DNA of 64,000 nt from Methanobrevibacter sp. YE315 (lineage in GTDB: Archaea; Methanobacteriota; Methanobacteria; Methanobacteriales; Methanobacteriaceae). The notes under the pieces were generated by a model. The model did not search any database. It had not been told where the DNA came from and saw only the letters and a program-made list of their open reading frames with translations. How positions within the stretch are numbered: the stretch's first letter is position 1; every line of letters begins with the position of its first letter. The stretch covers positions 500,001-564,000 of the forward strand of contig NZ_CP010834.1 in the NCBI RefSeq assembly GCF_001548675.1. The letters run 5' to 3'. The translations under genes were made by a program, and so were the position numbers. Below, one piece after another: positions 1-64,000 of this stretch.

Positions 1-94
1 AAGCCTTATTTCTATTAAAATAAACTATTTATGACTAATTTTGGCTTCAGCACCTGCCAATGTGCTCAACTAAAATCAAAGGGAAAATCATGTT

Positions 95-736
95 CTATTT
101 AACATCAAAACCTTTTTCTATCATGCTGTTTTTAAGAATCTCCATGGCTTTTATTGTATCCGGTCCGGAAACCCTCTTAATCATACGATTGTTTTCATTA
201 AACCTTCCGATGAAATAATCCTGCTGCTGCTTACTTACAAGGTCAAGTCGGGTATAGTTTGTAAGGCATTCCAGAAGCGCGAATACTCCTCGGTTTAAAG
301 CCTTTGCACATGGATTGTTTTTGACGATTTCTACAACATCGCTGCTTATGATATACGCTTCTCCATTTGATGTTACATGGTCTTTAATCGGATCCATTTT
401 TCTAATGTCTGTGACATCACAAATGATATATGCCTCTGCATTTTTCAATATTGCAATGTCATCATCATCCGTAAACTCTTCAATATCTAGGTTTCCGATG
501 GTTGAATTTACAAAATTTATAGGATCAAAAGTAATATTTACAACATATTTGCGTGTTTCCATAATGTTTTTCAGGGTTTTGGTACCGACAAATAATCTGC
601 ATCCAAGTTTGTCTTTGCCTTTGCATACAATTCCTATTGGCGCAGCATTTTTCACGCCATCCCTGCTCATGGTAGTGTAAATCCCTTCATATTTCTGCCC
701 TTCCTCAATTCCAATATCTGTCAAATCCATAGCCAT
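95..736 (-). CDS. DUF447 domain-containing protein
   Basis: This 213-residue protein has the N-terminal pattern of the archaeal DUF447 family: a YEGIYTTMSRDG stretch followed by an APIG motif and a GTKTL segment. Family structures are known to resemble FMN-binding split barrels, but no reaction is established. The chosen ATG sits a few bases behind a GGTGATGA Shine-Dalgarno sequence, which supports the start. No partner gene is visible: the window edge lies downstream and a 400-base gap upstream. The family call is from recognition of the N-terminal motif. Flavin binding is inferred from the family, not seen directly. Confidence 0.75.
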   Translation of the reverse strand: MAMDLTDIGIEEGQKYEGIYTTMSRDGVKNAAPIGIVCKGKDKLGCRLFVGTKTLKNIMETRKYVVNITFDPINFVNSTIGNLDIEEFTDDDDIAILKNAEAYIICDVTDIRKMDPIKDHVTSNGEAYIISSDVVEIVKNNPCAKALNRGVFALLECLTNYTRLDLVSKQQQDYFIGRFNENNRMIKRVSGPDTIKAMEILKNSMIEKGFDVK

Positions 737-1147
737 TTCATCACCGATAATAATTACATTTTCAATATTGATATCTGTTCATTAATATAATTAAACTTAT
801 TTTGCTATATTTGTTTAGTGCCATTATGGACATTATTATAATCAATACTTTAATAAGAGGGTTGTATGTACCGCAGTTAATGGTTGTATACTGTTTTTGA
901 AATATCACAGATTAGTGATTAAAGCCATTTTATCTCAGACCTCCCAATTATAATCGCGATTTAAAATAAGTTACGTATGCATTGGAATTCTTCTTAAAAG
1001 CATTTTTAATTGATTAAATGATTAAATAAAGTGCAAATAAGTACTTGTATGCGAAAATACTTATATATGTGGTGGGAGAGTATTTCGACAAACATGCGAA
1101 AAATCACCTTTGATTCATTGGTCTTTACCCGGCAAAATATGAAAAAT
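737..1147. other. Intergenic region with an orphan promoter-like site
   Basis: About 410 bases of AT-rich sequence lie between the DUF447 gene and the ABC transporter pair. The left end holds the DUF447 Shine-Dalgarno and presumably its promoter. Near 1058-1066 there is a TATA-like ACTTATATATG on the plus strand, followed by GTGGTGGGAG, yet only a 21-codon open frame (ATG at 1094) follows and both flanking genes are on the minus strand. No RNA gene or long open frame is recognisable. Confidence 0.3.
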
Positions 1148-2752
1148 CTAATCTATTGACAATGCCTTCATATCCAACATATTGGCTACATAATCATCCG
1201 GAGCCAATACAATTGCTGTTCTGCCCTCAATAATTTTTATAAGTAAATCAACTCCCATATCATTATTGTAATCAATAATCAACAGTTCAGGATTATGTAT
1301 CAACGCTCTTGCAAGACATATCAGTCTTCTTTCATGGGTGCTTAAATTATTTGAGTCATAAGATATTTTAGTCTCATACCGGTCAGGGAATTTTTCAATT
1401 AAACTGTGCAATCCAATTAATTCACAGACTCCTATTACATCTTCGGAGCTGAATTCATCCTCACAAACGATATTTTCCATAACAGTTCCATCAAACACGT
1501 AATTTTCCTCTGTTGAAACTCCAATAAGATTTTTGTTTGAATTTATATCATATTGAATTAAATCCAAATCATTCACTTTGATGCTTCCGTTTTCAGCTTC
1601 AAGAAGGCCTAAAAATATCTTAATTAAATTGTTCCTACTGTCTCCTGTAAGAGAGACATGTTCACCAGGCATGATTTTTAGATTGAAATCTTCTATCTCA
1701 CCATAGGAAATGTTTTCAAATTCGATTTCACTAATGCCGCCAACTTCCGGAAATTCTTTTTTTCTCTTTTCAGGCATATCCAAAATTTCATAGATTCTAT
1801 CCAAACATGCATATGCTGTTCTTATGCCATTCAATGTATTTCCAATTGATATTATTGGTTTTTTCATTAACTGATAGTATAAAACAAAGGTTGTGAATGT
1901 CCCCATGTCTATGATTCCGGCATATACTAAAAATCCTCCATAAATATATAGAAATAGCTGCAGATTAATTGTTATAAATGAGTTGACCGGATACATTATC
2001 TCAGTATAAAATCTGGACTTTTTATAACTGTCCTTTTGCTTGATATTATATTCCCTTAACCTTTTTCGGGAATACTCCTCACTGCTGAATGATTCAATCA
2101 TCATACGATTTTTCAGGAAATCTCCAATGAAACCCATTATATTGCCCAAGTCATTTTGATGTATTTTATAGTAGTTTCTTGTTTTTTTGTGAAATGGGTA
2201 TATCACAAGAGGATAAATCGCAACCAGTGCAAAAAGTATTCCTGATAATTTCAAATCCATATTGCTGCTCATCCAAAGGACAAATATTATTATTGTAACA
2301 TCTGAGAGGAAAAGAATTATTGTGTTGCTTATAAATATCTTGAGGTTGACAACATCATTGTTGATTCTAGCCAGTATGTTGCCATCAAATTCTGTCTCAT
2401 CAATGTCAATATAGCTTAATTTTGCATATAACTGATTTCTCAATTTCCGAATTGCCCGTTCACTTGTTTTAAACATTATTCTGTTGGCAGGTATTCTAAT
2501 CAGATGGCTTACGGCAAACAGCATCACTATAAGTATAATTTCATCGTAAGAAGTTTTCACTGGAAACTCGTTTAAATTAAACGCATACTGCATTAATGAA
2601 TTTATCAATCTTCCAACAAGTTTTGGAGCATAAACTGATAAAATAACGGATATCACCATCATAATAATGGCAGCCATTATCTGATATTTATAATCCTTAA
2701 GAAGATTAATCAGCTTGAAGGTCAGTTCCCTTGTGGAATATTTATAAACCAT
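1148..2752 (-). CDS. ABC exporter half-transporter with degenerate ATPase domain
   Basis: A 534-residue protein in the layout of an ABC exporter: about six membrane segments in residues 1-305, then a nucleotide-binding domain. The ATPase motifs are badly eroded. The P-loop position (370-377) reads GDSRNNLI with no Lys, the signature position reads LSTHE instead of LSGGQ, the residue after Walker B Asp494 is Tyr495 where the catalytic Glu should be, and the H-loop His is replaced by Pro. A start at 2752 is preferred over one 15 bases upstream because GGTGA lies five bases before it. It overlaps the end of its partner gene by 11 bases, so the two are probably translated together. Substrate unknown. 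Erosion with an intact reading frame suggests a retained structural or regulatory role; this is inference. Confidence 0.8.
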   Translation of the reverse strand: MVYKYSTRELTFKLINLLKDYKYQIMAAIIMMVISVILSVYAPKLVGRLINSLMQYAFNLNEFPVKTSYDEIILIVMLFAVSHLIRIPANRIMFKTSERAIRKLRNQLYAKLSYIDIDETEFDGNILARINNDVVNLKIFISNTIILFLSDVTIIIFVLWMSSNMDLKLSGILFALVAIYPLVIYPFHKKTRNYYKIHQNDLGNIMGFIGDFLKNRMMIESFSSEEYSRKRLREYNIKQKDSYKKSRFYTEIMYPVNSFITINLQLFLYIYGGFLVYAGIIDMGTFTTFVLYYQLMKKPIISIGNTLNGIRTAYACLDRIYEILDMPEKRKKEFPEVGGISEIEFENISYGEIEDFNLKIMPGEHVSLTGDSRNNLIKIFLGLLEAENGSIKVNDLDLIQYDINSNKNLIGVSTEENYVFDGTVMENIVCEDEFSSEDVIGVCELIGLHSLIEKFPDRYETKISYDSNNLSTHERRLICLARALIHNPELLIIDYNNDMGVDLLIKIIEGRTAIVLAPDDYVANMLDMKALSID

Positions 2753-4352
2753 TAATCTCACCGCCATTTAATTCTATGACCTTGTCAATTTGAGGATAGC
2801 TTTTAGTGTCATTATCGATGAATATTACGGTTTTGTTATCAAGTCTATTTAGGATATTTCTGATTATGATTTCCTTATCATCTGACCTGATGGCGGAAAA
2901 CGAATTGTCAAAAACATAGATTTCTCTTTCATGGGCAATGCTTCTTGCAATGGACAGTTTCTGCTTTAAGTCACTATTCAGATTTTTCCCGCTTTCATAA
3001 ACTTCAAAATCCAAATCCCTATCAAACAATGAAATCCTGCAGGCTTCAATTACATCACCTGGACTTATGCTTTCATCACCCAGCCGAATATTTTCCAGCA
3101 CGCTGTCCTTTAAAAAGTTGGGATCGTCTGGAGCATAGGAGATCAATCTTCTTAAGCTTTTAGGGGATACGGCATTATTGTCTATTAGGATTTCCCCTTC
3201 AAATTCCCGGTAAAATCCCATAAGCAAATTCATCAGGCTGCTTTTACCGCTGCCGGCAGCACCTGTAATCAATGTATGTGAACCCTTTTTGATCTCCAGG
3301 GATATGTTTGAAAGAATATGTCTTTCATCGTAAACGAGAGTTATGTCATTCAATCTAATATCTTTAAAATCACTTATTTCCTCAATTTCCTCGTTTTCGC
3401 TTTTTTCTAAAATTAAAACATCTTCAATACGGGTTGCACCAGTATATGTCATGTGAAAACTGTTTGTAAATGAAATCAATCCGTTCAGGCTTCTTATAAA
3501 GTAGCTTATAACCAATAGAATGAGGATTATGTCTATAATTTTCATGCCGGACAGCCCGTAGTTGGCGACAAAATAGGATATAATAAGGATTAATATGATA
3601 TCCATCACGACTATAATCATCAGGAAAATGTTCAGTCGGTACTGAAAACGGTAGCCTTTATTGTATGACTCATCAGTAACGCTTTTAAATCCATTTTCAC
3701 CCAATTTTTCTTTATTGTATTGCTTAAATAAGTTTGCACCGGCGATTTTATCTCTGAATCTCCTGTTGATTTTACCAAGTATTGCCTTGACCTTGAAATA
3801 ACTGTTGGCTAATCCTATTAGTTTATAAATAAAAATGCTTAAAAAAATCAGTGCGAATAATGCGAAAACTAACGATATCATGGGATTTATATCATATAAA
3901 TTGATAATTATGCTGATTGTCAAAAGCAAAACGAACAAGACTTTCTTAATGAATATCATCAGTGCCGCCTGGAATGATGAAACCCCTCTTACTGTCCGGG
4001 TCATCAAACCTGAAAAAGCGATTCTGTCAAATTCATCCATGGAATCCATACTTGTATATATGTCAAAGAGCTTTTCACGGATATCATAGCCGAAATTGGA
4101 TATGAATTCCACTGAAAGATATGAAACCATCACTGAAGATATGACCAGCAGTATTGCGGTATTAAATACGGTCAACACACCCGTTTCAAGTATATCCAGC
4201 AGTTCTATATTATATCCCTTAATAACAAACATCAGTAGGGGCAGGTCGCAGATAATCTCAATTTGACAGTACGTATAAATGAACATGAATATGACAATCA
4301 ATGTCAGTATTTTCCAATATTTTTTAAGCAAATATTTTATTAAAATTTTCAT
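2742..4352 (-). CDS. ABC exporter half-transporter, partner subunit
   Basis: The 536-residue partner of the next gene downstream. Transmembrane segments fill residues 10-300 and the nucleotide-binding domain follows. Its Walker A (GAAGSGKS, 364-371) is intact. The Q-loop Gln is Asp409, the signature reads LNSDL, Walker B ends Asp482-Asn483 with Asn in place of the catalytic Glu, and the H-loop His is Asn514. It can probably bind ATP, but hydrolysis at a composite site formed with the partner would lack both catalytic Glu and switch His. Family members export lipids, peptides or drugs; nothing here fixes the substrate. The gene is first in a two-gene operon read from the large gap upstream. 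Confidence 0.82.
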   Translation of the reverse strand: MKILIKYLLKKYWKILTLIVIFMFIYTYCQIEIICDLPLLMFVIKGYNIELLDILETGVLTVFNTAILLVISSVMVSYLSVEFISNFGYDIREKLFDIYTSMDSMDEFDRIAFSGLMTRTVRGVSSFQAALMIFIKKVLFVLLLTISIIINLYDINPMISLVFALFALIFLSIFIYKLIGLANSYFKVKAILGKINRRFRDKIAGANLFKQYNKEKLGENGFKSVTDESYNKGYRFQYRLNIFLMIIVVMDIILILIISYFVANYGLSGMKIIDIILILLVISYFIRSLNGLISFTNSFHMTYTGATRIEDVLILEKSENEEIEEISDFKDIRLNDITLVYDERHILSNISLEIKKGSHTLITGAAGSGKSSLMNLLMGFYREFEGEILIDNNAVSPKSLRRLISYAPDDPNFLKDSVLENIRLGDESISPGDVIEACRISLFDRDLDFEVYESGKNLNSDLKQKLSIARSIAHEREIYVFDNSFSAIRSDDKEIIIRNILNRLDNKTVIFIDNDTKSYPQIDKVIELNGGEINGL

Positions 4353-5142
4353 TTGAATATTTCCTGCACTATCCGTATAATAAATTTTCTCATCAGCGAA
4401 TCCTATTAATAATTTGTTATTTTATTTATATACATTTTTTTTAATATTTCCATTTCAAAAAATACTGGAATTATTCAGATATACTGGAATTAAAGAATGT
4501 GTTAACTAAAAGCAATAAATAATTTCGTATAATATAGGGGCAATAAAAATTGATAATTTTCTAAAATTGAATTATGATAAGAGTAAATTTTTGGCTTGAA
4601 ACTAAACTTCATTTTTAGAGCAGATAAATTAGTTTAGTTAATTAATATCTTTTTTATACGTTGTACATTTTTCATGATATTTTTTGTGCTGTCGTTTTAG
4701 TTTTTTTAAATTAATCCTATATGTGTGTTTCATAAATAGCAGTTAGGCAAATGTTAAAATTGATAAAATTATTGTATTATAATGTGAATTTTTTATTTAT
4801 ATTATAATATATTAAACATTGTTTAATAATTTAATTTTTCTTTCAAAAAAAACGTATATGTTACATTTATATATTTTAAATTTATAATTATTACATGTAT
4901 TGCACTCAATGGAAAATCACATGTTAATCATGGTTTCAAATGAACAAAAATTAAAAGTTTCATAAAAAATCATGGAATTATCTACTGTTGAGGAAACTTC
5001 TCTGTAATTAGAGAAAAAAATCGAAACTGTATAAAAGAATTATCGATATGGTGAAAACAAGTTTAGATTTGTAGTCCATTAAATATTCTGGTGTTTTGAG
5101 ATATGGTCCCAAAACATTTTTTTAGAAAATCGGAGTGATTAA
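4353..5142. other. Long AT-rich intergenic region, divergent promoters and leader
   Basis: This 790-base gap separates the divergent ABC exporter and UbiB-type genes. It is very AT-rich on the left. From about 4790 to 4880 there are several TATA-like stretches that could drive rightward transcription. Between 4900 and 5130 the composition is less extreme and two hairpins are visible (4998-5015 and 5092-5116), the second followed by a run of T. I see no open frame of note and no known riboswitch or RNA family, but the right half looks like a transcribed, structured leader. Confidence 0.4.
5092..5123 (+). terminator. Terminator- or attenuator-like hairpin upstream of the UbiB-type gene
   Basis: A 7-bp stem, TGTTTTG (5092-5098) with CAAAACA (5110-5116), has an 11-base loop and is followed by seven T residues. 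It resembles an intrinsic terminator, yet it lies only about 20 bases before the next gene's start, so it would end a leader RNA rather than a coding transcript. A second 6-bp hairpin (TTCTCT/AGAGAA) lies at 4998-5015. Function is inferred from structure alone. Confidence 0.35.
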
Positions 5143-6729
5143 ATGGCAAAAGAGGATAAAAAAGTTTCAAGAAAACGTTTTGATGAAATTATGGGTGTTG
5201 CAAAAAAGCATCACTTAGCAAAACTATTAAAAGACAATGAAGATGACGAAGATTTCGAAGTTTCAGATTTAAGATATGCAATGGAAGAGTTAGGTCCTGC
5301 ATTCATTAAGTTAGGTCAACTATTGGCTACCAGGCCGGATATGGTTGGTAATGAAATTGCAGATGACTTGAAAATGCTTAGGGACAATACTCCGGTAACC
5401 CCTTTTGATGAAATGAAACAGGTTATCGAAGGAGAACTTGGACAACCATTGGAAGAAATCTATTCTGAATTCAATGAAGAACCTCTCGGTTCTGCTTCAA
5501 TCGGTCAAGTTTATAAAGCAACATTAAAAGAAACCGGTATGGAAGTTGCAGTTAAAGTTCAAAAACCGGGCATTTATGATGTTATTGTGCCGGATGTAAA
5601 AATATTAAATAAATTAGCCGGAACAGTTGATAAACACGTTTCAGGTTCAAGAATGTATAACTTGCCTGCAATGGCTAAAGAATTTGAAAGATCCATCTTT
5701 AAGGAACTTAACTATATGGAAGAAGTTAAGAATATTACTAAAATCACTAATAACTTTAAAGATGTCGAATATATTAAAATCCCTGAAGTTTATCCTGAGC
5801 TCTGTAGTTCTAAAGTCATAAATATGGAACTTATTGACGGATATGAAGTAACTGATTTATATGACAATGAAATTGAAGGCATCAATAATGCAGAAATCGC
5901 TCAGTTTGGATGTCAATCATATTTAAAACAAGTATTGATTGACGGATTTTTCCATGCAGACCCACACCCAGGAAATCTATTTGTAACTCGTGATAACAGA
6001 CTTTGTTACATTGACTTCGGAATGATGGGTGTTGTAAATGATACTTTCAGATCAAACTTCGCACAATTGATATTGCTTTTGTTAGATGGAAATTCACATC
6101 ATTTAATTAATCAATTGCTTTACATGAACATTATCTCTCCAGAACAAAACACTGAAGAATTCAGAGAAGATGTCGATGACTTGTTGAATTCATACATCGG
6201 TGTAGACCTTGATCAAATGGATGGTATATTCGATGATTTGATGAATGTAATGATTAACCATAATATTGTTCTTCCAAGGGAATTTGTAATGATTGGAAGA
6301 GGAATGATTCTCATTGAGGAAGCTGGTGACAAATTGGATCCACACTTCAATCTTACTGGTGAACTTGAAGTATTCGCTAAAAAAATGATTAAATCAAAAT
6401 TCGAACCAGGAAACCTTGTGGGTGGTGGATTTAACTATATTGTAGAAATTGAACATTTATTAAAAGATTTGCCTGACAGACTCAACAGTACTCTTGATAA
6501 AGTCGAAAAAGGTGAATTGGAATTAAATATGAACCACACAGGTTTGGATGATTTGAAAAATCAGTTATCCATATCCATAATTGTAGCCGCATTGCTTGTA
6601 GGTTCATCCATTGCAATATTGGCTGATAAAGGTCCAAAAGTTTGGGATATTTCTGCAATTGGATTTATAGGATTTGTATTCAGTGCAATTCTTGGAGCTT
6701 ATTTAGTTATAACCTATATTAGAAATTAG
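5143..6729 (+). CDS. UbiB/AarF (ABC1/ADCK) family atypical kinase
   Basis: A 528-residue UbiB-family protein. Family hallmarks are the KxGQ motif (KLGQ, 56-59) that replaces part of the usual kinase substrate site, an Ala-rich nucleotide loop with GSASIGQ (116-122), the ATP-contacting Lys138 in EVAVKVQ, HADPHPGN (271-278), and DFG at 291-293. The C-terminus (about 475-525) carries two membrane segments. Homologs support ubiquinone synthesis in bacteria and mitochondria; methanogens lack ubiquinone, so a role in isoprenoid or membrane-lipid handling is more likely but unproven. GGAGTGAT precedes the ATG. A paralog lies 1 kb downstream on the opposite strand, with a secreted protein between them. 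Confidence 0.88.
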   Translation: MAKEDKKVSRKRFDEIMGVAKKHHLAKLLKDNEDDEDFEVSDLRYAMEELGPAFIKLGQLLATRPDMVGNEIADDLKMLRDNTPVTPFDEMKQVIEGELGQPLEEIYSEFNEEPLGSASIGQVYKATLKETGMEVAVKVQKPGIYDVIVPDVKILNKLAGTVDKHVSGSRMYNLPAMAKEFERSIFKELNYMEEVKNITKITNNFKDVEYIKIPEVYPELCSSKVINMELIDGYEVTDLYDNEIEGINNAEIAQFGCQSYLKQVLIDGFFHADPHPGNLFVTRDNRLCYIDFGMMGVVNDTFRSNFAQLILLLLDGNSHHLINQLLYMNIISPEQNTEEFREDVDDLLNSYIGVDLDQMDGIFDDLMNVMINHNIVLPREFVMIGRGMILIEEAGDKLDPHFNLTGELEVFAKKMIKSKFEPGNLVGGGFNYIVEIEHLLKDLPDRLNSTLDKVEKGELELNMNHTGLDDLKNQLSISIIVAALLVGSSIAILADKGPKVWDISAIGFIGFVFSAILGAYLVITYIRN

Positions 6730-6808
6730 CTCTATGATGGAGATATCAATAATTAAAGATAAATTTCATCTTATTTAAATATTTAAAAGTATAAAGGAGG
6801 CAAAAATA

Positions 6809-7636
6809 ATGGCAAATGATAAGATAAAATATGCTGTAGTATTGTTAATTATTTTATGTTTATCTATGAATGCTTTCAGTGCAACAAACTTTACTGATGA
6901 TTCAAGTGATGTCGCACTACAATCATCTGATTCAGTAGATGAAGTATCCGGTGATGCTCAAGTAGATGATAATCAGGCAGACGATACTCAAGCAGACGAT
7001 AGTCAAAATAAGGAGGAAACTAGTTCCAGTTCGGATAATTCAAGCACTGGTACTGGTACTGGCACTAGTAGCGGTAATGGAAGCACAAAACCGACTTTTA
7101 ACTTTAACGGCACAGGTACTGGAATGAACTTCTCTGGTATGAATTTCACTGGTATGAACAGAACTGGTACTAACTACTCTAATATGAGCCTAGATGACAT
7201 TCTCGACATCTTTAAGAAATTGATGGGCGGAGATAACGCAACTAATGAAACCAATGATACTGTTAATCCTGAAGTAAATGATGTTCCTGAAGTTGTAACC
7301 AGCGAGTCATATCAGTCTGTTTCTCAACCTGCGGATGTACAACTAGCTCAGCATGTTGTCAAAAGGGTTAGAGATAATAAAGTAGTGAGTGAAGGAGATA
7401 CTCTGAAACTGGAGGGTATTAACAAGCTATTTGATTCTGATTTCACAAATGGACATCTATTGGTTTATGTTGACGGTAAATTAGTATTTAATGAAATTAC
7501 CACAGGTGATTTGTCAACCCCAATATTTGGAGTTGCCGATTTCATTGGTCAACATCAAATTTCAGTTGAATTTACATCAAATGATGATCCAAATGGAAAT
7601 ACTAATAAGTATACTGAGAATGTTATTATAGAATAA
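6809..7636 (+). CDS. Secreted Asp/Thr-rich protein with a dense N-glycosylation sequon array
   Basis: A 275-residue protein with an N-terminal signal sequence (hydrophobic core about 9-19, likely cleavage near Ala25). An acidic stretch with QADD repeats follows (50-66), then a Gly-Thr run (80-90). Residues 90-127 hold many Asn-x-Ser/Thr sequons, with N107, N112, N117 and N122 exactly five residues apart and further sequons at N143, N146 and N149. The C-terminal 90 residues look like a single beta-sandwich domain. No C-terminal anchor is visible, so it is probably secreted or held by cell-wall contacts. A strong GGAGG lies upstream. It follows the UbiB-type gene by 79 bases. Biological role unknown; it resembles no enzyme I recognise. 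Confidence 0.65.
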   Translation: MANDKIKYAVVLLIILCLSMNAFSATNFTDDSSDVALQSSDSVDEVSGDAQVDDNQADDTQADDSQNKEETSSSSDNSSTGTGTGTSSGNGSTKPTFNFNGTGTGMNFSGMNFTGMNRTGTNYSNMSLDDILDIFKKLMGGDNATNETNDTVNPEVNDVPEVVTSESYQSVSQPADVQLAQHVVKRVRDNKVVSEGDTLKLEGINKLFDSDFTNGHLLVYVDGKLVFNEITTGDLSTPIFGVADFIGQHQISVEFTSNDDPNGNTNKYTENVIIE

Positions 7637-7736
7637 TATTCTTCCTTTTTTTTATTTTTTTTTACAAAAATACAGTTTCACTAATTAGCAATAGGCTATT
7701 TTAGTATCTATTTTTTTAAAATCGACTATTTGCCAT
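7637..7736 (+). terminator. T-rich termination region between convergent genes
   Basis: Directly after the secreted-protein stop codon come two runs of eight and nine T residues (about 7649-7667). Archaeal RNA polymerase can stop at such oligo-T tracts without a hairpin. The opposing UbiB-type gene ends just to the right. Evidence is composition only. Confidence 0.4.
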
Positions 7737-9398
7737 CTATTTAATGTCATCTCTTTCTATCATATATTCTATAATTAAGAAAATACCTAATACTGCACTA
7801 AAAACAAAACCAATTAATCCGATCGCGGATATTCCAAATAATTTAGGACCTGCACCACCCATAATGGCTAATGAGGATCCGATAATCAATGATGATATGA
7901 TTAGTGCTACTGATAATTGATTTGTTAACTGGCTTATTTCCTCATGCTTTAATTTTACTTCGAAATCTCCCTCTTCTAGTTTGGAGGCTGTATTTCTAAG
8001 GGTATCGGGCAGATCCTTTGCCAGGTGTTCTACTTGCAATAAATAGTTCATACCAACCTTACTTAATCTTTTTGGTTTGTATTTATTTGTGATTATTTGG
8101 CGGGATAATTCTTTCAATTCGGTGGCGGCATTGAAGTTTGGATCTAGTTTTCTACCAGTGTCTTCGATAAGTGTTATTCCACGACCTATCATTACAAATT
8201 CCTTTGGAAGAATTATGTTGTTTTTTATCATAGCATTTAACAAATCTTCTATTGCACCATCCATGTTCCTTAATTCGGCTCCATAATATAAGTTCATTAA
8301 ATCATCCACATCTGCCCTCAATTCAGGAGTGTTCTGTGATGGGCTGATGATGTCCATATAAATCAGTTGATTAATGATATTGTTTGTGTTGCCGCTTATC
8401 AATAATAAAATTAATTCCGCTAAATCCTCTTTAAAATCTTCATTTAGAATTCCCATCATTCCAACATCAATATAACATAATTTGCGGTCTTCTGTAACAA
8501 TTAAATTTCCAGGATGGGGGTCTGCATGGAAAAAACCATCAATCATTATCTGTTTGAAATAGGATTTAACACCATAACTCGCTATTTTCTTCTTGTCGAT
8601 GTTAGGATAATCTCGTTTAATTAAATCTGTTACTACCACACCTTTTATCAATTCCATTGTGATGACTTTTTCGGAGCAATAATCAAGATATACATCAGGT
8701 ATTTTTATATAACTGATGCTTCTGAAGTTGTATGAAAGATTTTGCAAGTTCATCATTTCTTCCAAATAGTTAAGTTCTTTAAAGATGGATCTTTCAAATT
8801 CGCTAATTATTGCGGGCAGGTTGTAAGTTCTAGTGGCGGATATGTATTTGTCAATTCTTTCCGCTAAAAATTTCATTATTTTGACATCGGATTCTATAAT
8901 TTCACGTGAATTTGGTTTTTGAACTTTAATTGCCACTTCTTGTCCAGTACTCTTTAATTCGGCTTTATATACTTGGCCTATTGATGCTGATCCAAGTGGT
9001 GTTTCATCAATGTTTGTGAATATCTCGTCTAGTGGTGTGCCAAGTTCTTCTTCAATCAATTCTTTCATTTCATTAAAAGGGGTTACTGGAGTATTGTCCC
9101 TTAATTTTTGAAGTTCATTAGCAATTTCTATTCCCACTAAATCTGGCCTGGTACTCAACATTTGACCTAATTTAATATATGCTGGGCCTAATTGTTCCAA
9201 TACTTTTCGTATTCTGATTGGGGCGGTTTCATCTAGAAATGTTTCATCTTTTTTAGTTCTACGGTTTCTTAGAAAAGGAAATTTTTTGAAAAAGGTATTT
9301 TCCTCAATCAAATATCCAAAATCATTATCCTTAAGAACTTTGTAGATTTCATTTATTCTTTTAATGTTTTCATTTCTACTGTTGCTAATAACTTTCAT
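7737..9398 (-). CDS. UbiB/AarF (ABC1/ADCK) family atypical kinase, second copy
   Basis: A 553-residue paralog of the gene at 5143. It keeps KLGQ (76-79), the GSASIGQ loop (136-142), the Lys in EVAIKVQ (K158), HADPHPGN (291-298) and two C-terminal membrane segments. The metal-binding DFG motif reads DVG (311-313). It has a longer basic N-terminus (RNRRTKK near 44-50). Strong similarity across the whole length suggests duplication, with divergence at both ends. Expected to be a membrane-anchored ATP-binding protein acting on isoprenoid or lipid metabolism; the substrate is unknown. Confidence 0.87.
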   Translation of the reverse strand: MKVISNSRNENIKRINEIYKVLKDNDFGYLIEENTFFKKFPFLRNRRTKKDETFLDETAPIRIRKVLEQLGPAYIKLGQMLSTRPDLVGIEIANELQKLRDNTPVTPFNEMKELIEEELGTPLDEIFTNIDETPLGSASIGQVYKAELKSTGQEVAIKVQKPNSREIIESDVKIMKFLAERIDKYISATRTYNLPAIISEFERSIFKELNYLEEMMNLQNLSYNFRSISYIKIPDVYLDYCSEKVITMELIKGVVVTDLIKRDYPNIDKKKIASYGVKSYFKQIMIDGFFHADPHPGNLIVTEDRKLCYIDVGMMGILNEDFKEDLAELILLLISGNTNNIINQLIYMDIISPSQNTPELRADVDDLMNLYYGAELRNMDGAIEDLLNAMIKNNIILPKEFVMIGRGITLIEDTGRKLDPNFNAATELKELSRQIITNKYKPKRLSKVGMNYLLQVEHLAKDLPDTLRNTASKLEEGDFEVKLKHEEISQLTNQLSVALIISSLIIGSSLAIMGGAGPKLFGISAIGLIGFVFSAVLGIFLIIEYMIERDDIK

Positions 9399-9431
9399 TA
9401 ATTAAAGATTGTAAATTGTAACATATATATT

Positions 9432-11366
9432 TTAGAATTTTTCCAGGATTCTTGCATATACTACTTTTAAGTCATCATCTGATTTTTCATAAATTCTTTT
9501 TAAAATTAATTCAGGAGTACTTTTTGCAAGGAAATTCATTTTTGGTGTTCTATCAACAATCAAATTGTAATTTTCATCCAATCCTTTAGCTTCTATTCCA
9601 TCTACTCGAATATCTGTGTAGTTCATCAGTTCCCTTGCCATATGTGTAACGATTACTCCGTAGGAATTGGATTCTTTAATCATATCTATGAATGTGGATA
9701 TGATTTTGACTGCAGCATCAAGTTCGGTTATTCCTTCAAGTTCGTCCAAAAGCACTAATTTTTCGCTGTTTGTGGTGACGATTGGTATGAACACATTTAA
9801 GAAGGATTCAAATGCTCCTGCATCTAAAGACCTTTTTTTAGAGAAGTGGTAAATTTCATCTAACAGTTTTATTTTTGCACTGTCTGCACTTACTGGAAGC
9901 CCCATCTGTGCCATAATTGATATCTGGGTTAGTGTTTCAAGGAGTGTTGTTTTCCCTCCGCTGTTTGCTCCTGTTAATAGTGCAACGTTTTCGTTTTTGG
10001 TCAGTTGGTAATCAACTTTTTGAATGTAATCTTTGTCTTTTTTAAGTGCAAGTTCTAAATGCAGTGCTCCATTTAGTTTGATTTCATCACTGAATTCAGG
10101 TCTGCATAACCCGTATTCATATGCAAAACTTCCTAAACTAAATTCATAATCAAATTTGATTGTATCTTTGACTTCATCAATTGCCTTTTGCTTGATTGAA
10201 TTCAATTCTATTGCAGCACTCTTTTTAATATCAAATATGTCATTTTCTTTTTTAGATGACTGTTCAAGGGTTATTCTTTCGATTTCTGAATCATCGATTT
10301 GGATAGGGTATGTTCTTAAAAATGGGTCAAAGCTTAACCCAGTTTTTTCACGGATTATTTCTTTCCTTTTATTGATAATTTCATCAAATATTTTGCTAAT
10401 TTTTGGCGGGAAATTGTTATTTAATAAGTTAAGAATTTCATCTCCTTCAAGGTCGACTTGTTTGATTGATTTTTCTAATTCATTATCCATATCATCTTTA
10501 AGAGAATAAACAAGTTTTTCAATATCCACTTCCCTTTTATCAATGATATTTAACTCATTAATGATGGGGATTATGTCTCCAAGGACACTTTCTTTATTTC
10601 TAATCTTTTGAATCTCATGAACCCTTGAAAATAACTCTTTGTTTTGTATAAAAAAGTCGATTATTTTTTCCGGAACTATCTCATAGTCATTTTCTTCAAT
10701 ATTAATCATCACCAGGTTTGGCATTCCTTCAAAATCAAGTATTCCCTGGGAGTATACGTAAAATACTAAATCATAATTCATTATTTCTTCTTGAAGTAAT
10801 GGTGAATCGCTTGCTGTAATGATTGGATAATATTGGTTTAATCCTAAATCCATTAAATAAGAAGCATCCTCATCACTTTCAACTAAAATAGCTTTGCTCG
10901 GGTCGTATTCAGGTTTTGCTTCTTCAACCTCTTTTAAGTTTTTCATCAACCCTCTTAATTTTATAATTGGAAGTTGTGAAACGTGTTCCTTTGCATTCAT
11001 TACAAAATCAAGTTGTGAGTTGATTTTTTCAATATCCTTTGAAGGTGAAAGCAGCAGGATCCTATTTTTTGAATAAGAAGTGTTGGAATAGGATAATATT
11101 TTGTTAATGATGTCTTCATAAATCTCCATTGCCCTGTCGCTTTTTATAAACTCGTATTTTGGATTGTTTAATAGTTGATTCATGATTTCAATGGCTTTTC
11201 TCTGGCTTATGCCTTCGATATTCGCTATTCTTTCAACATCCACATCATCAACGATTTTTTGGAGTTCTTCCTCACCACCAACGCTGCTGATTATTTTTTC
11301 AGAAATCTTATCTCCAATTCCCTTAATGTTTTGCAATGTAATTTTTTCCCTTTGCATTTTTACCAA
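9432..11366 (-). CDS. MutS-family ATPase with N-terminal helix-hairpin-helix
   Basis: A 644-residue protein whose C-terminus is a MutS-type ABC ATPase: Walker A GANSGGKTT (466-474), Walker B LLDELEG (about 539-545) and a VTHMARE segment. Its N-terminal 70 residues carry two helix-hairpin-helix-like DNA-binding elements (KGIGDKISEKI and IEGISQRKAIE) rather than the mismatch-recognition domain of MutS1. This is closer to the MutS2-like proteins known from archaea, which are linked to recombination or branched DNA rather than classical mismatch repair. No Smr nuclease domain is present. It is followed by the two U32 genes on the same strand. Confidence 0.8.
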   Translation of the reverse strand: MVKMQREKITLQNIKGIGDKISEKIISSVGGEEELQKIVDDVDVERIANIEGISQRKAIEIMNQLLNNPKYEFIKSDRAMEIYEDIINKILSYSNTSYSKNRILLLSPSKDIEKINSQLDFVMNAKEHVSQLPIIKLRGLMKNLKEVEEAKPEYDPSKAILVESDEDASYLMDLGLNQYYPIITASDSPLLQEEIMNYDLVFYVYSQGILDFEGMPNLVMINIEENDYEIVPEKIIDFFIQNKELFSRVHEIQKIRNKESVLGDIIPIINELNIIDKREVDIEKLVYSLKDDMDNELEKSIKQVDLEGDEILNLLNNNFPPKISKIFDEIINKRKEIIREKTGLSFDPFLRTYPIQIDDSEIERITLEQSSKKENDIFDIKKSAAIELNSIKQKAIDEVKDTIKFDYEFSLGSFAYEYGLCRPEFSDEIKLNGALHLELALKKDKDYIQKVDYQLTKNENVALLTGANSGGKTTLLETLTQISIMAQMGLPVSADSAKIKLLDEIYHFSKKRSLDAGAFESFLNVFIPIVTTNSEKLVLLDELEGITELDAAVKIISTFIDMIKESNSYGVIVTHMARELMNYTDIRVDGIEAKGLDENYNLIVDRTPKMNFLAKSTPELILKRIYEKSDDDLKVVYARILEKF

Positions 11367-11436
11367 ACCCTTTTGTACATATAATATTTTTTTTAATATA
11401 TATTCAACATTGCCGAGAGCATTTGAAAAGTAATGT

Positions 11437-13853
11437 TTAATAGTTGGCTGTTGTATTTTTTGAACTGTATCTTTTCAATTCCTTTTCATTCACAGTTCCG
11501 TTAAGGGCGGAATTATAGATATCAATCATTCTATAGTGCTCATCATCCTTATATCTTCCATCTATTGCAAAATTAGAAAAACCAATGTTTTTTAGATGAG
11601 TTATTTCATTGATTAAGCAAAGTTCCTCATCGTTAAATATAATCAATTCCTCTCCGGAAATGCTTTTATGGATTGGATATCTCCTGTTTTTCCTGTCAAT
11701 TAAATAATTTTCATAATCCATCTTATTTTCATTTCCATATAATATCGGATATCTGGTTTTCATAAGTTCGACAGATCCTTGAACTAATATTTCAACCTTT
11801 TCGGGATATCTGCAGTTTTTGATGATGTTTTCATAATCTTTTCTAGTTAATTCGGGGGATAATGTTAAAATTTTGTAGCATTTAAGGCTGTTTATTGTTT
11901 CATTATTGGTAATATTCATTGAATATGGACTATATTCTCCATTGAAATTAGCACTCATGATTGGGAGCTTACAGTTCATTTTATTTAAAATTCCTCTTAC
12001 TTTATTCAATGCTTTAATGAAATTGTCATGAGCAATATCTGGCCATTTCCAAATCAATTCATAATCTTTTTCGTATGATATTTCGCAGGCATCTTTAATG
12101 AAGTTAATCATATAGTTAAGGTTGTATTTTCCATTGGCCAATACTAAAGAATCATTTTCGCTTGGAATTTCCAGATAAACCCTTTTTACATTTTCAAGAT
12201 GCTTTAAATGATTTAGATTATTTGTATAAAATGATAATCCACACTCATTTTCAGTTTTTTCATTTGATTCAGTTTCCAGCTCAATTCTTTTATTTTCGTG
12301 TTTATATGAGTTGATAACTTCCGCTTCCAACCTTTCAAATAAATTTCTTCTAAGTTCATTGATTTTGCTAATTGGGATGAACAAGGTTCCATCGTAGTTT
12401 ATATTAATTTGAATGATTTCATATGGGTAATTGCCGATTTTCTGAAGTTGATTTTTAATTGTTTCAGCATCAACACTTTTTTTGATAGGCTTTTCAAATG
12501 GGGCATTTCCCCTAACTTCACATTCAAATTCCTTTTTGCTGGCAAGAGTCAATCTTCCTTTCAATAGGGGGAACTTATTTTTTAAAGAAAATGTGAGTAT
12601 CAATTTGGATTTAACGAAACTGTTTCCTTTATTTTCAATTTCCTTAACTTTTTTACTTATTTTGTTTCTTTTTGTTAAGTAGACATCAGATTCATTTAAA
12701 TTAAAAGTGCTTTTTTTGTTTTGCCATACTTTTTTAACAATCAAAACTTTATTTTCACGTGTCAAGTCTTTAACGGGTTTGTTTTTACCTTTTTTGTAGT
12801 GATTTAAAGTTGTAATAAGGGGATTTTGTGAAATTTCAAAACCGTAGTCCTTATTGTTTTTTACAATTAAAAGCCCATCTCCTTTTTCGGGGATATTTTC
12901 AACTGAATCATTCAATCTAATCGCGATTTGATTTTTCCTTGATTCAATAACATGGCCGATTTTCAATCCGATGTGTCCGGCTCGCAGGCTTCTTTTCACA
13001 GAATCGTTAAATTTCCCTTCGCACAGGCCTCTGTTAAAAACAAGATTGATTTCCTCGCTTTTGGTTTCTTTCCCGCTTTTTAATTTATTCAATGCTTTGC
13101 GATAGTTGCTTATTACAATGGCCAAATATTCTTTGCTTCGCATTCTTCCTTCAATTTTAATGCAGCTAACATTTAGTTCGGATATTTCTTTTAATTGGTT
13201 AAATAAGCTTAAATCACATGGGGATAGGTAATAGTCTTCTTTATCAATGCCTTCAATTTTGTATTTTTGGCGGCATGGTTGTGCACATGTCCCTCTGTTT
13301 CCGCTTCTTCCACCCTTAAAACTGCTCATCAGGCATTGTCCGGAATAAGAGTAACATAATGCTCCATGTGCAAATATTTCAAGCTCCATGTTAGTTTTTA
13401 AGGCTTTGATTTCTTCTTTTTTCATTTCACGAGGAAGTACGACTCTTTTTATTCCTTTGCTTTCTATATAGTCAAGTTTCTTTTGGTTTTCGATTGTCAT
13501 TTGGGTTGATGCATGGATTTTCAAATTGGGCAGATGTCTGTTGATTAGCTCAACCAATCCCAAATCCTGCACTAAGACCGCATCCACTCCTATTGCATAT
13601 AGGCTTGAGAGATAATTAATCACGTCTTCAAGCTCATCTTCTTTTATTAATGTGTTTACAGTAACGTAAACCTTGACATTATGCATGTGGGCAATGTTTA
13701 CTGCATCGTTTATTTCATCTAATGTGAAGTTTTCAGCGAACTTGCGCGCACCATAGTCTTTACCGGATAAGTAAACAGAACTGGCACCTGCATTTATTGC
13801 AACTTTTAAATAATCCATTGACCCAACAGGTGCAAGCAATTCAGGAATTCTCA
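11437..13853 (-). CDS. U32 family peptidase-like protein, downstream copy
   Basis: An 805-residue member of peptidase family U32 (start codon ends at 13854). The family signature lies at residues 159-174, from EIFAHGALC to SGQC, followed by GGRSGNRGTCAQPC. C167, C174, C190 and C194 are candidates for an iron-sulfur or metal site. The N-terminal 300 residues form the conserved TIM-barrel-like U32 domain and the C-terminal part matches the long U32 subfamily. Characterised relatives such as RlhA and TrhP hydroxylate RNA, so a tRNA or rRNA modification role is as plausible as proteolysis. It overlaps the upstream paralog by one base (TAATG), implying translational coupling. Confidence 0.85.
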
Positions 13854-16355
13854 TTATTTGTCCTCGTGCAATCTACCTTCAATATAATTACCTTTGTTGA
13901 CATAGGATTGTGAGAAATCCATAATTTGGTATTTATATTTGGTTAGTTCATCTTGATCTTTATTTTTAAGGCTTTCATTATAAATGGATAAGATTTGTGT
14001 TGTATATTGCTCATTAGAATATCTGCAATCAAGAATTAGTGAATCAAGCCCCAATTCCTTAATTTCATTCATTTCTTCAATTAGGCATAAGCAATCCTTA
14101 TTGATAATGTGGCTTTGCCGATTGTAGTCGAAAAATATTTTATATTTGAATTTCTTCCTTTTTTTATCTTCTAGAATGGCATAATCCGCATCGTTTGAAA
14201 TGATGAAGTCCTTTCCATCATTCAAGTTGGTGAAATCATCTTTACTTACAATAACTTCCAAGTTTCCATTAACAATCATTTCCAAATCTATGTTCCGGTC
14301 GTGGTTTCTTTTGACCAATTCTTTTATTTCGGCTCCTGAAAGTTCAGAGGATACTATCAATGACTTAAATCCGGATGCATTCAAATCACGCACGCAAAAA
14401 CTGTTCCAAACATTCAGATTATGATTTCCATAAATTGAACAATCGAATATTTCTGCCATTCCGGGGAAATCCCCCATTACTGAGATGATAATCCCTTCGT
14501 TTTCAAGCTCTTTAATTATTTCATTGCATTTAAGAGCATCCTCTTCAGAGATAAATGATGATAAGACCCAAACAAACTCTGTTGGGGCGGCCATTAAGCT
14601 ACCTTTCTTCAAGGTCTCTTTGATGTTTTCAAAATAATCATCAGGGTTGTTATAATGGCAGTTACCATCAAAGTATATACGTTTCAAGTCAAAACCTGAA
14701 GCTGACTTGATTTGAGAAATGTCATCAATGAATATTGATAGTTTAGGAGTCTTTTTCTTGATTTTTCCTTCATTATTTTCATAATCTTCGAAAAATTTGG
14801 TCAAATCCTTGCGAACGGCTTTAACAGCTTTTTTGGTTGGTGTGTAATGCTTTAATAACAAGTCCGTTGCAGTATCAAGGATTTCGCGCCTAATTTGGTT
14901 AATCTCACCAATCGGTATGAAAATATCATTAGGCATATTGTTGAAACGGATATTGTCAATGTAGAATGGTGTTCCTCCGGTCTTTTTAAGCTGCTTTTCA
15001 ATAATTTCCTCAGTTACAGGTTTATTTTTAGCTTTTTCGAATTTATCCAGAGTTTTATGTCTGAAATTAACTAATTCTCCATCAACATGATATTCGACTT
15101 TTGTAAACAGGTTCAGGTTTTCATCCCATGTTAGAGATAAATTGATTCCAACATTGTTTTTAATTGTTTCTTTTTCAAATTGTTTGAGATAATCGTGAGT
15201 GGATTTGGAATAGCTGATGAATACTTCGGTTCCAACTTTAACAAGGCGAGTAGTGTCTATGATGATTTCATTTTCATCCTGTTTGATGATGTTTTCCAGA
15301 TAGATTCCTTTGATTTTGCCGTTGTATTTGAATGCAATTCCGTCTCCAGGTTCTAAAATAACAGGAATCTCCTTGTTTTTAATTTCAATTGTAACTTTTG
15401 TATCCTCTATGTTGGTTATGTCTCCGATGTACAGTCCTTCATGGCCTGAATGGCCCCTTCCCATTACCTCACCAGGTTTGTCACCCATCATGTATCCGTC
15501 GGTGAATTGCCTGTTAAAGACAAGGTGGAGCTCTTTTTTATAATCGCCTTCATTTCCATCAATCAGATTTCTGTAACTGTTCACGATAGTTCCGATATAG
15601 TCTCCTGATTTCATTCTGCCTTCAAGTTTAAGAGATTTCACTCCAGCATCTGAAATTTCAGTTAAATGATTGTATGTTGCAAGGTCATGGGTTGAAAGAA
15701 GGTATCCGTTTCCTATATTGTATCCTCTGTATTTTAGACGGTATTCCCTTCGGCAAGGTTGTGCACAAGCTCCCCTATTTCCGCTTCTTCCGCTATTGTA
15801 TGATGACATGTAGCATTTTCCACTGACGCAGTAGCATAATGCGCCATGACCGAATACTTCAATGTCCATGTCGATGTTGTCTTTTTTAAGTTGCTCGTAG
15901 GTTTCTCTTATTTGGCGGATATTGACTTCCCTTGGAAGCACTATTCGTTTTATATTGTTTTTTGAAGCCCATTTGATTGAGGAATAATTGTTCAATCCCA
16001 TCTGTGTTGATGCATGAACTTCCAAGTCTGGAATGAAGGTCTTCAAAAGCCAGATCAATCCGAAATCCTGTACGATGACTGCATCCACGCCTATTTTATA
16101 TAATTCAAATAAGTATTTTAAAACGTCAACAATTTCGAAATTATTGATTAGTGTATTGACGGTCACATGGACCTTAGCGCCATTTAGATGAGCATAGTTA
16201 ACCGCTTTTTTTATTTCTTCCATTGTGAAGTTTTTGGCATATGCTCTTGCACCATAATTTTGCCCAGCAATATAGACTGCATCAGCACCAGCATTAACAG
16301 CAATAACCAATACATCATATGAGCCTGCCGGAGCCAATAATTCTTCTAAAACCAT
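13854..16355 (-). CDS. U32 family peptidase-like protein, upstream copy
   Basis: An 833-residue U32-family protein, the first of a coupled tandem pair. It shares the domain plan of its neighbour: signature EVFGHGALC to SGKC (166-181), then SGRSGNRGACAQPC, giving cysteines at 174, 176, 181, 197 and 201. It has one more Cys within the signature than its paralog. The two proteins align from the first residues (LLAPxGS near 6-12), so they arose by tandem duplication. As for the partner, a role in prephenate-dependent RNA hydroxylation is possible from the family, while peptidase activity is the historical label. Confidence 0.85.
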   Translation of the reverse strand: MVLEELLAPAGSYDVLVIAVNAGADAVYIAGQNYGARAYAKNFTMEEIKKAVNYAHLNGAKVHVTVNTLINNFEIVDVLKYLFELYKIGVDAVIVQDFGLIWLLKTFIPDLEVHASTQMGLNNYSSIKWASKNNIKRIVLPREVNIRQIRETYEQLKKDNIDMDIEVFGHGALCYCVSGKCYMSSYNSGRSGNRGACAQPCRREYRLKYRGYNIGNGYLLSTHDLATYNHLTEISDAGVKSLKLEGRMKSGDYIGTIVNSYRNLIDGNEGDYKKELHLVFNRQFTDGYMMGDKPGEVMGRGHSGHEGLYIGDITNIEDTKVTIEIKNKEIPVILEPGDGIAFKYNGKIKGIYLENIIKQDENEIIIDTTRLVKVGTEVFISYSKSTHDYLKQFEKETIKNNVGINLSLTWDENLNLFTKVEYHVDGELVNFRHKTLDKFEKAKNKPVTEEIIEKQLKKTGGTPFYIDNIRFNNMPNDIFIPIGEINQIRREILDTATDLLLKHYTPTKKAVKAVRKDLTKFFEDYENNEGKIKKKTPKLSIFIDDISQIKSASGFDLKRIYFDGNCHYNNPDDYFENIKETLKKGSLMAAPTEFVWVLSSFISEEDALKCNEIIKELENEGIIISVMGDFPGMAEIFDCSIYGNHNLNVWNSFCVRDLNASGFKSLIVSSELSGAEIKELVKRNHDRNIDLEMIVNGNLEVIVSKDDFTNLNDGKDFIISNDADYAILEDKKRKKFKYKIFFDYNRQSHIINKDCLCLIEEMNEIKELGLDSLILDCRYSNEQYTTQILSIYNESLKNKDQDELTKYKYQIMDFSQSYVNKGNYIEGRLHEDK

Positions 16356-16547
16356 ATTATTTTTACACCTTGACTGATTTATTCATTTAATTTTATGTTT
16401 TTTGTATTATTTAAAAATGATTAATTATCTTTTTTAAATTATTTTTTAATTATAATCACATCAATTTTTTATTATTGGAGCAATTTTTACTTTATTTGAT
16501 GTATAGAGACATAAAGCTTTTTAAATAATGATTTTAAAGATATACAA
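16356..16547. other. AT-rich intergenic region between divergent genes
   Basis: About 190 bases with runs of T and A. It must contain the promoter of the U32 operon (leftward) and perhaps that of the DUF3800 gene (rightward). A TTTAAATAATG stretch near 16520 is TATA-like. No palindrome or RNA is obvious. Confidence 0.25.
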
Positions 16548-17147
16548 TTGATAAATTATATTTTTATTGATGAAAGTGGAGATTTGGGAAAACATTCTAA
16601 ATATTTTATCATGGCCTCTGTAGTAACAAAAGAACCTATTAAATTCAGAAGAGTTATTAACAAAACAAATAGGATTTTCAGAAAACAAATTTCTAAATCT
16701 AATGAAATTAAGGGGACTACAACTCCAAATAATATTATTAAAAATATTTTTAAAAAATTAAAAAACATTGATTATGAGGTTTATATAATTTGTTTTAATA
16801 AAAAAAATAAAAATAAACTAAAATTTAAAGATAATAATGAGTTATATGATTTGATTGCTTTTGAATTAGCAAAAATCATTCCTATTAATTCTCCAACTTC
16901 CATTGTCATTGATAAATCCAAATCAAAGAAAAAAGATATATTCAGATTCAATTCTCAATTTAAATATAATCTGAATAACTATGAAAATTACCCAATTGAA
17001 GTAAGTCATCTGTCTTCTTTGCATAATAAAGAATTACAAATTGCTGATTTAATTGCATGGTCATATTTTCAAAGTATTGAACATAATGATTTTGATTTCA
17101 TTAAATTAATAAAAAATAAGATAATAAAAGAAGCATTTAAAGATTGA
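16548..17147 (+). CDS. DUF3800 domain-containing protein
   Basis: A 199-residue protein that opens with YIFIDESGDLG, the diagnostic DUF3800 N-terminus, and ends with an ELQIADLIAWS segment typical of the family. DUF3800 proteins carry conserved acidic residues in an RNase H-like arrangement and are frequent in accessory and mobile-element-associated regions; activity is not firmly established. The only in-frame start is TTG and no Shine-Dalgarno is visible, so the exact start is uncertain. The gene is rich in A and Lys/Asn codons and poorer in GC than its neighbours, which with its isolation between housekeeping genes suggests acquisition. Confidence 0.75.
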   Translation: MINYIFIDESGDLGKHSKYFIMASVVTKEPIKFRRVINKTNRIFRKQISKSNEIKGTTTPNNIIKNIFKKLKNIDYEVYIICFNKKNKNKLKFKDNNELYDLIAFELAKIIPINSPTSIVIDKSKSKKKDIFRFNSQFKYNLNNYENYPIEVSHLSSLHNKELQIADLIAWSYFQSIEHNDFDFIKLIKNKIIKEAFKD

Positions 17148-17151
17148 AGAA

Positions 17152-17198
17152 CCCATACAACGATTTACTCGCCCCTCATCAGGACGATGTTATATGGG
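17152..17198 (+). other. Inverted-repeat element after the DUF3800 gene
   Basis: CCCATA (17152-17157) pairs with TATGGG (17193-17198), and AAC/GTT just inside can extend the stem. The 35-base interior is more GC-rich than the surroundings and contains GCCCCTCATCAGGACG. It stands out from the AT-rich flanks and could be a structured 3-prime element or a relic of the event that brought in the DUF3800 gene. Confidence 0.3.
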
Positions 17199-17380
17199 AT
17201 ATGTTTACCTTACAAATCTTATGTTCGTTATTTATGTTTGAATAGTATATAAATGTTTTGTTTTCATTTTTATTGAGTTTAAGTAAATATTTTCGGATAA
17301 TAACAATTTTTTAGCAGTAAATAAATATTAATTTGTCCATTACACTATATTTAAATAAAATTTCATTCAAATAAAAATTC

Positions 17381-17959
17381 ATGTATATAGTATTTGAAGG
17401 AATCGACGGTGCTGGAAAATCAACTCAGATTAGAATGTTAAAGGAATGGTTAGAAGCTAACGGATTTAGAGTTGAAACATTAGTGGAACCAACTGATTCG
17501 GAAGTTGGAAAACTGATTAGGAAAATATTAGAATGGCCAGATGCTCAAACAGATGATGTTCAAAGAATTTTAGCCCTTCTTTTTGCAGCGGATAGGATGC
17601 TGATTATGGATAAATTGGAAGATGAATCAAAAATAATTATTTCAGACAGGTCATTTATTTCATCTCTCGCATATCAGGAACCTAGGGAATGGGTTGAAGT
17701 TTTAAACAAGTATGCTAAAAAACCAGATCTGTTGATTTTATTGGATTTGGATGTTAAAAAATCCGTAGGAAGAACCTCAGGCAAAGATACATTTGAAAAT
17801 GAGAAATTTTTAACTGGGGTAAAGGCCAATTATTTAAAAATAGCTGAAAATTACACACATGAGATTATCGATGCAAATAATGGTGTAAATAAGGTTTCTT
17901 CAGATATTAAAAAGGCTGTAGCACCATATCTTGGAATATGTCCTGATTGCATACAATAA
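17381..17959 (+). CDS. tmk: Thymidylate (dTMP) kinase
   Basis: A 192-residue dTMP kinase that makes dTDP from dTMP and ATP for DNA precursor synthesis. The P-loop GIDGAGKS lies at residues 7-14 and is followed by the EPTDSEVGKLIR segment where nucleotide kinases of this family bind dTMP; the DRSFISSLAYQ motif matches the conserved DR(Y/F) site. Length is slightly short for the family but complete. The ATG has no strong Shine-Dalgarno and may sit on a short leader. It is a single gene, convergent with the MCM-tyrS run. Confidence 0.9.
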   Translation: MYIVFEGIDGAGKSTQIRMLKEWLEANGFRVETLVEPTDSEVGKLIRKILEWPDAQTDDVQRILALLFAADRMLIMDKLEDESKIIISDRSFISSLAYQEPREWVEVLNKYAKKPDLLILLDLDVKKSVGRTSGKDTFENEKFLTGVKANYLKIAENYTHEIIDANNGVNKVSSDIKKAVAPYLGICPDCIQ

Positions 17960-17969
17960 TAAAAAAATA

Positions 17970-17991
17970 AAGGAAAATTATCTTTTTCCTT
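17970..17991. terminator. Hairpin at convergent gene ends
   Basis: AAGGAAAA (17970-17977) pairs with TTTTCCTT (17984-17991) across a six-base loop. It spans the junction between thymidylate kinase and the small gene on the other strand, and may serve as a bidirectional transcript end. No experimental support; structure only. Confidence 0.4.
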
Positions 17992-18190
17992 CTAATTCTT
18001 CTAATCTTTCACGGATCGCATTTTCTAAAAATTCTCTTGCTTTTACAAGCTCATCATATTCTCCGATTAGTTTTGGCCCCCATTCGGTTTGTTCCAATTT
18101 CACATCGAATTTTTCATAAGCATGGGCAAGCATTTGTTCACCAACACCGTTTGGTAAACCCATTTCAAATTCTTCTTTTTCTTCAACCAT
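17978..18190 (-). CDS. Small acidic protein, function unknown
   Basis: A 70-residue acidic protein I do not recognise. It begins MVEEKEEFEMGLPNG and ends in a charged helix (about 45-70). Its ATG directly follows the stop codon of tyrS (TAAATG), with GGAGG seven bases upstream inside the tyrS coding end, so it is almost certainly co-translated with tyrosyl-tRNA synthetase. No zinc, membrane or nucleotide-binding motif is visible. Coupling and strong Shine-Dalgarno make it a real gene. Confidence 0.7.
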   Translation of the reverse strand: MVEEKEEFEMGLPNGVGEQMLAHAYEKFDVKLEQTEWGPKLIGEYDELVKAREFLENAIRERLEELEGKR

Positions 18191-19153
18191 TTAATTTTCC
18201 TCCATGTATTCTCTTACCGGAGCAAAGAATTCAATTAAGAAATCTTTTATTCCATTTTTTAAATCCATTGGGTGTAAATTACCTTCACTAAAGTCTTTAA
18301 TTAACTCATCATGAGTAAGTTCGATGTCTCCACCGAATTTTTCAGGTCTTTTGATAAGTAAAGTATCTTGATTTGGGAAAACAAAGGTTTCTGCAATCTC
18401 AATCATAGGATTTCCTTCAACTTCTCCTTGAGGACAGAAACTTTTCTTGATTTTTTTGGTAATCACTTCAACTGAATCATCAACTGCAATGTAGTTTCCT
18501 TTGCTTGAAGACATTTTCGCATCACCGTCAAGACCATGCAACAATGGGGTGTGAATGCAGACAGGAACATTTTCGCCGATTTTTTCCAAATTTTCACGTG
18601 CCAACATTTGAATTTTTCTTTGTTCCATTCCTCCAAGTGCAACATCTACATTTAAAGCAGCCATATCTACAGTCTGCATAATTGGATAAAGTACACTGGC
18701 CACTTTTGGATTGTCATCTGCACGACTTACTTGATCCATACTTCTTCTGGCTCTTTTTAATGTAGTCATGGTAGCTAATTGATAAACTTTGTCAGTATAA
18801 TCAGGTTCTAACTGGAATGATGAACCCAAAACATATTCGGTTGTTTCATCAAGGCCAAGAGCCTGGAAACATCTTTTGTTGTATTCAGCAGTTTCAGCAA
18901 TTTCTTCAATAGTTCCTTTTCCATTTAAAAATGCATGATAGTCTGCTAATAGGATTTTAATTTTAAAACCTAATTTCTGCAGTTGTTTTAATTTTTGCAC
19001 GGTTACAGCATGTCCTAAATGGATTTTTCCAGAAGGTTCATAACCGGTATAAGCTATAGGTCCGTCTTTTGCAAGAACATCTTTCAATTCTTCGGTGTCT
19101 ATAACTTCAAGGGTTCCTTCTTCGATTAATTGAATTTTCTCTTCAATATTCAT
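18191..19153 (-). CDS. tyrS: Tyrosyl-tRNA synthetase
   Basis: A 320-residue class I synthetase that charges tRNA-Tyr. The HIGH motif is HLGH (45-48) after GYEPSG, and the KMSKS loop is KMSSS (213-217). The archaeal/eukaryal type is short because it lacks the bacterial S4-like C-terminal domain, and this length fits. It lies in a minus-strand run with aIF2-beta and NMD3, all translation genes, and is directly followed by a coupled small gene. Confidence 0.93.
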
Positions 19154-19161
19154 TTTATCAC

Positions 19162-20205
19162 TTAGTTTAGTAAATATGTGTAATAATCAATTTGTATAAT
19201 CTTAACTTCATCGCCAACATTATAGCTGGAATATTCATCTTTCATTTCCAAATCAACAGCAGAATAATCAACAGGGTCCAATATTTGAATTATTTGTGGA
19301 GATTTCGAAATAACTGTTGTTGTTTCTATTTCGTTTGCTTTTTTAACAAGTTCAATATCCCCCATATTTTTTAATGGGATGTGATGCTGTTTGTTTGTTT
19401 TAATATCCACTCCAACAACCCTATTTTTATCAATGCCTTTCACTTGAATTAGTTTATCTTCATATTTGATGATGTCCTCTTTTTCGAATTCGGGGATTCT
19501 AACTGAAATCCAAATTCTGTAAAGTCCTTTGCCGGTGGATTTGTCTTCACTAATGAGTCTTGGAGATTCCTTGATGATTCCTCCAAAGTTTTCTTTCAAG
19601 GCTTCCGCAACTTTCCTGCCGCTTTTTAAAGATCCGATATAATAATCGTATCCTTCCTTAAGTTTGGCAATTTGGGGACAATATGCCAGTTTATCACTTT
19701 TTGATTGTTTTATTAGGGTTTTTTCAACAATTTCATCAGCTTTTGCATATTCTTCGGCTTTTATTTCTCTTTTATCTGCTCTAAATTGAATCACGGACTC
19801 ATAATAACCTGATTGTAATTTGCTGCATGTAGGACAAACTGTTTTAAGGATTTTGACTTCGCTTTCATGAGTTTCTTCGATTTGTGTCCCTTCAACTTCG
19901 CCGATTACTTCAACATAACATTCAGCTATTGTTCCCTTCATTTGGTCGATTTCAAGGTTGATGATTTCGTTTGTCACTTCATCAGCTATTTTTATGTTTC
20001 TTTCGAGTGCTCTGTAAATGATTTCTTCTTCAGGGATGTTTTCTTCGCTCCATTTTCCCTCTTCGAGTTTGCTGTTGCAATGGCTGCAGATTTGAACTTC
20101 AATTCTTTTAGGCAGTTCAATCATCTGGAAATCTTTTAAAAAGCAGTCTATGCAAATGTTTCCAACCATCTTTTTATCAGTACTTCCACACTCAGGACAA
20201 AACAT
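19162..20205 (-). CDS. NMD3-like ribosomal export/biogenesis protein
   Basis: A 347-residue archaeal NMD3 homolog. The N-terminus has paired zinc-binding motifs: CPEC with a later CIDC, CSHC near residue 39, and CPTC with YYE near residue 135. In eukaryotes NMD3 escorts the 60S subunit out of the nucleus; archaea have no nucleus, so the protein presumably acts in large-subunit assembly or recycling. The C-terminal OB- and SH3-like parts are present by length. It sits eight bases upstream of tyrS on the same strand. Confidence 0.88.
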
Positions 20206-20238
20206 AGTATCAATAAAAATAAGTAAAAAAAGGTAAAA

Positions 20239-20646
20239 TTATAATGATTTTAAAGGCGCTGTTGCACCGCATGCAGCACATTTAAGTAAGAATATTCTAC
20301 CTTCTCTGATGATTCTTGTATCTGGTCTGTTACATTCATGGCAGATTACGTATTTGTCTACATAATCTTCAATTCTTTCATTAATTAAGTAATGGGTAAA
20401 TTTACCTTGCAATATTGCTCTTTGACCTTCAATATTTCCTGCAGTACCTAATTCTCTCATTAAGAATTTTAATAAATGTTGAGGGTCTCTGTTTAAACCT
20501 TCTGCAACATCTTTGAAGTTTTTAATGAATGTTCTATTACCTTGGATATCTGAATAAGCTTTAGGAATTTTGAATCTTTTGTGTTCAAATACTTCAGGAG
20601 GTAACTGGTCTATTGCTCTTTCTAATAAATCTTCATATTTATCCAT
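20239..20646 (-). CDS. Translation initiation factor aIF2, beta subunit
   Basis: A 135-residue aIF2-beta. The N-terminal half carries the conserved [10 protein letters not shown] and the core alpha-beta domain. The C-terminal zinc ribbon has CHEC and CAAC knuckles. It joins aIF2-gamma and aIF2-alpha to deliver initiator Met-tRNA. The gene follows MCM after a 114-base gap that probably has its own promoter, and precedes NMD3 and tyrS in a translation cluster. Confidence 0.93.
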
Positions 20647-20760
20647 ATTATCTCTCCGTAAAATTAGTATAAGTATAATATATTAAATTTTATTTTAATC
20701 CTTTATTAATGTATTGTTATTATTTAAAAAAATAATAAAAAATGAAAAAGTGGGATATAT

Positions 20761-22767
20761 TTAGGAAGATAATCTTCTATAGTATCCTGTACTTGGTTCG
20801 TAGATTATTCCTTTTTGTTGCAGGTTGCGGACAATGCTGCGAACCTTTTCTTCACTAAGATTATATTTTTCATTCATATTGGTTATTATGGCTTCTAAAG
20901 GTGCACTTCCAGCGAATTCCTCTTCGAGAAGAGCAATCTCTTCAGTAACCCTTTGTATTTTATCCCTATCGGATTTAGCTGGTCTTCCATCAATGATGTC
21001 AATATCCATTTCACCGGTTTCAGGGTCGACACCAACTTCTTTAAGACATGCCAACTGCAGTTCAACAGCCTTTTCAGCATCCTCTTTGTCTACAGTATCT
21101 TTAAGTTTGATTTTAGCACTTGCTTCTGCTAAACGAATGATTGCTTCAAGTTGTCTTGCAGTAATAGGGACTGCTGACTGTTCTTCAGGGTTATTGTTCC
21201 TGGTGCTTACATAGAATTCCTTCAATACCTTGTTGGCTTCATCGGTCAGTCTTGGATTGACGGTTTTACGGGCATATGCAATGTATTTTCTAAGCAATTC
21301 AGGCTCAATTTCATAATCGATAGATTTTTCTTTGTGTATTTCCAATATGTGGTCTGCTAACTCTGAATCCCCTTCTCTGCTTGGCTTGTCTTCAATAACA
21401 AATATTAAATCAAAACGAGAAATGATTGGAGCTGGCAAATCAATCTGTTCGGCAAGCACTTTGTAGCTGTCAAATCTTCCAAATTTAGGGTTTGCAGCTG
21501 CAAGAACAGAACATCTTGAATTTAGAGTTGCCATAATACCTGCTTTTGCAATACTTACGGTCTGTTGTTCTAATGCCTCGTGAAGTGCAGATCTGTCTTC
21601 TGCCCTCATTTTATCCAGTTCGTCAACACACACGTTACCCTGGTCCCCAAGAACTAATGCACCTGCTTCAAGAGACCATCCTCCAAGTTCGTCTCTGACA
21701 GCCGCGGCGGTTAATCCTGCGCCGGTAGTACCTTTACCACTTGTATAGATACTTCTTGGAGCCAATCTTGAAACGTATTTCAAAATTTGGGACTTACCAA
21801 TACCGGGGTCCCCGACAATCAGAATATGAATGTCTCCTCTTAATTTTGTGTCGTCTTCAAGTTGTTTTGAAGATCCTCCAAATAATTGAAGCGCAATAGC
21901 TTCTTTTACTTTCCTATAACCTTTAATTGAAGGGGCGGTTGATTTTATAATCTTATCGTAAATGTGAGGGTCTTTAGATAATTCAAGGATTTTTTCTTCA
22001 TCTTCTTCGGAAAGTTGCAGTTCCTCGAATTCCTGTTCTAATGGTTCAATGTGATTTACATAAATGTAATTTTTAAATTTGCCGCTTCTTTCCTCTCTGA
22101 AGGTTTTTAAAGTCCCTGTAATTCTAACTTTATCTCCAGGATTCAATTTGTCTACTAAATCATCTTCTAAAATCATCAACATCTGTTTAGGTTCTGTTCC
22201 TCCAGATAAATTTTCTAAAGGCTCTTGCATCCTTGCAGTCTGTGTATCGATGTATTTTGACTCCTCTTGAAGTAATCTGAATGATCGTCCACCGCATTCG
22301 CTACATAAGGAAGGTTCAATAATTCTGCTGGCTGAAGTCTGTTCGACTTCGTGTAGCCTCATGCACCCTCTACATTCAAAAACTCCAGTTTCGATACGGG
22401 GCCTTATTTCATCAGTTTTTCTTACGATTCCATCTGCTGCAACAAATGTGCCGATGTATTTGCTTAATAGAGTTTTTAATGGGATGATATTGGAAAGATT
22501 CTCAAAGCGAATATTGATGTCCGCATCCTTTACAAGCGGGTCAATATTTTTGATAGCTATTTGGGCTGCTTCAATAACTTCCTCAGGTTTATCTATTAAT
22601 AAATCTGCTAAGTCCGGATCGAATATTTCTAATGATTGGTAGTCTACGTTAAGTGAACGTTCATCCGGGTATTTTTCAAGTATTTTAAATACATCATCCT
22701 TATATGATGTTGCAAAAAATTCTTCAAATTTTGCAATTGATGTTTGTGATTTAGTAGTAGAATTCAT
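20761..22767 (-). CDS. mcm: Minichromosome maintenance (MCM) replicative helicase
   Basis: A 668-residue MCM, the hexameric replicative helicase of archaea. The N-terminal OB-type domain has a zinc site (C132, C135, C155, C158). The AAA+ core has Walker A GDPGIGKS (319-326), Walker B VDELDK with D382 and E383, and a downstream SRFDL arginine-finger segment. A C-terminal winged helix (about 600-668) is present. Length is normal. It heads the minus-strand core-machinery run. Confidence 0.95.
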
Positions 22768-22893
22768 TATCTTAATATTATTTTTTTCATAGTTTAAAAA
22801 ATATTGTATTGGTCAGATGATAAGTAAAAATTATATACTAAGAATTTATATATGTATACTAATAGCTTTAACAAGTTTATTATTAGGGATAAT

Positions 22894-23313
22894 ATGAGAA
22901 AATCTAGACTAAGTTTATTTAAATCCACTTCTATGATGATTTCTGTTGTAGGAATTATAATGATTATTGCTACAATCATTGTTATAGCTTATTTAGGATA
23001 CAGCATGGTTTCATCCGGAATCACTGATGAAATATCATCCGGCACACAATATGATGAACTTGCTGAGTTAAAAGCAGAATACAGCAATTTGTCAGTGAAG
23101 TTTGATAGCATTAAATCTACTTATTATGCCGGAGGCCCTGATGAAGTTAAAGTTTACAATGATGCTAAACTAGAACTGACACGGGCAAATTCAGCTATTG
23201 AAAACGTTCAAAGTGCGTTAGATGCTGGAAAACCATCTAATGATGTAGATAGCAGAATCCTTTTCGCTAAAGAAAGGTTAGAAGCTGCTAATAATGCTTA
23301 CAACAATCTTTAA
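22894..23313 (+). CDS. Membrane-anchored coiled-coil protein, function unknown
   Basis: A 139-residue protein with a basic N-terminus, one membrane segment (about residues 14-35) and an extracytoplasmic or cytoplasmic tail rich in helical heptads (DELAELKAEYSNLSVKF and later ERLEAANNAYNNL). I prefer the ATG at 22894, with AGGGAT just upstream, over one 42 bases earlier that would add residues ahead of the basic segment. No family recognised. It stands alone between divergent MCM and the convergent methyltransferase. Confidence 0.6.
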   Translation: MRKSRLSLFKSTSMMISVVGIIMIIATIIVIAYLGYSMVSSGITDEISSGTQYDELAELKAEYSNLSVKFDSIKSTYYAGGPDEVKVYNDAKLELTRANSAIENVQSALDAGKPSNDVDSRILFAKERLEAANNAYNNL

Positions 23314-23315
23314 TC

Positions 23316-23948
23316 TTATTTTCTTTTTCTATTTTTTTTATTAGGCATATATTCAAGCCCAACAACATACATTTCAGAACTTTTTTTACGTGATGATGCA
23401 GGTTTTGTTGTTCTGACATGTCTAAACTTGCCTTTAAGAGAATCCAACATGTTTTTGTATTCGGGGCCTTGGAATACCTTCATGACAAGATTTCCTTTTT
23501 CCTCTAAGATGTTTTCAGCTATTTCAATTACAACATTCACCAAATCAATTGACCTGAGCTGGTCGATGTTTTTGATTCCGCATAGTGATGGGGATGCGTC
23601 GGACATAACAACTTTTGCTTTTCCTCCAATCAATTCCATAATCTTTTCCTGAACTTCAGGTGTTGTGAAATCCCCTCTGATGCCATAATAGTTTTCTTCA
23701 TGGAATCTTTTAAACCTGTTCAAATCCACTCCGACTACAATTCCTTCTTCGCCGACTTTTTCTAAAGCTACCTGTGACCAGCCGCCCGGTGCTGCTCCAA
23801 GGTCAACGACGGTATTCCCTTCTTTTATGATTTTATATTTTTTATCCAGCTGTTTAAGTTTGTATGATGCTCTTGAACGGTATTCTTCTTTTTTAGCTTT
23901 TTTATAATATGGATCATTATGCTTTTCCATTTGCCATTTGCTTCCCAC
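23316..23948 (-). CDS. RlmE/FtsJ-family 2'-O-methyltransferase
   Basis: A 210-residue SAM-dependent RNA 2'-O-methyltransferase of the RrmJ/FtsJ family. It opens [15 protein letters not shown], matching the usual family start. The SAM loop is [12 protein letters not shown], and the K-D-K-E tetrad can be traced: Lys in the [13 protein letters not shown] region, Asp in VMSDASP, Lys in LVMKVFQG and Glu in SEMYVVG. I place the start at GTG 23948, one base after the upstream gene's TGA, with AGAGGGAT as ribosome site inside that gene. An ATG 36 bases upstream would overlap the neighbour and lacks a site. Target is probably 23S rRNA. Confidence 0.85.
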
Positions 23949-23949
23949 G

Positions 23950-24480
23950 TCAATCCCTCTTGTACTGGTCAAAATCGAGTGCACTACATACAGGAGATCC
24001 GATTTTTACAATTTCAACATCAACTTCCATGTTGTTAATTTCAAGAAGCATTACAGTCCTGTCCGCAAGCCTAGGCACAACTGGACTTCCAGGATTAAGC
24101 AATAAAACTCCTTCTTTTTGCTCTATTTTCGGTTGATGTGAATGTCCTGAAACTAGAATATCCGCATCCAATTCCTTTGCAAGATATAATAATTGCTGTG
24201 TATCTGCTCTTGGATATACTTCTCCATGCACCATTCCGATTTTTAAACCTTCAATTTCGATAATTTTTGCTTTGGGTAGGTCAATTCCATTCACCCTATC
24301 CATATTTCCCTGCACTGCAAAAACCGGAGCTATACCTTCTAATTCATCAATAACGTCTGTCGAAGTCAAATCTCCAGCATGCAATATCAAGTCGACACCA
24401 TTAAATGCATCAATTACTTTTTGGGGCAATATTCTTGCTCTGTCTGGGATATGAGTGTCTGAAATTAATCCGATTAACAT
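23950..24480 (-). CDS. YfcE/MJ0936-type phosphodiesterase
   Basis: A 176-residue calcineurin-like metallophosphoesterase. Metal ligands are seen in SDTHIPD (D and H), HAGDLTS, GNMD and SGHSHQP. Family members hydrolyse phosphodiesters of small molecules in a Mn- or Ni-dependent way; the physiological substrate is unknown. The start at 24480 is chosen because AAGGA lies nine bases before it but abuts the alternative ATG at 24489. It is coupled to the methyltransferase downstream by a one-base gap. Confidence 0.82.
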
Positions 24481-24577
24481 ATTTTTCATTCCTTAATTAT
24501 TCAATTAAATTATTTGTTGGTAGTCCTTTTTAATTATATTCTTTAAACTAATAAAAAATATTATAAATTCAGAATGA

Positions 24578-24607
24578 TATATATAAAATTATCACTCTTT
24601 TGAGGAG
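24578..24607 (+). promoter_or_regulatory. TATA box and Shine-Dalgarno of purP
   Basis: TATATATAAA (24578-24587) lies about 30 bases before the purP ATG, and GAGGAG (24602-24607) nine bases before it. Spacing allows only a very short leader. This is one of the clearest core promoters in the window. Confidence 0.55.
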
Positions 24608-24615
24608 AAGATATA

Positions 24616-25707
24616 ATGGGCGAAGTTAAAAAGGAAGACATTTTAGATATTTTGGCTAAATATGACAAAAGTGAAATAACAATAGCTACCCTCGGAAGCC
24701 ACACTTCATTACACATTTTGCAAGGTGCAAAAGAAGAAGGATTTAGAACAGCTATTGTATGTGAAAAAGGTAGAGAAGTCCCTTATCAAAGATTTGGAGT
24801 CGCCGATGAATATATCATTGTCGATGAATTTAAAGACATTGTTAATGAGGATGTTCAACAAAAACTCAGAGATATGAATGCCATTGTTGTGCCTCACGGA
24901 TCTTTTGTTGCATATGCTGGTTTGGATAATGTTGAAGATAAGTTCAATGTTCCTATGTTTGGAAATAGGGATGTACTTAGATGGGAAGCTGAAAGGGACA
25001 AAGAAAGAGCACTTCTTGTTGAAGGTAATGTAAGAATACCATTCAAATACAGTGACCCTTCAGAAATTGACAGGCCTGTAATGGTAAAATTCCCAGGTGC
25101 AAGAGGTGGAAGAGGTTACTTTGTTGCTTCATCTACTGAAGAATTTGATGCAAAAATTGAAGCTATGAAGGCACGTGGATGGTTAGAAGATAGTGATGTT
25201 GAAGCAGCCCACATTGAAGAATATGTTTCAGGTTGTAATTATTGTATACATTATTTCTACTCTGCATTAGATGACAAAGTGGAATTAATGGGTATGGATA
25301 CAAGATATGAATCTAGTATTGATGGTTTTGTCAGAATGCCTGCTAAAGATCAATTAGACATTGATTTAAGCCCATCTTATGTTGTTACTGGTAACCACCC
25401 TGCTGTTATTCGTGAATCTTTACTTCCACAAGTATTTGATATTGCTGATAAATTAACTGAAAGTGCTAAAAAATTAGTTGCACCAGGATTAAACGGTCCT
25501 TTCTGTATGCAAACTTTGGTAAATGATAATTTAGAAGTAATCTGTTTCGAAATTAGTGCAAGAACTGACGGCGGAACAAACACATTCATGGATGGTTCTC
25601 CTTACTCCTACTTGACTTATGGTAAACCAATGAGTATGGGTAGAAGAATTGCTCTTGAAATCAAAAATGGAATAGAAAGAGACGAATTAGAAAAAATAAT
25701 AACATAG
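24616..25707 (+). CDS. purP: FAICAR synthetase PurP (formate-AICAR ligase)
   Basis: A 363-residue ATP-grasp enzyme that formylates AICAR with free formate to give FAICAR in purine synthesis; archaeal methanogens use it in place of the folate-dependent PurH transformylase. The N-terminus (IATLGSHTSLHILQGAK) is the family hallmark and the ATP-grasp core includes VMVKFPGARGGRGYF. The C-terminal FEISARTDGGTNTF holds metal ligands. Strong promoter and ribosome site indicate a well-expressed stand-alone gene. Confidence 0.95.
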   Translation: MGEVKKEDILDILAKYDKSEITIATLGSHTSLHILQGAKEEGFRTAIVCEKGREVPYQRFGVADEYIIVDEFKDIVNEDVQQKLRDMNAIVVPHGSFVAYAGLDNVEDKFNVPMFGNRDVLRWEAERDKERALLVEGNVRIPFKYSDPSEIDRPVMVKFPGARGGRGYFVASSTEEFDAKIEAMKARGWLEDSDVEAAHIEEYVSGCNYCIHYFYSALDDKVELMGMDTRYESSIDGFVRMPAKDQLDIDLSPSYVVTGNHPAVIRESLLPQVFDIADKLTESAKKLVAPGLNGPFCMQTLVNDNLEVICFEISARTDGGTNTFMDGSPYSYLTYGKPMSMGRRIALEIKNGIERDELEKIIT

Positions 25708-25767
25708 ATAGTTATTATTTTTCATTTTTTTATTTTTTTAAAATTTTATTAAAAAGCCTTTTTAGGT

Positions 25768-26187
25768 TTACTTTTTCTCAATTTTATTTTTCTTGTTTTT
25801 CTTTTTGCCGATGTTTTGTTTTTTTTCGTATTCTTCCATTGCTTTGACACGATTTCTTTTAGTCCATGCACCAACAAAACCGACAAATGCTCCAATAACA
25901 AGAATAATAATCATTACAGTCATTACTCCTGTTTCTGTTGTGAAAAATCCTTCTTCAAAAGTTCCTAAATAACCTTGTAATGTTAAGACTACAATTGGTG
26001 TAGAAGCTAGCGCCCCCATTACAGTTCCAGTTATTACATTTTTTTGCCCGTATCCTGCATATAAAAGTCCAATTGCTGAAAATGGGTAGAACCAATCCCA
26101 ATATTGGTATCCGAATAATATGAATGCAGCAGCTATAGCTGCTCCAAAAATCAATGCTTTTATATTTATATCTGATATTGAATCCAT
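25768..26187 (-). CDS. Small membrane protein with basic tail
   Basis: A 139-residue protein with four predicted membrane segments (about 10-25, 33-60, 62-75 and 88-108) and a strongly Lys-rich cytoplasmic tail (from residue 110 to the end). I recognise no family with certainty. It follows the next small membrane gene by 17 bases, and the two look like an operon of related glycine-rich membrane proteins. Confidence 0.6.
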   Translation of the reverse strand: MDSISDINIKALIFGAAIAAAFILFGYQYWDWFYPFSAIGLLYAGYGQKNVITGTVMGALASTPIVVLTLQGYLGTFEEGFFTTETGVMTVMIIILVIGAFVGFVGAWTKRNRVKAMEEYEKKQNIGKKKNKKNKIEKK

Positions 26188-26204
26188 GATTTATCTCCAA
26201 AAAC

Positions 26205-26573
26205 TTATTTTTTAGAAGCTATTAATCCTCCAAATGCTCCGGTTATTCCCATAACTATAGCATAGTAAATTAAGTCACTTATAATTATGGCTATGCTTGT
26301 AAATCCGGAGACGGTAAATCCGGTCAATCCTCCGAAAATGCCAAATGCGCTTCCTCCGAAAGTTGCAATTATTATAAACAATATGGCACAGACAATAGTG
26401 CCTAACGCTCCTGCAACAGCAGCATTCCACAAACCACCAACTATGCCTTCTTGGGCAATGTATCCAGTAATGAATCCCACAATCAATAATCCAACAAATT
26501 CATAGTGTGCGAAAAATGATTTAACTATTACTGCAAGTATAAAACCTACTATCACAGCGCTCCATTTTGTCAT
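26205..26573 (-). CDS. Small membrane protein, DUF5518-like
   Basis: A 122-residue protein of four hydrophobic segments with many Gly residues (for example GGLTGFTVSGF), similar in plan to DUF5518 proteins common in Methanobacteriales. The start at ATG 26573 is preferred to a GTG nine bases earlier because GGTGA lies five bases before it. Function is unknown. It is the first gene of a two-gene operon; both proteins would be integral membrane proteins without extramembrane enzyme domains. Confidence 0.6.
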   Translation of the reverse strand: MTKWSAVIVGFILAVIVKSFFAHYEFVGLLIVGFITGYIAQEGIVGGLWNAAVAGALGTIVCAILFIIIATFGGSAFGIFGGLTGFTVSGFTSIAIIISDLIYYAIVMGITGAFGGLIASKK

Positions 26574-26650
26574 AATTTTCACCGTTTATATAATTATTAT
26601 GGCATTGTTAATAAAAGTATTTATCATTTTTTTCTAGGATTTGATTGCAC

Positions 26651-29248
26651 TTAATAGATGTCTTTTAATTTATCTTTTATCTGCTCAAGTATTGCCTGAT
26701 GCATTCTTTTGGTAAATTCTCCTTTATCGTTCTGATTTAAAACATCTAAATAACCTTGTGAAACCAAATTAAATGCAAAAGGACTTGGAATTACCGTATC
26801 TATGGTTTTTATTTCCATTTCACCACTATCAATCATGCTAATAATTTTTAAAGCATTTTTAATGTCCATATAATCTTCCAATGACTCTCTTCTTGCCTCT
26901 TTTAAGATGGAGAAATTATCATCCATTTCTTGGACAAACTTCAGCAATATTTTTCCCCGAACCTGTTGGCGTCCCGCCGATTTTGATTCGCCCTTGTAGC
27001 GTCGCAGGGTCATCAGTGATCTTCCTGCACAATGCCTGAATCTGGATGCAAGGGTTTCAGTTTTGTTCAATGAATTTGTTAATATTGTTTCAAAATTTTC
27101 AGGATTCAATTCCCTAAATGATTCCAAACCCCCAATTTTCCCGTCTGAACTTAAGTAAAAACCATTGTCTGAAATTGATATTGTTACATTTGTATTGTAT
27201 TTTTTGGCAACGACATATGCAACGGCACGGGATAGGGCATCATTCACTTTTCTTCCGAACAATGAATGGAATATTACAAATTTCCTTCCTCCAAAGCCTC
27301 TATAGTATTCTATTAACAATAGGCGATTGCTTGGAATTTTGGCGTATTTATATTGTTCAATGAAATATTCATATATGGAATTGGCTGCAAAATCATCAAC
27401 ATACAGATAATCGTAAATAAACTCCATAATCTCTTCCTTGCTTCTGCGGTATTCAAATTTTGTTTCCATATGGGATCTGAATTTCTGAATGTCCATTGCA
27501 AGGTCAAAGGATAATGGGAGCTGTTGTGAAAACCAGGAGGGTATTGTCGGTGGCCCTGTTGAGGGAGTAACGTTGATTGTCATTCCCTTTCCATAGTTGA
27601 ATCTATAGGTTTTGCCTCCTAGAACGAAGGTATCTCCTTTTTTGAGCCGTTCCATAAAGGCCTCTTCAATTCTCCCGACAGTCTCTCCATCATATTTAAC
27701 CAAAACTCCTGAACTGTCAGGTATTGTCCCAATATTTGTTGAATATAACATTCTGGCAAGTTTTCCCCTTTTCCCAAAGGTGTTTTGCTTATAGTCAATC
27801 CAGATTTTTGCATAAACATATCTTTCTTCAAGTTCAGGGTATTCTCCCGCCATATAGCTCAGCACGTCTTCATAATCGTCTCTTGAAAGATTTTTATAGC
27901 AATAGCTTTTTCTAATGACATCAAATGCATAGTCAATGTCCCAGGGGTTTTCAATGCTCATTCCGTAAACATGCTGGGCCAGCACATCCAAACAGTTTGT
28001 TGGAATGCTTATTTTATCGATTTTTCCTTCTTTGGCATTCTTAAGCAAAACAGAGCATTCCACTAAATCATCCCTGTTTGTAACGATTATTTTTCCTTTT
28101 GATTTTTCATGCAGTTTGTGTCCGCTTCTTCCAATTCTTTGAAGGGCTCTTGCAACAGATTTTGGGGAGTTGATTAAAACAACCAAATCTATGTATCCAA
28201 TATCAATTCCAAGTTCGAGGGAAGTTGATGAAACAACAGCTTTCAATTCCCCTTTTTTAAGCTTGTTCTCAGTTTCTAACCTGACTTCTTTTGAAAGTGA
28301 GGAGTGATGGGCCATTATGTTTTCATTATTGTAATTCATTGGATACATTTTCTTTAAGTTATAAACGAAACGTTCAGTTCCGCTACGGGTATTTGTGAAA
28401 ATCAGTGTTGTCTTATGTTCCTGTATCAAATCGTCAAGTAAATCATACATTCCCAGACGTGTATCCTCTTCATCGGCCAGTACAATGTCACTGACTGGAC
28501 ACATCACTTCCATGTCCAATTCCTTTAAATAGTTCACATCGACGATTTTGCAGCTTCTTTCAACGCCGTATTCATACCCTACAAGAAATCTTGCAACTTC
28601 TTCAAGGGGGCTGACAGTTGCAGAAAGGCCAATTCTTGTATATTGTCCAATCAGATGTTGCAGTCTTTCTAAAGTTAAGCTTAAATGAACTCCTCTTTTG
28701 TTTTCGGCCAATGAATGGATTTCATCAATTATGACATATTTCACGCCGCTTAATTTTTCCCTGAATTTTGGAGCTACAAGCAAAATTGATAGGGTTTCCG
28801 GTGTTGTAATTAGTATGTGAGGCGGTTTTTTAAGCATTTTCTGTCTTTGATATTGGGTTGTATCTCCTGTTCTGACAGCTTTTCTTATTCCCAATTCTCG
28901 GTTGGCTATTTTTTCAATTCCTTCAAGAGGATCGTCTAAATTCTTTTCAATATCGTTGTCTAATGCTTTCAGCGGTGAAATATAGATGCAATAAACCTTA
29001 TCTTCTAGTTTATCCTTTTCTGCCAGTTCAGTCAACTCGCTTATAACGGATAAAAATGCGGTCAATGTTTTACCTGAACCTGTTGGGGATGATATGAGAA
29101 TATTATTTTTTTTATGGATATCAATGATTGACTTTTTTTGGGCGGGGGTAAAATCTTCAAATTGGGAATTAAACCATTCTCTAACCCATGGATGGAGGAT
29201 TTTAAAAATCTGTTTTTTAGAATAGCTTTTTGTTTGTTCTTCAATCAT
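26651..29248 (-). CDS. Lhr-type DEAD/DEAH-box helicase
   Basis: An 865-residue superfamily 2 helicase of the archaeal Lhr (large helicase-related) type. Walker A SPTGSGKT lies at 54-61 and the DEIH box at 175-178. Motifs of the second RecA domain include LELGIDIG and [10 protein letters not shown]. The long C-terminal region after residue 420 is the winged-helix and Lhr-core part. These helicases unwind DNA or RNA-DNA hybrids with a 3'-to-5' preference and are tied to repair. Normal length. It is a single gene flanked by gaps. Confidence 0.88.
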
Positions 29249-29513
29249 TGTATCATCTGTGTTTTTTCCGGTACTATTAAATTTTTAAGTTATATTATTT
29301 AATTTTATTTTTAGAAATTTGTTATTAAATTTTGTTAATTATTTATTAATTTTTTTGATTTACCAAACCTTTTCAGATATTTATTATCACTTTGTTTATT
29401 TTTTTATTGAATATTCTGCATTATTTTTATATTTAACAGAATTTAATTCGCATATCTTCGAATTTGATTAAATAAAAATAGTTAAATACTAAAATTTTTA
29501 ATATAATTTATTA

Positions 29514-29528
29514 TAGGCATTATGCCTA
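29514..29528. promoter_or_regulatory. Operator-like perfect palindrome before the SDR gene
   Basis: TAGGCAT (29514-29520), a central T, and ATGCCTA (29522-29528) form a perfect inverted repeat directly before the AAGGTGG ribosome site of the SDR gene. An AT-rich TATA-like stretch lies just upstream (about 29495-29512). Position between promoter and start is what a repressor operator would have. Confidence 0.45.
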
Positions 29529-29542
29529 AGGTGGTATAAAAC

Positions 29543-30313
29543 ATGAAAAACTATTTCGATATTAAAGACAAAGTTGCAGTTGTAACTGGTGCTTCTTCTG
29601 GTCTTGGTTGGCAAATTGCTAAAGCATATGCAAGTCAAGGCGCTAAATTAGCATTATTTGCAAGAAGAGAAGAAAGATTACTTGAAAATGTTGCCGAAAT
29701 TGAAAAAGAATTCGGAACTGAAGTAATGTATGCTGTCTGTGATGTTGGTGATTATGATAGTATCACTGCAGCTGTTGCAAAAGTTATGGATGCTTATGGA
29801 AGAATTGATATCTTAGTTAACGCAGCTGGTATGGGTAACAACAAAATGGTTACCGATCAAAGCAATGAAGAATGGGAAAGACACATTCACATTGACTTAA
29901 GTGGTGTTTACTACATGTGTAAAGCTGTCGGAGAAATCATGATTGAACAAGAATACGGTAAAATCATTAACATTGGTTCAATCCACTCCAGAGTAATCTT
30001 CCCTGGTGGAGGAATCAGCGCATACTCCTCAGCTAAAGGTGGAGTAATGAACTTAACCAAAAACTTAGCTGTTGAATGGGCTAAATACAACATTACTGTA
30101 AACGCTATTGGTCCTGCAGTATTCGAAACCGAATTAACTGTAGATTCCATTGAATTACCTGGATTCATGGATCTTATTGCTGCATACTGTCCTGCTGGCC
30201 GTTTAGGTAAACCTGGTGAATTAGACGGTATTGCTATTTACTTAGCATCTGATGCATCCAGTTTCTGTACAGGTCAATTAATCTGTATTGACGGTGGTTG
30301 GACAGCTATTTAG
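29543..30313 (+). CDS. SDR-family oxidoreductase
   Basis: A 256-residue classical short-chain dehydrogenase/reductase. The cofactor loop is TGASSGLG (15-22), followed by ARREERL, whose Arg residues favour NADP(H). NNAG-like LVNAAGMG lies near 91-98. The catalytic set is Ser146, Tyr161 and Lys165 (YSSAK). Relatives include gluconate 5-dehydrogenase and 3-oxoacyl reductases; the substrate here cannot be told. Codon choice looks like that of a highly expressed gene. A palindrome overlaps the promoter-proximal leader and a strong hairpin terminator follows. Confidence 0.85.
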   Translation: MKNYFDIKDKVAVVTGASSGLGWQIAKAYASQGAKLALFARREERLLENVAEIEKEFGTEVMYAVCDVGDYDSITAAVAKVMDAYGRIDILVNAAGMGNNKMVTDQSNEEWERHIHIDLSGVYYMCKAVGEIMIEQEYGKIINIGSIHSRVIFPGGGISAYSSAKGGVMNLTKNLAVEWAKYNITVNAIGPAVFETELTVDSIELPGFMDLIAAYCPAGRLGKPGELDGIAIYLASDASSFCTGQLICIDGGWTAI

Positions 30314-30350
30314 ATAAGAGATTTTTTCTCTTATTTTTTTCTATTTTTTT
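30314..30350 (+). terminator. Hairpin terminator after the SDR gene
   Basis: ATAAGAGA (30314-30321) pairs with TCTCTTAT (30327-30334) around five T residues and is followed by two T-rich runs. This is a classic hairpin plus oligo-T structure right after the stop codon. Confidence 0.6.
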
Positions 30351-30387
30351 TAAAAGATTATATATTCTTAAAATCTAACTTATTATC

Positions 30388-31236
30388 ATGTCTAATTTAA
30401 GTTTTGAAGAAGCTATTAACAACTTATCAAGTGATGATGTTAAAGTTAGAAAAGAAGCTATAGAATCATTAGTTGGAATTACTGATGAATCAGCTATTGA
30501 ACCATTAATTAAAGCTACTACTGATGATAATGCACAAGTCAGATTCAAAGCAGCTGAAATTTTAGGTAATATGGGTGATGTAGCTGTTGATAAACTAATT
30601 GAAGAATTTAAAAATGCTAGTGGTAAAGATAAAAGATTTTTAGCATTTGCACTTAAAGAAACTGAAGATAAAAAAGTCATTCCTTATTTTGTTGATGCAA
30701 TCGATGATGAGGATTTTGGAGTTAGAAAAGTTGCTGTGCGTGCTTTAGGTGAACTTCAAGCTGCTGATCAAATAGATTCAATTGCAAAATGTCTTGAAGA
30801 TGAAGATTGGGGTGTTAAATTAGCTGCAATTCAGGCATTAGGTGATTTGGCAACCGATGAATCAATTAAATTAATTAAAGATGCGCGTAAGGCTGAAGAT
30901 GATAAGGACTTTAAAAAGTCTTGTAATAAGGCCATTAAAAAGGCTGAAAAAAGACAAAAAGCTAAGGCATCTGGTGAATCAATAGTAAAACTTATTCCTA
31001 TGAGCACATTGAAAGAAATGGAAAAAACCAATCCTCAAAAGGCGATTAAGGAATATGAACGTTATGTTGAAACAAAACAAGCGAAAGATGTTCCTTATAA
31101 AAGATTATGTGTTTTGTATAGGAAAGCTAATGACTATGACAATGAAGTAAGAGTCTTGGAAACAGCAATGGAAGTTTTCCAAGGAAATGATAAAAAATTG
31201 GCTTATTTCGAAAAAAGACTGAATAAAATGAAATAA
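30388..31236 (+). CDS. HEAT-repeat protein
   Basis: A 282-residue soluble protein. Residues 1-190 are a run of HEAT/PBS-lyase-type helical repeats with the pattern VRKxAIExLxxxxDESAIEPLIKA, recurring about every 31 residues. Residues 200-282 form another helical part that looks TPR-like. Such scaffolds bind other proteins; no catalytic motif is present. Its stop codon abuts the stop codon of the convergent nitrilase-family gene. A TATA-like TTATATATT lies about 30 bases before the ATG, so the mRNA may be leaderless. Confidence 0.78.
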   Translation: MSNLSFEEAINNLSSDDVKVRKEAIESLVGITDESAIEPLIKATTDDNAQVRFKAAEILGNMGDVAVDKLIEEFKNASGKDKRFLAFALKETEDKKVIPYFVDAIDDEDFGVRKVAVRALGELQAADQIDSIAKCLEDEDWGVKLAAIQALGDLATDESIKLIKDARKAEDDKDFKKSCNKAIKKAEKRQKAKASGESIVKLIPMSTLKEMEKTNPQKAIKEYERYVETKQAKDVPYKRLCVLYRKANDYDNEVRVLETAMEVFQGNDKKLAYFEKRLNKMK

Positions 31237-32064
31237 CTATTTTTTAATAATTTCGTAAAGATCTTCTCTTTTATTTTTTAAAAGCGGAAGTTCTTCCCTT
31301 ATTTTTTCTATTTCACTTAAATCTATTTCAGATATAATCAAACTTTCTTTTTCATCGGTTTCAGCTACAATATCTCCCCAGGGGTCTGTTATAATTGAAT
31401 GGCCGAAACTGTGATAACTTGCATCTTCGTTCAATGCTGGTGCAACGCCCACGCAATAAACCTGATTGTCCAATGCTCTGGTTTTAAATAACAACTCCCA
31501 ATGGGCGGGGCCTGTTGTCATATTAAATGCTCCAGGGTAGAACAATATCAATGCACCATTTTCAACCATAATTCTTGCAAGTTCCGGAAAACGAATATCA
31601 TAACAGATTCCAATACCTATTTTTCCAAATTCAGTATAGGCAATTGTGAATTCATTTCCGGCAGTCAAGACGTCGGATTCCTTGAATGTGATTTTATCTT
31701 TAACATCAATATCAAAAAGATGCATTTTCCTGTGTTTTGCAATAATATCTCCTTGTTTGTCAAAAAGGTAACTTGTATTGTATAGGTTTTCACCGTCCTT
31801 TTCAGGAATTGAACCCGCTAAAATATATACGTTATTCTTTTTGGCTAAACGTGATATTTTATCTAAAGTAAAACTGGTATCTTCTTCTTCACCATATTCT
31901 ATGAACTTGTCATTTGAATATGGGCAATTAAACATTTCGGGAAGAACGATAAAATTAGCATTGTCAGAAACACTTTTTTCAATCATTGATGTAGCTTTTT
32001 TGATGTTTTCTTCCTTGTTATCAACTACATTCATTTGACAAAGTGCAATTTTAATTATTGTCAT
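31237..32064 (-). CDS. Carbon-nitrogen hydrolase (nitrilase family)
   Basis: A 275-residue nitrilase-superfamily amidase. The Glu-Lys-Cys triad is visible: Glu43 in VLPEMFN, Lys113 in KHRKMHLFD and Cys154 in GICYDIRFPE. The KMHLFDID segment is typical of the omega-amidase/Nit2 type, which hydrolyses alpha-ketoglutaramate or ketosuccinamate, so repair of dead-end transamination products is a reasonable guess. The gene stands alone and converges with the HEAT gene. Confidence 0.88.
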   Translation of the reverse strand: MTIIKIALCQMNVVDNKEENIKKATSMIEKSVSDNANFIVLPEMFNCPYSNDKFIEYGEEEDTSFTLDKISRLAKKNNVYILAGSIPEKDGENLYNTSYLFDKQGDIIAKHRKMHLFDIDVKDKITFKESDVLTAGNEFTIAYTEFGKIGIGICYDIRFPELARIMVENGALILFYPGAFNMTTGPAHWELLFKTRALDNQVYCVGVAPALNEDASYHSFGHSIITDPWGDIVAETDEKESLIISEIDLSEIEKIREELPLLKNKREDLYEIIKK

Positions 32065-32107
32065 TGTAACACTTTAAAAAATAGAAATAAGTATGATTAA
32101 ATCATAC

Positions 32108-32806
32108 TTAAACAATATCTGCGGAATTAATCATGGTATTAATGTCATCAGAGGTGATTGCATTAATGGATTCACCACTTATCTTAAAGACATATAACTT
32201 ACCATCACTAAACATTGAAACATATCTGGTATAGTTTCCATCAGCATTTTCTAAAATCATATTTGATGAATTTCTTCCGTCTAAAGTGATTGTTTCAACG
32301 AGATTTACGTAATCGCCACTTCCTTGAGCACTGGTAATTCTTTCTTGAGTTATTTCTTTCAAGGATGAATAGTCACTAGTGACATTATAATGTTCTATAG
32401 TAACATTATTCTGATTTTTGAAGAATATAGCTCCAGGATGGCTTTCATCGGTTAAATTAATCTCTTCCCAATTTCCAGGATGTTTAAATATAAAGTCTCC
32501 TGCATTATATTCAACTAAATCGTTAGTCTGGATTGGTGAAGATTCATTATTGGATCCAGTAAGTACAATTCCACAAATTACAATTAAAGTTATAAGCAAT
32601 ATGATTCCAATAATAAGTTTATTCTCTTTTAGAATTTCAAGTGTGCTTTCATCATTTGAGGATTTTTTGATTTTCACTTCTTCTTTTTGGAAAATATCTT
32701 CTCTTTTAGGGGTACTGACTTTTTGTTTTGGGAATTCGTATCCACAATTTCCACATATAGGAGCACCATCATAACTAGGATTTCCACATTCAGGACATTT
32801 CTTCAC
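32108..32806 (-). CDS. Zinc-ribbon membrane protein with PsbP-like domain
   Basis: A 232-residue protein with an N-terminal zinc ribbon (CPECG at 4-8 and CGNCG about residue 18), a charged linker, one membrane segment near 63-83 and a C-terminal external domain. The domain (from ADFIFKHPGNWEEI to the end) resembles PsbP-like folds often seen in Methanobrevibacter surface proteins. The GTG start at 32806 has GGAGG seven bases upstream. Function unknown; the split between cytoplasmic zinc ribbon and outer domain hints at sensing. Confidence 0.65.
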   Translation of the reverse strand: MKKCPECGNPSYDGAPICGNCGYEFPKQKVSTPKREDIFQKEEVKIKKSSNDESTLEILKENKLIIGIILLITLIVICGIVLTGSNNESSPIQTNDLVEYNAGDFIFKHPGNWEEINLTDESHPGAIFFKNQNNVTIEHYNVTSDYSSLKEITQERITSAQGSGDYVNLVETITLDGRNSSNMILENADGNYTRYVSMFSDGKLYVFKISGESINAITSDDINTMINSADIV

Positions 32807-32898
32807 AGCTTAACCTCCCTTCAAATTTACATTTATTATTTGCTATATTTATAATAATGTTTTTATTATTATAAAAATATATTTATACAGGTGGTAGT

Positions 32899-33378
32899 AT
32901 GAGTGATGAGGAAATAATTAAAGTTAATGATATAAATTATGCAATTTATAAAATAGGCAAATGGGAAAACGATTATGAAATCAATCAAATTGGTTTGTCA
33001 AATGAGATTCCTGTTACTAAATCAACTTTAAATCATGTAAAATGGTCTATGGATGAAATTAGAAGTTCAAAATTCGCCCTTTCAGATAAGGAAGTTAACG
33101 GTTTTATAGCCATCTCATTTCATTTGAATCCAAAAATCCAGGAAATGGATGTGGATGATGTAATTGAGCTTGAAGAAAAGGAATATAATAATATCCTGGC
33201 GGAATTGAATAATTTGGAGTTATTGGATGAAGATGACTCAATTCCTTTAAATGGTGAGGATTATCTCATTTATAAATTAGAAAAGGACTGCCATGTAACT
33301 AAATCAACTCCTGCCAATGAATTTACACGCCAGTTCCATAATGATGAATTGAAAAAAATAGAAGATGCATTGAATTAG
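32899..33378 (+). CDS. Unknown protein with an internal duplicated motif
   Basis: A 159-residue acidic protein I do not recognise. It contains two related segments: NYAIYK (13-18) followed by VTKST (39-43), and DYLIYK (121-126) followed by VTKST (133-137). The spacing between the two motifs is shorter in the second copy. GGTGG lies upstream of the ATG. The last bases overlap the end of the convergent nucS gene by four. Confidence 0.55.
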   Translation: MSDEEIIKVNDINYAIYKIGKWENDYEINQIGLSNEIPVTKSTLNHVKWSMDEIRSSKFALSDKEVNGFIAISFHLNPKIQEMDVDDVIELEEKEYNNILAELNNLELLDEDDSIPLNGEDYLIYKLEKDCHVTKSTPANEFTRQFHNDELKKIEDALN

Positions 33379-34157
33379 AATGCATCCAGTGTTACTTTTT
33401 TATCCCTTTTCAGTTCTCGAGGAGGTTCAATTGATACAAATTCAATGCCTTCTTCCTCAATTAATTCCAAAGCGTCATCCATGATGGATGGTGCAACAAG
33501 CAGACCACGTATTTTCTTTTTTTGAGCTTTGCATTCTTTTAAGTAGTCATTGTCAGTATTTTCCAAATCCTGAAGATATCTTCTAAGTTGTTTGACTGCC
33601 GCAACTCCAGCTTTACGCGCTTTCAACTCAAGAACCATCAGGTTATTGTCACTGTCCTTTCCCAAAATGTCTATAAAACCATGCTCCACACTATATTCGC
33701 GGGTGGTGGGGGTGAAACCTTCTTCAATCAAATGAGGTTTTTCCATTATCATGTCGCTCATGTCTTTTTCATATCCGGCCTGTTCAAGCTCTTCAAAGTC
33801 CTCGATATTTGCATAGCTGATGAATTGAATTTGTCGGATTTCCGCGGTTAGCAACTCCTTAGGTGTTCGCCTGTGGCTTTCCAAAAATAGGTTTTCATTT
33901 TTAATATAGCTTCTAGTTCTTGATTTGGGTGGTTGCCAGTTTACAGGTTCCACTTTCTTTTCCTGATGTATTAAAAAGGCTCCATCCGGTTTTATCATAA
34001 TTATGCGTTCTCCCCAATTGAGTTCGCTTAATGCCCGTCCTTCATAGTTTACTTTACAGCATGCAAAAATTATTATTGTTGCTTTTTTACGCAGTGCATC
34101 TTGGACTAGTTCATAAGCATCTTCACAATTAGGTTTTTCTAAAATTTTATATTTCAT
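33375..34157 (-). CDS. nucS: Endonuclease NucS/EndoMS
   Basis: A 260-residue NucS. The C-terminal nuclease domain has the catalytic set in HGFIDILGKDSD and LELKARK (Asp, Glu and Lys of the D-ExK motif). The N-terminal half is the beta-sandwich dimer domain with WGERIIMIKPDG. EndoMS proteins cut both strands at G-T, G-G and T-T mismatches, giving archaea without MutS1/MutL a mismatch-correction route. The extreme C-terminus VTLDAF resembles a PCNA-binding tail. ATG at 34157 is preferred over an adjacent GTG. Confidence 0.92.
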   Translation of the reverse strand: MKYKILEKPNCEDAYELVQDALRKKATIIIFACCKVNYEGRALSELNWGERIIMIKPDGAFLIHQEKKVEPVNWQPPKSRTRSYIKNENLFLESHRRTPKELLTAEIRQIQFISYANIEDFEELEQAGYEKDMSDMIMEKPHLIEEGFTPTTREYSVEHGFIDILGKDSDNNLMVLELKARKAGVAAVKQLRRYLQDLENTDNDYLKECKAQKKKIRGLLVAPSIMDDALELIEEEGIEFVSIEPPRELKRDKKVTLDAF

Positions 34158-34285
34158 CACAATAACATTGTTGAGTTTAATTTAAATATTTTGTTTTTTA
34201 AAATTTCTATTAGATTGGAATTTCGTTTGGGGGAATTAAAATTTACGATGAAGAATACCTTGAAAGTAAGAAAGAGTTTTATACT

Positions 34286-35230
34286 ATGGAGTCATTTGAA
34301 TTTGAAAATGGAAAGGTGTTAAATGATGTCACTGTTGAATATATGACATTTGGAACTCCAAAATATGATGAACAGGGCAAACTGAAAAACGTAATTGTTT
34401 ATAATCATGGTTCTCTAGGAAATTATGCGTCGATGAAGAAAATTTTTCCGGTAGCTTTTAAAGGCGGTCCTTTTGATGAAGAAAAATTCTTTTTCATTTC
34501 TATTTCAGCATTAGGTTCTCCAGGTTCATGTTCCCCATCAACAACAGATTTAAAAAACAAGTTCCCCAAATATTCTGTTCGCGATATTGTCAATTTTCAA
34601 AAGCAATTCTTAAAGGAAAAATTCAATATTTCCCATATCTTGGGCATCATCGGCAATTCAATGGGTGGTTTTGTAGCTTTGACACAAGCTATTGAATATC
34701 CTGATTTTTCTGATTTTGTCATTTGCGGTTTAAGTACTTATAAGGTTGCCGGACATGATTATATCCTTTCCAAATTTGTAAATGAAATAATCGAGTCAGA
34801 TCCGGATTATGCAAAAGGTGAATTGACTTATTCATTGATCAGGACATTGAGGATGGCTTGCTTGGCTGAGTTTAATTTCGGACTTTCAAAAAAGGCTTTA
34901 AGGGAAATGTCAAATGTTGAACTGTCAAGCGAATTTGAAAACTTTGGAAATGAATCCATTGAAGTGGATATCTATGATTTGAAGTATTGCAATGAGTGTT
35001 GTATGAATTATGATGTTGAAAGTGATTTGAATAGAATAAAAACCAAAGTTTTAATCATTGCATGCAATCAGGATCCGCATTTTCCTCCGGAATTTGATGC
35101 GATTCCTATGTCTGAATTGATTGAAAATTCTGAATTGATTGTAAGAGATTCTGATTTGGGACATTTGTTTTTCAGTGATTTGGAAAGCATCTGTTATGAA
35201 CTTAAAGAATTCATGGACGGATTTTCATGA
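34286..35230 (+). CDS. Alpha/beta hydrolase, MetX (homoserine O-acetyltransferase)-like
   Basis: A 314-residue alpha/beta hydrolase with the MetX-type plan. The nucleophile elbow is GNSMGG with Ser125; Asp263 in NQDPHFPPE and His293 in LGHLFF complete the triad. The SCSPSTTDLKNKFP segment matches the loop that shapes the MetX tunnel. It could be an acyltransferase or an esterase; no met genes lie nearby. The frame is open 24 codons upstream without ATG, GTG or TTG, and that stretch (IYDEEYLESKKEFYTM) reads like real protein, so the true N-terminus is uncertain. It overlaps the next gene by four bases. Confidence 0.78.
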   Translation: MESFEFENGKVLNDVTVEYMTFGTPKYDEQGKLKNVIVYNHGSLGNYASMKKIFPVAFKGGPFDEEKFFFISISALGSPGSCSPSTTDLKNKFPKYSVRDIVNFQKQFLKEKFNISHILGIIGNSMGGFVALTQAIEYPDFSDFVICGLSTYKVAGHDYILSKFVNEIIESDPDYAKGELTYSLIRTLRMACLAEFNFGLSKKALREMSNVELSSEFENFGNESIEVDIYDLKYCNECCMNYDVESDLNRIKTKVLIIACNQDPHFPPEFDAIPMSELIENSELIVRDSDLGHLFFSDLESICYELKEFMDGFS

Positions 35231-35502
35231 TTGTTAATATAGTGGATTATGGTAAAGTTGACGAGAAATATTTTGTAACTTATGATGTTTTAGGATTAAA
35301 CCCCGATCAGGTCAATTTTTTGGATAGTGAACTTGAAGAGGAAACTTCAATTGAAGGGGAAAATTTGAAAATCACAATGTATTTTAATAGGGAATTGTAT
35401 CCGTTTCAAAGTGATATTGCAAAATTTAGATTGCAGGATTTCATTTCCCGTGAGGAAATAGAAATGAATGTTTTTCTATCTAGTTTTTTAGAGGAAATGT
35501 AA
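35227..35502 (+). CDS. Small unknown protein coupled to the MetX-like hydrolase
   Basis: A 91-residue protein with mixed alpha-beta character and no recognisable motif. The ATG overlaps the stop codon of the hydrolase (ATGA), so it is translated by reinitiation and probably works with it. It is acidic, without signal peptide or membrane segment. Confidence 0.6.
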   Translation: MIVNIVDYGKVDEKYFVTYDVLGLNPDQVNFLDSELEEETSIEGENLKITMYFNRELYPFQSDIAKFRLQDFISREEIEMNVFLSSFLEEM

Positions 35503-35628
35503 TTCATTTATTTTTTTTTAAATTTTTTAATTTTTATTCAATTTCGAATATTTTATATAATTTTAATTATACAATTATTAATTGGTTGTGGTATTATAAA
35601 TTTTAATATTAATCACGGGAATTACGTA

Positions 35629-36579
35629 ATGGAATCCTTTGAATTTGAATCAGGTGATGTTCTTGAAAATGTTGATGTGGAGTATAGAACAAAGGGGATT
35701 CCTAGATTTGATGATGAGGGCAATATTACAAATGCAATTATTTTTTGCCCAACTCTTAAAGGAGGGCATTCTGTTTTAGCTAAATTTCAGGAGTATTTAA
35801 AAAGGCATGGTAATTTTGATGATGATGAATACTTTTTCATAACAGTTATCTCACTTGGGGTTCCGGATTCATGTTCACCGTCAAGCACTGGTTTGAAAAA
35901 TAATTTTCCAAAGTATACATTCTTAGATTGTGTTAATTTTAAAAAACAGTTCTTAAAGGAAAAATTCAATATTACAAACATTTTCGGTTTATTGGGTGAA
36001 GGAAGCGGTGGATTCGAAATTTTCACATGGGCGTGCGAATATCCCGACGATATGGAATGGATTATAGTTTTAAACTCATCATTTAAAACTAGTGGTTATT
36101 TTTATATTTTTGTTAAATGGGTTAAATCATTAATAGAATCCTCTGATGATTTTAATTCAGGAGGGTATGATGTATCATTATCCAATTTAGTTGTTTCCAT
36201 TAATATTCTATTGTTTTCAGGGTATTTGTCAAGAAATATTATTTCCAATGCATCAGTTGATGAGCTTGATGTTTTGATTGATGATTTTGTTGACGAAGGA
36301 TTATACACGGATATTTATGATTTTAATTCGCATAATGACTGCATTGCAGAATATGATGTTGAAGATAAGTTATCCAATATTAAAGCAAAATCATTATTTA
36401 TTGGAGCGCATAATTATTTATTTGTTGATGTAGATAAGGATATGCTTCCTTTGAAGGATTTGGTTGATAATTCTGAAGTAGTTTCCATATATCCTAATCA
36501 AAACCATTATTATGAAGAAGAAGATTATTTTGATGGGGTTAATGCAATAATCTCATTTTTAAATGAATTTAAAAAATAA
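35629..36579 (+). CDS. Inactive-looking paralog of the MetX-like hydrolase
   Basis: A 316-residue protein that aligns without gaps over its first 160 residues with the hydrolase one gene upstream (shared MESFEFE, SCSPS and KKQFLKEKFNI type segments). The nucleophile elbow GNSMGG has become GEGSGG, putting Gly125 where Ser should be, and the catalytic Asp position is Tyr263; His293 is kept. The reading frame is intact at full length. It is therefore probably a non-catalytic relative that binds a ligand or regulates its paralog, or it uses a different chemistry. Confidence 0.7.
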   Translation: MESFEFESGDVLENVDVEYRTKGIPRFDDEGNITNAIIFCPTLKGGHSVLAKFQEYLKRHGNFDDDEYFFITVISLGVPDSCSPSSTGLKNNFPKYTFLDCVNFKKQFLKEKFNITNIFGLLGEGSGGFEIFTWACEYPDDMEWIIVLNSSFKTSGYFYIFVKWVKSLIESSDDFNSGGYDVSLSNLVVSINILLFSGYLSRNIISNASVDELDVLIDDFVDEGLYTDIYDFNSHNDCIAEYDVEDKLSNIKAKSLFIGAHNYLFVDVDKDMLPLKDLVDNSEVVSIYPNQNHYYEEEDYFDGVNAIISFLNEFKK

Positions 36580-36606
36580 AAAAAGTTATGCTAGTCTGGG
36601 ACTAGC
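36571..36606 (-). terminator. Hairpin terminator after nadA
   Basis: GCTAGTC (36590-36596) and GACTAGC (36600-36606) form a perfect 7-bp stem with a three-base loop that includes part of the nadA stop codon. On the minus strand it is followed by ATAAC and a long run of T. It would end the nadA transcript. Confidence 0.6.
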
Positions 36607-37523
36607 TATTTTGATGCATTTAGCATATGCTCCACTGCTTTTCTAGATTTGTCCGCTACTTCTTTAGGTAAAGTAACTTCCGGAGCCTCATTTATAAGGG
36701 AATCCCTTATTTTTTCCAAGGTGTGGAGTTTCATGGTTTTACAGATTGCTCCTTCAAGTAAAGGATATAACTTTTTACCCGGAACTTCTGAGTTGATTCT
36801 TGTAATCATGTCAATTTCAGTTCCGATTACGAACTCTTCCTTATCGCTTTCAGCGATATGCCTTAGCATTCCGCCGGTTGACATTACAACATCACATGCC
36901 TTTTGGACTTTCATGTCACATTCTGGGTGGCAGATTATTTCAGCATTAGGGTATTGTTCTCTTTTAAGTTCGACATCCTCTACATGGAATAATCTGTGAA
37001 CATAACAGTGCCCGTCGCTAGGAACATGGATGATTTCTTTATCAAGCTTGTCAGCTACATGGTTTCCCAAGTTTTTGTCAGGTCCGAACAATATTTTATC
37101 ATGAGGCAAGCTTTCAGCAACTTTAACCGCATTGGCTGAAGTGCATAAAGTGTCTGCATGTTGTTTAGCTTCAGCAATACTATTAACATAAAGAATCACG
37201 CCAGCATCAGGATGTTCCTCTTTAGCTTTCAATAACACGTCTTCAGGTAACATATGGGCCATTGGACATTCCGCTTCTAAAGTAGGTATCACAATTTTTT
37301 TATCAGGATTTAATATAAATGCGGTTTCAGCCATAAAGTCCACACCACAAAATACAACTAAATCCTTGTCATCGATTTCAGAAGCTTTTATGCATAATTC
37401 CAAGGAATCCCCGAGGAAATCTGCAATTTCCTGAACTTCTTTTGGCTGGTAATTGTGTGCAAGTATTATTGCGTTTTTTTCATCTTTCAGTTTTAGTATT
37501 TCTTCTTGAATGGTTTTGGTCAT
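36606..37523 (-). CDS. nadA: Quinolinate synthase NadA
   Basis: A 305-residue quinolinate synthase, which condenses iminoaspartate with dihydroxyacetone phosphate for NAD synthesis. The substrate motif AHNYQ lies at 22-26. The three [4Fe-4S] cysteines fall in VVFCGVDFM (C59), in the HPECD region and near the C-terminal GAICKTM. Start ATG 37523 is chosen because GGTGA lies just upstream; the first 44 bases of the gene overlap the end of the mechanosensitive channel gene. nadC lies 1.7 kb away on the other strand. Confidence 0.93.
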   Translation of the reverse strand: MTKTIQEEILKLKDEKNAIILAHNYQPKEVQEIADFLGDSLELCIKASEIDDKDLVVFCGVDFMAETAFILNPDKKIVIPTLEAECPMAHMLPEDVLLKAKEEHPDAGVILYVNSIAEAKQHADTLCTSANAVKVAESLPHDKILFGPDKNLGNHVADKLDKEIIHVPSDGHCYVHRLFHVEDVELKREQYPNAEIICHPECDMKVQKACDVVMSTGGMLRHIAESDKEEFVIGTEIDMITRINSEVPGKKLYPLLEGAICKTMKLHTLEKIRDSLINEAPEVTLPKEVADKSRKAVEHMLNASK

Positions 37524-38298
37524 CTTTTTCACCCATATAAATATATTTTCTAATCTCGTTAGCGATTACTACTGCATATTTGTCTCTATCGGCAATTATT
37601 AATCTGCGTCTGTCTTCACCATCATAATCTTTTACCCAAAAGGATACTTTAACTTTGATTTGTATAAAGCTAGCTTCCTTTGCATAAACATAAGGTCTTG
37701 GATTTTTAGACAGTTCGTCATAACTTTCAATTCTCTTAATAATATACTCTCTAAATTCCACAGCATCAACATTTAAAGGCAATCCGACTATAAGGTCAAC
37801 ACGACGTAGTTCATCGGATCTAAATTCAAGATACCCCGCATTTGTTAATATGGAGTTTGGAATATGAGCCTTAATGCCCAAAGTATCAATTATAGTTGTT
37901 GTTCTAATGGAAATTTTTTCAACAGTTCCTTTCTTGCCATCAGTTTCAATGGTGTCTCCAACTTTAATGCTTTTGCCAAGTATTAATATGATTCCTGAAA
38001 ATAAATTGGAAATAATGTCTTTTGCTGCAAAACTCACTGCAATACCTACAATACCTAAACTCAACAATGTTCCTGGAAGGTTTATTCCAAAGAACTGTAG
38101 AATTATCATTAATGAAAGGAAATAGATGGCGCAGGTTATAATGTCTTTCAGGAGGTATGCTACAGTCATGTCATTTTCATAGGTTTTCCTTCTTTTCATT
38201 AAATCTGTGAAAAGTTTTGTTGTGATTTTAGTTCCAATAATGATAATCAATATGTAAACTAAAACCATTGGATCGTTTTTGAGTAGTGGGATGTTCAT
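37480..38298 (-). CDS. MscS-family mechanosensitive ion channel
   Basis: A 272-residue small-conductance mechanosensitive channel. Three membrane segments fill the first 115 residues and the pore-lining helix is the AVSFAAKDIISNLFSGI segment. The beta domain that follows (GDTIETDGKKGTVEKI) is typical MscS. It opens on membrane stretch to release solutes. The ATG at 38298 follows the RNase Z stop by four bases; a TTG 18 bases upstream would overlap rnz. Middle gene of a rnz-mscS-nadA operon. Confidence 0.87.
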   Translation of the reverse strand: MNIPLLKNDPMVLVYILIIIIGTKITTKLFTDLMKRRKTYENDMTVAYLLKDIITCAIYFLSLMIILQFFGINLPGTLLSLGIVGIAVSFAAKDIISNLFSGIILILGKSIKVGDTIETDGKKGTVEKISIRTTTIIDTLGIKAHIPNSILTNAGYLEFRSDELRRVDLIVGLPLNVDAVEFREYIIKRIESYDELSKNPRPYVYAKEASFIQIKVKVSFWVKDYDGEDRRRLIIADRDKYAVVIANEIRKYIYMGEKDDQNHSRRNTKTER

Positions 38299-38302
38299 AG
38301 TA

Positions 38303-39205
38303 TCATTTAAGTTCAATTTCCATTAAATCGTAAGCAATTTTTGTATTTTCAAAAATTTCTTGTGCTTCATTCAATATAATCTTAGATAATTCTCCATTAT
38401 ACCGTGTGCTAATGTGGGTTAATATTAATTCTTTGCAATTTGCTTGCTTTGCAACATATGCTGCGTCTGCGGCTGTTGAATGCCCATGCTCTTCTGCATT
38501 CTCTTCATCCTGCCTGGTGAATGTTGATTCATGGATTAGAAGTGTACTGTCTTTTGCAAGGTCAATCATTTCCTCACAAGGTTTGGTGTCTCCGGAATAA
38601 GTGATTTTAATTCCTTTTCTAGGTTTTCCCAGGACCTGCTCGGGTTTGATGATCTTGCCGTCAATTTCAACTTCTTCCCCATTGTGCAATTTACCGAAAA
38701 GCGGACCTACCGGAACTCCCAACTCAATGGCTTTTTCTCTCAAAAACCTTGGTTTTTTCTTTTCTTCAATTGAATATGCAAGAGCGGGGACATTATGTCT
38801 GACGGATTGGCATTTGATAATGTATTCCTCCGTTTCTTCAATGATTCCAGGCTCTATTTCAATAAATTCTAGAGGGTATTCATATTTGCAATATCCAAAG
38901 TCGAATATTGCATTTCTAACTTTATCCAATCCTTTAGGACCATATATTGTTAATTTTTTTTCCCGGCCATGCAGTCCCAAGGATTGCATGAGTCCCGGAA
39001 GACCTAAAATATGATCCCCATGATAATGAGTGATAAATATCTTAGAAATTTTCATAGGACTTACTTTTGTGTGAAGCATTTGTCTTTGAGTTCCTTCTCC
39101 ACAATCAAATAGCATCACATCTCCAAATGCTTTAACAGCAATTGAAACGTGATTTCTCTCTTTCGAGTGAACGGCTGAAGAAGTTCCTAAAAATATTATT
39201 TCCAT
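38303..39205 (-). CDS. rnz: Ribonuclease Z
   Basis: A 300-residue tRNase Z that trims the 3' trailer of tRNA precursors. The metallo-beta-lactamase signature THYHGDH holds H60, H62, D64 and H65. The flexible arm region near 150-190 includes GPLFGKL as in short-form archaeal and bacterial enzymes. First gene of the rnz-mscS-nadA operon; divergent from nadC across 68 bases. Confidence 0.92.
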   Translation of the reverse strand: MEIIFLGTSSAVHSKERNHVSIAVKAFGDVMLFDCGEGTQRQMLHTKVSPMKISKIFITHYHGDHILGLPGLMQSLGLHGREKKLTIYGPKGLDKVRNAIFDFGYCKYEYPLEFIEIEPGIIEETEEYIIKCQSVRHNVPALAYSIEEKKKPRFLREKAIELGVPVGPLFGKLHNGEEVEIDGKIIKPEQVLGKPRKGIKITYSGDTKPCEEMIDLAKDSTLLIHESTFTRQDEENAEEHGHSTAADAAYVAKQANCKELILTHISTRYNGELSKIILNEAQEIFENTKIAYDLMEIELK

Positions 39206-39263
39206 ATAATCACTTGTATTTTATATTATAAGTTATATATTTAAATATATTATTAAATTGTTC

Positions 39264-39276
39264 AGGTGATTTTTTG
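39264..39276 (+). promoter_or_regulatory. Ribosome site that sets a TTG start for nadC
   Basis: AGGTGA (39264-39269) sits four bases before TTG (39274-39276). No in-frame ATG lies nearby until an internal Met eight codons on. Spacing makes TTG the likely start. Confidence 0.6.
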
Positions 39277-40098
39277 GATAGAATAATAGAATATATGCTT
39301 GAAGAAGATAAAGGATTTGGAGATATTACTTCCGATGCTGTTGTAGAAAAAGGCATGGAAGTTAATGCATATATTATTTCAAAAGATGAAGGTATTTTAG
39401 CTGGAATGAATATTATTAAAGAGTTATTTGAGGAACATGGAGTTAAAGTCACATTCTGGTTAAGTGACGGAAGTGAAATTTCAAAAGATGATTTGTTAAT
39501 GTCTGTTAAAGGAGATGCCCGGACAATTCTGCTTCTTGAAAGGACTGCACTTAATTTATCCATGAGAATGAGCGGGGTGGCCAGTGCAGCTAATTATTAT
39601 GTAAATTTAGTTAAGGATTATGATGTAAGAATTGCTGGAACTCGCAAAACTTCGCCAGCAATAGCTAAATTTGATAAGTATGCTTTAAAAGTTGGCGGTG
39701 CGGATACACATCGCTTTAGTTTAGATGACATGGTTTTAATTAAGGACAACCATATTGCCCTGTGCGATTCTCCATTGGATGCGCTTTTAAAAGCAAAGGA
39801 AACCACCAGTTTTTCTAAAAAAATAGAAATCGAAGTTGAAACTCTTGAAGATGCCATTGAATGTGTGAAAAACAGGGCGGATATTGTCATGCTCGATAAT
39901 ATGGATGGTGCTGAAGTTAAAGAGGTTATTGATGAGCTTGAAAAACTTAATATTCGTCAGAATTCCTTGATTGAGGTGTCTGGAGGAATCACTGAAGATA
40001 ATATCCTTGACTATGTTGAATATGGTGTGGATATTATTTCAATAGGTGCTTTAACCCATTCATCAAGAAGTTTAAATTTTAGTCTTAAAATGGAGTAG
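39274..40098 (+). CDS. nadC: Nicotinate-nucleotide pyrophosphorylase (carboxylating) NadC
   Basis: A 274-residue quinolinate phosphoribosyltransferase, the step after NadA. The start DRIIEYMLEEDKGFGDIT is the family pattern, with RKTSPAIAKFDKYA and HRFSLDDMVLIKDNH forming the substrate site. The TTG start has a good ribosome site. NadA lies in the divergent operon; NadB is absent from the window, and methanogens commonly use an aspartate dehydrogenase for that step. Confidence 0.93.
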   Translation: MDRIIEYMLEEDKGFGDITSDAVVEKGMEVNAYIISKDEGILAGMNIIKELFEEHGVKVTFWLSDGSEISKDDLLMSVKGDARTILLLERTALNLSMRMSGVASAANYYVNLVKDYDVRIAGTRKTSPAIAKFDKYALKVGGADTHRFSLDDMVLIKDNHIALCDSPLDALLKAKETTSFSKKIEIEVETLEDAIECVKNRADIVMLDNMDGAEVKEVIDELEKLNIRQNSLIEVSGGITEDNILDYVEYGVDIISIGALTHSSRSLNFSLKME

Positions 40099-40136
40099 GC
40101 TCATATTCCTAAAGATAATTTTTGCTTTTAAGTCTA

Positions 40137-41585
40137 TCAGTCAGCTTTAGGATTTAATTTTGTCAATAATACTGAAAATCCAACGACAATAATGGTAATA
40201 ATTAAATCAACAGCTATTTCAAGTGATCCAGAATTATTAAATAAGTTTATGGTCCCGTTAAGCCAGAATGCAATTAGAAATATTGGCAATAGATATTTTA
40301 TTATGAAAACCCAAGTCTTTCCAACTTTTATGGTTGAGAATTCGTTTAGAACAGGTATTAATTTTTCAACACCATAGAACCATCCGAAAATAATGGCCTG
40401 AACCCCAATTAAGATTAGTATTCCAAAATTGTTTACAAATTCATCAACAATTCCAACCAGATAACTGCCGATTCCTGTTGAAAAAATAATGGAACAGACA
40501 CCGGCGATAATTACCAATATTGTCACACCTTTGCGGCGATCCCATTTGAATTTATCACACAATGATGAAAGTAAAGGCTCAAATAATGCGAAAGCGGATG
40601 TAAAACCTGCAATCAATATGGATATGAACAGTAATGGTGCTAAAATGTGGCCCATTATGCCCATTGAATTGAAAACTTCTGGGAATACGATGAATATTAA
40701 ACCGGTACCTTCACTGATTAATTCATTTATAGGTATTGATGATGTAAATGACATGTGTCCAAGTATTGAAAAGGTTCCGATAGCTATGAAAATCTCGTAT
40801 AAAGAGTTTGTGATAACTACAAGCAGCACTTCGTCAACTAATTTTGAATTTTTAGGCAAATAAGTTGCATAAGTGTAAACCATTGCCTGACCTATGCTTA
40901 AAGAGAATATTATCTGTCCCAATGCCGCAAGCCAAATGTTAATGTCTAAAAGAGATAACCAATTAGGCCTCAGCAATGTTTCTATTCCTAAATAAGCTCC
41001 GGGCAGTGTAAAAGAATAAATGAATATGAAAAGCATGATAATAAATAATAAAGGGATTAAAATCTTGGATAATTTTCCAATTCCATCGTTAATGTCGCGA
41101 TAAGTTATAAACCAAAAAACGGCCCATAATATTAATGTACAAAACAATGTAAGCAGGATTAATGTTGTGGATTTTGTTAAATCAGAGCTTCCTCCAACAG
41201 ATGCTGTAAAAAATGAAGCGGGATTATTTCCCCATCCATAATTGAAACTATTCAATAAATATGCGAAATCCCAACCTAAAATAACCATATAGTAGATTAC
41301 AACGATAAATACGAATAATACCAATGCCCATGCAATCATTTCAAATTCGGGACGTAGGGAATACATCAATTTCGAGAAACTTCCTTTAAAACTAAACCCT
41401 AACCCATATTCTAAAATTAAAAATGGAATTCCCATTATCAGAATTGCAATAATGTAAGGGATAAAAAAAGACCCTCCACCATTGGAATATAAAACATAAC
41501 TAAATCTCCAGATATTTCCAATTCCAATTGTAAGGCCAATCATTGCTAAAATGAATGTCAAAATAGAATTCCACTCTTGTTCCAT
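40137..41585 (-). CDS. Neurotransmitter:sodium symporter (SNF) family transporter
   Basis: A 482-residue membrane protein with about eleven or twelve segments. The first segment holds the NSS signature LTIGIGNIWRFSYV and the later GGGSFFIPY, matching the unwound sodium- and substrate-binding helix of LeuT. It probably imports an amino acid or amine with Na+. The gene is alone, with a 390-base gap before the divergent carA. Confidence 0.88.
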   Translation of the reverse strand: MEQEWNSILTFILAMIGLTIGIGNIWRFSYVLYSNGGGSFFIPYIIAILIMGIPFLILEYGLGFSFKGSFSKLMYSLRPEFEMIAWALVLFVFIVVIYYMVILGWDFAYLLNSFNYGWGNNPASFFTASVGGSSDLTKSTTLILLTLFCTLILWAVFWFITYRDINDGIGKLSKILIPLLFIIMLFIFIYSFTLPGAYLGIETLLRPNWLSLLDINIWLAALGQIIFSLSIGQAMVYTYATYLPKNSKLVDEVLLVVITNSLYEIFIAIGTFSILGHMSFTSSIPINELISEGTGLIFIVFPEVFNSMGIMGHILAPLLFISILIAGFTSAFALFEPLLSSLCDKFKWDRRKGVTILVIIAGVCSIIFSTGIGSYLVGIVDEFVNNFGILILIGVQAIIFGWFYGVEKLIPVLNEFSTIKVGKTWVFIIKYLLPIFLIAFWLNGTINLFNNSGSLEIAVDLIITIIVVGFSVLLTKLNPKAD

Positions 41586-41977
41586 AGTTTTACCTTTTGA
41601 TTTTTATAAAAATCAAATAACTCCAAGTATCCTTTGTTATTTTAAAGAAGTTAATACTTTAACGGATTATTCATTCCATTGCCACATTACCATTAAACGG
41701 ATAATCGAAATTAACTGATTTTCAATTAATAGATTTATAAAAAATGATATATATTTTTTTAAAATTTGAAAAAATTTTGACTTTCAATGGGATTCCGGTT
41801 TTGTTTAACTTCATTTCTTTTTAAAAAGTATTCAATTATTGAAAAATAATTTTCGGTTATTTGAATTTTTTTTCTAAAAAATCCGATTTTTTGTTAAAAA
41901 ACAAACTTTAATAATATAGTAAAATAAAATATATTAAAGATAGAAAGTAATTTTATATTTTTTATGATGGTGATTTA
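41586..41977. other. AT-rich intergenic region with the carAB promoter
   Basis: About 390 bases with no open frame. A TATA-like AAATATATTA at 41926-41936 and GGTGAT (41969-41974), four bases before the carA ATG, define the probable carA start region. T6/A6 tracts can pair near 41890 but look random. No riboswitch or palindrome is recognised. Confidence 0.4.
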
Positions 41978-43060
41978 ATGGTGAAAATAGCTAAATTAGC
42001 TTTAGAAGATGGTACTATTTTAAAAGGTGAAGCATTCGGTTATGAAACCACTAAATTGGGAGAACTTGTTTTTTCCACAGGTATGGGTGGTTACACTGAA
42101 TCCCTAACAGACCCGTCTTTTAAAGGAGAAATCTTAATGTCCACTTACCCATTAGAGGGAAATCATGGTGTAAGTGAAGAGTGGTATCAGTCTGATAGAA
42201 TTCAGGTTGAAGGATTTGTTTGTCGTGAGGTCTGTCGCGAAGTTTCCAATTTCGGGCCTCAAAAAACATTGGATGAATTTTTAAACGAATTTGAGACTCC
42301 TGGAATTTGCGGAATTGACACTCGTGATTTGACACTTAAAATTCGTGAAAGAGGTTCACTTAAAGCAGCAATAACAACTGAAGATATCCCTGATGATGAA
42401 TTGCTTGAAATGGCACGTGCACAACCAAGTATTGAAGAAAGGGATGTTGTGCCTTTGGTGTCCACTAAAGAAATCAAAGTTTTCAATGAGGATGCAGACA
42501 AGAAAGTTGCTTTAATTGACTGTGGTGTTAAAAGGAATATTATTAACTCATTTTTAGAAAGAGACATTGGTGTGATTTTATTCCCATATGATACTGATTA
42601 TAAAACCGTTTTAGACTATTCACCAAATGGATTAATGATTACATCCGGACCTGGAAATCCGGATAGGGTAACTGAAACTATTGAAACAATGAAAAAGTTA
42701 TCAAACAGATTGCCGATTTTTGGTATTTGTATGGGTCAGCAATTAATCGCAAAATCTTTCGGAGCAAGATCTTATAAGATGAAATTTGGGCACAGAGGTG
42801 AAAATCAACCGGTTAAAGATTTAAAAACTGGAAAAGTATTCATCACATCACAAAACCATGGATTTACCATTGATAAAGAATCATTAAAAGAAACTGATTT
42901 AGTTTTAACCCAAATTAACTTAAATGATGGAACTCCTGAAGGAATTTCACATAAAGAATTACCATTACATTGTATACAGTACCACCCTGAAGCAGGTCCT
43001 GGTCCAAATGATACAAGAAGCATTTTTGACGAATTTAATCAAATGATGGATGATTATTAA
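41978..43060 (+). CDS. carA: Carbamoyl phosphate synthase small subunit
   Basis: A 360-residue glutaminase subunit of carbamoyl phosphate synthase. The C-terminal class I amidotransferase has the nucleophile Cys in FGICMGQQ, and the His and Glu in [10 protein letters not shown]. It releases ammonia from glutamine for CarB, feeding arginine and pyrimidine synthesis. GGTGAT precedes the ATG. carB follows after 21 bases. Confidence 0.95.
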
Positions 43061-43081
43061 AAAATTTAATGAGGATTACAT

Positions 43082-46000
43082 ATGCCAGTTGATAAAGATA
43101 TTAAAAAAGTATTAATTATTGGTTCTGGACCTATTCAAATCGGACAAGCGGCTGAATTCGATTATTCAGGATCACAAGCATGTAAATCACTAAGAGAGGA
43201 AGGTATTGAAACAGTGCTCGTTAACAGTAATCCAGCTACAATTCAAACAGATCTTGGAATGGCAGATACTGTTTATACCGAACCGTTAACTCCAGAAGTA
43301 GTTGCGAAAATCATAGAGGAAGAAGATATAGATGCTATTTTACCAACCATGGGCGGACAAACAGGATTAAACATAGCAACAGGTCTTGGAGACTTAGGAT
43401 TATTGGAAGGAATTAAGGTCATAGGTTCTGATGTTCAAACAATTAAGGATGTGGAAGACCGTGACTTATTCGCTAATCTTATGGAGGAGATTGGTGAGGA
43501 AATTCCAAAATGTCAAGCTGTTGAAAGTGTTGAAGGAGCACTTGAAGCTGTGAAAGATATTGGTTATCCTGTCATTGTAAGGCCGGCATTCACATTAGGT
43601 GGAACCGGTGGGGGAATAGCTCACAATGAAGAAGAATTGATTGAAATTGCAAACCATGGTTTGGATATGAGTTTCATTAATCAGGTTCTAATTGATGAAT
43701 CAGTTCTAGGTTGGAAAGAAATAGAATTTGAAGTAATGAGGGATAAGGAAGACACCTGTATCATTGTATGTACTATGGAAAACATAGATCCGATGGGTAT
43801 TCACACAGGAGACAGTGTTGTTGTTGCTCCTATTCAATGTCTATGTGATGAAACCATTCAAAAAATGCGTGACGCATCAATTAAGATTATCCGTGCATTA
43901 GGAATTAGGGGCGGTTGTAACATTCAATTCGCATTAAACCCTGAAAATGATGAGTATAAGGTTATTGAAGTAAACCCTCGTGTATCAAGAAGTAGTGCGC
44001 TTGCGTCAAAAGCAACAGGTTATCCTATTGCTAAAATTTCCTCAAAAGTCGCATTGGGCTTAACCTTGGATGAAATCAAAAACGACATTACAAAAGAGAC
44101 TCCTGCATCATTTGAACCTGCTATCGATTATGTGGTTATTAAAATTCCAAGATGGCCGTTTGATAAGTTCAAAGGCGTAAGTCGTGAAGTCGGAGTTCAA
44201 ATGAAAGCGACAGGGGAAGTAATGGCTATCGGAAGAACTTTTGAAGAAGCATTCCAAAAAGCGCTAAGGTCTCTTGACATGGGCTTTGACGGGTTTGAAT
44301 ATGTGGAATGGTCTAAAGAAGACTTGGCAGACCCTACTGACATTATCTATTTCCAAATCTATTCAGCCATTAAGGATGGAATGGATATTGATGAGATAAG
44401 AGAACTTACAAAAATTGACAATTTCTTCTTATACAAAATTAGAAACATCGTTAACTTTGAAAACGATGTCACCGCTGAAAAATTAAATGATGAGGCTTAT
44501 TTAAGAAAAGCAAAACAATTAGGATTTTCCAATAAGAGATTGGCTGACCTATCAGGCCAAACCGAAGAGTATGTCAGAAACTTGCTTTCAAGATACAATA
44601 TTAAACAATCCTATAAGATGGTTGATACCTGTGCTGCTGAATTCGAAGCTAAAACCCCTTACTACTACAGCAGTTATGATGTAGGTAATGAACTTGTATC
44701 CACCAATAAGAAAAAGGTCGTAATTCTTGGAGCAGGACCAATCAGAATTGGTCAGGGTATCGAATTCGATTACTGCTGTGTCCATTCATCTTTAGCTTTA
44801 AAGGAAGATGGAATAGAAACAATTCTAATTAACAACAACCCTGAAACCGTAAGTACCGATTATGATATTTCAGATAAACTGTTCTTTGAGCCGTTAACCT
44901 TTGAAGACGTAATGGGTGTAATTGAACAGGAAAAACCTGATGGAGTTATTGTACAATTCGGTGGTCAGACATCTATTAATCTAGCAGTTCCATTAGCTAA
45001 CGCAGGTGTAAAAATATTGGGAACTCCATATGAAAGTATTGATAGAGTAGAAGACAGGGAATTGTTCGCTGAACTTTTAGAAAAACTACACATTCATCAA
45101 GCACCATATGGAACAGCTAATTCATTTGAAGAAGCAAAAGAAATTGCAGAAAAAATCACATTCCCAGTATTGGTACGTCCATCATATGTAATTGGTGGAA
45201 GGGCAATGGAAATTGTTTATGATAATGTGGAGCTCGAAGAATATATGAAGGAAGCTGTAAAAGTATCTCCGGAACATCCAATTTTAGTGGATAAATTCTT
45301 AGAAGATGCAATTGAGCTTGATGTAGATATTCTATGTGACGGTGAAGACGTATTTATTGCAGGAATCATGGAACACATTGAAGAAGCCGGTGTTCACTCA
45401 GGAGATTCTGCATGTGTAATACCTCCTCAAACCATTCCAGAACATATTCTCGACACTATTCGTGAAAATTCAACTAAATTAGCTCTTGAATTAGATGTTA
45501 AAGGTTTAATGAATATTCAATATGCAGTAAAACTTGATGAGGAAATGGTTTACATCATTGAAGCTAACCCTCGTGCAAGTAGGACAGTTCCGTTCGTAAG
45601 TAAAGCTATTGGAGTGCCTCTTGCGAAAGTTGCAACTTGGATTATGCATGGCGCTAAATTGAAGGACTTTGACTTAACCAAAGAAATTAAAATAGACCAT
45701 GTTGCCGTTAAAGAATCAGTATTCCCATTCTTGAAATTGCCTGAATCCGATACAGTGCTCGGACCTGAAATGAAATCTACCGGTGAAAGTATCGGTATAG
45801 ATGAAAGCTATGGAATGGCATTTTACAAATCACAACTTTCAGCAGGAATGGACTTGCCTAAAGAAGGTAAAATATTCATAAGTGTTAAAGAGTCTGACAA
45901 GAAAAAAATCAGACCTATTGCTGAAAAAGCAGCTAATTTAGGATTTGACATTATGGCCACTGACGGTACTGGTGATGCTACTGGCCTTGATTCAGTTGAA

Positions 46001-46258
46001 AAAGTATTGAAAGTATCCCAAGGTTCCCCTAATATTAGGGACGCCATTTTAAACAATGAAGTTGATTTGATTATCAACACTTCTGAAGGTAAGCAATCAG
46101 CTAAGGATGGTTATATCATTAGGCGTTTAGCTATTGAACTCGGTATACCTTACGTTACTACATTAGCTGGTGCAAGAGCTGTTTTGAATGCTATTCAAGC
46201 TGTTCAAAATAGTGAAATCAATGTAAAATCTTTAAATAGATATGTAGATGGAGAATGA
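43082..46258 (+). CDS. carB: Carbamoyl phosphate synthase large subunit
   Basis: A 1058-residue synthase with two homologous ATP-grasp halves. Each starts with a [18 protein letters not shown] loop (near 14-22 and 555-563), and carries a Gly-rich ATP loop (TLGGTGGGI in the first). The C-terminal MGS-like allosteric domain follows from about residue 930. The protein makes carbamoyl phosphate from bicarbonate, ammonia and two ATP. Full length and unsplit, unlike the two-piece CarB of some methanogens. Confidence 0.96.
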
Positions 46259-46276
46259 TTTTTCTCTATCCTTTTT

Positions 46277-46870
46277 TTATTTCTTGAATAGGTATTCTTC
46301 AATATTAATACCACATGAAGGACATTCTTTTTCGCCGATTTTTAATTTGTTTTTACATTTAGGACAATAATTTAATTGAACTTTATATTCTTTTGTCGGA
46401 TCAATAATAATGTAAACGTCCAATCTTTCAGTAATGTTTGTTTTTAACACGGATTTGTCCCATTGATTGTCCATTAACAGTTTTTTATAGTAGAAAGCTT
46501 CGGTCATGGTGTCATAATAGCCTATAATTTCATCACTTTTCTGAATGTAGAATTTGCGAAGTTTATGATTGAAAAGGATTTCACCTTCCCTTTCCTTTTT
46601 GTTGACTTTGGTTCCTTTTATTCTTCCTTTCGGACGCCTTTCTGGAAATGGGGGTAGTTCCATATTTTCATATTTATTTTCCAAATCACATTCGACAAGC
46701 AGATCATAGTCAAAATTACAAAAAAATAGGGCGTCTCTTTCATATAGCGCATCAGATAATTTACTAAATTCCCCATAATCTTTATTATTGTATTTAACTC
46801 GGTATACATCACCGGTTTTCACAATATTTCTGTAGAAGTATCTTATTTCTTGGGAGTTAATAGAAATCAC
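46277..46870 (-). CDS. Zinc-ribbon protein, function unknown
   Basis: A 197-residue protein with a C-terminal zinc ribbon (CPKC and CPSC, near 175-191). The rest is basic and aromatic, with two similar segments (YNNKDYGEFSKLSDALYERDAL and, later, SDEIIGYYDTMTEAFYYKKLL). Such paired segments are seen in small DNA- or RNA-binding modules, but I cannot name a family. A GTG start is assumed, yet AAGGTGA itself looks like a ribosome site, so the true start may be a few codons later. Confidence 0.5.
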   Translation of the reverse strand: MISINSQEIRYFYRNIVKTGDVYRVKYNNKDYGEFSKLSDALYERDALFFCNFDYDLLVECDLENKYENMELPPFPERRPKGRIKGTKVNKKEREGEILFNHKLRKFYIQKSDEIIGYYDTMTEAFYYKKLLMDNQWDKSVLKTNITERLDVYIIIDPTKEYKVQLNYCPKCKNKLKIGEKECPSCGINIEEYLFKK

Positions 46871-47041
46871 CTTGGCGGTTTAAAAAAGACTGCAATGGTT
46901 ATAAATAGTGTGCCAATATCTAAAAATTGATTAAAGTCGTATTTATTATTGGTCCCATTACAATTTTATATTAAGTTTTTCAATTTAATAAGTTTAATGA
47001 ATGCTAAAATTTATTAATTAAAAAAATTAGATTTTCCTTTA

Positions 47042-48196
47042 ATGTTTACTGTATCTAATGGAATTATATTAAAAGGCGAGAATTTAGTTCCAACCAGGGA
47101 AAATATTGTCGTTGATGATGGTAAAATCATTGAAATCGGAAAAGACTCTAGCGAAGGCAAAATTATTGATGTTGATGGTGCTGTTGTTTGCCCGTCATTT
47201 ATCAATGGCCATATTCATATCGGCGATTCCATTATCAAAGATGAAGGATATTCTTTGTCTTTAAGCGAAATGGTCAAGCCGCCGAATGGTGTCAAGCATG
47301 TGGCATTAGCCAATGCCACTGATGATGAGTTGATTGATGCAATGAAAGCTTCAATGTGGGAAATGGTTGAAAGCGGAACAACCCATTTCATCGATTATCG
47401 TGAAGGAGGAATCGAAGGCGTTAAACTATTGAAAAAAGCTTCAAAAGATATTCCGATCAAGCCAATAATTTTAGGCCGTGACGATAGTTTCTATGGTGAT
47501 GATCCAGATTTGAACAGAGTCCGGACAGCTGTTCGCAAATTACTGAAACTTGCAGACGGTATTGCTCCAAGCGGCTTTGGTGAAATTACTATGGATGTTG
47601 CTGAAATCATTTCTAAAGAATGTGGAAAAGCAGGAAAGATTTCATCAATTCATGTCGCCGAATCAGAATCCAATCAGATAGAATCTTTGAATAATTATGG
47701 ATTAAGCGAGATTGAAAAAGGAGTCAAGACCAACTTCTCCCAATTGGTTCATTTGACAAATCCAAAAAATGATGATTTGGAACTGGTTTCAGGGTCTGGC
47801 CAAAATGTTGTTGTGTGTCCAAGAGCAAATGCAACCCTGAATGTAGGTGTTGCAGATTTGAATAAAATGTTGGATTTGGGCTTGAAGCCATTAATCGGAA
47901 CTGATAATGCAATGCTTAATTCCCCGAATATGTTTCGTGAGCTGGAATTTTGCTTGAAAATTATGTCTGTTCGCTATGGAAGCTACATTAACCCTGTTGA
48001 TTTATTAAAAATGGCAACTACTAATATCTGCGGATTTGACATCAATAACATAATTCAAAAATCAGTGATTGATGAGGGTAATTTTGCTGAATTTATAGTT
48101 TGCAATTCTTTTTCTAAAAATCCTTATTTAAATATAATAAATAGGGTAGAAACGAAAAATATATTATATACCATTAATAAAAAATTTAGCATATAA
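47042..48196 (+). CDS. Amidohydrolase family protein
   Basis: A 384-residue metal-dependent hydrolase of the TatD/ATZ-like amidohydrolase superfamily. The N-terminal sandwich includes VVDDGKIIEIG and the first metal motif is HIHIG. A later Asp-containing GTDNAM is the catalytic site. It groups with cytosine or guanine deaminase-type enzymes and methylthioadenosine-like deaminases, but the substrate is uncertain. No clear Shine-Dalgarno. It precedes the USP gene by 38 bases. Confidence 0.78.
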   Translation: MFTVSNGIILKGENLVPTRENIVVDDGKIIEIGKDSSEGKIIDVDGAVVCPSFINGHIHIGDSIIKDEGYSLSLSEMVKPPNGVKHVALANATDDELIDAMKASMWEMVESGTTHFIDYREGGIEGVKLLKKASKDIPIKPIILGRDDSFYGDDPDLNRVRTAVRKLLKLADGIAPSGFGEITMDVAEIISKECGKAGKISSIHVAESESNQIESLNNYGLSEIEKGVKTNFSQLVHLTNPKNDDLELVSGSGQNVVVCPRANATLNVGVADLNKMLDLGLKPLIGTDNAMLNSPNMFRELEFCLKIMSVRYGSYINPVDLLKMATTNICGFDINNIIQKSVIDEGNFAEFIVCNSFSKNPYLNIINRVETKNILYTINKKFSI

Positions 48197-48234
48197 TATC
48201 ATGGATATAAATCTATATATTATGGGAGATGTTA

Positions 48235-48660
48235 ATGATGTATAAGAAAATATTGGTTCCTACTGATGGTTCTGAATTTGCAAAAAAAGCTCAAAAGCAT
48301 GCTTTGTTTTTGGCAAAAGTCAGTGGAGCTGAAATAATAGCTGTGAGCGTCACAGAAAATAATTTTGTTAACGGACTCCCATTAGATGATGAAGTATACC
48401 AGTTAAATCAAATTTTAAAAGAGAGATCTGAAGAAAATCTTAAAGAATTTGATAAATTAATTGAAGATGATTTAAAAATTACTCATGTGGTTAGAGAAGG
48501 TTCACCTGCTAAAGCTATTTTAGAAGTGGCCAAAGAAGAAGATATTGATTTAATAGTGATGGGTAGTTCTGGTAAATCTGGCTTCGATAGATTTATTATG
48601 GGCAGTGTGGCAGATAAAGTTGTTAACTCAGCCAAATGTGCAGTGCTCGTAGTTCATTAA
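48235..48660 (+). CDS. Universal stress protein (UspA family)
   Basis: A 141-residue UspA-type protein. The start ILVPTDGSEFAKKA and the GSSGKSGFDRFIMGS loop fit the ATP-binding type of the family. GGGAG precedes the ATG at 48235 by six bases; an ATG six bases earlier abuts that site and is less likely. It is followed after about 40 bases by a CBS-domain gene on the same strand. Confidence 0.87.
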   Translation: MMYKKILVPTDGSEFAKKAQKHALFLAKVSGAEIIAVSVTENNFVNGLPLDDEVYQLNQILKERSEENLKEFDKLIEDDLKITHVVREGSPAKAILEVAKEEDIDLIVMGSSGKSGFDRFIMGSVADKVVNSAKCAVLVVH

Positions 48661-48703
48661 TCAAATTACCATTTTATTATTGTATGTTTATAAAGGTGTT
48701 TTT

Positions 48704-49549
48704 ATGTTAGTTAAAAGAACAATGTCTAAAAATGTAGTTAGTGTTTCTGTTCCAGGTAACAGGGATAAAGTTTTAGACTTAATGAGAAAAGAAAAAAAAG
48801 CAGTATTGCCAGTTGTCAAAGAAGACACTGACATTTTAGTAGGACTAGTAACTCGTTCTGATTTAATTAATAATCCTGATGAAGAACAAATTGCAATGTT
48901 GATGAGTAGGGATTTAATTACTGTACATCCTAGTGATGACGTGGTAGTTGCAGCTCGCAAAATGATGGAGAATAATATTAGAAGAGTTCCTGTTGTAAAT
49001 GATGATGGCGAATTAGTAGGTATTATCACCTCTTTCGATTTAGTGTCTAAAGCTTTAACTAAAATTGAAGTTAATGATGCTGTTGAAAACTATATGATTA
49101 CCACTGTTCCAACAACATGGGAAAAAGCTCCATTGAATGTTGCATTCGAGACTATGAACCAATTCGGTTTAAAATCCGTTTTAGCTCTTGATGATGATGC
49201 TAAATTATCAGGTATTTTAACTGAAACAGATTTCATTTCTGAAATTGAAATTATTTCCGAAAGAAGCGAACACAGTTCCACTGTTGGTACTGAAGGTGAC
49301 AAATGGTCTTGGGACAGCACTTCTGTTTTATACATAGAAAAAAATCATTTGAAATTTACTGACAAAGTTGTTAGTGATGTTGCTGTAGGTAATGTTGAAG
49401 TAGCTAACTCTAAAACTAAAGTTTCAGACTGTGCTAAAAAAATGAAAACCTTAAACATAGAACAAATTCCTGTTATTGGTGTTGAAGGAGATTTAGTCGG
49501 TCTTGTAAGAGCTAGCGATTTAATCAAAGCATTAGTTACAGAAGAATAG
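48704..49549 (+). CDS. Four-CBS-domain protein
   Basis: A 281-residue protein made of four CBS motifs in two pairs: MSKNVVSV, MSRDLITVHPSDDV, NYMITTVPTTW and the C-terminal VSDCAKKMKTLN. CBS pairs bind adenosine nucleotides such as AMP or ATP, or S-adenosylmethionine, and report energy status. I choose the ATG at 48704 because AGGTG lies upstream at 48693-48697, discarding a start eight codons earlier. It lies between USP and an unknown gene in one strand run. Confidence 0.85.
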   Translation: MLVKRTMSKNVVSVSVPGNRDKVLDLMRKEKKAVLPVVKEDTDILVGLVTRSDLINNPDEEQIAMLMSRDLITVHPSDDVVVAARKMMENNIRRVPVVNDDGELVGIITSFDLVSKALTKIEVNDAVENYMITTVPTTWEKAPLNVAFETMNQFGLKSVLALDDDAKLSGILTETDFISEIEIISERSEHSSTVGTEGDKWSWDSTSVLYIEKNHLKFTDKVVSDVAVGNVEVANSKTKVSDCAKKMKTLNIEQIPVIGVEGDLVGLVRASDLIKALVTEE

Positions 49550-49556
49550 TGATATA

Positions 49557-50021
49557 ATGGCTGTTAGTCCAGTTTTAATTATCAAAACTGATGAAAGTAC
49601 AATTAATGTTCGCGCAAGGTTATATGATGATTTTGCTGAACACGTAATTGTCTTAAATTCAGTTATTACATATTGGTGGGCTAATGATATGCCACCTGCC
49701 ATTAAATTTTTAGAGCTTCTAGATTCAGTAATCAAAAGAACAATTAATGAAATAATGCCTCATAAAATCTTAAATTTAAAATATGAGGTTACCGCTAATG
49801 AAATTCTTGAAAAAGCTTCTGAAATTGAAGTAAATTTGACTTCCGTTTCAGCAGATGATGTTGGCTTCAAAATTGAAGGTGGTTTGATTTCCTTAAAAAA
49901 CATGAGGAAAACTGAACCTGATTTTGAACCAAATTTATTTTCAACCACTTTTGATCACGTTATTGAAACTCCAGACATTGTTTTTAAGAAATATATGGAA
50001 ATGAAAGAAAAACAGTCTTAA
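49557..50021 (+). CDS. Unknown archaeal protein downstream of the CBS gene
   Basis: A 154-residue soluble protein with no recognised family. It has a helical middle and a mixed C-terminus (GLISLKNMRKTEPDF). Only seven bases separate it from the CBS gene, so it is probably co-expressed. It converges with the LarE-like gene with a four-base overlap. The operon context suggests nucleotide- or stress-linked function; this is inference. Confidence 0.5.
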   Translation: MAVSPVLIIKTDESTINVRARLYDDFAEHVIVLNSVITYWWANDMPPAIKFLELLDSVIKRTINEIMPHKILNLKYEVTANEILEKASEIEVNLTSVSADDVGFKIEGGLISLKNMRKTEPDFEPNLFSTTFDHVIETPDIVFKKYMEMKEKQS

Positions 50022-51028
50022 ACGTTTCTTCTTATGTTAGGTAATATCTGCATGAATTTATCTAATGCATTTTCATAATTTTCAAAATCATTTCCTTTTA
50101 TCAGTCCGGTATCAAAAATTTCAATGTTTTCTATGCATATCTTTTCTTTTGATTTGAAAATAATCTTATTTTCCAATTCTTTTTTTGTATTTTCAATGTT
50201 TATTGTGAATGGCAGTTTATATGAAAATGAACCTTCATCCCAGTCAATAGTTATGTCATCATTATCCTGGATTTCTGATAAATTTAAAGATACTTTTTCA
50301 TAACCTTGCCTTTTTAATTCATCGTTAATTTGTTTAAATTTATTGTCTTTGATTATTTCGTTGATGTCATCAACTTCACATAGACTAAGTGTTTCATTAT
50401 CTCTAACTTTTACTATTTTGCAGTCTGTATTGGCTAAAATGTAATCTTCACAACAACTTATCCTGTCAATTTTTTCCTTTGTCACTTTGGTGTCAGTTGG
50501 GATTCTGGTTGCAAGGCATGTTGTTGATTTGGAATAGGGAATATTGTTTTTATCGAGATATTCATGGATTTCTTTAGAAGTTAGCTTTGCTTCTATTAAT
50601 GGTGTTTCAAAGTTCTGGGCATATGTAATCAAAATTCCTGGCCTGTCATTGACCAGATCGCTGATGTTGTTTCCATCGCAAACAAAATCGTATCCCTTTT
50701 CAAAGGCAAGTTTCTTTATTTCGCTATACATTAAGTTTCTGCAGGTATAGCATCTTTTAGAATCATTGTTGAGAAAGGATTCGTCATCATAGAAATTAAT
50801 GTCGATAATCTCATGGTTTATGTTGAACAGGCCAGTTACATTTTTTGCATGCTCTATAAAGCCAGTGGGCATCAGATGATTGTCGATAGTGATGGCCAAC
50901 GTATTTTTTGCAACTTTTGAAGAAAGATATGCAATCAATGTTGAATCGGCACCGCCAGAAAAACCGACTGCAACATTTTTGTCTTTCAAAATCTTTTCAA
51001 CGATTTCAATTTTGTCTTCTAATTTCAT
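50018..51028 (-). CDS. LarE-like sacrificial sulfur transferase
   Basis: A 336-residue ATP-PPase. The P-loop is SGGADST (24-30). Cys93 and Cys96 form a CYTC pair, Cys171 in STTCLATR sits where LarE carries its sulfur-donating Cys, and Cys192-Cys193 follow. LarE proteins place sulfur on a nickel-pincer precursor; here no LarB or LarC is visible. About 60 C-terminal residues extend beyond the usual length. The gene overlaps the end of tfuA by four bases, and YcaO is next. A sulfur-delivery role for protein thioamidation is the attractive inference. Confidence 0.82.
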   Translation of the reverse strand: MKLEDKIEIVEKILKDKNVAVGFSGGADSTLIAYLSSKVAKNTLAITIDNHLMPTGFIEHAKNVTGLFNINHEIIDINFYDDESFLNNDSKRCYTCRNLMYSEIKKLAFEKGYDFVCDGNNISDLVNDRPGILITYAQNFETPLIEAKLTSKEIHEYLDKNNIPYSKSTTCLATRIPTDTKVTKEKIDRISCCEDYILANTDCKIVKVRDNETLSLCEVDDINEIIKDNKFKQINDELKRQGYEKVSLNLSEIQDNDDITIDWDEGSFSYKLPFTINIENTKKELENKIIFKSKEKICIENIEIFDTGLIKGNDFENYENALDKFMQILPNIRRNV

Positions 51029-51678
51029 TCTATCAAATTTTTAATGTGGTAAATTAATTCCTTTGCATCTTCCTTTTTAATGTCATCTGAAGTGCGGATA
51101 AAGTCAATCAACTGTGCTTTTTTATCATCGTTCAAGCCGGATTCGGCTAAAGTTTTGGCGTAGGTCCTTTGCGGATAAAAAGTTTCCTTGGTGATTTCAA
51201 TCAGTTCATCCTTTTCTGCTTCTGTGATGATGTTTTCACGAACGGAATTGCTGAAAACATAATCCATGCTTATTAAAGGCACGGAAAGAGCTTCCAATGT
51301 TTCTGAATCAAGCATTACAGCAACATCGTCATCAGATATGATATTGCCGCTCGCATATTCGTTGTAGCAATAGCCAATACCGACCATGCCCAAGCTATCG
51401 AGTTCTGATGCTCTTAAGGCACCCATGCTGGAAGCGCCGAATACTTTAACTCCTTTTTTCAGCACGTCAAGGATTTCCCTGTGGCCTACGGCGGAGTTTT
51501 GGTGAAATACTCCGTCGATTATCCCTATGATGTCAGGATTCTCTTTCATGTCATGGCCTAAATCGCCACGCTTTATTGGTCTTTTGTAGATTACTTCAAT
51601 ATCATCATGTGAATCTAAAATAGCTTTCGCTTCTTCAAAAGGAAGGGATAATCCAGTGTAGATTATGACTTTTACCAT
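51025..51678 (-). CDS. TfuA-like McrA thioamidation protein
   Basis: A 217-residue TfuA-domain protein; the GIIDGVFHQNSAVGHREIL and KVFGASSMGALRASEL segments are diagnostic. In methanogens TfuA works with YcaO to convert a glycine of methyl-coenzyme M reductase subunit A to thioglycine. It lies four bases after ycaO and overlaps the LarE-like gene, so the three are one transcript. Confidence 0.87.
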   Translation of the reverse strand: MVKVIIYTGLSLPFEEAKAILDSHDDIEVIYKRPIKRGDLGHDMKENPDIIGIIDGVFHQNSAVGHREILDVLKKGVKVFGASSMGALRASELDSLGMVGIGYCYNEYASGNIISDDDVAVMLDSETLEALSVPLISMDYVFSNSVRENIITEAEKDELIEITKETFYPQRTYAKTLAESGLNDDKKAQLIDFIRTSDDIKKEDAKELIYHIKNLIE

Positions 51679-51682
51679 TGTA

Positions 51683-52885
51683 TCATACTCTTAAAAATCT
51701 GTAGCCTGCACGTTCTGGATCAAGTGCATAAAGTTCCATTTCAGGAATGATTATTCTAACAACACTCACATCGAGCTCAGGTCTTGTCAAATCAGTATAT
51801 AAAATCTGTTTGATGTCATTTGCCATTAACTCTTCTTTAACAATATCAATATCTTCACTAACTGATGTTGTGGATTTGTTTTCAATGTCCTGAAGGTTAA
51901 TTTTCTCTTCTTCCTCTTTGAAATAGAACTTATTGATTCTTTTCATTCTTTCATAGCCTGCTTCGCGTGCAAAATCAGCTCTTACGGTATCTTCACGAGC
52001 ACCATTAATCTGTGTTGCTCTGCTTTGGGCAACTTCAGTCAATGCCCTTAGAATTGCAACTTCAGGATCCAGGTGTGTACCCATTCCTAAAGTCAAAAGA
52101 CCCGCATCCCTTGTAATGGTATCGTCAGCTGAAGCGGCTATTGTGGGGATTTCGATATCTGCTGTAAAATCCATTAATTTGATTTTGATGCCATTGGATT
52201 CGAATTTATCAATCGTTTCATTGATCAATTCACTTTCAATGCTGTCTGTATTGATTTGTGCATAATTTTTATGTGTCAATTCAAAGATGCTCCATGCATC
52301 CCTTTCAATAACCTCAAACATCCCATGTAATATTGCTTCTTCCAGGATATTTCCTGAAGCAAGGCCATTGGTATTTGACTTGAATAAGCTTTGTATGCTT
52401 GCGTCATGAGTGTAAGGATGAAAAACCGCATTTGATGGAACATAATAATCATTGCCCGAAATCAAATCATGAGCCAAATTCCATTCTAAAGTTAAATTTC
52501 CAATATCTTCTTTTTCGAATTTTTGAGGTAAATTCAAAGATTTTGGATTTACATAATCTCCCTTTTGGCCAATCTCGTCTATGGTTGCAATTATTGTTTC
52601 ATCACGGTCCTGTTTTTCAGCGGAGTATCTTTCGAAACCTTCCATCATCGCAGATGCTTTCGCATGGTCTTTTGAAACTCCTTTACCACCATAGATGCTG
52701 ATTGCACCATCTTCTGCAGTAGGTCTGATTGCAGTATAGACAGGCATTCCAATTCTATCCAAATCTGTAATGTCTGCTATACGTGTGATTCCGGCAGTTT
52801 TCAATTTATCTTCATTAATTTCGATTGTTTTTTTAGGAGCAATAATCCTATGAGTTCCTTCAAAATATGTAAGTTTTCCAGTCAT
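51683..52885 (-). CDS. ycaO: YcaO-type McrA-glycine thioamidation protein
   Basis: A 400-residue YcaO enzyme. The ATP-binding set is seen in ASAMMEGFERYSAE and in LHGMFEVIERDAW, which hold the conserved Glu and Arg residues. YcaO phosphorylates the peptide amide so that sulfide can replace oxygen. With TfuA next door and no peptide precursor gene nearby, the target is most likely McrA rather than a RiPP. One base separates its start from the M50 gene stop. Confidence 0.9.
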   Translation of the reverse strand: MTGKLTYFEGTHRIIAPKKTIEINEDKLKTAGITRIADITDLDRIGMPVYTAIRPTAEDGAISIYGGKGVSKDHAKASAMMEGFERYSAEKQDRDETIIATIDEIGQKGDYVNPKSLNLPQKFEKEDIGNLTLEWNLAHDLISGNDYYVPSNAVFHPYTHDASIQSLFKSNTNGLASGNILEEAILHGMFEVIERDAWSIFELTHKNYAQINTDSIESELINETIDKFESNGIKIKLMDFTADIEIPTIAASADDTITRDAGLLTLGMGTHLDPEVAILRALTEVAQSRATQINGAREDTVRADFAREAGYERMKRINKFYFKEEEEKINLQDIENKSTTSVSEDIDIVKEELMANDIKQILYTDLTRPELDVSVVRIIIPEMELYALDPERAGYRFLRV

Positions 52886-52886
52886 T

Positions 52887-53528
52887 TTAAAATCCTATAA
52901 TTAATCTAACAATATTCACAACACCCATTGTCATTGACATTAAAGTCAATATGGCTGCAATTGCAATTGTAATGATCCAGATTCCGAAATTCCATCTTAG
53001 TACTTTGGATCCGTCAAGATTTCCTATTGGCAATAAGTTGAATACAGCTAAAAAACTGTTGATTGAGTATCCAACTGCACAAACAATAAAAATTATTGCA
53101 TAAGTTTCGGAATAAGCTGCGCTTGTATAAACCATTGTCGCAATCGCTAAGAAAATTAGCGCCAATATGATATTTACAATAGGTCCTGCAATGGATATTT
53201 TACCGTTAATCTCATCAGTCATGTAATTTGCATAGGTGTAAACGGCACCAGGTGCTGCAAATACGAAACCAAAAAATGATGTAATTAATGCAATTAGCAA
53301 TCCTTGTGGCCATAATTTAAATTCAGCCCAATAACCGTATTTCATGGATACGAATTTGTGTCCGAGCTCATGTAAGATAAATCCGGCACCTACACCAACC
53401 ATGACAATAGGTAACATGGAAATGGCTGCATTAATGTCCCCTCTGCCATTCACTATTGCAAAACAAAGAGAAATAACGACAAATGCAATTATTAAATCTC
53501 TCACTTCATTACTTGTAAATTTGAACAT
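52887..53528 (-). CDS. Site-2 protease family (M50) membrane protein
   Basis: A 213-residue intramembrane metalloprotease. The zinc motif HELGH lies near residue 53-57 and the second metal motif NLDG in LLPIGNLDG, both within membrane segments. Start ATG 53528 is chosen over one 69 bases upstream that would invade the neighbouring promoter. Site-2 proteases cut membrane-bound regulators. Only one base lies before ycaO, so the gene heads the M50-ycaO-tfuA-larE operon. Confidence 0.85.
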   Translation of the reverse strand: MFKFTSNEVRDLIIAFVVISLCFAIVNGRGDINAAISMLPIVMVGVGAGFILHELGHKFVSMKYGYWAEFKLWPQGLLIALITSFFGFVFAAPGAVYTYANYMTDEINGKISIAGPIVNIILALIFLAIATMVYTSAAYSETYAIIFIVCAVGYSINSFLAVFNLLPIGNLDGSKVLRWNFGIWIITIAIAAILTLMSMTMGVVNIVRLIIGF

Positions 53529-53577
53529 GATTTTAAAATATCTAATTTTATATATAAAGTTTTTTCTAATATTAATT

Positions 53578-54591
53578 ATGGAATTACATATTGACAATAT
53601 TTTAAAAGACTTGGAAAAGGATGATTTTCAAGCTTATTTGCTCACAAAATTTACAAATGTGGAATATATTTCAAATTATAAACCGACCAGTTTTGCCTTT
53701 TGTTTTATAAAAGAAAATCCAGTTATCTATGCATCAGGAATGGATATGGAAATAGCCAATCGAGATTCCACAATTGAGGTCAAAAAATATGAATCATACG
53801 AGGTAATGATTGAGGAGTTAAAAAAGGAAGGAATAATGAATCTGGCTATTGAGCCCAGTTTGCCTTTCAGCACATATATTAAATTTAGGGATGATTTTGA
53901 AATCGATTCAAAAACTTACATTGACAAGCAAAGAATGATCAAGACACCTCAAGAGATTGAGAAAATCACAAAAGCGACTGAAATTGCTCAAAAATCTTTT
54001 TTACAATTGGATATTTTAAACAATTCAGGTACAGAAAAGGAGGTTGCTTTTGATCTTGTAAGAAATATGATTGAGAATGGTGCTTCAAAAGAGTCTTTTG
54101 ACACAATTGTCACAAGTGGTGCCGAATCAAGTCTACCCCATGCAATTCCTCAGAATAAACTACTGCAACAGCCAATTTTGATTGATTGGGGCGCTATTTT
54201 TGATAGTTATTGTTCCGATAATACACGTACAATGGTTTACACAGAACGCCAACAGGAAATTTGGGATATTGTGGCTGAAGCACATGACAAATCCATCAAA
54301 GCTATAAAACCTGGACTCAAATGTTGTGAAATAGATAAGGTTGCCCGCGACATTATTAAAGATTATGACTATGGCGATAAATTCATTCATTCAACAGGAC
54401 ATAGCTTAGGCCTTGACATTCACGAAACTCCTGGATTTTCAATGCGTGATGAAACTATAATTGAAAAAGGAATGGTTATAACTGTAGAGCCAGGAATATA
54501 CTTGGAAGGTGAATTCGGAGTTCGCCTAGAAGATACAGTAGCCGTTTCAAAAAAAGGAAATGTCATTGGTGATTTGCCGTTAAGAATATGA
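53578..54591 (+). CDS. M24-family Xaa-Pro peptidase
   Basis: A 337-residue M24 aminopeptidase P/prolidase type protein. Metal ligands are in IDWGAIFDSYCSDNTR (two Asp), THSLG-type STGHSLGLDIHE (His), VEPGIYL and RLEDT (two Glu). The start at MELHIDN fits the family; the frame is open further upstream but through the divergent gene. Only 49 bases separate it from the M50 gene, so the promoters face apart. Likely a dipeptidase for Pro-containing peptides. Confidence 0.87.
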   Translation: MELHIDNILKDLEKDDFQAYLLTKFTNVEYISNYKPTSFAFCFIKENPVIYASGMDMEIANRDSTIEVKKYESYEVMIEELKKEGIMNLAIEPSLPFSTYIKFRDDFEIDSKTYIDKQRMIKTPQEIEKITKATEIAQKSFLQLDILNNSGTEKEVAFDLVRNMIENGASKESFDTIVTSGAESSLPHAIPQNKLLQQPILIDWGAIFDSYCSDNTRTMVYTERQQEIWDIVAEAHDKSIKAIKPGLKCCEIDKVARDIIKDYDYGDKFIHSTGHSLGLDIHETPGFSMRDETIIEKGMVITVEPGIYLEGEFGVRLEDTVAVSKKGNVIGDLPLRI

Positions 54592-54596
54592 TTTTT

Positions 54597-55235
54597 TCAG
54601 ATTTGGAATAGATCATCAACTGAATATTTAATGACATCTTTAACATTGGATTTTGCGCAAACCGCTAGTTTGTAGTCATTAAGGTCAAACAATGAAAATT
54701 TCAAATCGTCATTATCATTTTTAAGTCTGATTTCTTTGTCTAAAATTATTTCAAATTTATCTAAATCCAAGTTAAAACCCAAACCAGTATATTTCATATA
54801 GCTTTCTTTTAAAACCCAATATCTGAAGAATTCATCTTGGGGATTTTTGGATTTGATAATGTTTTTGTATTCGCTGTTAAAAAAGAAATTTTTCGCTATA
54901 TCCAATTCAATTGAATAATCTATTAGCTCAATATCAAGCCCAACTTCACGGTCGGATATTGCACAGGCAACCAGTTTGCCTGAGTGGCTTAGGTTAAAAT
55001 AAATATTTTCATAATTTGAGATGTATGCCTTACCAAATTCACCAATTTCAAAAATAGGATTCTCAATGCATTCTTCTTTAAGCAATTTATCTAAAAGAAA
55101 ATAAGCTCCAGCACTGAGTTTTTTATCTTTTTCAAATTTAAAGTTATCAACCTTATTTTTTCTAGTTTCAGGTAATAATCCATATGTTTTAGATAAATCT
55201 AACTCATCAATATTGCAATAAGCTACTTTTATCAT
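54597..55235 (-). CDS. 4'-phosphopantetheinyl transferase (Sfp type)
   Basis: A 212-residue Sfp-type PPTase that would turn apo carrier domains into the holo form. It shows FNLSHSG, VGLDIELID with the magnesium Asp and Glu, and YWVLKESYMKYTG. Archaea have no fatty acid synthase ACP, so the NRPS 900 bases away, with its two T domains, is the natural substrate. It converges with the M24 gene. Confidence 0.88.
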   Translation of the reverse strand: MIKVAYCNIDELDLSKTYGLLPETRKNKVDNFKFEKDKKLSAGAYFLLDKLLKEECIENPIFEIGEFGKAYISNYENIYFNLSHSGKLVACAISDREVGLDIELIDYSIELDIAKNFFFNSEYKNIIKSKNPQDEFFRYWVLKESYMKYTGLGFNLDLDKFEIILDKEIRLKNDNDDLKFSLFDLNDYKLAVCAKSNVKDVIKYSVDDLFQI

Positions 55236-55371
55236 GTTCTATCTCTATTTTATTTCTGCAAGGATGCTTAAAGAACTGGATAGGGAAATGATGATTCCAA
55301 AACATATAATGGGGGAAATTAAATGCTAAACAATAAATCAAAATAAAAAGTGTATTTAAGTTCTGATTTTA

Positions 55372-55749
55372 TTATTTCAATTTTTTAATAATTTTCAAAT
55401 GATTTTCTCCATTGACATGATTGTAATAAATGCCATCGGACAGTTCTTTTGTTAAAAATATTCCAAGACCCCCAATTCTAGCATCATCAATATCATAGGG
55501 GGGTTCAGGTTTTTCTTTAAGTAGAGGATTGAATTCTATGCCGTTGTCAATAAATTCAATTGTTAATGTAGTATCTTCACATTTCGCATTAACTTTAATG
55601 AGTTTTGTTTTTGAATAATTGACAATGTTGACAAAAATTTCTTCAATAATTAAATTTACCTGAAGGTTTTCTTCAGGAAGTTCATTTAAAATAAACTCGT
55701 TTAAAGTATATAATTCATTTAATTCTGGTTTTAGGGTTATTGAGTTCAT
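55372..55749 (-). CDS. RsbW/SpoIIAB-like ATP-binding protein
   Basis: A 125-residue GHKL ATPase of the anti-sigma kinase type. The N-box has Glu37 and Asn41 (IIEEIFVNIVN), the G1 box is DNG (68-70), and the G2 Gly-rich stretch is GGLGIFL (93-99). In bacteria such proteins bind a sigma factor and phosphorylate a STAS partner. The preceding STAS gene overlaps by four bases. Archaea lack these sigma factors, so the controlled target must differ. Confidence 0.83.
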   Translation of the reverse strand: MNSITLKPELNELYTLNEFILNELPEENLQVNLIIEEIFVNIVNYSKTKLIKVNAKCEDTTLTIEFIDNGIEFNPLLKEKPEPPYDIDDARIGGLGIFLTKELSDGIYYNHVNGENHLKIIKKLK

Positions 55750-56045
55750 TCTATCTTTAAGATTTTATCAAAACCGGACATTCTAAATATTTCACCGATT
55801 GTGTCGTTAACATTTGTAATAACAAATGGAATGTCATCTGCTTTTAATTTCTTTTGTGTTGAAATTAGAACTCTAAGTCCAGCACTTGAAATGTATTCTA
55901 CATCAGAAAAATCTAAGGTTAATGAGTCGAAATTACCCATTTCGTCTTGAATTTCTTTATCTAACTCTTGTGATGTGATAGTATCGATACGGCCTTCAAT
56001 ATTCAATGTTAATTCTTTTTCGTTGTAATTTTTTGTTATTTCCAT
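55746..56045 (-). CDS. STAS-domain anti-anti-sigma-like protein
   Basis: A 99-residue STAS protein of the RsbV/SpoIIAA kind. Ser54 in YISSAGLR aligns with the Ser phosphorylated by the kinase partner. The start at 56045 leaves AAGGG six bases upstream; an ATG six bases before touches that site. Coupled with the RsbW-like gene and divergent from the NRPS by 71 bases. Confidence 0.85.
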   Translation of the reverse strand: MEITKNYNEKELTLNIEGRIDTITSQELDKEIQDEMGNFDSLTLDFSDVEYISSAGLRVLISTQKKLKADDIPFVITNVNDTIGEIFRMSGFDKILKIE

Positions 56046-56116
56046 TTTCATCCCTTATTTCAAGTAAATTTAATTCTCAAAAAATATTAAATATTATTCA
56101 TATTATAATATATTTT
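56046..56116. promoter_or_regulatory. Divergent promoter region of the STAS/RsbW pair and the NRPS
   Basis: Seventy-one AT-rich bases. AAAATATTAAATATT at about 56077-56091 is placed about 30 bases before the NRPS ATG, with no Shine-Dalgarno, so the NRPS mRNA could be leaderless. The STAS gene has AAGGG on the other strand. Regulators could act on both genes here. Confidence 0.4.
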
Positions 56117-59100
56117 ATGGATGTTATAGTACAAAAGTATTATTATGATTTGATAAGTTCTTTTGATTTTGCAACTACAATTTCACCAGATGTAAAAGAT
56201 AAAGAAACAAAATATGAAATTAAATCAACTTATTATAATGAAAAAATTAAGGAACTAAAGAAAGAATTTGATTCTTCAGAAAGAGATCTTTTTTTATCAG
56301 TATTTTTATTTAATCTAGTCAAATTTTCATTTTCAAAAGATATTTTGATAGCTTACAATAAGCAAGCTGCAGGATATCATTTCGACACGGATTTGACTGT
56401 TGAAGAGTATATCTATGATTTCAAATCCCAATTTAAGGATTTTCATGATTATGATTATTTGGATTTTGAAAGCGAAATCCTATTTTCAACACAGGATTAC
56501 AATAAAGAAGATTACAAATTCATCTTTTCATATGATGAAAAGGAAATAACTGTCGAATATGATTCAGCATACTACTCCGATGAGCTGATTGACGCATTTT
56601 TATCTGCATTCAATGTCCTGATTGAAAAATTCAGCAGCAATCATCACGAATCATTAAAGAACATTTCCATCGTGGAAAACATTGATTTGGATGAAGGCTT
56701 TGAAGTCAAATTAGCAAATGAAGGATTGATAAATAAGATATTTGAAAATGCCGTTAGTGAAGATCCTGATAAGGTGATTTTATACACTGAAGATGGGGAA
56801 TTCACTTACGATGAGCTTAATAAAAAAGCCAATAGGATAGCTAATGCATTGCTCAAAAGGGGTCTTGAAGTTGAAGATAGGGTAATGCTCATGATGAGGC
56901 GTAACAGCGAATTGATAGCCAGCGTACTCGGTACTGTTAAAGCGGGTGGGGCATTCATCCCAATCGATCCGAACTATCCGAAACATAGAATTGACCAAAT
57001 GCTTGAAGATAGTGAATCCAAATTTGTTATAACCAATAAGGATGTTACCTACGAAGGCGAAAACGGAGTGCACGTATCAAAATTGCTTGAAGAAGAAGAT
57101 GATACAAATCCTGATGTTGAACTAACTCCTGATAACCTATGTTTCCTGATTTACACTTCAGGATCCACAGGAAAACCAAAAGGGGTCATGATTACACATA
57201 GGGGAATTTCCAATTATATTGCAAATCATCCGGAAAACGTTCCGATTTATGAACTCAACAGAAGATGTACTAAGTTCGTATCAATTTCCATGATTTCATT
57301 CATTGTATTTTTAAGAGAAATATTCGGAACAATCCTCAATGGTTTGCCGGTCGTATTTACCAATGATGAACAGCTTGTAAATCCATTGGAATTCTACAAG
57401 CTATTTAAGCAGCACAATGCTGATGCATTCGGTGGAACTCCAACAAGATTAATCGAATATTTAAGCATTAAGGAAATTCAAGAATTAGTGAAAGAATGTA
57501 AAATCATAGTTGTCGGGGGAGAAGGATTCCCTCCAATATTATATGACAGATTAAGAGAATTCACCGATGCGGATATCTACAACTCCTATGGGCCAACAGA
57601 GGTTACTATAGCTTCTCATTATAAATTAATCGACAGCAATGAGATTACTGCCGGTTGGAAGATGTTGAATGTTGTTGATAAGATAATGGATATTGACGGC
57701 AATCAGTTACCTCCTTATGTTCCCGGTGATGTCTATGTTGGCGGTGCGGGAATAGCCAGGGGTTATATTAACAATCCTGAACAAACCGAAAAGGTATTCA
57801 TGACTTTAAACGGAATTCCTTATTATAATACTGGTGACTACTGTAAAAAAGACAAAGACGGCGAATTATACGTTTTAGGTCGTAATGATGGACAGATTAA
57901 ACTCAGAGGATTAAGAATCGAACCTTCAGAAATTGAAACATTGATTGCGAAATTTGACAATGTTCTGATTTCAAAAGTGTTGATTAAGAAGGTCAATGAA
58001 ACAGATTATCTGTGCGCATATTTCACAGCAACTGAGAAAATAAATATTGAAGATTTAAAACAGCATTTATTAGATAATCTGCCTGCATATATGCTTCCAT
58101 CATTCTTCACACAATTGGATGCATTTCCAAAAACTCCAAATGGAAAGACAGACTTCAAAAACTTGCCTGATCCTCAATTGGATATGGAAGAGTTCATCGA
58201 TCCTAGAAATGATATTGAACAAGGAATATTTGACATTGTTTCTGAATTGTTAGGCACAGACGATTTCGGTATAAACACAGACTTATTTAAAGTTGGTTTG
58301 ACTTCATTATCTGTAGTTCAGCTAGTTTCTGCCGTTTATGAGCAATTCAATACACAATTGATGGTTACCGACGTGATGAAATATAAAACCATTGAAAATA
58401 TTGCTAAACATATTAATTTCGTTGAAGAGGAGTCACAAGATTTACAGGATTTATATCCATTAACTCAGAATCAATTGGGAGTTTACTTTGATTGTTTGAA
58501 AAATCCGGAAAAACTATCATATAATATTCCTAAAAAAATCGAGTTTAATTCTGAAATCGATGCGGATAAATTAAAACAGGCAATTTGCAAAGCTATTGAT
58601 AACCACCCTTATCTAAAAGCAAAAATCGTGATGTATGAAGGTGGAGTTTATCAACAAAGAAGGGAAATTGAAGTTGATGATTTAATTGAAATTGTCGATG
58701 GTGAAGTTGACATTAAAGACTTTATAAAACCATTCAATCTTGAAGAGGACTTGTTATTCAGATTTAAAATTGTAAATAGTTCAGTTTTACTTGCTGATTT
58801 CCACCATATAATTGTTGACGGTACTTCATTAAACATATTGTTTGATGAAATTGCAAAAATCTATGATGGCAAGGAATATGAATTGGAAGAAGTGGATGGT
58901 TTCGATTATTCATTAAATGAGGCCAAAATTGAAAGTTCTTCAATGTATAAAGAATCAGAACTATTTTTCTTCAATAAAATTAAAGAGTTTGATGAAGCAA
59001 CTTTAATGACTCCTGATTTGAGTGGTGATGAGCATGAGGGTGTTGGTTTAGAGAAGATTCTTTCTTTAGACAAAAATCGTATTGATGATTTCTGTAATAA

Positions 59101-62100
59101 AGTGTCTATCACTCAAAATAATTTATTCTTGGCGGCAACCTCTTTTGTATTGTCCAAATTTGCTTATGATAAGAATTTATTGATTGCAACAATAACTAAT
59201 GGTAGGTTCAATCCAAATCAGCAAAAAACATTGGCAATGATGGTTAAAACACTGCCATTGGCTTTGAATTTAAATTCTGATTTAACTATTGCAGAGTTCT
59301 TTGAATATATAAATAAGGAATGGTTTGATGTATTGTCCCATTCTTCTTATCCTTTAACAAAAATTTCCGATGGATATGGAATTGTTCCGGAATTCGTCTA
59401 TGCATTCCACGGCAATATTGTTGAAGATATTGAAATTGCAGGACAAACTGTCAAAAGACAGTCTTTAGATGAAGATAATCTTAAGTTTAAATTAAACTTA
59501 AATGTTGTTGAAAATGGCGGCGAATATGATGTTTCAATGAAATATAATGATCAATTATATTCCTCTTCATTAATTCAAACATTTTTAGATAGTTTTTCAG
59601 TAATTATAAACAAATTCACAACTTTCAGTCAAGATACTCCTCTGAAAGACATTTCAATTGTTGATTCTAAAGATTTATCAATTGATGATTTGGATTTCCA
59701 AGAGTTGGAGGAGTATAGGTTAAATAAAATATTTGAGAAACAAGTTGAATTGCATCCTGATGAAATTGCAATATATGCTGAAGATGGAGATTATACATTC
59801 AGCGAAATAAATACCAGAGCAAATAAAATAGCTAATGCACTTATTAAACGAGGTGTTGGAGCGGAAGACAAAGTGATGTTTATATTAAAACGTGACAGTA
59901 ATGTTTTCGCTTCCATATTTGGTATTCTAAAATCAGGAGCCGCTTTCATACCTGTGGATTCAGATTATCCTAAAGACAGGGTTGAACATGTTTTAACTGA
60001 CAGTGACGCTAAATTTATCATTATTGACGATATTGTTGATATTAAAAATATTGATTTAAGCGAATATTCAGACAACCTTATACAAATTTCAGAATTGCTT
60101 GAGGAGACTGATGACTCTAACCCGGACCCTGAGTTAAAAGGTGACAATCTCGCATATATCATCTACACTTCCGGTTCAACCGGTCTTCCAAAAGGTGTAA
60201 TGATAGAACACAGAAACCTCGCAAACTTCGTCTATCCTGATCCTAGAAGTGTTTATACTTATGAATTAGCAACTAATGGTAAAAAAGAAGGATATATAGC
60301 TTTATCTATTTCCACAGTTGCATTTGACATGTTACATCAAGAAACAATGACAGCATTAATGAATGGAATTCCAATCGCATTTGCCAATGATGTTGAATAT
60401 AAGGATTCTTTAGCATTATGTGAATTAATTAAAAGGACTGGTGCAAACGTTTATAGTGGAACTCCATCACGTCTATTACATTATTTTGAATTAGAAGATT
60501 TAGGTAAAGAATTTTCTAAATTTAAGATTTTATCTATTGGTGGAGAAGGATTCCCTCCACAATTACTGGATATTTTGGATAATCTTGATGCTAAAGTCTA
60601 TAATATGTATGGACCTACTGAAACAACAGTTGTCTGTAATGCACACCTGATTGATGATGGAAAACTCAATATAGGTAAACCTTATTTCAATGTTTTTGAA
60701 AGCATTATGGATTTAGATGGAAATCCTCTGCCTCCAAATGTAATGGGTGAATTGTATATTGCAGGAGGGGGTGTTTCAAGAGGTTATCTTAATCGCCCAG
60801 AAAATAATGCAAAAGCATATGTGGAAATTAATGGAATTAGATTCTACAGGTCCGGAGATTATGCTAAAGTGGATGAAGATGGAAATATTTCTATCCATGG
60901 ACGTTTAGATAATCAAATTAAATTAAGAGGTTTGAGAATAGAAATTGGTGAAATCGAATCAGTTATCTCTGAATTTGAACCTATTAACTCTGTTGCCGTA
61001 GTTGTTAAAAAGATTAAAAATAATGATCATTTGTGCGCATATTTCACAGTTAATGAAAAATATAAAGCTAAATATCGTGATTCAAATGAATTTTCATTTG
61101 ATATTGAAGAATTAAAAGCTGTTCTTTCTGAAAAATTAACATATTATATGGTTCCTACAGTTTATATGGAATTAGATGAAATGCCGCAAACTTTAAACGG
61201 CAAAACTGATTTGAAAAATCTCCCTGAGCCGGAATTAATCTCAGAGTATGTCGCCCCTAAAAATGAAGTTGAAGGATTCTTTGCAAACGTATTTGCAGAA
61301 ATTTTGGATCTTGATGAAGTAAGCGTAACCGATAATTTCTTTGAAATTGGTGGTACTTCTCTTCTTGTAACTAAAATTACAATGGAGGCTTTAAATAGGG
61401 GTTATGAATTAACTTATGGTGATGTATTTAAAAATCCTACTCCAAGATTGCTTTCAGAACTGATTTCATCAAATCATTTCACAGAATCTAGTGAGGAAAT
61501 CAAATATGATTATTCAGGCATTGACAACTTGTTAAAGAAAAACAATCTAACCTCATTTATAAATGGTGAATTGGAAGATGATTTAGGTGATGTCTTATTA
61601 ACCGGAGCTACTGGATTTTTAGGAATTCACGTTTTAAGAGAACTTTTAGAAAGTGAGACAGGTAAGATTTATTGTTTATTAAGATCCAAAGCACATTTAT
61701 CTGCTACTGATAGACTTAAATCTTTAGTATTCTATTATTTTGAAGATAGCGTTGATGAAAACATATTTGATGAAAGAGTAGAAGTAATTGAAGGAGACAT
61801 TACTGACTTCAAGTATTTTGAAAATATCGTCTCATTAAATATCGATACTGTTGTCAATTGTGCTGCAAATGTAAAGCATTTCTCATCTGGAACTGATATT
61901 GAAGATATCAATTTAGGTGGGGTAATTAATGGATTGAAATTCGCTAAAATGAAAAATGCCAAATACGTTCAAGTTTCAACATATAGTGTTGCTGGAGAAA
62001 GTATTAATAATTTCCCACCATTGGATGTTGCTTTTACTGAAAACGACTTGTTCATTGGTCAGGGAATTGATAATCAGTATATTAGCAGCAAATTCCTGGC

Positions 62101-62695
62101 CGAAAGGGCAGTGCTTGAAGCTGCTGTAGAAGACGATTTGGATGTTAAAATAATGAGAGTAGGTAATTTGATGGCCAGAAGCTCTGATAGTGAATTCCAA
62201 ATCAATTTCGAATCTAATGGATTTATCAATCGTTTAAAAGCATTCATTACTATGGGCAAAATGCCATATGAAATGCTTTCAAATAATGTGGAATTCAGTC
62301 AGATCGACAGGACTGCAAAATCAATTATTGCATTGGCTAAAACACCGAAAGATTGTGTTGTTTTCCATCCGTACAATTCCCACAATATTACTTTTGCAGA
62401 TATAATTGAGATAATAAGGCCTTTAGGTTTAATAATCGACCCTTGTGAAGATGAAGAATATGAAAATGCTTTAAAAGAGGCATTGGCAGATAAATCCAAA
62501 CAGGATGGTGTTTCAGGTTTAATAACTTCAGTCGGATCAGGTAAAGTTAAAAAACAATGGTTGGCTGTTGACAATAATTATACAACACAGGTATTATATC
62601 GTTTAGGAATTAATTGGCCTTTAATTTCTGAAAAATATATTTATACCTTTGTCAAATACTTGGATGATTTAGACTTCTTTAATGTGGGCGATTAA
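56117..62695 (+). CDS. Two-module NRPS with terminal reductase and truncated first C domain
   Basis: A 2192-residue synthetase. Residues 1-190 match only the C-terminal half of a condensation domain and lack the HHxxxDG site. A1 (about 200-690) has YTSGSTGKPKG (346-356), SYGPTE, NTGD and Lys677; carrier T1 has Ser730. The full C domain (778-1190) has HHIIVDG (896-902). A2 (1200-1705) has YTSGSTGLPKG; T2 has Ser1748. A thioester-reductase domain follows, with TGATGFLG (1829-1836) and Tyr1988/Lys1992. A2 keeps the amino-group Asp (Asp1404) but A1 has Ile396 there. ATG 56117 is chosen; the upstream open frame runs over the STAS gene. Product and substrates unknown; a two-residue aldehyde or derivative is expected from the layout. 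Confidence 0.9.
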   Translation: MDVIVQKYYYDLISSFDFATTISPDVKDKETKYEIKSTYYNEKIKELKKEFDSSERDLFLSVFLFNLVKFSFSKDILIAYNKQAAGYHFDTDLTVEEYIYDFKSQFKDFHDYDYLDFESEILFSTQDYNKEDYKFIFSYDEKEITVEYDSAYYSDELIDAFLSAFNVLIEKFSSNHHESLKNISIVENIDLDEGFEVKLANEGLINKIFENAVSEDPDKVILYTEDGEFTYDELNKKANRIANALLKRGLEVEDRVMLMMRRNSELIASVLGTVKAGGAFIPIDPNYPKHRIDQMLEDSESKFVITNKDVTYEGENGVHVSKLLEEEDDTNPDVELTPDNLCFLIYTSGSTGKPKGVMITHRGISNYIANHPENVPIYELNRRCTKFVSISMISFIVFLREIFGTILNGLPVVFTNDEQLVNPLEFYKLFKQHNADAFGGTPTRLIEYLSIKEIQELVKECKIIVVGGEGFPPILYDRLREFTDADIYNSYGPTEVTIASHYKLIDSNEITAGWKMLNVVDKIMDIDGNQLPPYVPGDVYVGGAGIARGYINNPEQTEKVFMTLNGIPYYNTGDYCKKDKDGELYVLGRNDGQIKLRGLRIEPSEIETLIAKFDNVLISKVLIKKVNETDYLCAYFTATEKINIEDLKQHLLDNLPAYMLPSFFTQLDAFPKTPNGKTDFKNLPDPQLDMEEFIDPRNDIEQGIFDIVSELLGTDDFGINTDLFKVGLTSLSVVQLVSAVYEQFNTQLMVTDVMKYKTIENIAKHINFVEEESQDLQDLYPLTQNQLGVYFDCLKNPEKLSYNIPKKIEFNSEIDADKLKQAICKAIDNHPYLKAKIVMYEGGVYQQRREIEVDDLIEIVDGEVDIKDFIKPFNLEEDLLFRFKIVNSSVLLADFHHIIVDGTSLNILFDEIAKIYDGKEYELEEVDGFDYSLNEAKIESSSMYKESELFFFNKIKEFDEATLMTPDLSGDEHEGVGLEKILSLDKNRIDDFCNKVSITQNNLFLAATSFVLSKFAYDKNLLIATITNGRFNPNQQKTLAMMVKTLPLALNLNSDLTIAEFFEYINKEWFDVLSHSSYPLTKISDGYGIVPEFVYAFHGNIVEDIEIAGQTVKRQSLDEDNLKFKLNLNVVENGGEYDVSMKYNDQLYSSSLIQTFLDSFSVIINKFTTFSQDTPLKDISIVDSKDLSIDDLDFQELEEYRLNKIFEKQVELHPDEIAIYAEDGDYTFSEINTRANKIANALIKRGVGAEDKVMFILKRDSNVFASIFGILKSGAAFIPVDSDYPKDRVEHVLTDSDAKFIIIDDIVDIKNIDLSEYSDNLIQISELLEETDDSNPDPELKGDNLAYIIYTSGSTGLPKGVMIEHRNLANFVYPDPRSVYTYELATNGKKEGYIALSISTVAFDMLHQETMTALMNGIPIAFANDVEYKDSLALCELIKRTGANVYSGTPSRLLHYFELEDLGKEFSKFKILSIGGEGFPPQLLDILDNLDAKVYNMYGPTETTVVCNAHLIDDGKLNIGKPYFNVFESIMDLDGNPLPPNVMGELYIAGGGVSRGYLNRPENNAKAYVEINGIRFYRSGDYAKVDEDGNISIHGRLDNQIKLRGLRIEIGEIESVISEFEPINSVAVVVKKIKNNDHLCAYFTVNEKYKAKYRDSNEFSFDIEELKAVLSEKLTYYMVPTVYMELDEMPQTLNGKTDLKNLPEPELISEYVAPKNEVEGFFANVFAEILDLDEVSVTDNFFEIGGTSLLVTKITMEALNRGYELTYGDVFKNPTPRLLSELISSNHFTESSEEIKYDYSGIDNLLKKNNLTSFINGELEDDLGDVLLTGATGFLGIHVLRELLESETGKIYCLLRSKAHLSATDRLKSLVFYYFEDSVDENIFDERVEVIEGDITDFKYFENIVSLNIDTVVNCAANVKHFSSGTDIEDINLGGVINGLKFAKMKNAKYVQVSTYSVAGESINNFPPLDVAFTENDLFIGQGIDNQYISSKFLAERAVLEAAVEDDLDVKIMRVGNLMARSSDSEFQINFESNGFINRLKAFITMGKMPYEMLSNNVEFSQIDRTAKSIIALAKTPKDCVVFHPYNSHNITFADIIEIIRPLGLIIDPCEDEEYENALKEALADKSKQDGVSGLITSVGSGKVKKQWLAVDNNYTTQVLYRLGINWPLISEKYIYTFVKYLDDLDFFNVGD

Positions 62696-64000
62696 ATTGT
62701 ATGTCCGTAATTATAAATTATTAAGTGGTAAATTTAGGGAATTTTTCTTCCCTACACTTCTCACCTCTATGACAGGGAATATATGTATGGTTGTAGACTC
62801 CATTATCATCAGTAATCTGATAGGAGCTATGGCATTATCAGCTATTCAACCGGTTATTCCACTAAGTACTTCCGTTAATTTAGTTTATTGGATGATAGGT
62901 TTAGGTGGAAGTGTATTATGTTCAATTGCAAAAGCAGAGTTCGATACTGAAAGAAGCAATAGAATATTTTCGGTTTCGATAATAGCCTTACTTGTGTTTG
63001 GAATACTGGTAGCGATTTTAGGCACACTATTTTCAAGTCAGGTTGTACAGGTGCTGTGTTCCTCACCGCAAATTCAACCTTTTGTTTTACAGTATTATAG
63101 TGTTTATGTTTTAGGAATGCCATTTCTATGTTATATTATGAGTTTATCATACTTTATCAGAACCGATGGATTGGTGAATTTGCCGTTTAGGGCATTATTA
63201 TTGTCTAATGTAATCAATATCATATTTGATATTATTTTCATTGGAGTATTTAATTTAGGCATTTCTGGTGCCGCATGGGCGACAATTGTGGGTTATATTT
63301 TTGGTTGCACTTATATGTCCACATATTTCTTCAATTCACAAAGAACATTGGAATTTATTTCTGTTAAAGCAAAAACATTTGTATCTGTTCTTTCAGATAT
63401 TTGCAAGTCCGGATTTTCAGGTGCATCAACACAATTGTACCTGACTATAAAAATCTTTGTAATAAATACTCTAATTACATTATACATAGGACAATCCGGT
63501 TTGGCAGCTTTCAATATATGTTATAATAGTTTATTCATTCTTTACATGTTTTTAATCGGTACAGCACAAACAATGTCCCCTATTGTGTCCGTCTATTACC
63601 AGGAAGAGGATTATCAAAGTGTTGATTATATAAGGAATAAATCTTTAAAGATTGTTTTGACTTCAAGTTTAATATTCTCTTTGCTGCTTATTGTCTATCC
63701 TCAAATTTTATTAGTCTTATTCCATGTTAAAAATCCTGCAGACGTTCCTATTGTATTGAATGCGGTTAGAATATATGCAATTAGTTATGTGGGAATAGCA
63801 ATTACATTCTTATATACTTTTTATGCTCAAGCTATCCAGCAGAATAATCTATCTAATACAATATCCCTACTTGAAGGGGTCGTATTCCCTGTAGCATTCG
63901 CATGCGCATTATCATATTTATTTGGCGCTAATGGAATTTGGATTTCTTTCACAATAGCAGAAATACTTACAATATTGTATATATTTGTTTATTCAAAACA
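62682..64000 (+). CDS. MATE-family efflux transporter, partial at window end
   Basis: At least 439 residues of a MATE/MatE multidrug exporter, cut off by the window edge. It begins MWAIKLYVRNYK at ATG 62682, 14 bases inside the NRPS end, so it is translated by coupling. The FPTLLTSMTGNICMVVDSI and later GISGAAWATIVGY segments are MATE hallmarks and many membrane segments are visible. Given its position it probably exports the NRPS product. Confidence 0.88.
   Translation, partial: MWAIKLYVRNYKLLSGKFREFFFPTLLTSMTGNICMVVDSIIISNLIGAMALSAIQPVIPLSTSVNLVYWMIGLGGSVLCSIAKAEFDTERSNRIFSVSIIALLVFGILVAILGTLFSSQVVQVLCSSPQIQPFVLQYYSVYVLGMPFLCYIMSLSYFIRTDGLVNLPFRALLLSNVINIIFDIIFIGVFNLGISGAAWATIVGYIFGCTYMSTYFFNSQRTLEFISVKAKTFVSVLSDICKSGFSGASTQLYLTIKIFVINTLITLYIGQSGLAAFNICYNSLFILYMFLIGTAQTMSPIVSVYYQEEDYQSVDYIRNKSLKIVLTSSLIFSLLLIVYPQILLVLFHVKNPADVPIVLNAVRIYAISYVGIAITFLYTFYAQAIQQNNLSNTISLLEGVVFPVAFACALSYLFGANGIWISFTIAEILTILYIFVYSK

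Follow-up and report, generated by a model that had tools for sequence, protein, structure and literature searches.

A predicted heterodimeric ABC exporter of Methanobrevibacter without a consensus ATP site, and its fused relatives lacking nucleotide-binding domains

Among the described ABC transporters, the heterodimeric exporters TM287/288, BmrCD and TmrAB resemble the gene pair considered here in being encoded by two genes, in having type IV transmembrane domains (TMDs) and in the asymmetry between their halves A and B, but they keep one catalytic ATP site whereas the pair keeps none. SUR1 and SUR2 are cases in which the ABC exporter fold has been turned to regulation, with both nucleotide-binding domains (NBDs) and one competent site kept. 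In Pdr5, the second ATP site is canonical, unlike what is found in the pair. Site 1 of Pdr5 is reported with its Lys, its catalytic Glu (to Asn), its His and the partner signature all changed (PMC7756269), which is the same kind of motif losses as in the pair, and transporters are described there in terms of one degenerate site (PMC7756269). A different outcome is represented by SbmA/BacA (SLiPTs), which have the TMD fold of ABC exporters but have lost the NBDs and the coupling helices, are powered by protons via a glutamate ladder, and have been proposed to stem from a complete ABC transporter (PMC13316013). SbmA/BacA is a bacterial homodimer with TM0 and the glutamate ladder. In the literature covered, which was partial and comprised few subscription papers, no account of exporters with dead NBDs or without NBDs was found for Methanobrevibacter.

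The pair lies in a window of 64,000 nucleotides from Methanobrevibacter sp. YE315 (contig NZ_CP010834.1, positions 500,001 to 564,000), the whole stretch of DNA that was analysed, and consists of two genes on the minus strand. The first one, P0002 (2742..4352, 536 amino acids), encodes the TM287-like half A, with a TMD (approximately residues 1-325) and an NBD whose P-loop is intact, and the second one, P0001 (1148..2767, 539 amino acids), encodes the TM288-like half B, with a TMD and an NBD devoid of the P-loop Lys. The two frames share 26 bp and are free of internal stops, in agreement with the sequence-only reading that had preceded this work and had taken both for intact. In Pfam, PF00005 is above its cut-off in both P0002 (65.8 bits) and P0001 (44.5 bits), while PF00664 is above its cut-off in P0001 (89.8 bits) and reaches 18.6 bits in P0002, below its 28-bit cut-off. 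The nearest solved relatives are TM287 for P0002 (6qv0_A, E 2.2e-33) and TM288 for P0001 (6quz_B, E 8.2e-52), and both matches are nearly whole-length. Each of the two adjacent genes carries an exporter-type TMD and an NBD, as in the TM287/288-like type IV heterodimers, so that by domains and matches the pair belongs to the heterodimeric type IV ABC exporters; it has no ATP site with the consensus set of Lys, Glu, His and LSGGQ. The genome of the window, a single contig of 2,273,296 bases, contains nine PF00664 matches, P0002 excluded, and three canonical pairs (near 210, 810 and 1340 kb) that served as yardsticks.

The ATP-site motifs were placed by alignment to eight canonical pairs from Methanobacteriota, including these three, and mapped to window coordinates, all on the minus strand. 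In half A, Walker A is intact (GAAGSGKSS, 3237..3263), the place of the Q-loop reads YAPDDPN with Asp instead of Gln (3117..3137), that of the signature reads NLNSDLKQ instead of the canonical NFSGGQKQ (2961..2984), Walker B is IYVFDNSFS (2895..2921), with an Asn, invariant in alignment A4, at the catalytic place where canonical A halves have Asp, and the place of the H-loop is VIFIDND (2808..2828), with Asn where canonical A halves have Gln. The half A site retains the P-loop and the Walker B Asp only. In half B, the P-loop is reduced to the remnant GDSRNN, three residues shorter and without GK[ST] (1628..1645), the Q-loop place is VSTEENY with Gln changed to Glu (1499..1519), the signature place is NLSTHERR (1325..1348), Walker B is LLIIDYNND with the catalytic Glu changed to Tyr (1259..1285), and the H-loop place is AIVLAPDD with His changed to Pro (1193..1216). 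The half B site is devoid of the P-loop Lys, the Glu and the His, and its partner signature, contributed by half A, is the altered NLNSDLKQ. The alignment thereby confirms the residues that the sequence-only reading had named, namely Tyr in one subunit and Asn in the other after Walker B, Pro and Asn in place of the two H-loop His, no LSGGQ in either signature, and a P-loop Lys in one half only.

In the eight canonical pairs, half A has FDD at Walker B, SQR or AQK at the H-loop and SGGQ in the signature, while half B has LDE at Walker B and AHR at the H-loop. Read from these motifs, half A is already the degenerate-site half in the canonical pairs of this genus, and half B is the catalytic half. 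Since half A is ancestrally degenerate, the novelty of the window pair is the total loss of the catalytic site, with the ancestral non-catalytic P-loop kept: on the motif evidence, the ancestrally catalytic site, to which half B contributes P-loop, Walker B and H-loop and half A the signature, no longer has its catalytic elements. Binding of one ATP by the window pair is still probable.

These losses are shared by orthologs. Nine window-type pairs were found, in the genomes G000, G014, G023 and G092 at 83-85% identity to the window, and in G042 (two, in tandem), G020 and G131 (two; another genus) at 37-40%. A related type from another genus, labelled g3, comprises six pairs at 23-29% identity, in G094 (two, in tandem), G087, G117, G107 and G113, which brings the full pairs to 15. 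The catalytic Glu and the H-loop His are absent from all 30 halves of these pairs, whereas the P-loop Lys of half A is retained in 15/15. Asn in A and Tyr in B at the Walker B place are common to the nine window-type pairs, in all of which GK[ST] of half B is lost; the six g3-type pairs all keep both P-loops, GK[ST] of half B included, and in both of their halves the catalytic position is occupied by Asn and the H-loop position by Asp. The single-P-loop state noted by the sequence-only reading is thus general within the window type but does not extend to the g3 type, and the survey it had proposed for orthologs with restored Glu or His returned none among the 30 halves. A relative standing apart from the 15, in G031, has a frame break at the P-loop of half A, Asp-Glu at Walker B in the downstream frame without the H-loop His, and Glu-Asp at the Walker B place of half B; not every relative has therefore lost the Glu at Walker B of half A. 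A half A profile run against 151 Methanobacteriota genomes scores at least 600 bits in 15 genomes, of which G114 and G138 are outside the motif reading and G046 was read in part, with agreeing motifs, while canonical matches reach at most 422 bits. The motif table includes the partial G046 and leaves out G114, G115, G138, G022 and the partial second G107 pair. Among four close orthologs dN/dS is 0.18-0.38, and it is higher in the NBD than in the TMD in only 3 of 12 comparisons (one of six for P0002, two of six for P0001); the NBDs of the pair are thus under purifying selection.

Further relatives are devoid of both NBDs. They are fusions of two TMDs in one frame of about 660 residues, the first half resembling the TMD of P0002 and the second that of P0001, in the same order as the genes, with no NBD between or after them. 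Two of these proteins were scanned with Pfam and showed two PF00664 stretches and no PF00005. When a copy is counted if at least 500 of 662 positions are free of stops, 38 copies are present in 32 of the 151 Methanobacteriota genomes, 30 belonging to the window's genus and two to another; at least one of the counted copies, that of G025, has a further piece in another frame, so that uninterrupted does not mean complete there. In GTDB contigs (84,980 species), 37 loci were found, all from Methanobrevibacter by record title and mostly from gut MAGs, the carriers including methanogens of the rumen and of other ruminant guts (record titles). Viral contigs yielded no relative of this family, and the window's own genome has no such protein, the best match there being P0001. 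The first nine proteins aligned are 46-73% identical to the first row, and a larger alignment holds 28 of the 37 loci, frame-broken or short ones being left out. Eleven of these 28 loci were compared pairwise (55 comparisons); in the 37 with dS < 1.5, dN/dS lies at 0.10-0.24. Broken copies occur in G044, G007, G023 and G048. The dead-NBD and NBD-less forms co-occur in G014, G020 and G042, and in G014 and G023 the NBD-less gene adjoins the dead pair on the opposite strand, being broken in G023.

The NBD-less proteins are like SbmA/BacA in having the exporter TMD fold without NBD, whereas the window pair keeps its NBDs. They are unlike SbmA/BacA in that they are fused heterodimers belonging to PF00664 and have no clear glutamate ladder: the two proteins scanned did not match the SbmA_BacA Pfam family at E 0.01, and, at the sequence level with hydrophobicity as guide, no clear series of buried conserved Glu was seen. 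The conserved acids of the family lie mostly near predicted helix ends, which, together with the lack of a clear ladder, leaves proton coupling unsupported by the sequence. Membership of the SLiPTs was rejected on these three grounds.

In terms of phylogeny, a tree of 37 rows and 645 columns was built from the TMDs of halves A and B, with eight canonical pairs, all from Methanobacteriota, and without G144, G046, G114, G115, G138, G022 and the partial second G107 pair. The window-type, g3-type, G031 and NBD-less members form one group against the canonical pairs (support 100/99.9). The tree program flagged long branches meeting, which was countered by subgroup removals only, and the split from the canonical pairs holds after removal of the g3 type, of the window type, or of the NBD-less proteins with G031 (SH-aLRT 99-100). 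The NBD-less proteins are monophyletic (100/98) with G031 as sister (100/99). The grouping of the window type with the NBD-less proteins against the g3 type has a support of 63/23, and because the branching among the three subgroups is so poorly supported, no order of steps is claimed. As the NBD-less proteins are another branch rather than orthologs of the window pair, the absence of NBDs in them is no proof that the NBDs are dispensable here.

An AlphaFold2 model of one NBD-less protein (28 rows) is all helical, with a pLDDT of 77.1 and a pTM of 0.74, and matches the P-glycoprotein TMD dimer over its whole extent, passing over the NBDs (8gmj, Z 29.3, 624 residues, 3.5 A; also with Foldseek). 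Ordinary exporters rank at the top of its fold matches, and SUR chains are also among them, a likeness of fold only; SbmA is absent among the 50 matches listed (VIA-align), which has no bearing either way. The model of P0001 (14 rows; pLDDT 57.5, below 50 in the NBD) is uninformative on the fold of its NBD. TMDs grip NBDs through the loop of coupling helix 2 (ICL2). Between fixed anchors, the length of this loop is invariant in all 24 NBD-bearing rows, dead or alive (half A, 36 residues; half B, 43), and since these lengths are canonical in the window pair, its dead NBDs are probably still docked. In the NBD-less proteins, ICL2 is shortened in 13 of 13 rows, half A having 35 residues (12 rows) or 32 (one), and half B 35 (12 rows) or 43 (one), which suggests that part of the docking gear has been lost. 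The ICL1 regions stay conserved, so that the loss of coupling helices there would be at most partial.

The kept membrane part, the presumed loss of the ability to burn ATP and the existence of relatives without the ATP-using parts suggest that the system now works in some other way. With modest confidence, we favour the reading that this is a lineage of type IV heterodimeric ABC exporters in which ATP hydrolysis has been retired and the work falls to the TMDs, as in SbmA/BacA, although the two would have arisen separately. One nucleotide would sit at the P-loop of half A with no useful turnover and would hold or gate the dimer, while the TMDs would do the real work, either moving a substrate down its own gradient or an ion gradient, the latter option being modelled on SbmA/BacA with protons, or forming a gated pathway. 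The NBD-less relatives would then be an end state, freed of nucleotide control. More tentatively, and somewhat short of an even expectation, an ATP-driven exporter may have become an ATP-independent transporter or channel in Methanobrevibacter and allied archaea, by a route separate from that of bacterial SbmA/BacA, with the grades still present in living genomes: canonical pairs, pairs with both sites dead, pairs with one P-loop also gone as in the window, and fused NBD-less proteins. The sequence-only reading had taken both sites for degenerate and the pair for no ordinary ATP-driven exporter, and the motifs, the orthologs, the selection and the NBD-less relatives all point the same way. It had offered a poor ATPase, a gated channel, a receptor or a regulator as roles, and missed that of NBD-independent TMDs resembling SbmA/BacA.

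A role as receptor, scaffold or regulator would mean that the TMDs no longer transport, and that the complex senses a ligand, and ATP as well, and controls another membrane protein as SUR does in KATP channels. The kept nucleotide P-loop with dead catalysis fits this, as do the SUR chains that the NBD-less model matches, though in fold only; however, ordinary exporters come first in those matches, and no conserved partner gene was found beside dead pairs or NBD-less genes, whose neighbours differ between loci. We regard such a role as unlikely. Still less probable is a slow but real ATP-driven exporter, in which Asn and other residues would allow sufficient hydrolysis at the site of half A: the P-loop and the Walker B Asp retained there, and coupling-helix-2 loops of canonical length, with the NBDs probably still docked, speak for it, but Glu and His are gone from both sites, the half B signature that would complete the half A site is not LSGGQ, and purifying selection acts on relatives that have no NBD at all.

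Two further explanations are considered very improbable. The sequence-only reading had itself named decay in this strain alone as the finding that would undo its claim, and frame-broken relatives do exist (G046, G115 and G031, besides the broken NBD-less copies listed above). Nevertheless, the frames of the window pair are intact and the same losses recur at 37-85% identity in two genera; since Glu and His are missing from 15 of 15 full pairs and dN/dS among the close orthologs is in the range of purifying selection, a dying exporter of one strain was rejected. Equally remote is the supply of NBDs in trans to the NBD-less TMDs, and perhaps to the dead pair. The conserved ICL1 regions of the NBD-less proteins speak for it; the uniformly shortened ICL2 and the lack of an NBD gene as conserved neighbour speak against it. 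It is moreover made unlikely by G008, which has two NBD-less copies and no exporter-type NBD match above 80 bits, the sole clean case of six genomes searched.

If the favoured reading of TMDs working without ATP hydrolysis holds, the group bears on the change from primary to secondary transporter, of which SbmA/BacA shows mainly the end points. As dead-NBD pairs and NBD-less fusions occur within a single group, and in some cases within a single genome, close relatives are at hand for testing each grade, and the dead pairs are natural non-hydrolysing heterodimers in which the effect of ATP binding by itself can be studied. Given that the carriers include ruminant-gut methanogens, the substrate may bear on their ecology.

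In the surroundings of the pair, a gene that we presume to be UbiB-like lies within a few kb in G000, G014 and G092, and is read as synteny. The gene before the pair in G042 and G020, and before pair remnants in G046 and G022, encodes a membrane protein of about 230 residues.

In the tree of TMDs, the sister of the NBD-less clade, that is, of the fused genes of about 660 residues in which a single frame carries both TMDs, is G031 (L056:8964-12267), a genome whose gene for half A (the TM287-like subunit) has its frame broken exactly at the P-loop. This break could be a step towards NBD loss, or a MAG error. Among the NBD-less copies, those of G007 (L064:473-2281) and G044 (L065:7331-9139) have broken frames that contain an in-frame TAG and are identical between the two genomes, which may reflect either a pseudogene common to both or an unusual read-through. 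In G014 and G023, a single neighbourhood holds both the NBD-less form and the dead ABC pair (devoid of catalytic Glu and H-loop His), the fused gene, intact in G014 (L052:7765-9753) and broken in G023 (L053:16577-18163), lying on the strand opposite to the adjoining pair.

In the window, the dead pair adjoins two genes (5143-6729 and 7737-9398) which we take to encode UbiB/ABC1-like kinases, and a gene similar to these putative kinase genes is found near the dead pair in G014 and G092. Besides, a gene for an approximately 230-residue membrane protein lies ahead of the dead pair in G042 (L054:10088-10786) and G020 (L055:1421-2113), and ahead of dead-pair remnants in G046 (L057:14417-15112) and G022 (L068:882-1577).

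The dead pair occurs as tandem duplicates in G042 (L054:10803-17667) and G094 (L084:4299-11424). Finally, its half A gene is of equal length and equal score in G114 (L086) and G087 (L085), which are assigned to two genera and both carry it on short contigs; this match would result from either recent transfer or contamination.

Follow-up and report, generated by a model that had tools for sequence, protein, structure and literature searches.

The MATE exporter encoded next to an NRPS in Methanobrevibacter sp. YE315 is fused at its C-terminus to a domain of RsbW/SpoIIAB fold, and the pair is linked to free-standing RsbW and STAS genes. We consider it an even chance that the product of the locus is a small reduced acyl-amino-acid or dipeptide, exported by MATE, and that the partner switch gates the exporter post-translationally. 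The sequences show the fold, the fusion and the linkage; binding of STAS to the fused domain and gating of MATE are inferred from them.

Gene content and layout of the locus

The window analyzed is a stretch of 64,000 nucleotides (NZ_CP010834.1, positions 500,001 to 564,000 of the forward strand). The host genome is complete (2.27 Mb) and of Methanobrevibacter type; the organism is a rumen methanogen, and its earlier assignment to the host-associated methanogens is supported. Positions 54597-64000 carry, by Pfam, a PPTase, an RsbW-like kinase, a STAS protein, an A-T-C-A-T-reductase NRPS and a MATE exporter. The features are as follows (C, condensation; A, adenylation; T, carrier; R, reductase).

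54597..55235, minus strand: PPTase (Sfp/AcpT-type 4'-phosphopantetheinyl transferase; PF01648, 57 bits)
55372..55749, minus strand: RsbW/SpoIIAB-type Ser kinase (HATPase_c_2; PF13581, 55.7 bits; motif alignment)
55746..56051, minus strand: STAS protein (RsbV/SpoIIAA type; PF01740, 59.9 bits)
56052..56116, no strand: AT-rich stretch of 65 bp separating the divergent STAS and NRPS genes
56117..62695, plus strand: NRPS, 2192 aa, halfC-A1-T1-C-A2-T2-R (Pfam; start backed by sister species)
56132..56749, plus strand: half condensation domain, C-lobe only, without HHxxxDG (profile-profile match)
56759..58216, plus strand: A1 adenylation domain, pocket SFIVFLRE
58226..58414, plus strand: T1 carrier domain (PF00550)
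58445..59668, plus strand: condensation domain, HHIIVDG intact (PF00668, 180 bits)
59732..61204, plus strand: A2 adenylation domain, with Asp235; core recombined in comparison with the nearest relatives
61300..61500, plus strand: T2 carrier domain, approximate limits (PF00550, second stretch; GGTSL at NRPS aa 1740)
61598..62323, plus strand: thioester reductase domain (NAD_binding_4; PF07993, 120 bits)
62682..64000, on to C1:564424, plus strand: MATE exporter (PF01554; start 62682 or TTG 62697)
C1:564020-564418, 20-418 bp beyond the window end: RsbW-like domain at the MATE C-terminus

The PPTase was confirmed as local and is the sole ACPS-superfamily gene of the host (genome-wide search, one match). 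The NRPS reading frame opens at 56006; the start common to two sister species is ATG 56117, which places the divergent STAS gene 65 bp away. Linkage of an exporter to the NRPS was borne out, with MatE found from 62682 onwards. The coupling of the two genes by 14 bases, as given in the preliminary description, corresponds to the overlap of the NRPS stop (62695) with the MATE ORF call (62682); MATE orthologues begin at the codon that is TTG 62697 here, so that overlap and near-abutment are both possible.

MATE and STAS adjoin the NRPS. The claim that all accessory parts lie in one place held for the PPTase, MATE and STAS/RsbW but not for the SpoIIE phosphatase: its gene is carried by 11 of the 15 orthologous loci fetched and is absent from this copy, three SpoIIE genes lying elsewhere in the host genome. 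No convincing SpoIIE remnant was found in the 136 bp between PPTase and RsbW. Promoter and terminator scans of the locus stayed at chance level; the scans were of the sigma70 type, and the host has no detected sigma70 region 2.

Domain architecture and ancestry of the NRPS

An archaeal NRPS with reductive release, as previously proposed, was confirmed by Pfam (AMP-binding, two; PP-binding, two; full Condensation, one; NAD_binding_4, one) and by alignment, the catalytic motifs being intact (HHxxxDG in C; TGATGFLG, Thr and YxxxK in R; Ser in T1 and T2). The half C domain, of about 200 aa, is kept ahead of A1 in 16/16 aligned orthologues and matched, in profile-profile comparison, the C-lobe of the C domain found in this NRPS family (probability 98.7, E 2.7e-16); this match ruled out an unrelated leader. 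No match was obtained to the upstream C1 domain, or in a PDB profile search with the N-terminal ~200 aa.

The window NRPS and those of two sister species have no full C domain in module one; the remaining 13 aligned orthologues do. The comparison indicates that the NRPS derives from a C-halfC-A-T-C-A-T-R ancestor and has lost the first C domain; because of this loss, the A-T-C-A-T-R order is secondary here. Its equation with bacterial systems of that order (AusA-type) could not be upheld, both for this reason and since the NRPS scored 1016 bits against the AusA model NF047350, below the cut-off of 2500. The A2 core is nearer to that of L038 (72-86%) than to those of the sisters (47-71%), a departure attributed to recombination in the A2 core. 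Identity to 28 genus members was 66-79% over nearly the full length. About half of the 60 genus genomes have an orthologue, and one genome (G030) holds a decayed scar of the NRPS locus.

The loss of ~430 aa from the NRPS, the SpoIIE gene gone with 136 bp left in its place, and a decayed scar in G030 could also mean that this copy of the locus is degenerating and non-functional after losing the first C and its local SpoIIE. We regard this as highly improbable, as the two sister species, already diverged (78-79% identity), share the C loss yet keep intact frames of 2190 aa, and all remaining catalytic motifs are intact.

The type of locus is not novel, contrary to the preliminary description. 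The M. ruminantium M1 locus mru_0066-0071 was described in 2010 (Leahy et al.; PMC2812497), and rumen Methanobrevibacter commonly carry NRPS clusters (PMC8241843). In M1 the locus likewise has an NRPS (C-A-T-C-A-T-thioester reductase), STAS, SpoIIE phosphatases and MatE (PMC2812497), but keeps the first full C that YE315 has lost, and the PPTase and RsbW, local in YE315, are at mru_0514/0516. Genome G081, most likely that of M1, encodes an NRPS homologue of 2690 aa (66% identity over 2243 aa, same A1 motif). The NRPS locus type is thus already known (mru_0068/0069), and the MATE-RsbW fusion is newly described here. In M. arboriphilus DH1, compared by description only, an archaeal NRPS of unknown function also has an adjacent PPTase, has 43-49% identity to other archaeal NRPSs and comes with no described switch (PMC5467289).

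Adenylation pocket and product

Asp235 of an adenylation domain holds the alpha-amine of the substrate. A1 has Ile at position 235, and Asp235 is absent in 16/16 aligned orthologues and two further genomes; the SFIVFLRE pocket is invariant in orthologues. The A1 pocket was thus rightly called unusual. A pyrazinone requires the alpha-amine, and for that reason the pyrazinone product proposed earlier is weakened to a doubtful one. The A1 substrate presumably lacks a normal alpha-amine; its identity is not readable from the A1 code. We found no report of a product for any of these methanogen NRPSs.

An unlikely alternative takes the enzyme as a plain AusAB-like pyrazinone or dipeptide-aldehyde synthetase, with RsbW and STAS controlling transcription via an unknown archaeal target and the MATE extension a passive relic. 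The Staphylococcus aureus aureusimine system AusA/AusB does have the A-T-C-A-T-R order and a dedicated PPTase (PMC12153313), and AusA and AusB are the best NCBIfam models for the two YE315 proteins. Both scores are far under their cut-offs, however (for the PPTase, 81 bits against 225 for AusB, NF047349). AusA also differs in an A1 that takes Val, against an A1 without Asp235 in YE315, and the YE315 NRPS has a leading half C and is linked to MATE and a partner switch.

The RsbW-like domain of the exporter

Reading beyond 64000, as the preliminary description advised, extended MATE past its two MatE repeats (PF01554, two stretches) into an RsbW-like domain unseen within the window. That description had missed this domain, the half C ahead of A1 and the local absence of SpoIIE. 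The C-terminal domain is present in 14/14 complete orthologous MATEs; most other host MATEs are about 456-488 aa and have no C-terminal extension. The host domain matched PF13581 weakly, 11/11 diverse fused domains matched it (best 1.9e-9), and hhalign against RsbW gave E 1.1e-9. PDB sequence searches yielded chance matches only, and folds were therefore compared. A model of full-length MATE reached no more than moderate quality (pLDDT 69.6), and for that reason the domain was modelled by itself (AF2, pLDDT 81); the top 17 PDB matches to this model in Foldseek were all SpoIIAB, UsfX or RsbW.

The ATP-lid GxG is lost in 40/40 fused domains and kept in 20/20 free-standing RsbW proteins; all four ATP-site motifs occur together in 20/20 and 0/40, respectively. 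By alignment and model, the fused domain is an RsbW fold without a usable ATP lid, a copy of the kinase predicted to be catalytically dead. N-box and G1 residues are retained in 25/40 fused domains, and because the genus-level domains keep the N-box Glu/Asn and G1 Asp, residual nucleotide binding is possible. Together with the GHKL fold, this retention would suit a domain that still senses nucleotides or acts as a kinase, linking export to the ATP/ADP level independently of STAS. We consider such a role improbable given the loss of GxG in 40/40, and given that the L088-L090 bacterial fusions, like most fusions linked to ATP-grasp, no longer have the Asn that binds Mg and the Asp that binds adenine.

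Purifying selection acts on the domain (dN about 0.13, dS above 1.6), and aligned orthologues are at least 60% identical in it, which argues against a passive relic. Percent identities suggested a domain distinctly better conserved than the body of MATE; this idea was dropped, pN being only slightly lower (0.118 vs 0.136). Two observations count against the gating model. A frameshift in G081 splits the domain from MATE, perhaps the reason for the fusion having been overlooked in M1. In a close relative (G007), other genes replace MATE at the locus and STAS, RsbW and SpoIIE remain. The domain was not found on plasmids.

Partner switch components and their output

Partner switches are known chiefly as regulators of sigma factors; we know of no explained output for them in archaea without sigma factors. 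The STAS/RsbW regulators noted earlier were confirmed by Pfam and motifs. RsbW (55372-55749), the only free-standing RsbW of the host genome, has intact N-box Glu/Asn, G1 Asp and GxG, and STAS (55746-56051), one of two in the host, both at NRPS-MATE loci, has a conserved phosphoacceptor motif (S-S-A-G-L). The three protein families are those of RsbU-RsbV-RsbW and SpoIIE-SpoIIAA-SpoIIAB, with kinase and phosphoacceptor motifs intact. The bacterial switches differ in their output: a search of the host genome for sigma70 region 2 (PF04542) gave no match, the control search being positive in ten bacteria, so that no sigma-factor output of the RsbUVW type was detected, and YE315 has a fourth component, an exporter with a dead RsbW domain.

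This absence of sigma70 region 2 also weighs against the transcriptional control invoked above, for which two points may be cited: at most orthologous loci RsbW, STAS and SpoIIE adjoin the divergent promoter region, and Leahy et al. suggested that NRPS expression is regulated (PMC2812497). Fold and linkage would fit equally well a fused domain acting as a decoy that titrates STAS off RsbW, or dimerizes with RsbW, the transporter being a sensor and soluble RsbW having another output; a GH3-RsbW fusion in L121/L122 is a possible output of another type. We think this quite improbable, as no further RsbW-type target was found in a host with one free RsbW and no sigma70 region 2.

Distribution of the fusion

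Across 60 genomes, NRPS and fused domain were both present in 42 and both absent in 14, with 4 mismatches (raw counts, shared ancestry included). Similar MATE fusions have STAS, RsbW and SpoIIE as neighbors in other methanogen genera, as also in bacterial contig L090; in bacterial contig L089 the neighbors are SpoIIE and RsbW. Some switch-linked fusions have GH3 in place of the NRPS. Others adjoin ATP-grasp ligases; there no STAS or RsbW is adjacent, and control would therefore act in trans.

Proposed mechanism and significance

In the favored reading, gating of the exporter, the PPTase would prime T1 and T2, A1 would load a hydroxy, keto, aryl or beta-amino acid and A2 an amino acid, and C would join the two substrates. 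R would release the product as aldehyde or alcohol, for export by MATE. SpoIIE from elsewhere in the cell and RsbW would set the phosphorylation state of STAS, and unphosphorylated STAS may dock on the dead RsbW-like domain and so open or close MATE. The output of the switch would then be a transporter and not a sigma factor, none having been detected; fusion of the exporter to a dead RsbW suggests that the neighboring regulators act on export, not on transcription.

More tentatively, at somewhat short of an even chance, SpoIIE-RsbW-STAS may gate MATE via the fused dead RsbW in methanogens and some gut bacteria, as a general signal-release module paired with NRPS, GH3 or ATP-grasp. Such a module would explain the role of anti-sigma machinery in organisms without sigma factors, and the dead RsbW domain on the exporter offers a concrete, testable output for a partner switch. 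If this is true, secretion of a small molecule would be switched at the protein level, and the fusion would be the hallmark of a methanogen locus family that probably produces signals or inhibitors for export in the rumen and gut.

Gene content of the locus

The host genome (Methanobrevibacter sp. YE315) is complete at 2,273,296 bp, with the window at C1:500001-564000, and its relatives are rumen and gut Methanobrevibacter. The five components that the preliminary description had placed together were all confirmed by Pfam:

54597-55235, minus strand, PPTase
55372-55749, minus strand, RsbW-like HATPase
55746-56051, minus strand, STAS protein
56117-62695, plus strand, NRPS
from 62682 or 62697 onward, plus strand, MATE exporter

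Genus members usually carry PPTase-SpoIIE-RsbW-STAS on one side and, transcribed in the opposite direction, NRPS-MATE. SpoIIE is missing from the window copy, so that the proposal of all accessory parts at one place holds for PPTase, RsbW, STAS and MATE but not for SpoIIE, of which three copies lie elsewhere in the genome, one adjoining a second STAS gene and a second NRPS-MATE locus. Two STAS domains and one free RsbW are encoded in the genome, and no match to sigma70 region 2 was found in it.

The locus PPTase was the only ACPS-superfamily gene in a genome-wide search and should therefore serve every NRPS of the cell; judged from sequence, its clients should include frames of 8,206 aa (C1:1449064-1473684, minus strand) and 10,815 aa (811711-844158, plus strand). 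The former is followed by a 560-aa MATE, with STAS and SpoIIE genes nearby. Seven huge proteins were counted for this strain in a survey (PMC11573180). Separately, adjoining LarE-like, TfuA and YcaO genes (window 50018-52885, by eye) fit thioamide formation in methanogens.

A locus of like kind was described in M. ruminantium M1, with the NRPS mru_0068 (carrying a thioester reductase), MatE, an anti-sigma antagonist and serine phosphatases (PMC2812497), and NRPS clusters are common in rumen Methanobrevibacter genomes (PMC8241843). Among 60 genus genomes, the NRPS has orthologues in 28 further genomes (66-79% identity, essentially full length); the locus is a further member of this published family. 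Lauric acid raises mru_0069 (MatE), mru_0352, mru_0351 and the PPTase mru_0514 in M1 (table values 1.06-1.64; PMC5816558), which indicates that related loci are expressed. The new aspect would be an exporter bearing a putative dead kinase, within a sigma-less partner switch.

Synthetase architecture and product

The C, T and R domain motifs are intact. Aligned orthologues of about 2600 aa carry a full first C domain (QHILLDG) and a half C domain (C-lobe only), followed by A1-T1-C-A2-T2-R. The full first C is missing from the window NRPS and from the two relatives closest to it; all three keep the half C, which matches the C-lobe of the internal C domain of the same family (prob 98.7). The A-T-C-A-T-R order, previously likened to bacterial systems, thus arose through loss of the first C and is no direct inheritance of the S. 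aureus AusA layout.

Asp235 of NRPS adenylation domains normally binds the alpha-amine. The A1 pocket had been called unusual, and indeed (SFIVFLRE) has Ile at this position in 16 of 16 aligned orthologues, as well as in genomes G081 and G112. A non-alpha-amino starter is therefore likely, its exact identity being unpredictable from the code, and the pyrazinone suggested earlier is disfavoured. A2 has Asp235, and its core has been swapped between lineages: the window resembles locus L038 in the core and its sister species outside it. Of the two building blocks, the starter seems to be constant and the second one to vary.

The RsbW-like domain of the exporter

Reading past 64000, as had been advised, extended the MATE to 580 aa, with a C-terminal RsbW-like domain weakly matched by PF13581. 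Every complete orthologous MATE (14/14) carries the domain. It aligns with the profile of the locus RsbW at E 1.1e-9 and, by substitution rates, is under purifying selection; PF13581 matched 11/11 fused domains of a diverse set, bacterial members included. The 17 best PDB matches of the modelled domain (pLDDT 81) were all SpoIIAB, UsfX or RsbW. The N-box Glu and Asn, G1 Asp and GxG lid are kept in 20/20 free RsbW proteins; none of 40 fused domains has all four, and GxG is absent from every one. The fused domain is therefore probably no kinase. It keeps the fold that in known complexes binds STAS partners, and such binding is predicted here. No description of a MATE-RsbW fusion was found in the open-access literature.

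In G081 (probably M1), a frameshift at the start of the domain (L132:13818-15553) splits the MATE into 486 aa and 92 aa, and the annotated protein would miss most of the domain. A Treponema contig (L088:8152-11793) has two tandem MATE-RsbW units in a single 1213-aa frame.

Distribution

NRPS and fused domain occurred together in 42 of the 60 genomes, neither in 14, and 4 were discordant (Fisher 5.5e-10, phylogeny not corrected); the species are relatives, so that the counts are not independent, and draft genomes may conceal neighbouring genes. Discordant G030 shows a locus scar (L127:7739-9047), with truncated PPTase and MATE pieces adjoining and NRPS and regulators gone. In G007 (L035:12941-20000), ATP-grasp, GH3, ATP-grasp and ABC-transporter genes replace the MATE after the NRPS while the switch genes remain, so MATE-switch coupling is not absolute.

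The fused-domain profile matched 11/20 sampled genera of the phylum. The domain accompanies STAS, RsbW and SpoIIE together with an NRPS in other genera (L110, L114, L115), or together with GH3 amide synthetases (L120, L121/L122); elsewhere an ATP-grasp ligase is the only partner. An intact-looking RsbW domain is fused to a GH3-type amide synthetase at L121:7737-9872 and L122:10531-12666, adjoining STAS, MATE-RsbW and two SpoIIE genes. Nearly all of the MATEs with RsbW-like domains of L104-L109, L111-L113, L116, L117, L119 and L123 directly adjoin a ~565-aa ATP-grasp-type protein (Pfam-checked in L104, otherwise assigned by matching N-termini), with no STAS or RsbW nearby. Bacterial contigs L089 (Oscillospiraceae) and L090 have MATE fusions beside SpoIIE and RsbW, L090 also STAS, with no NRPS within the available stretches.

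Proposed model

We infer that the output of the partner switch is the exporter. RsbW and SpoIIE would set the state of STAS, the mobile partner acting on the exporter, and its unphosphorylated form could open or close the MATE.
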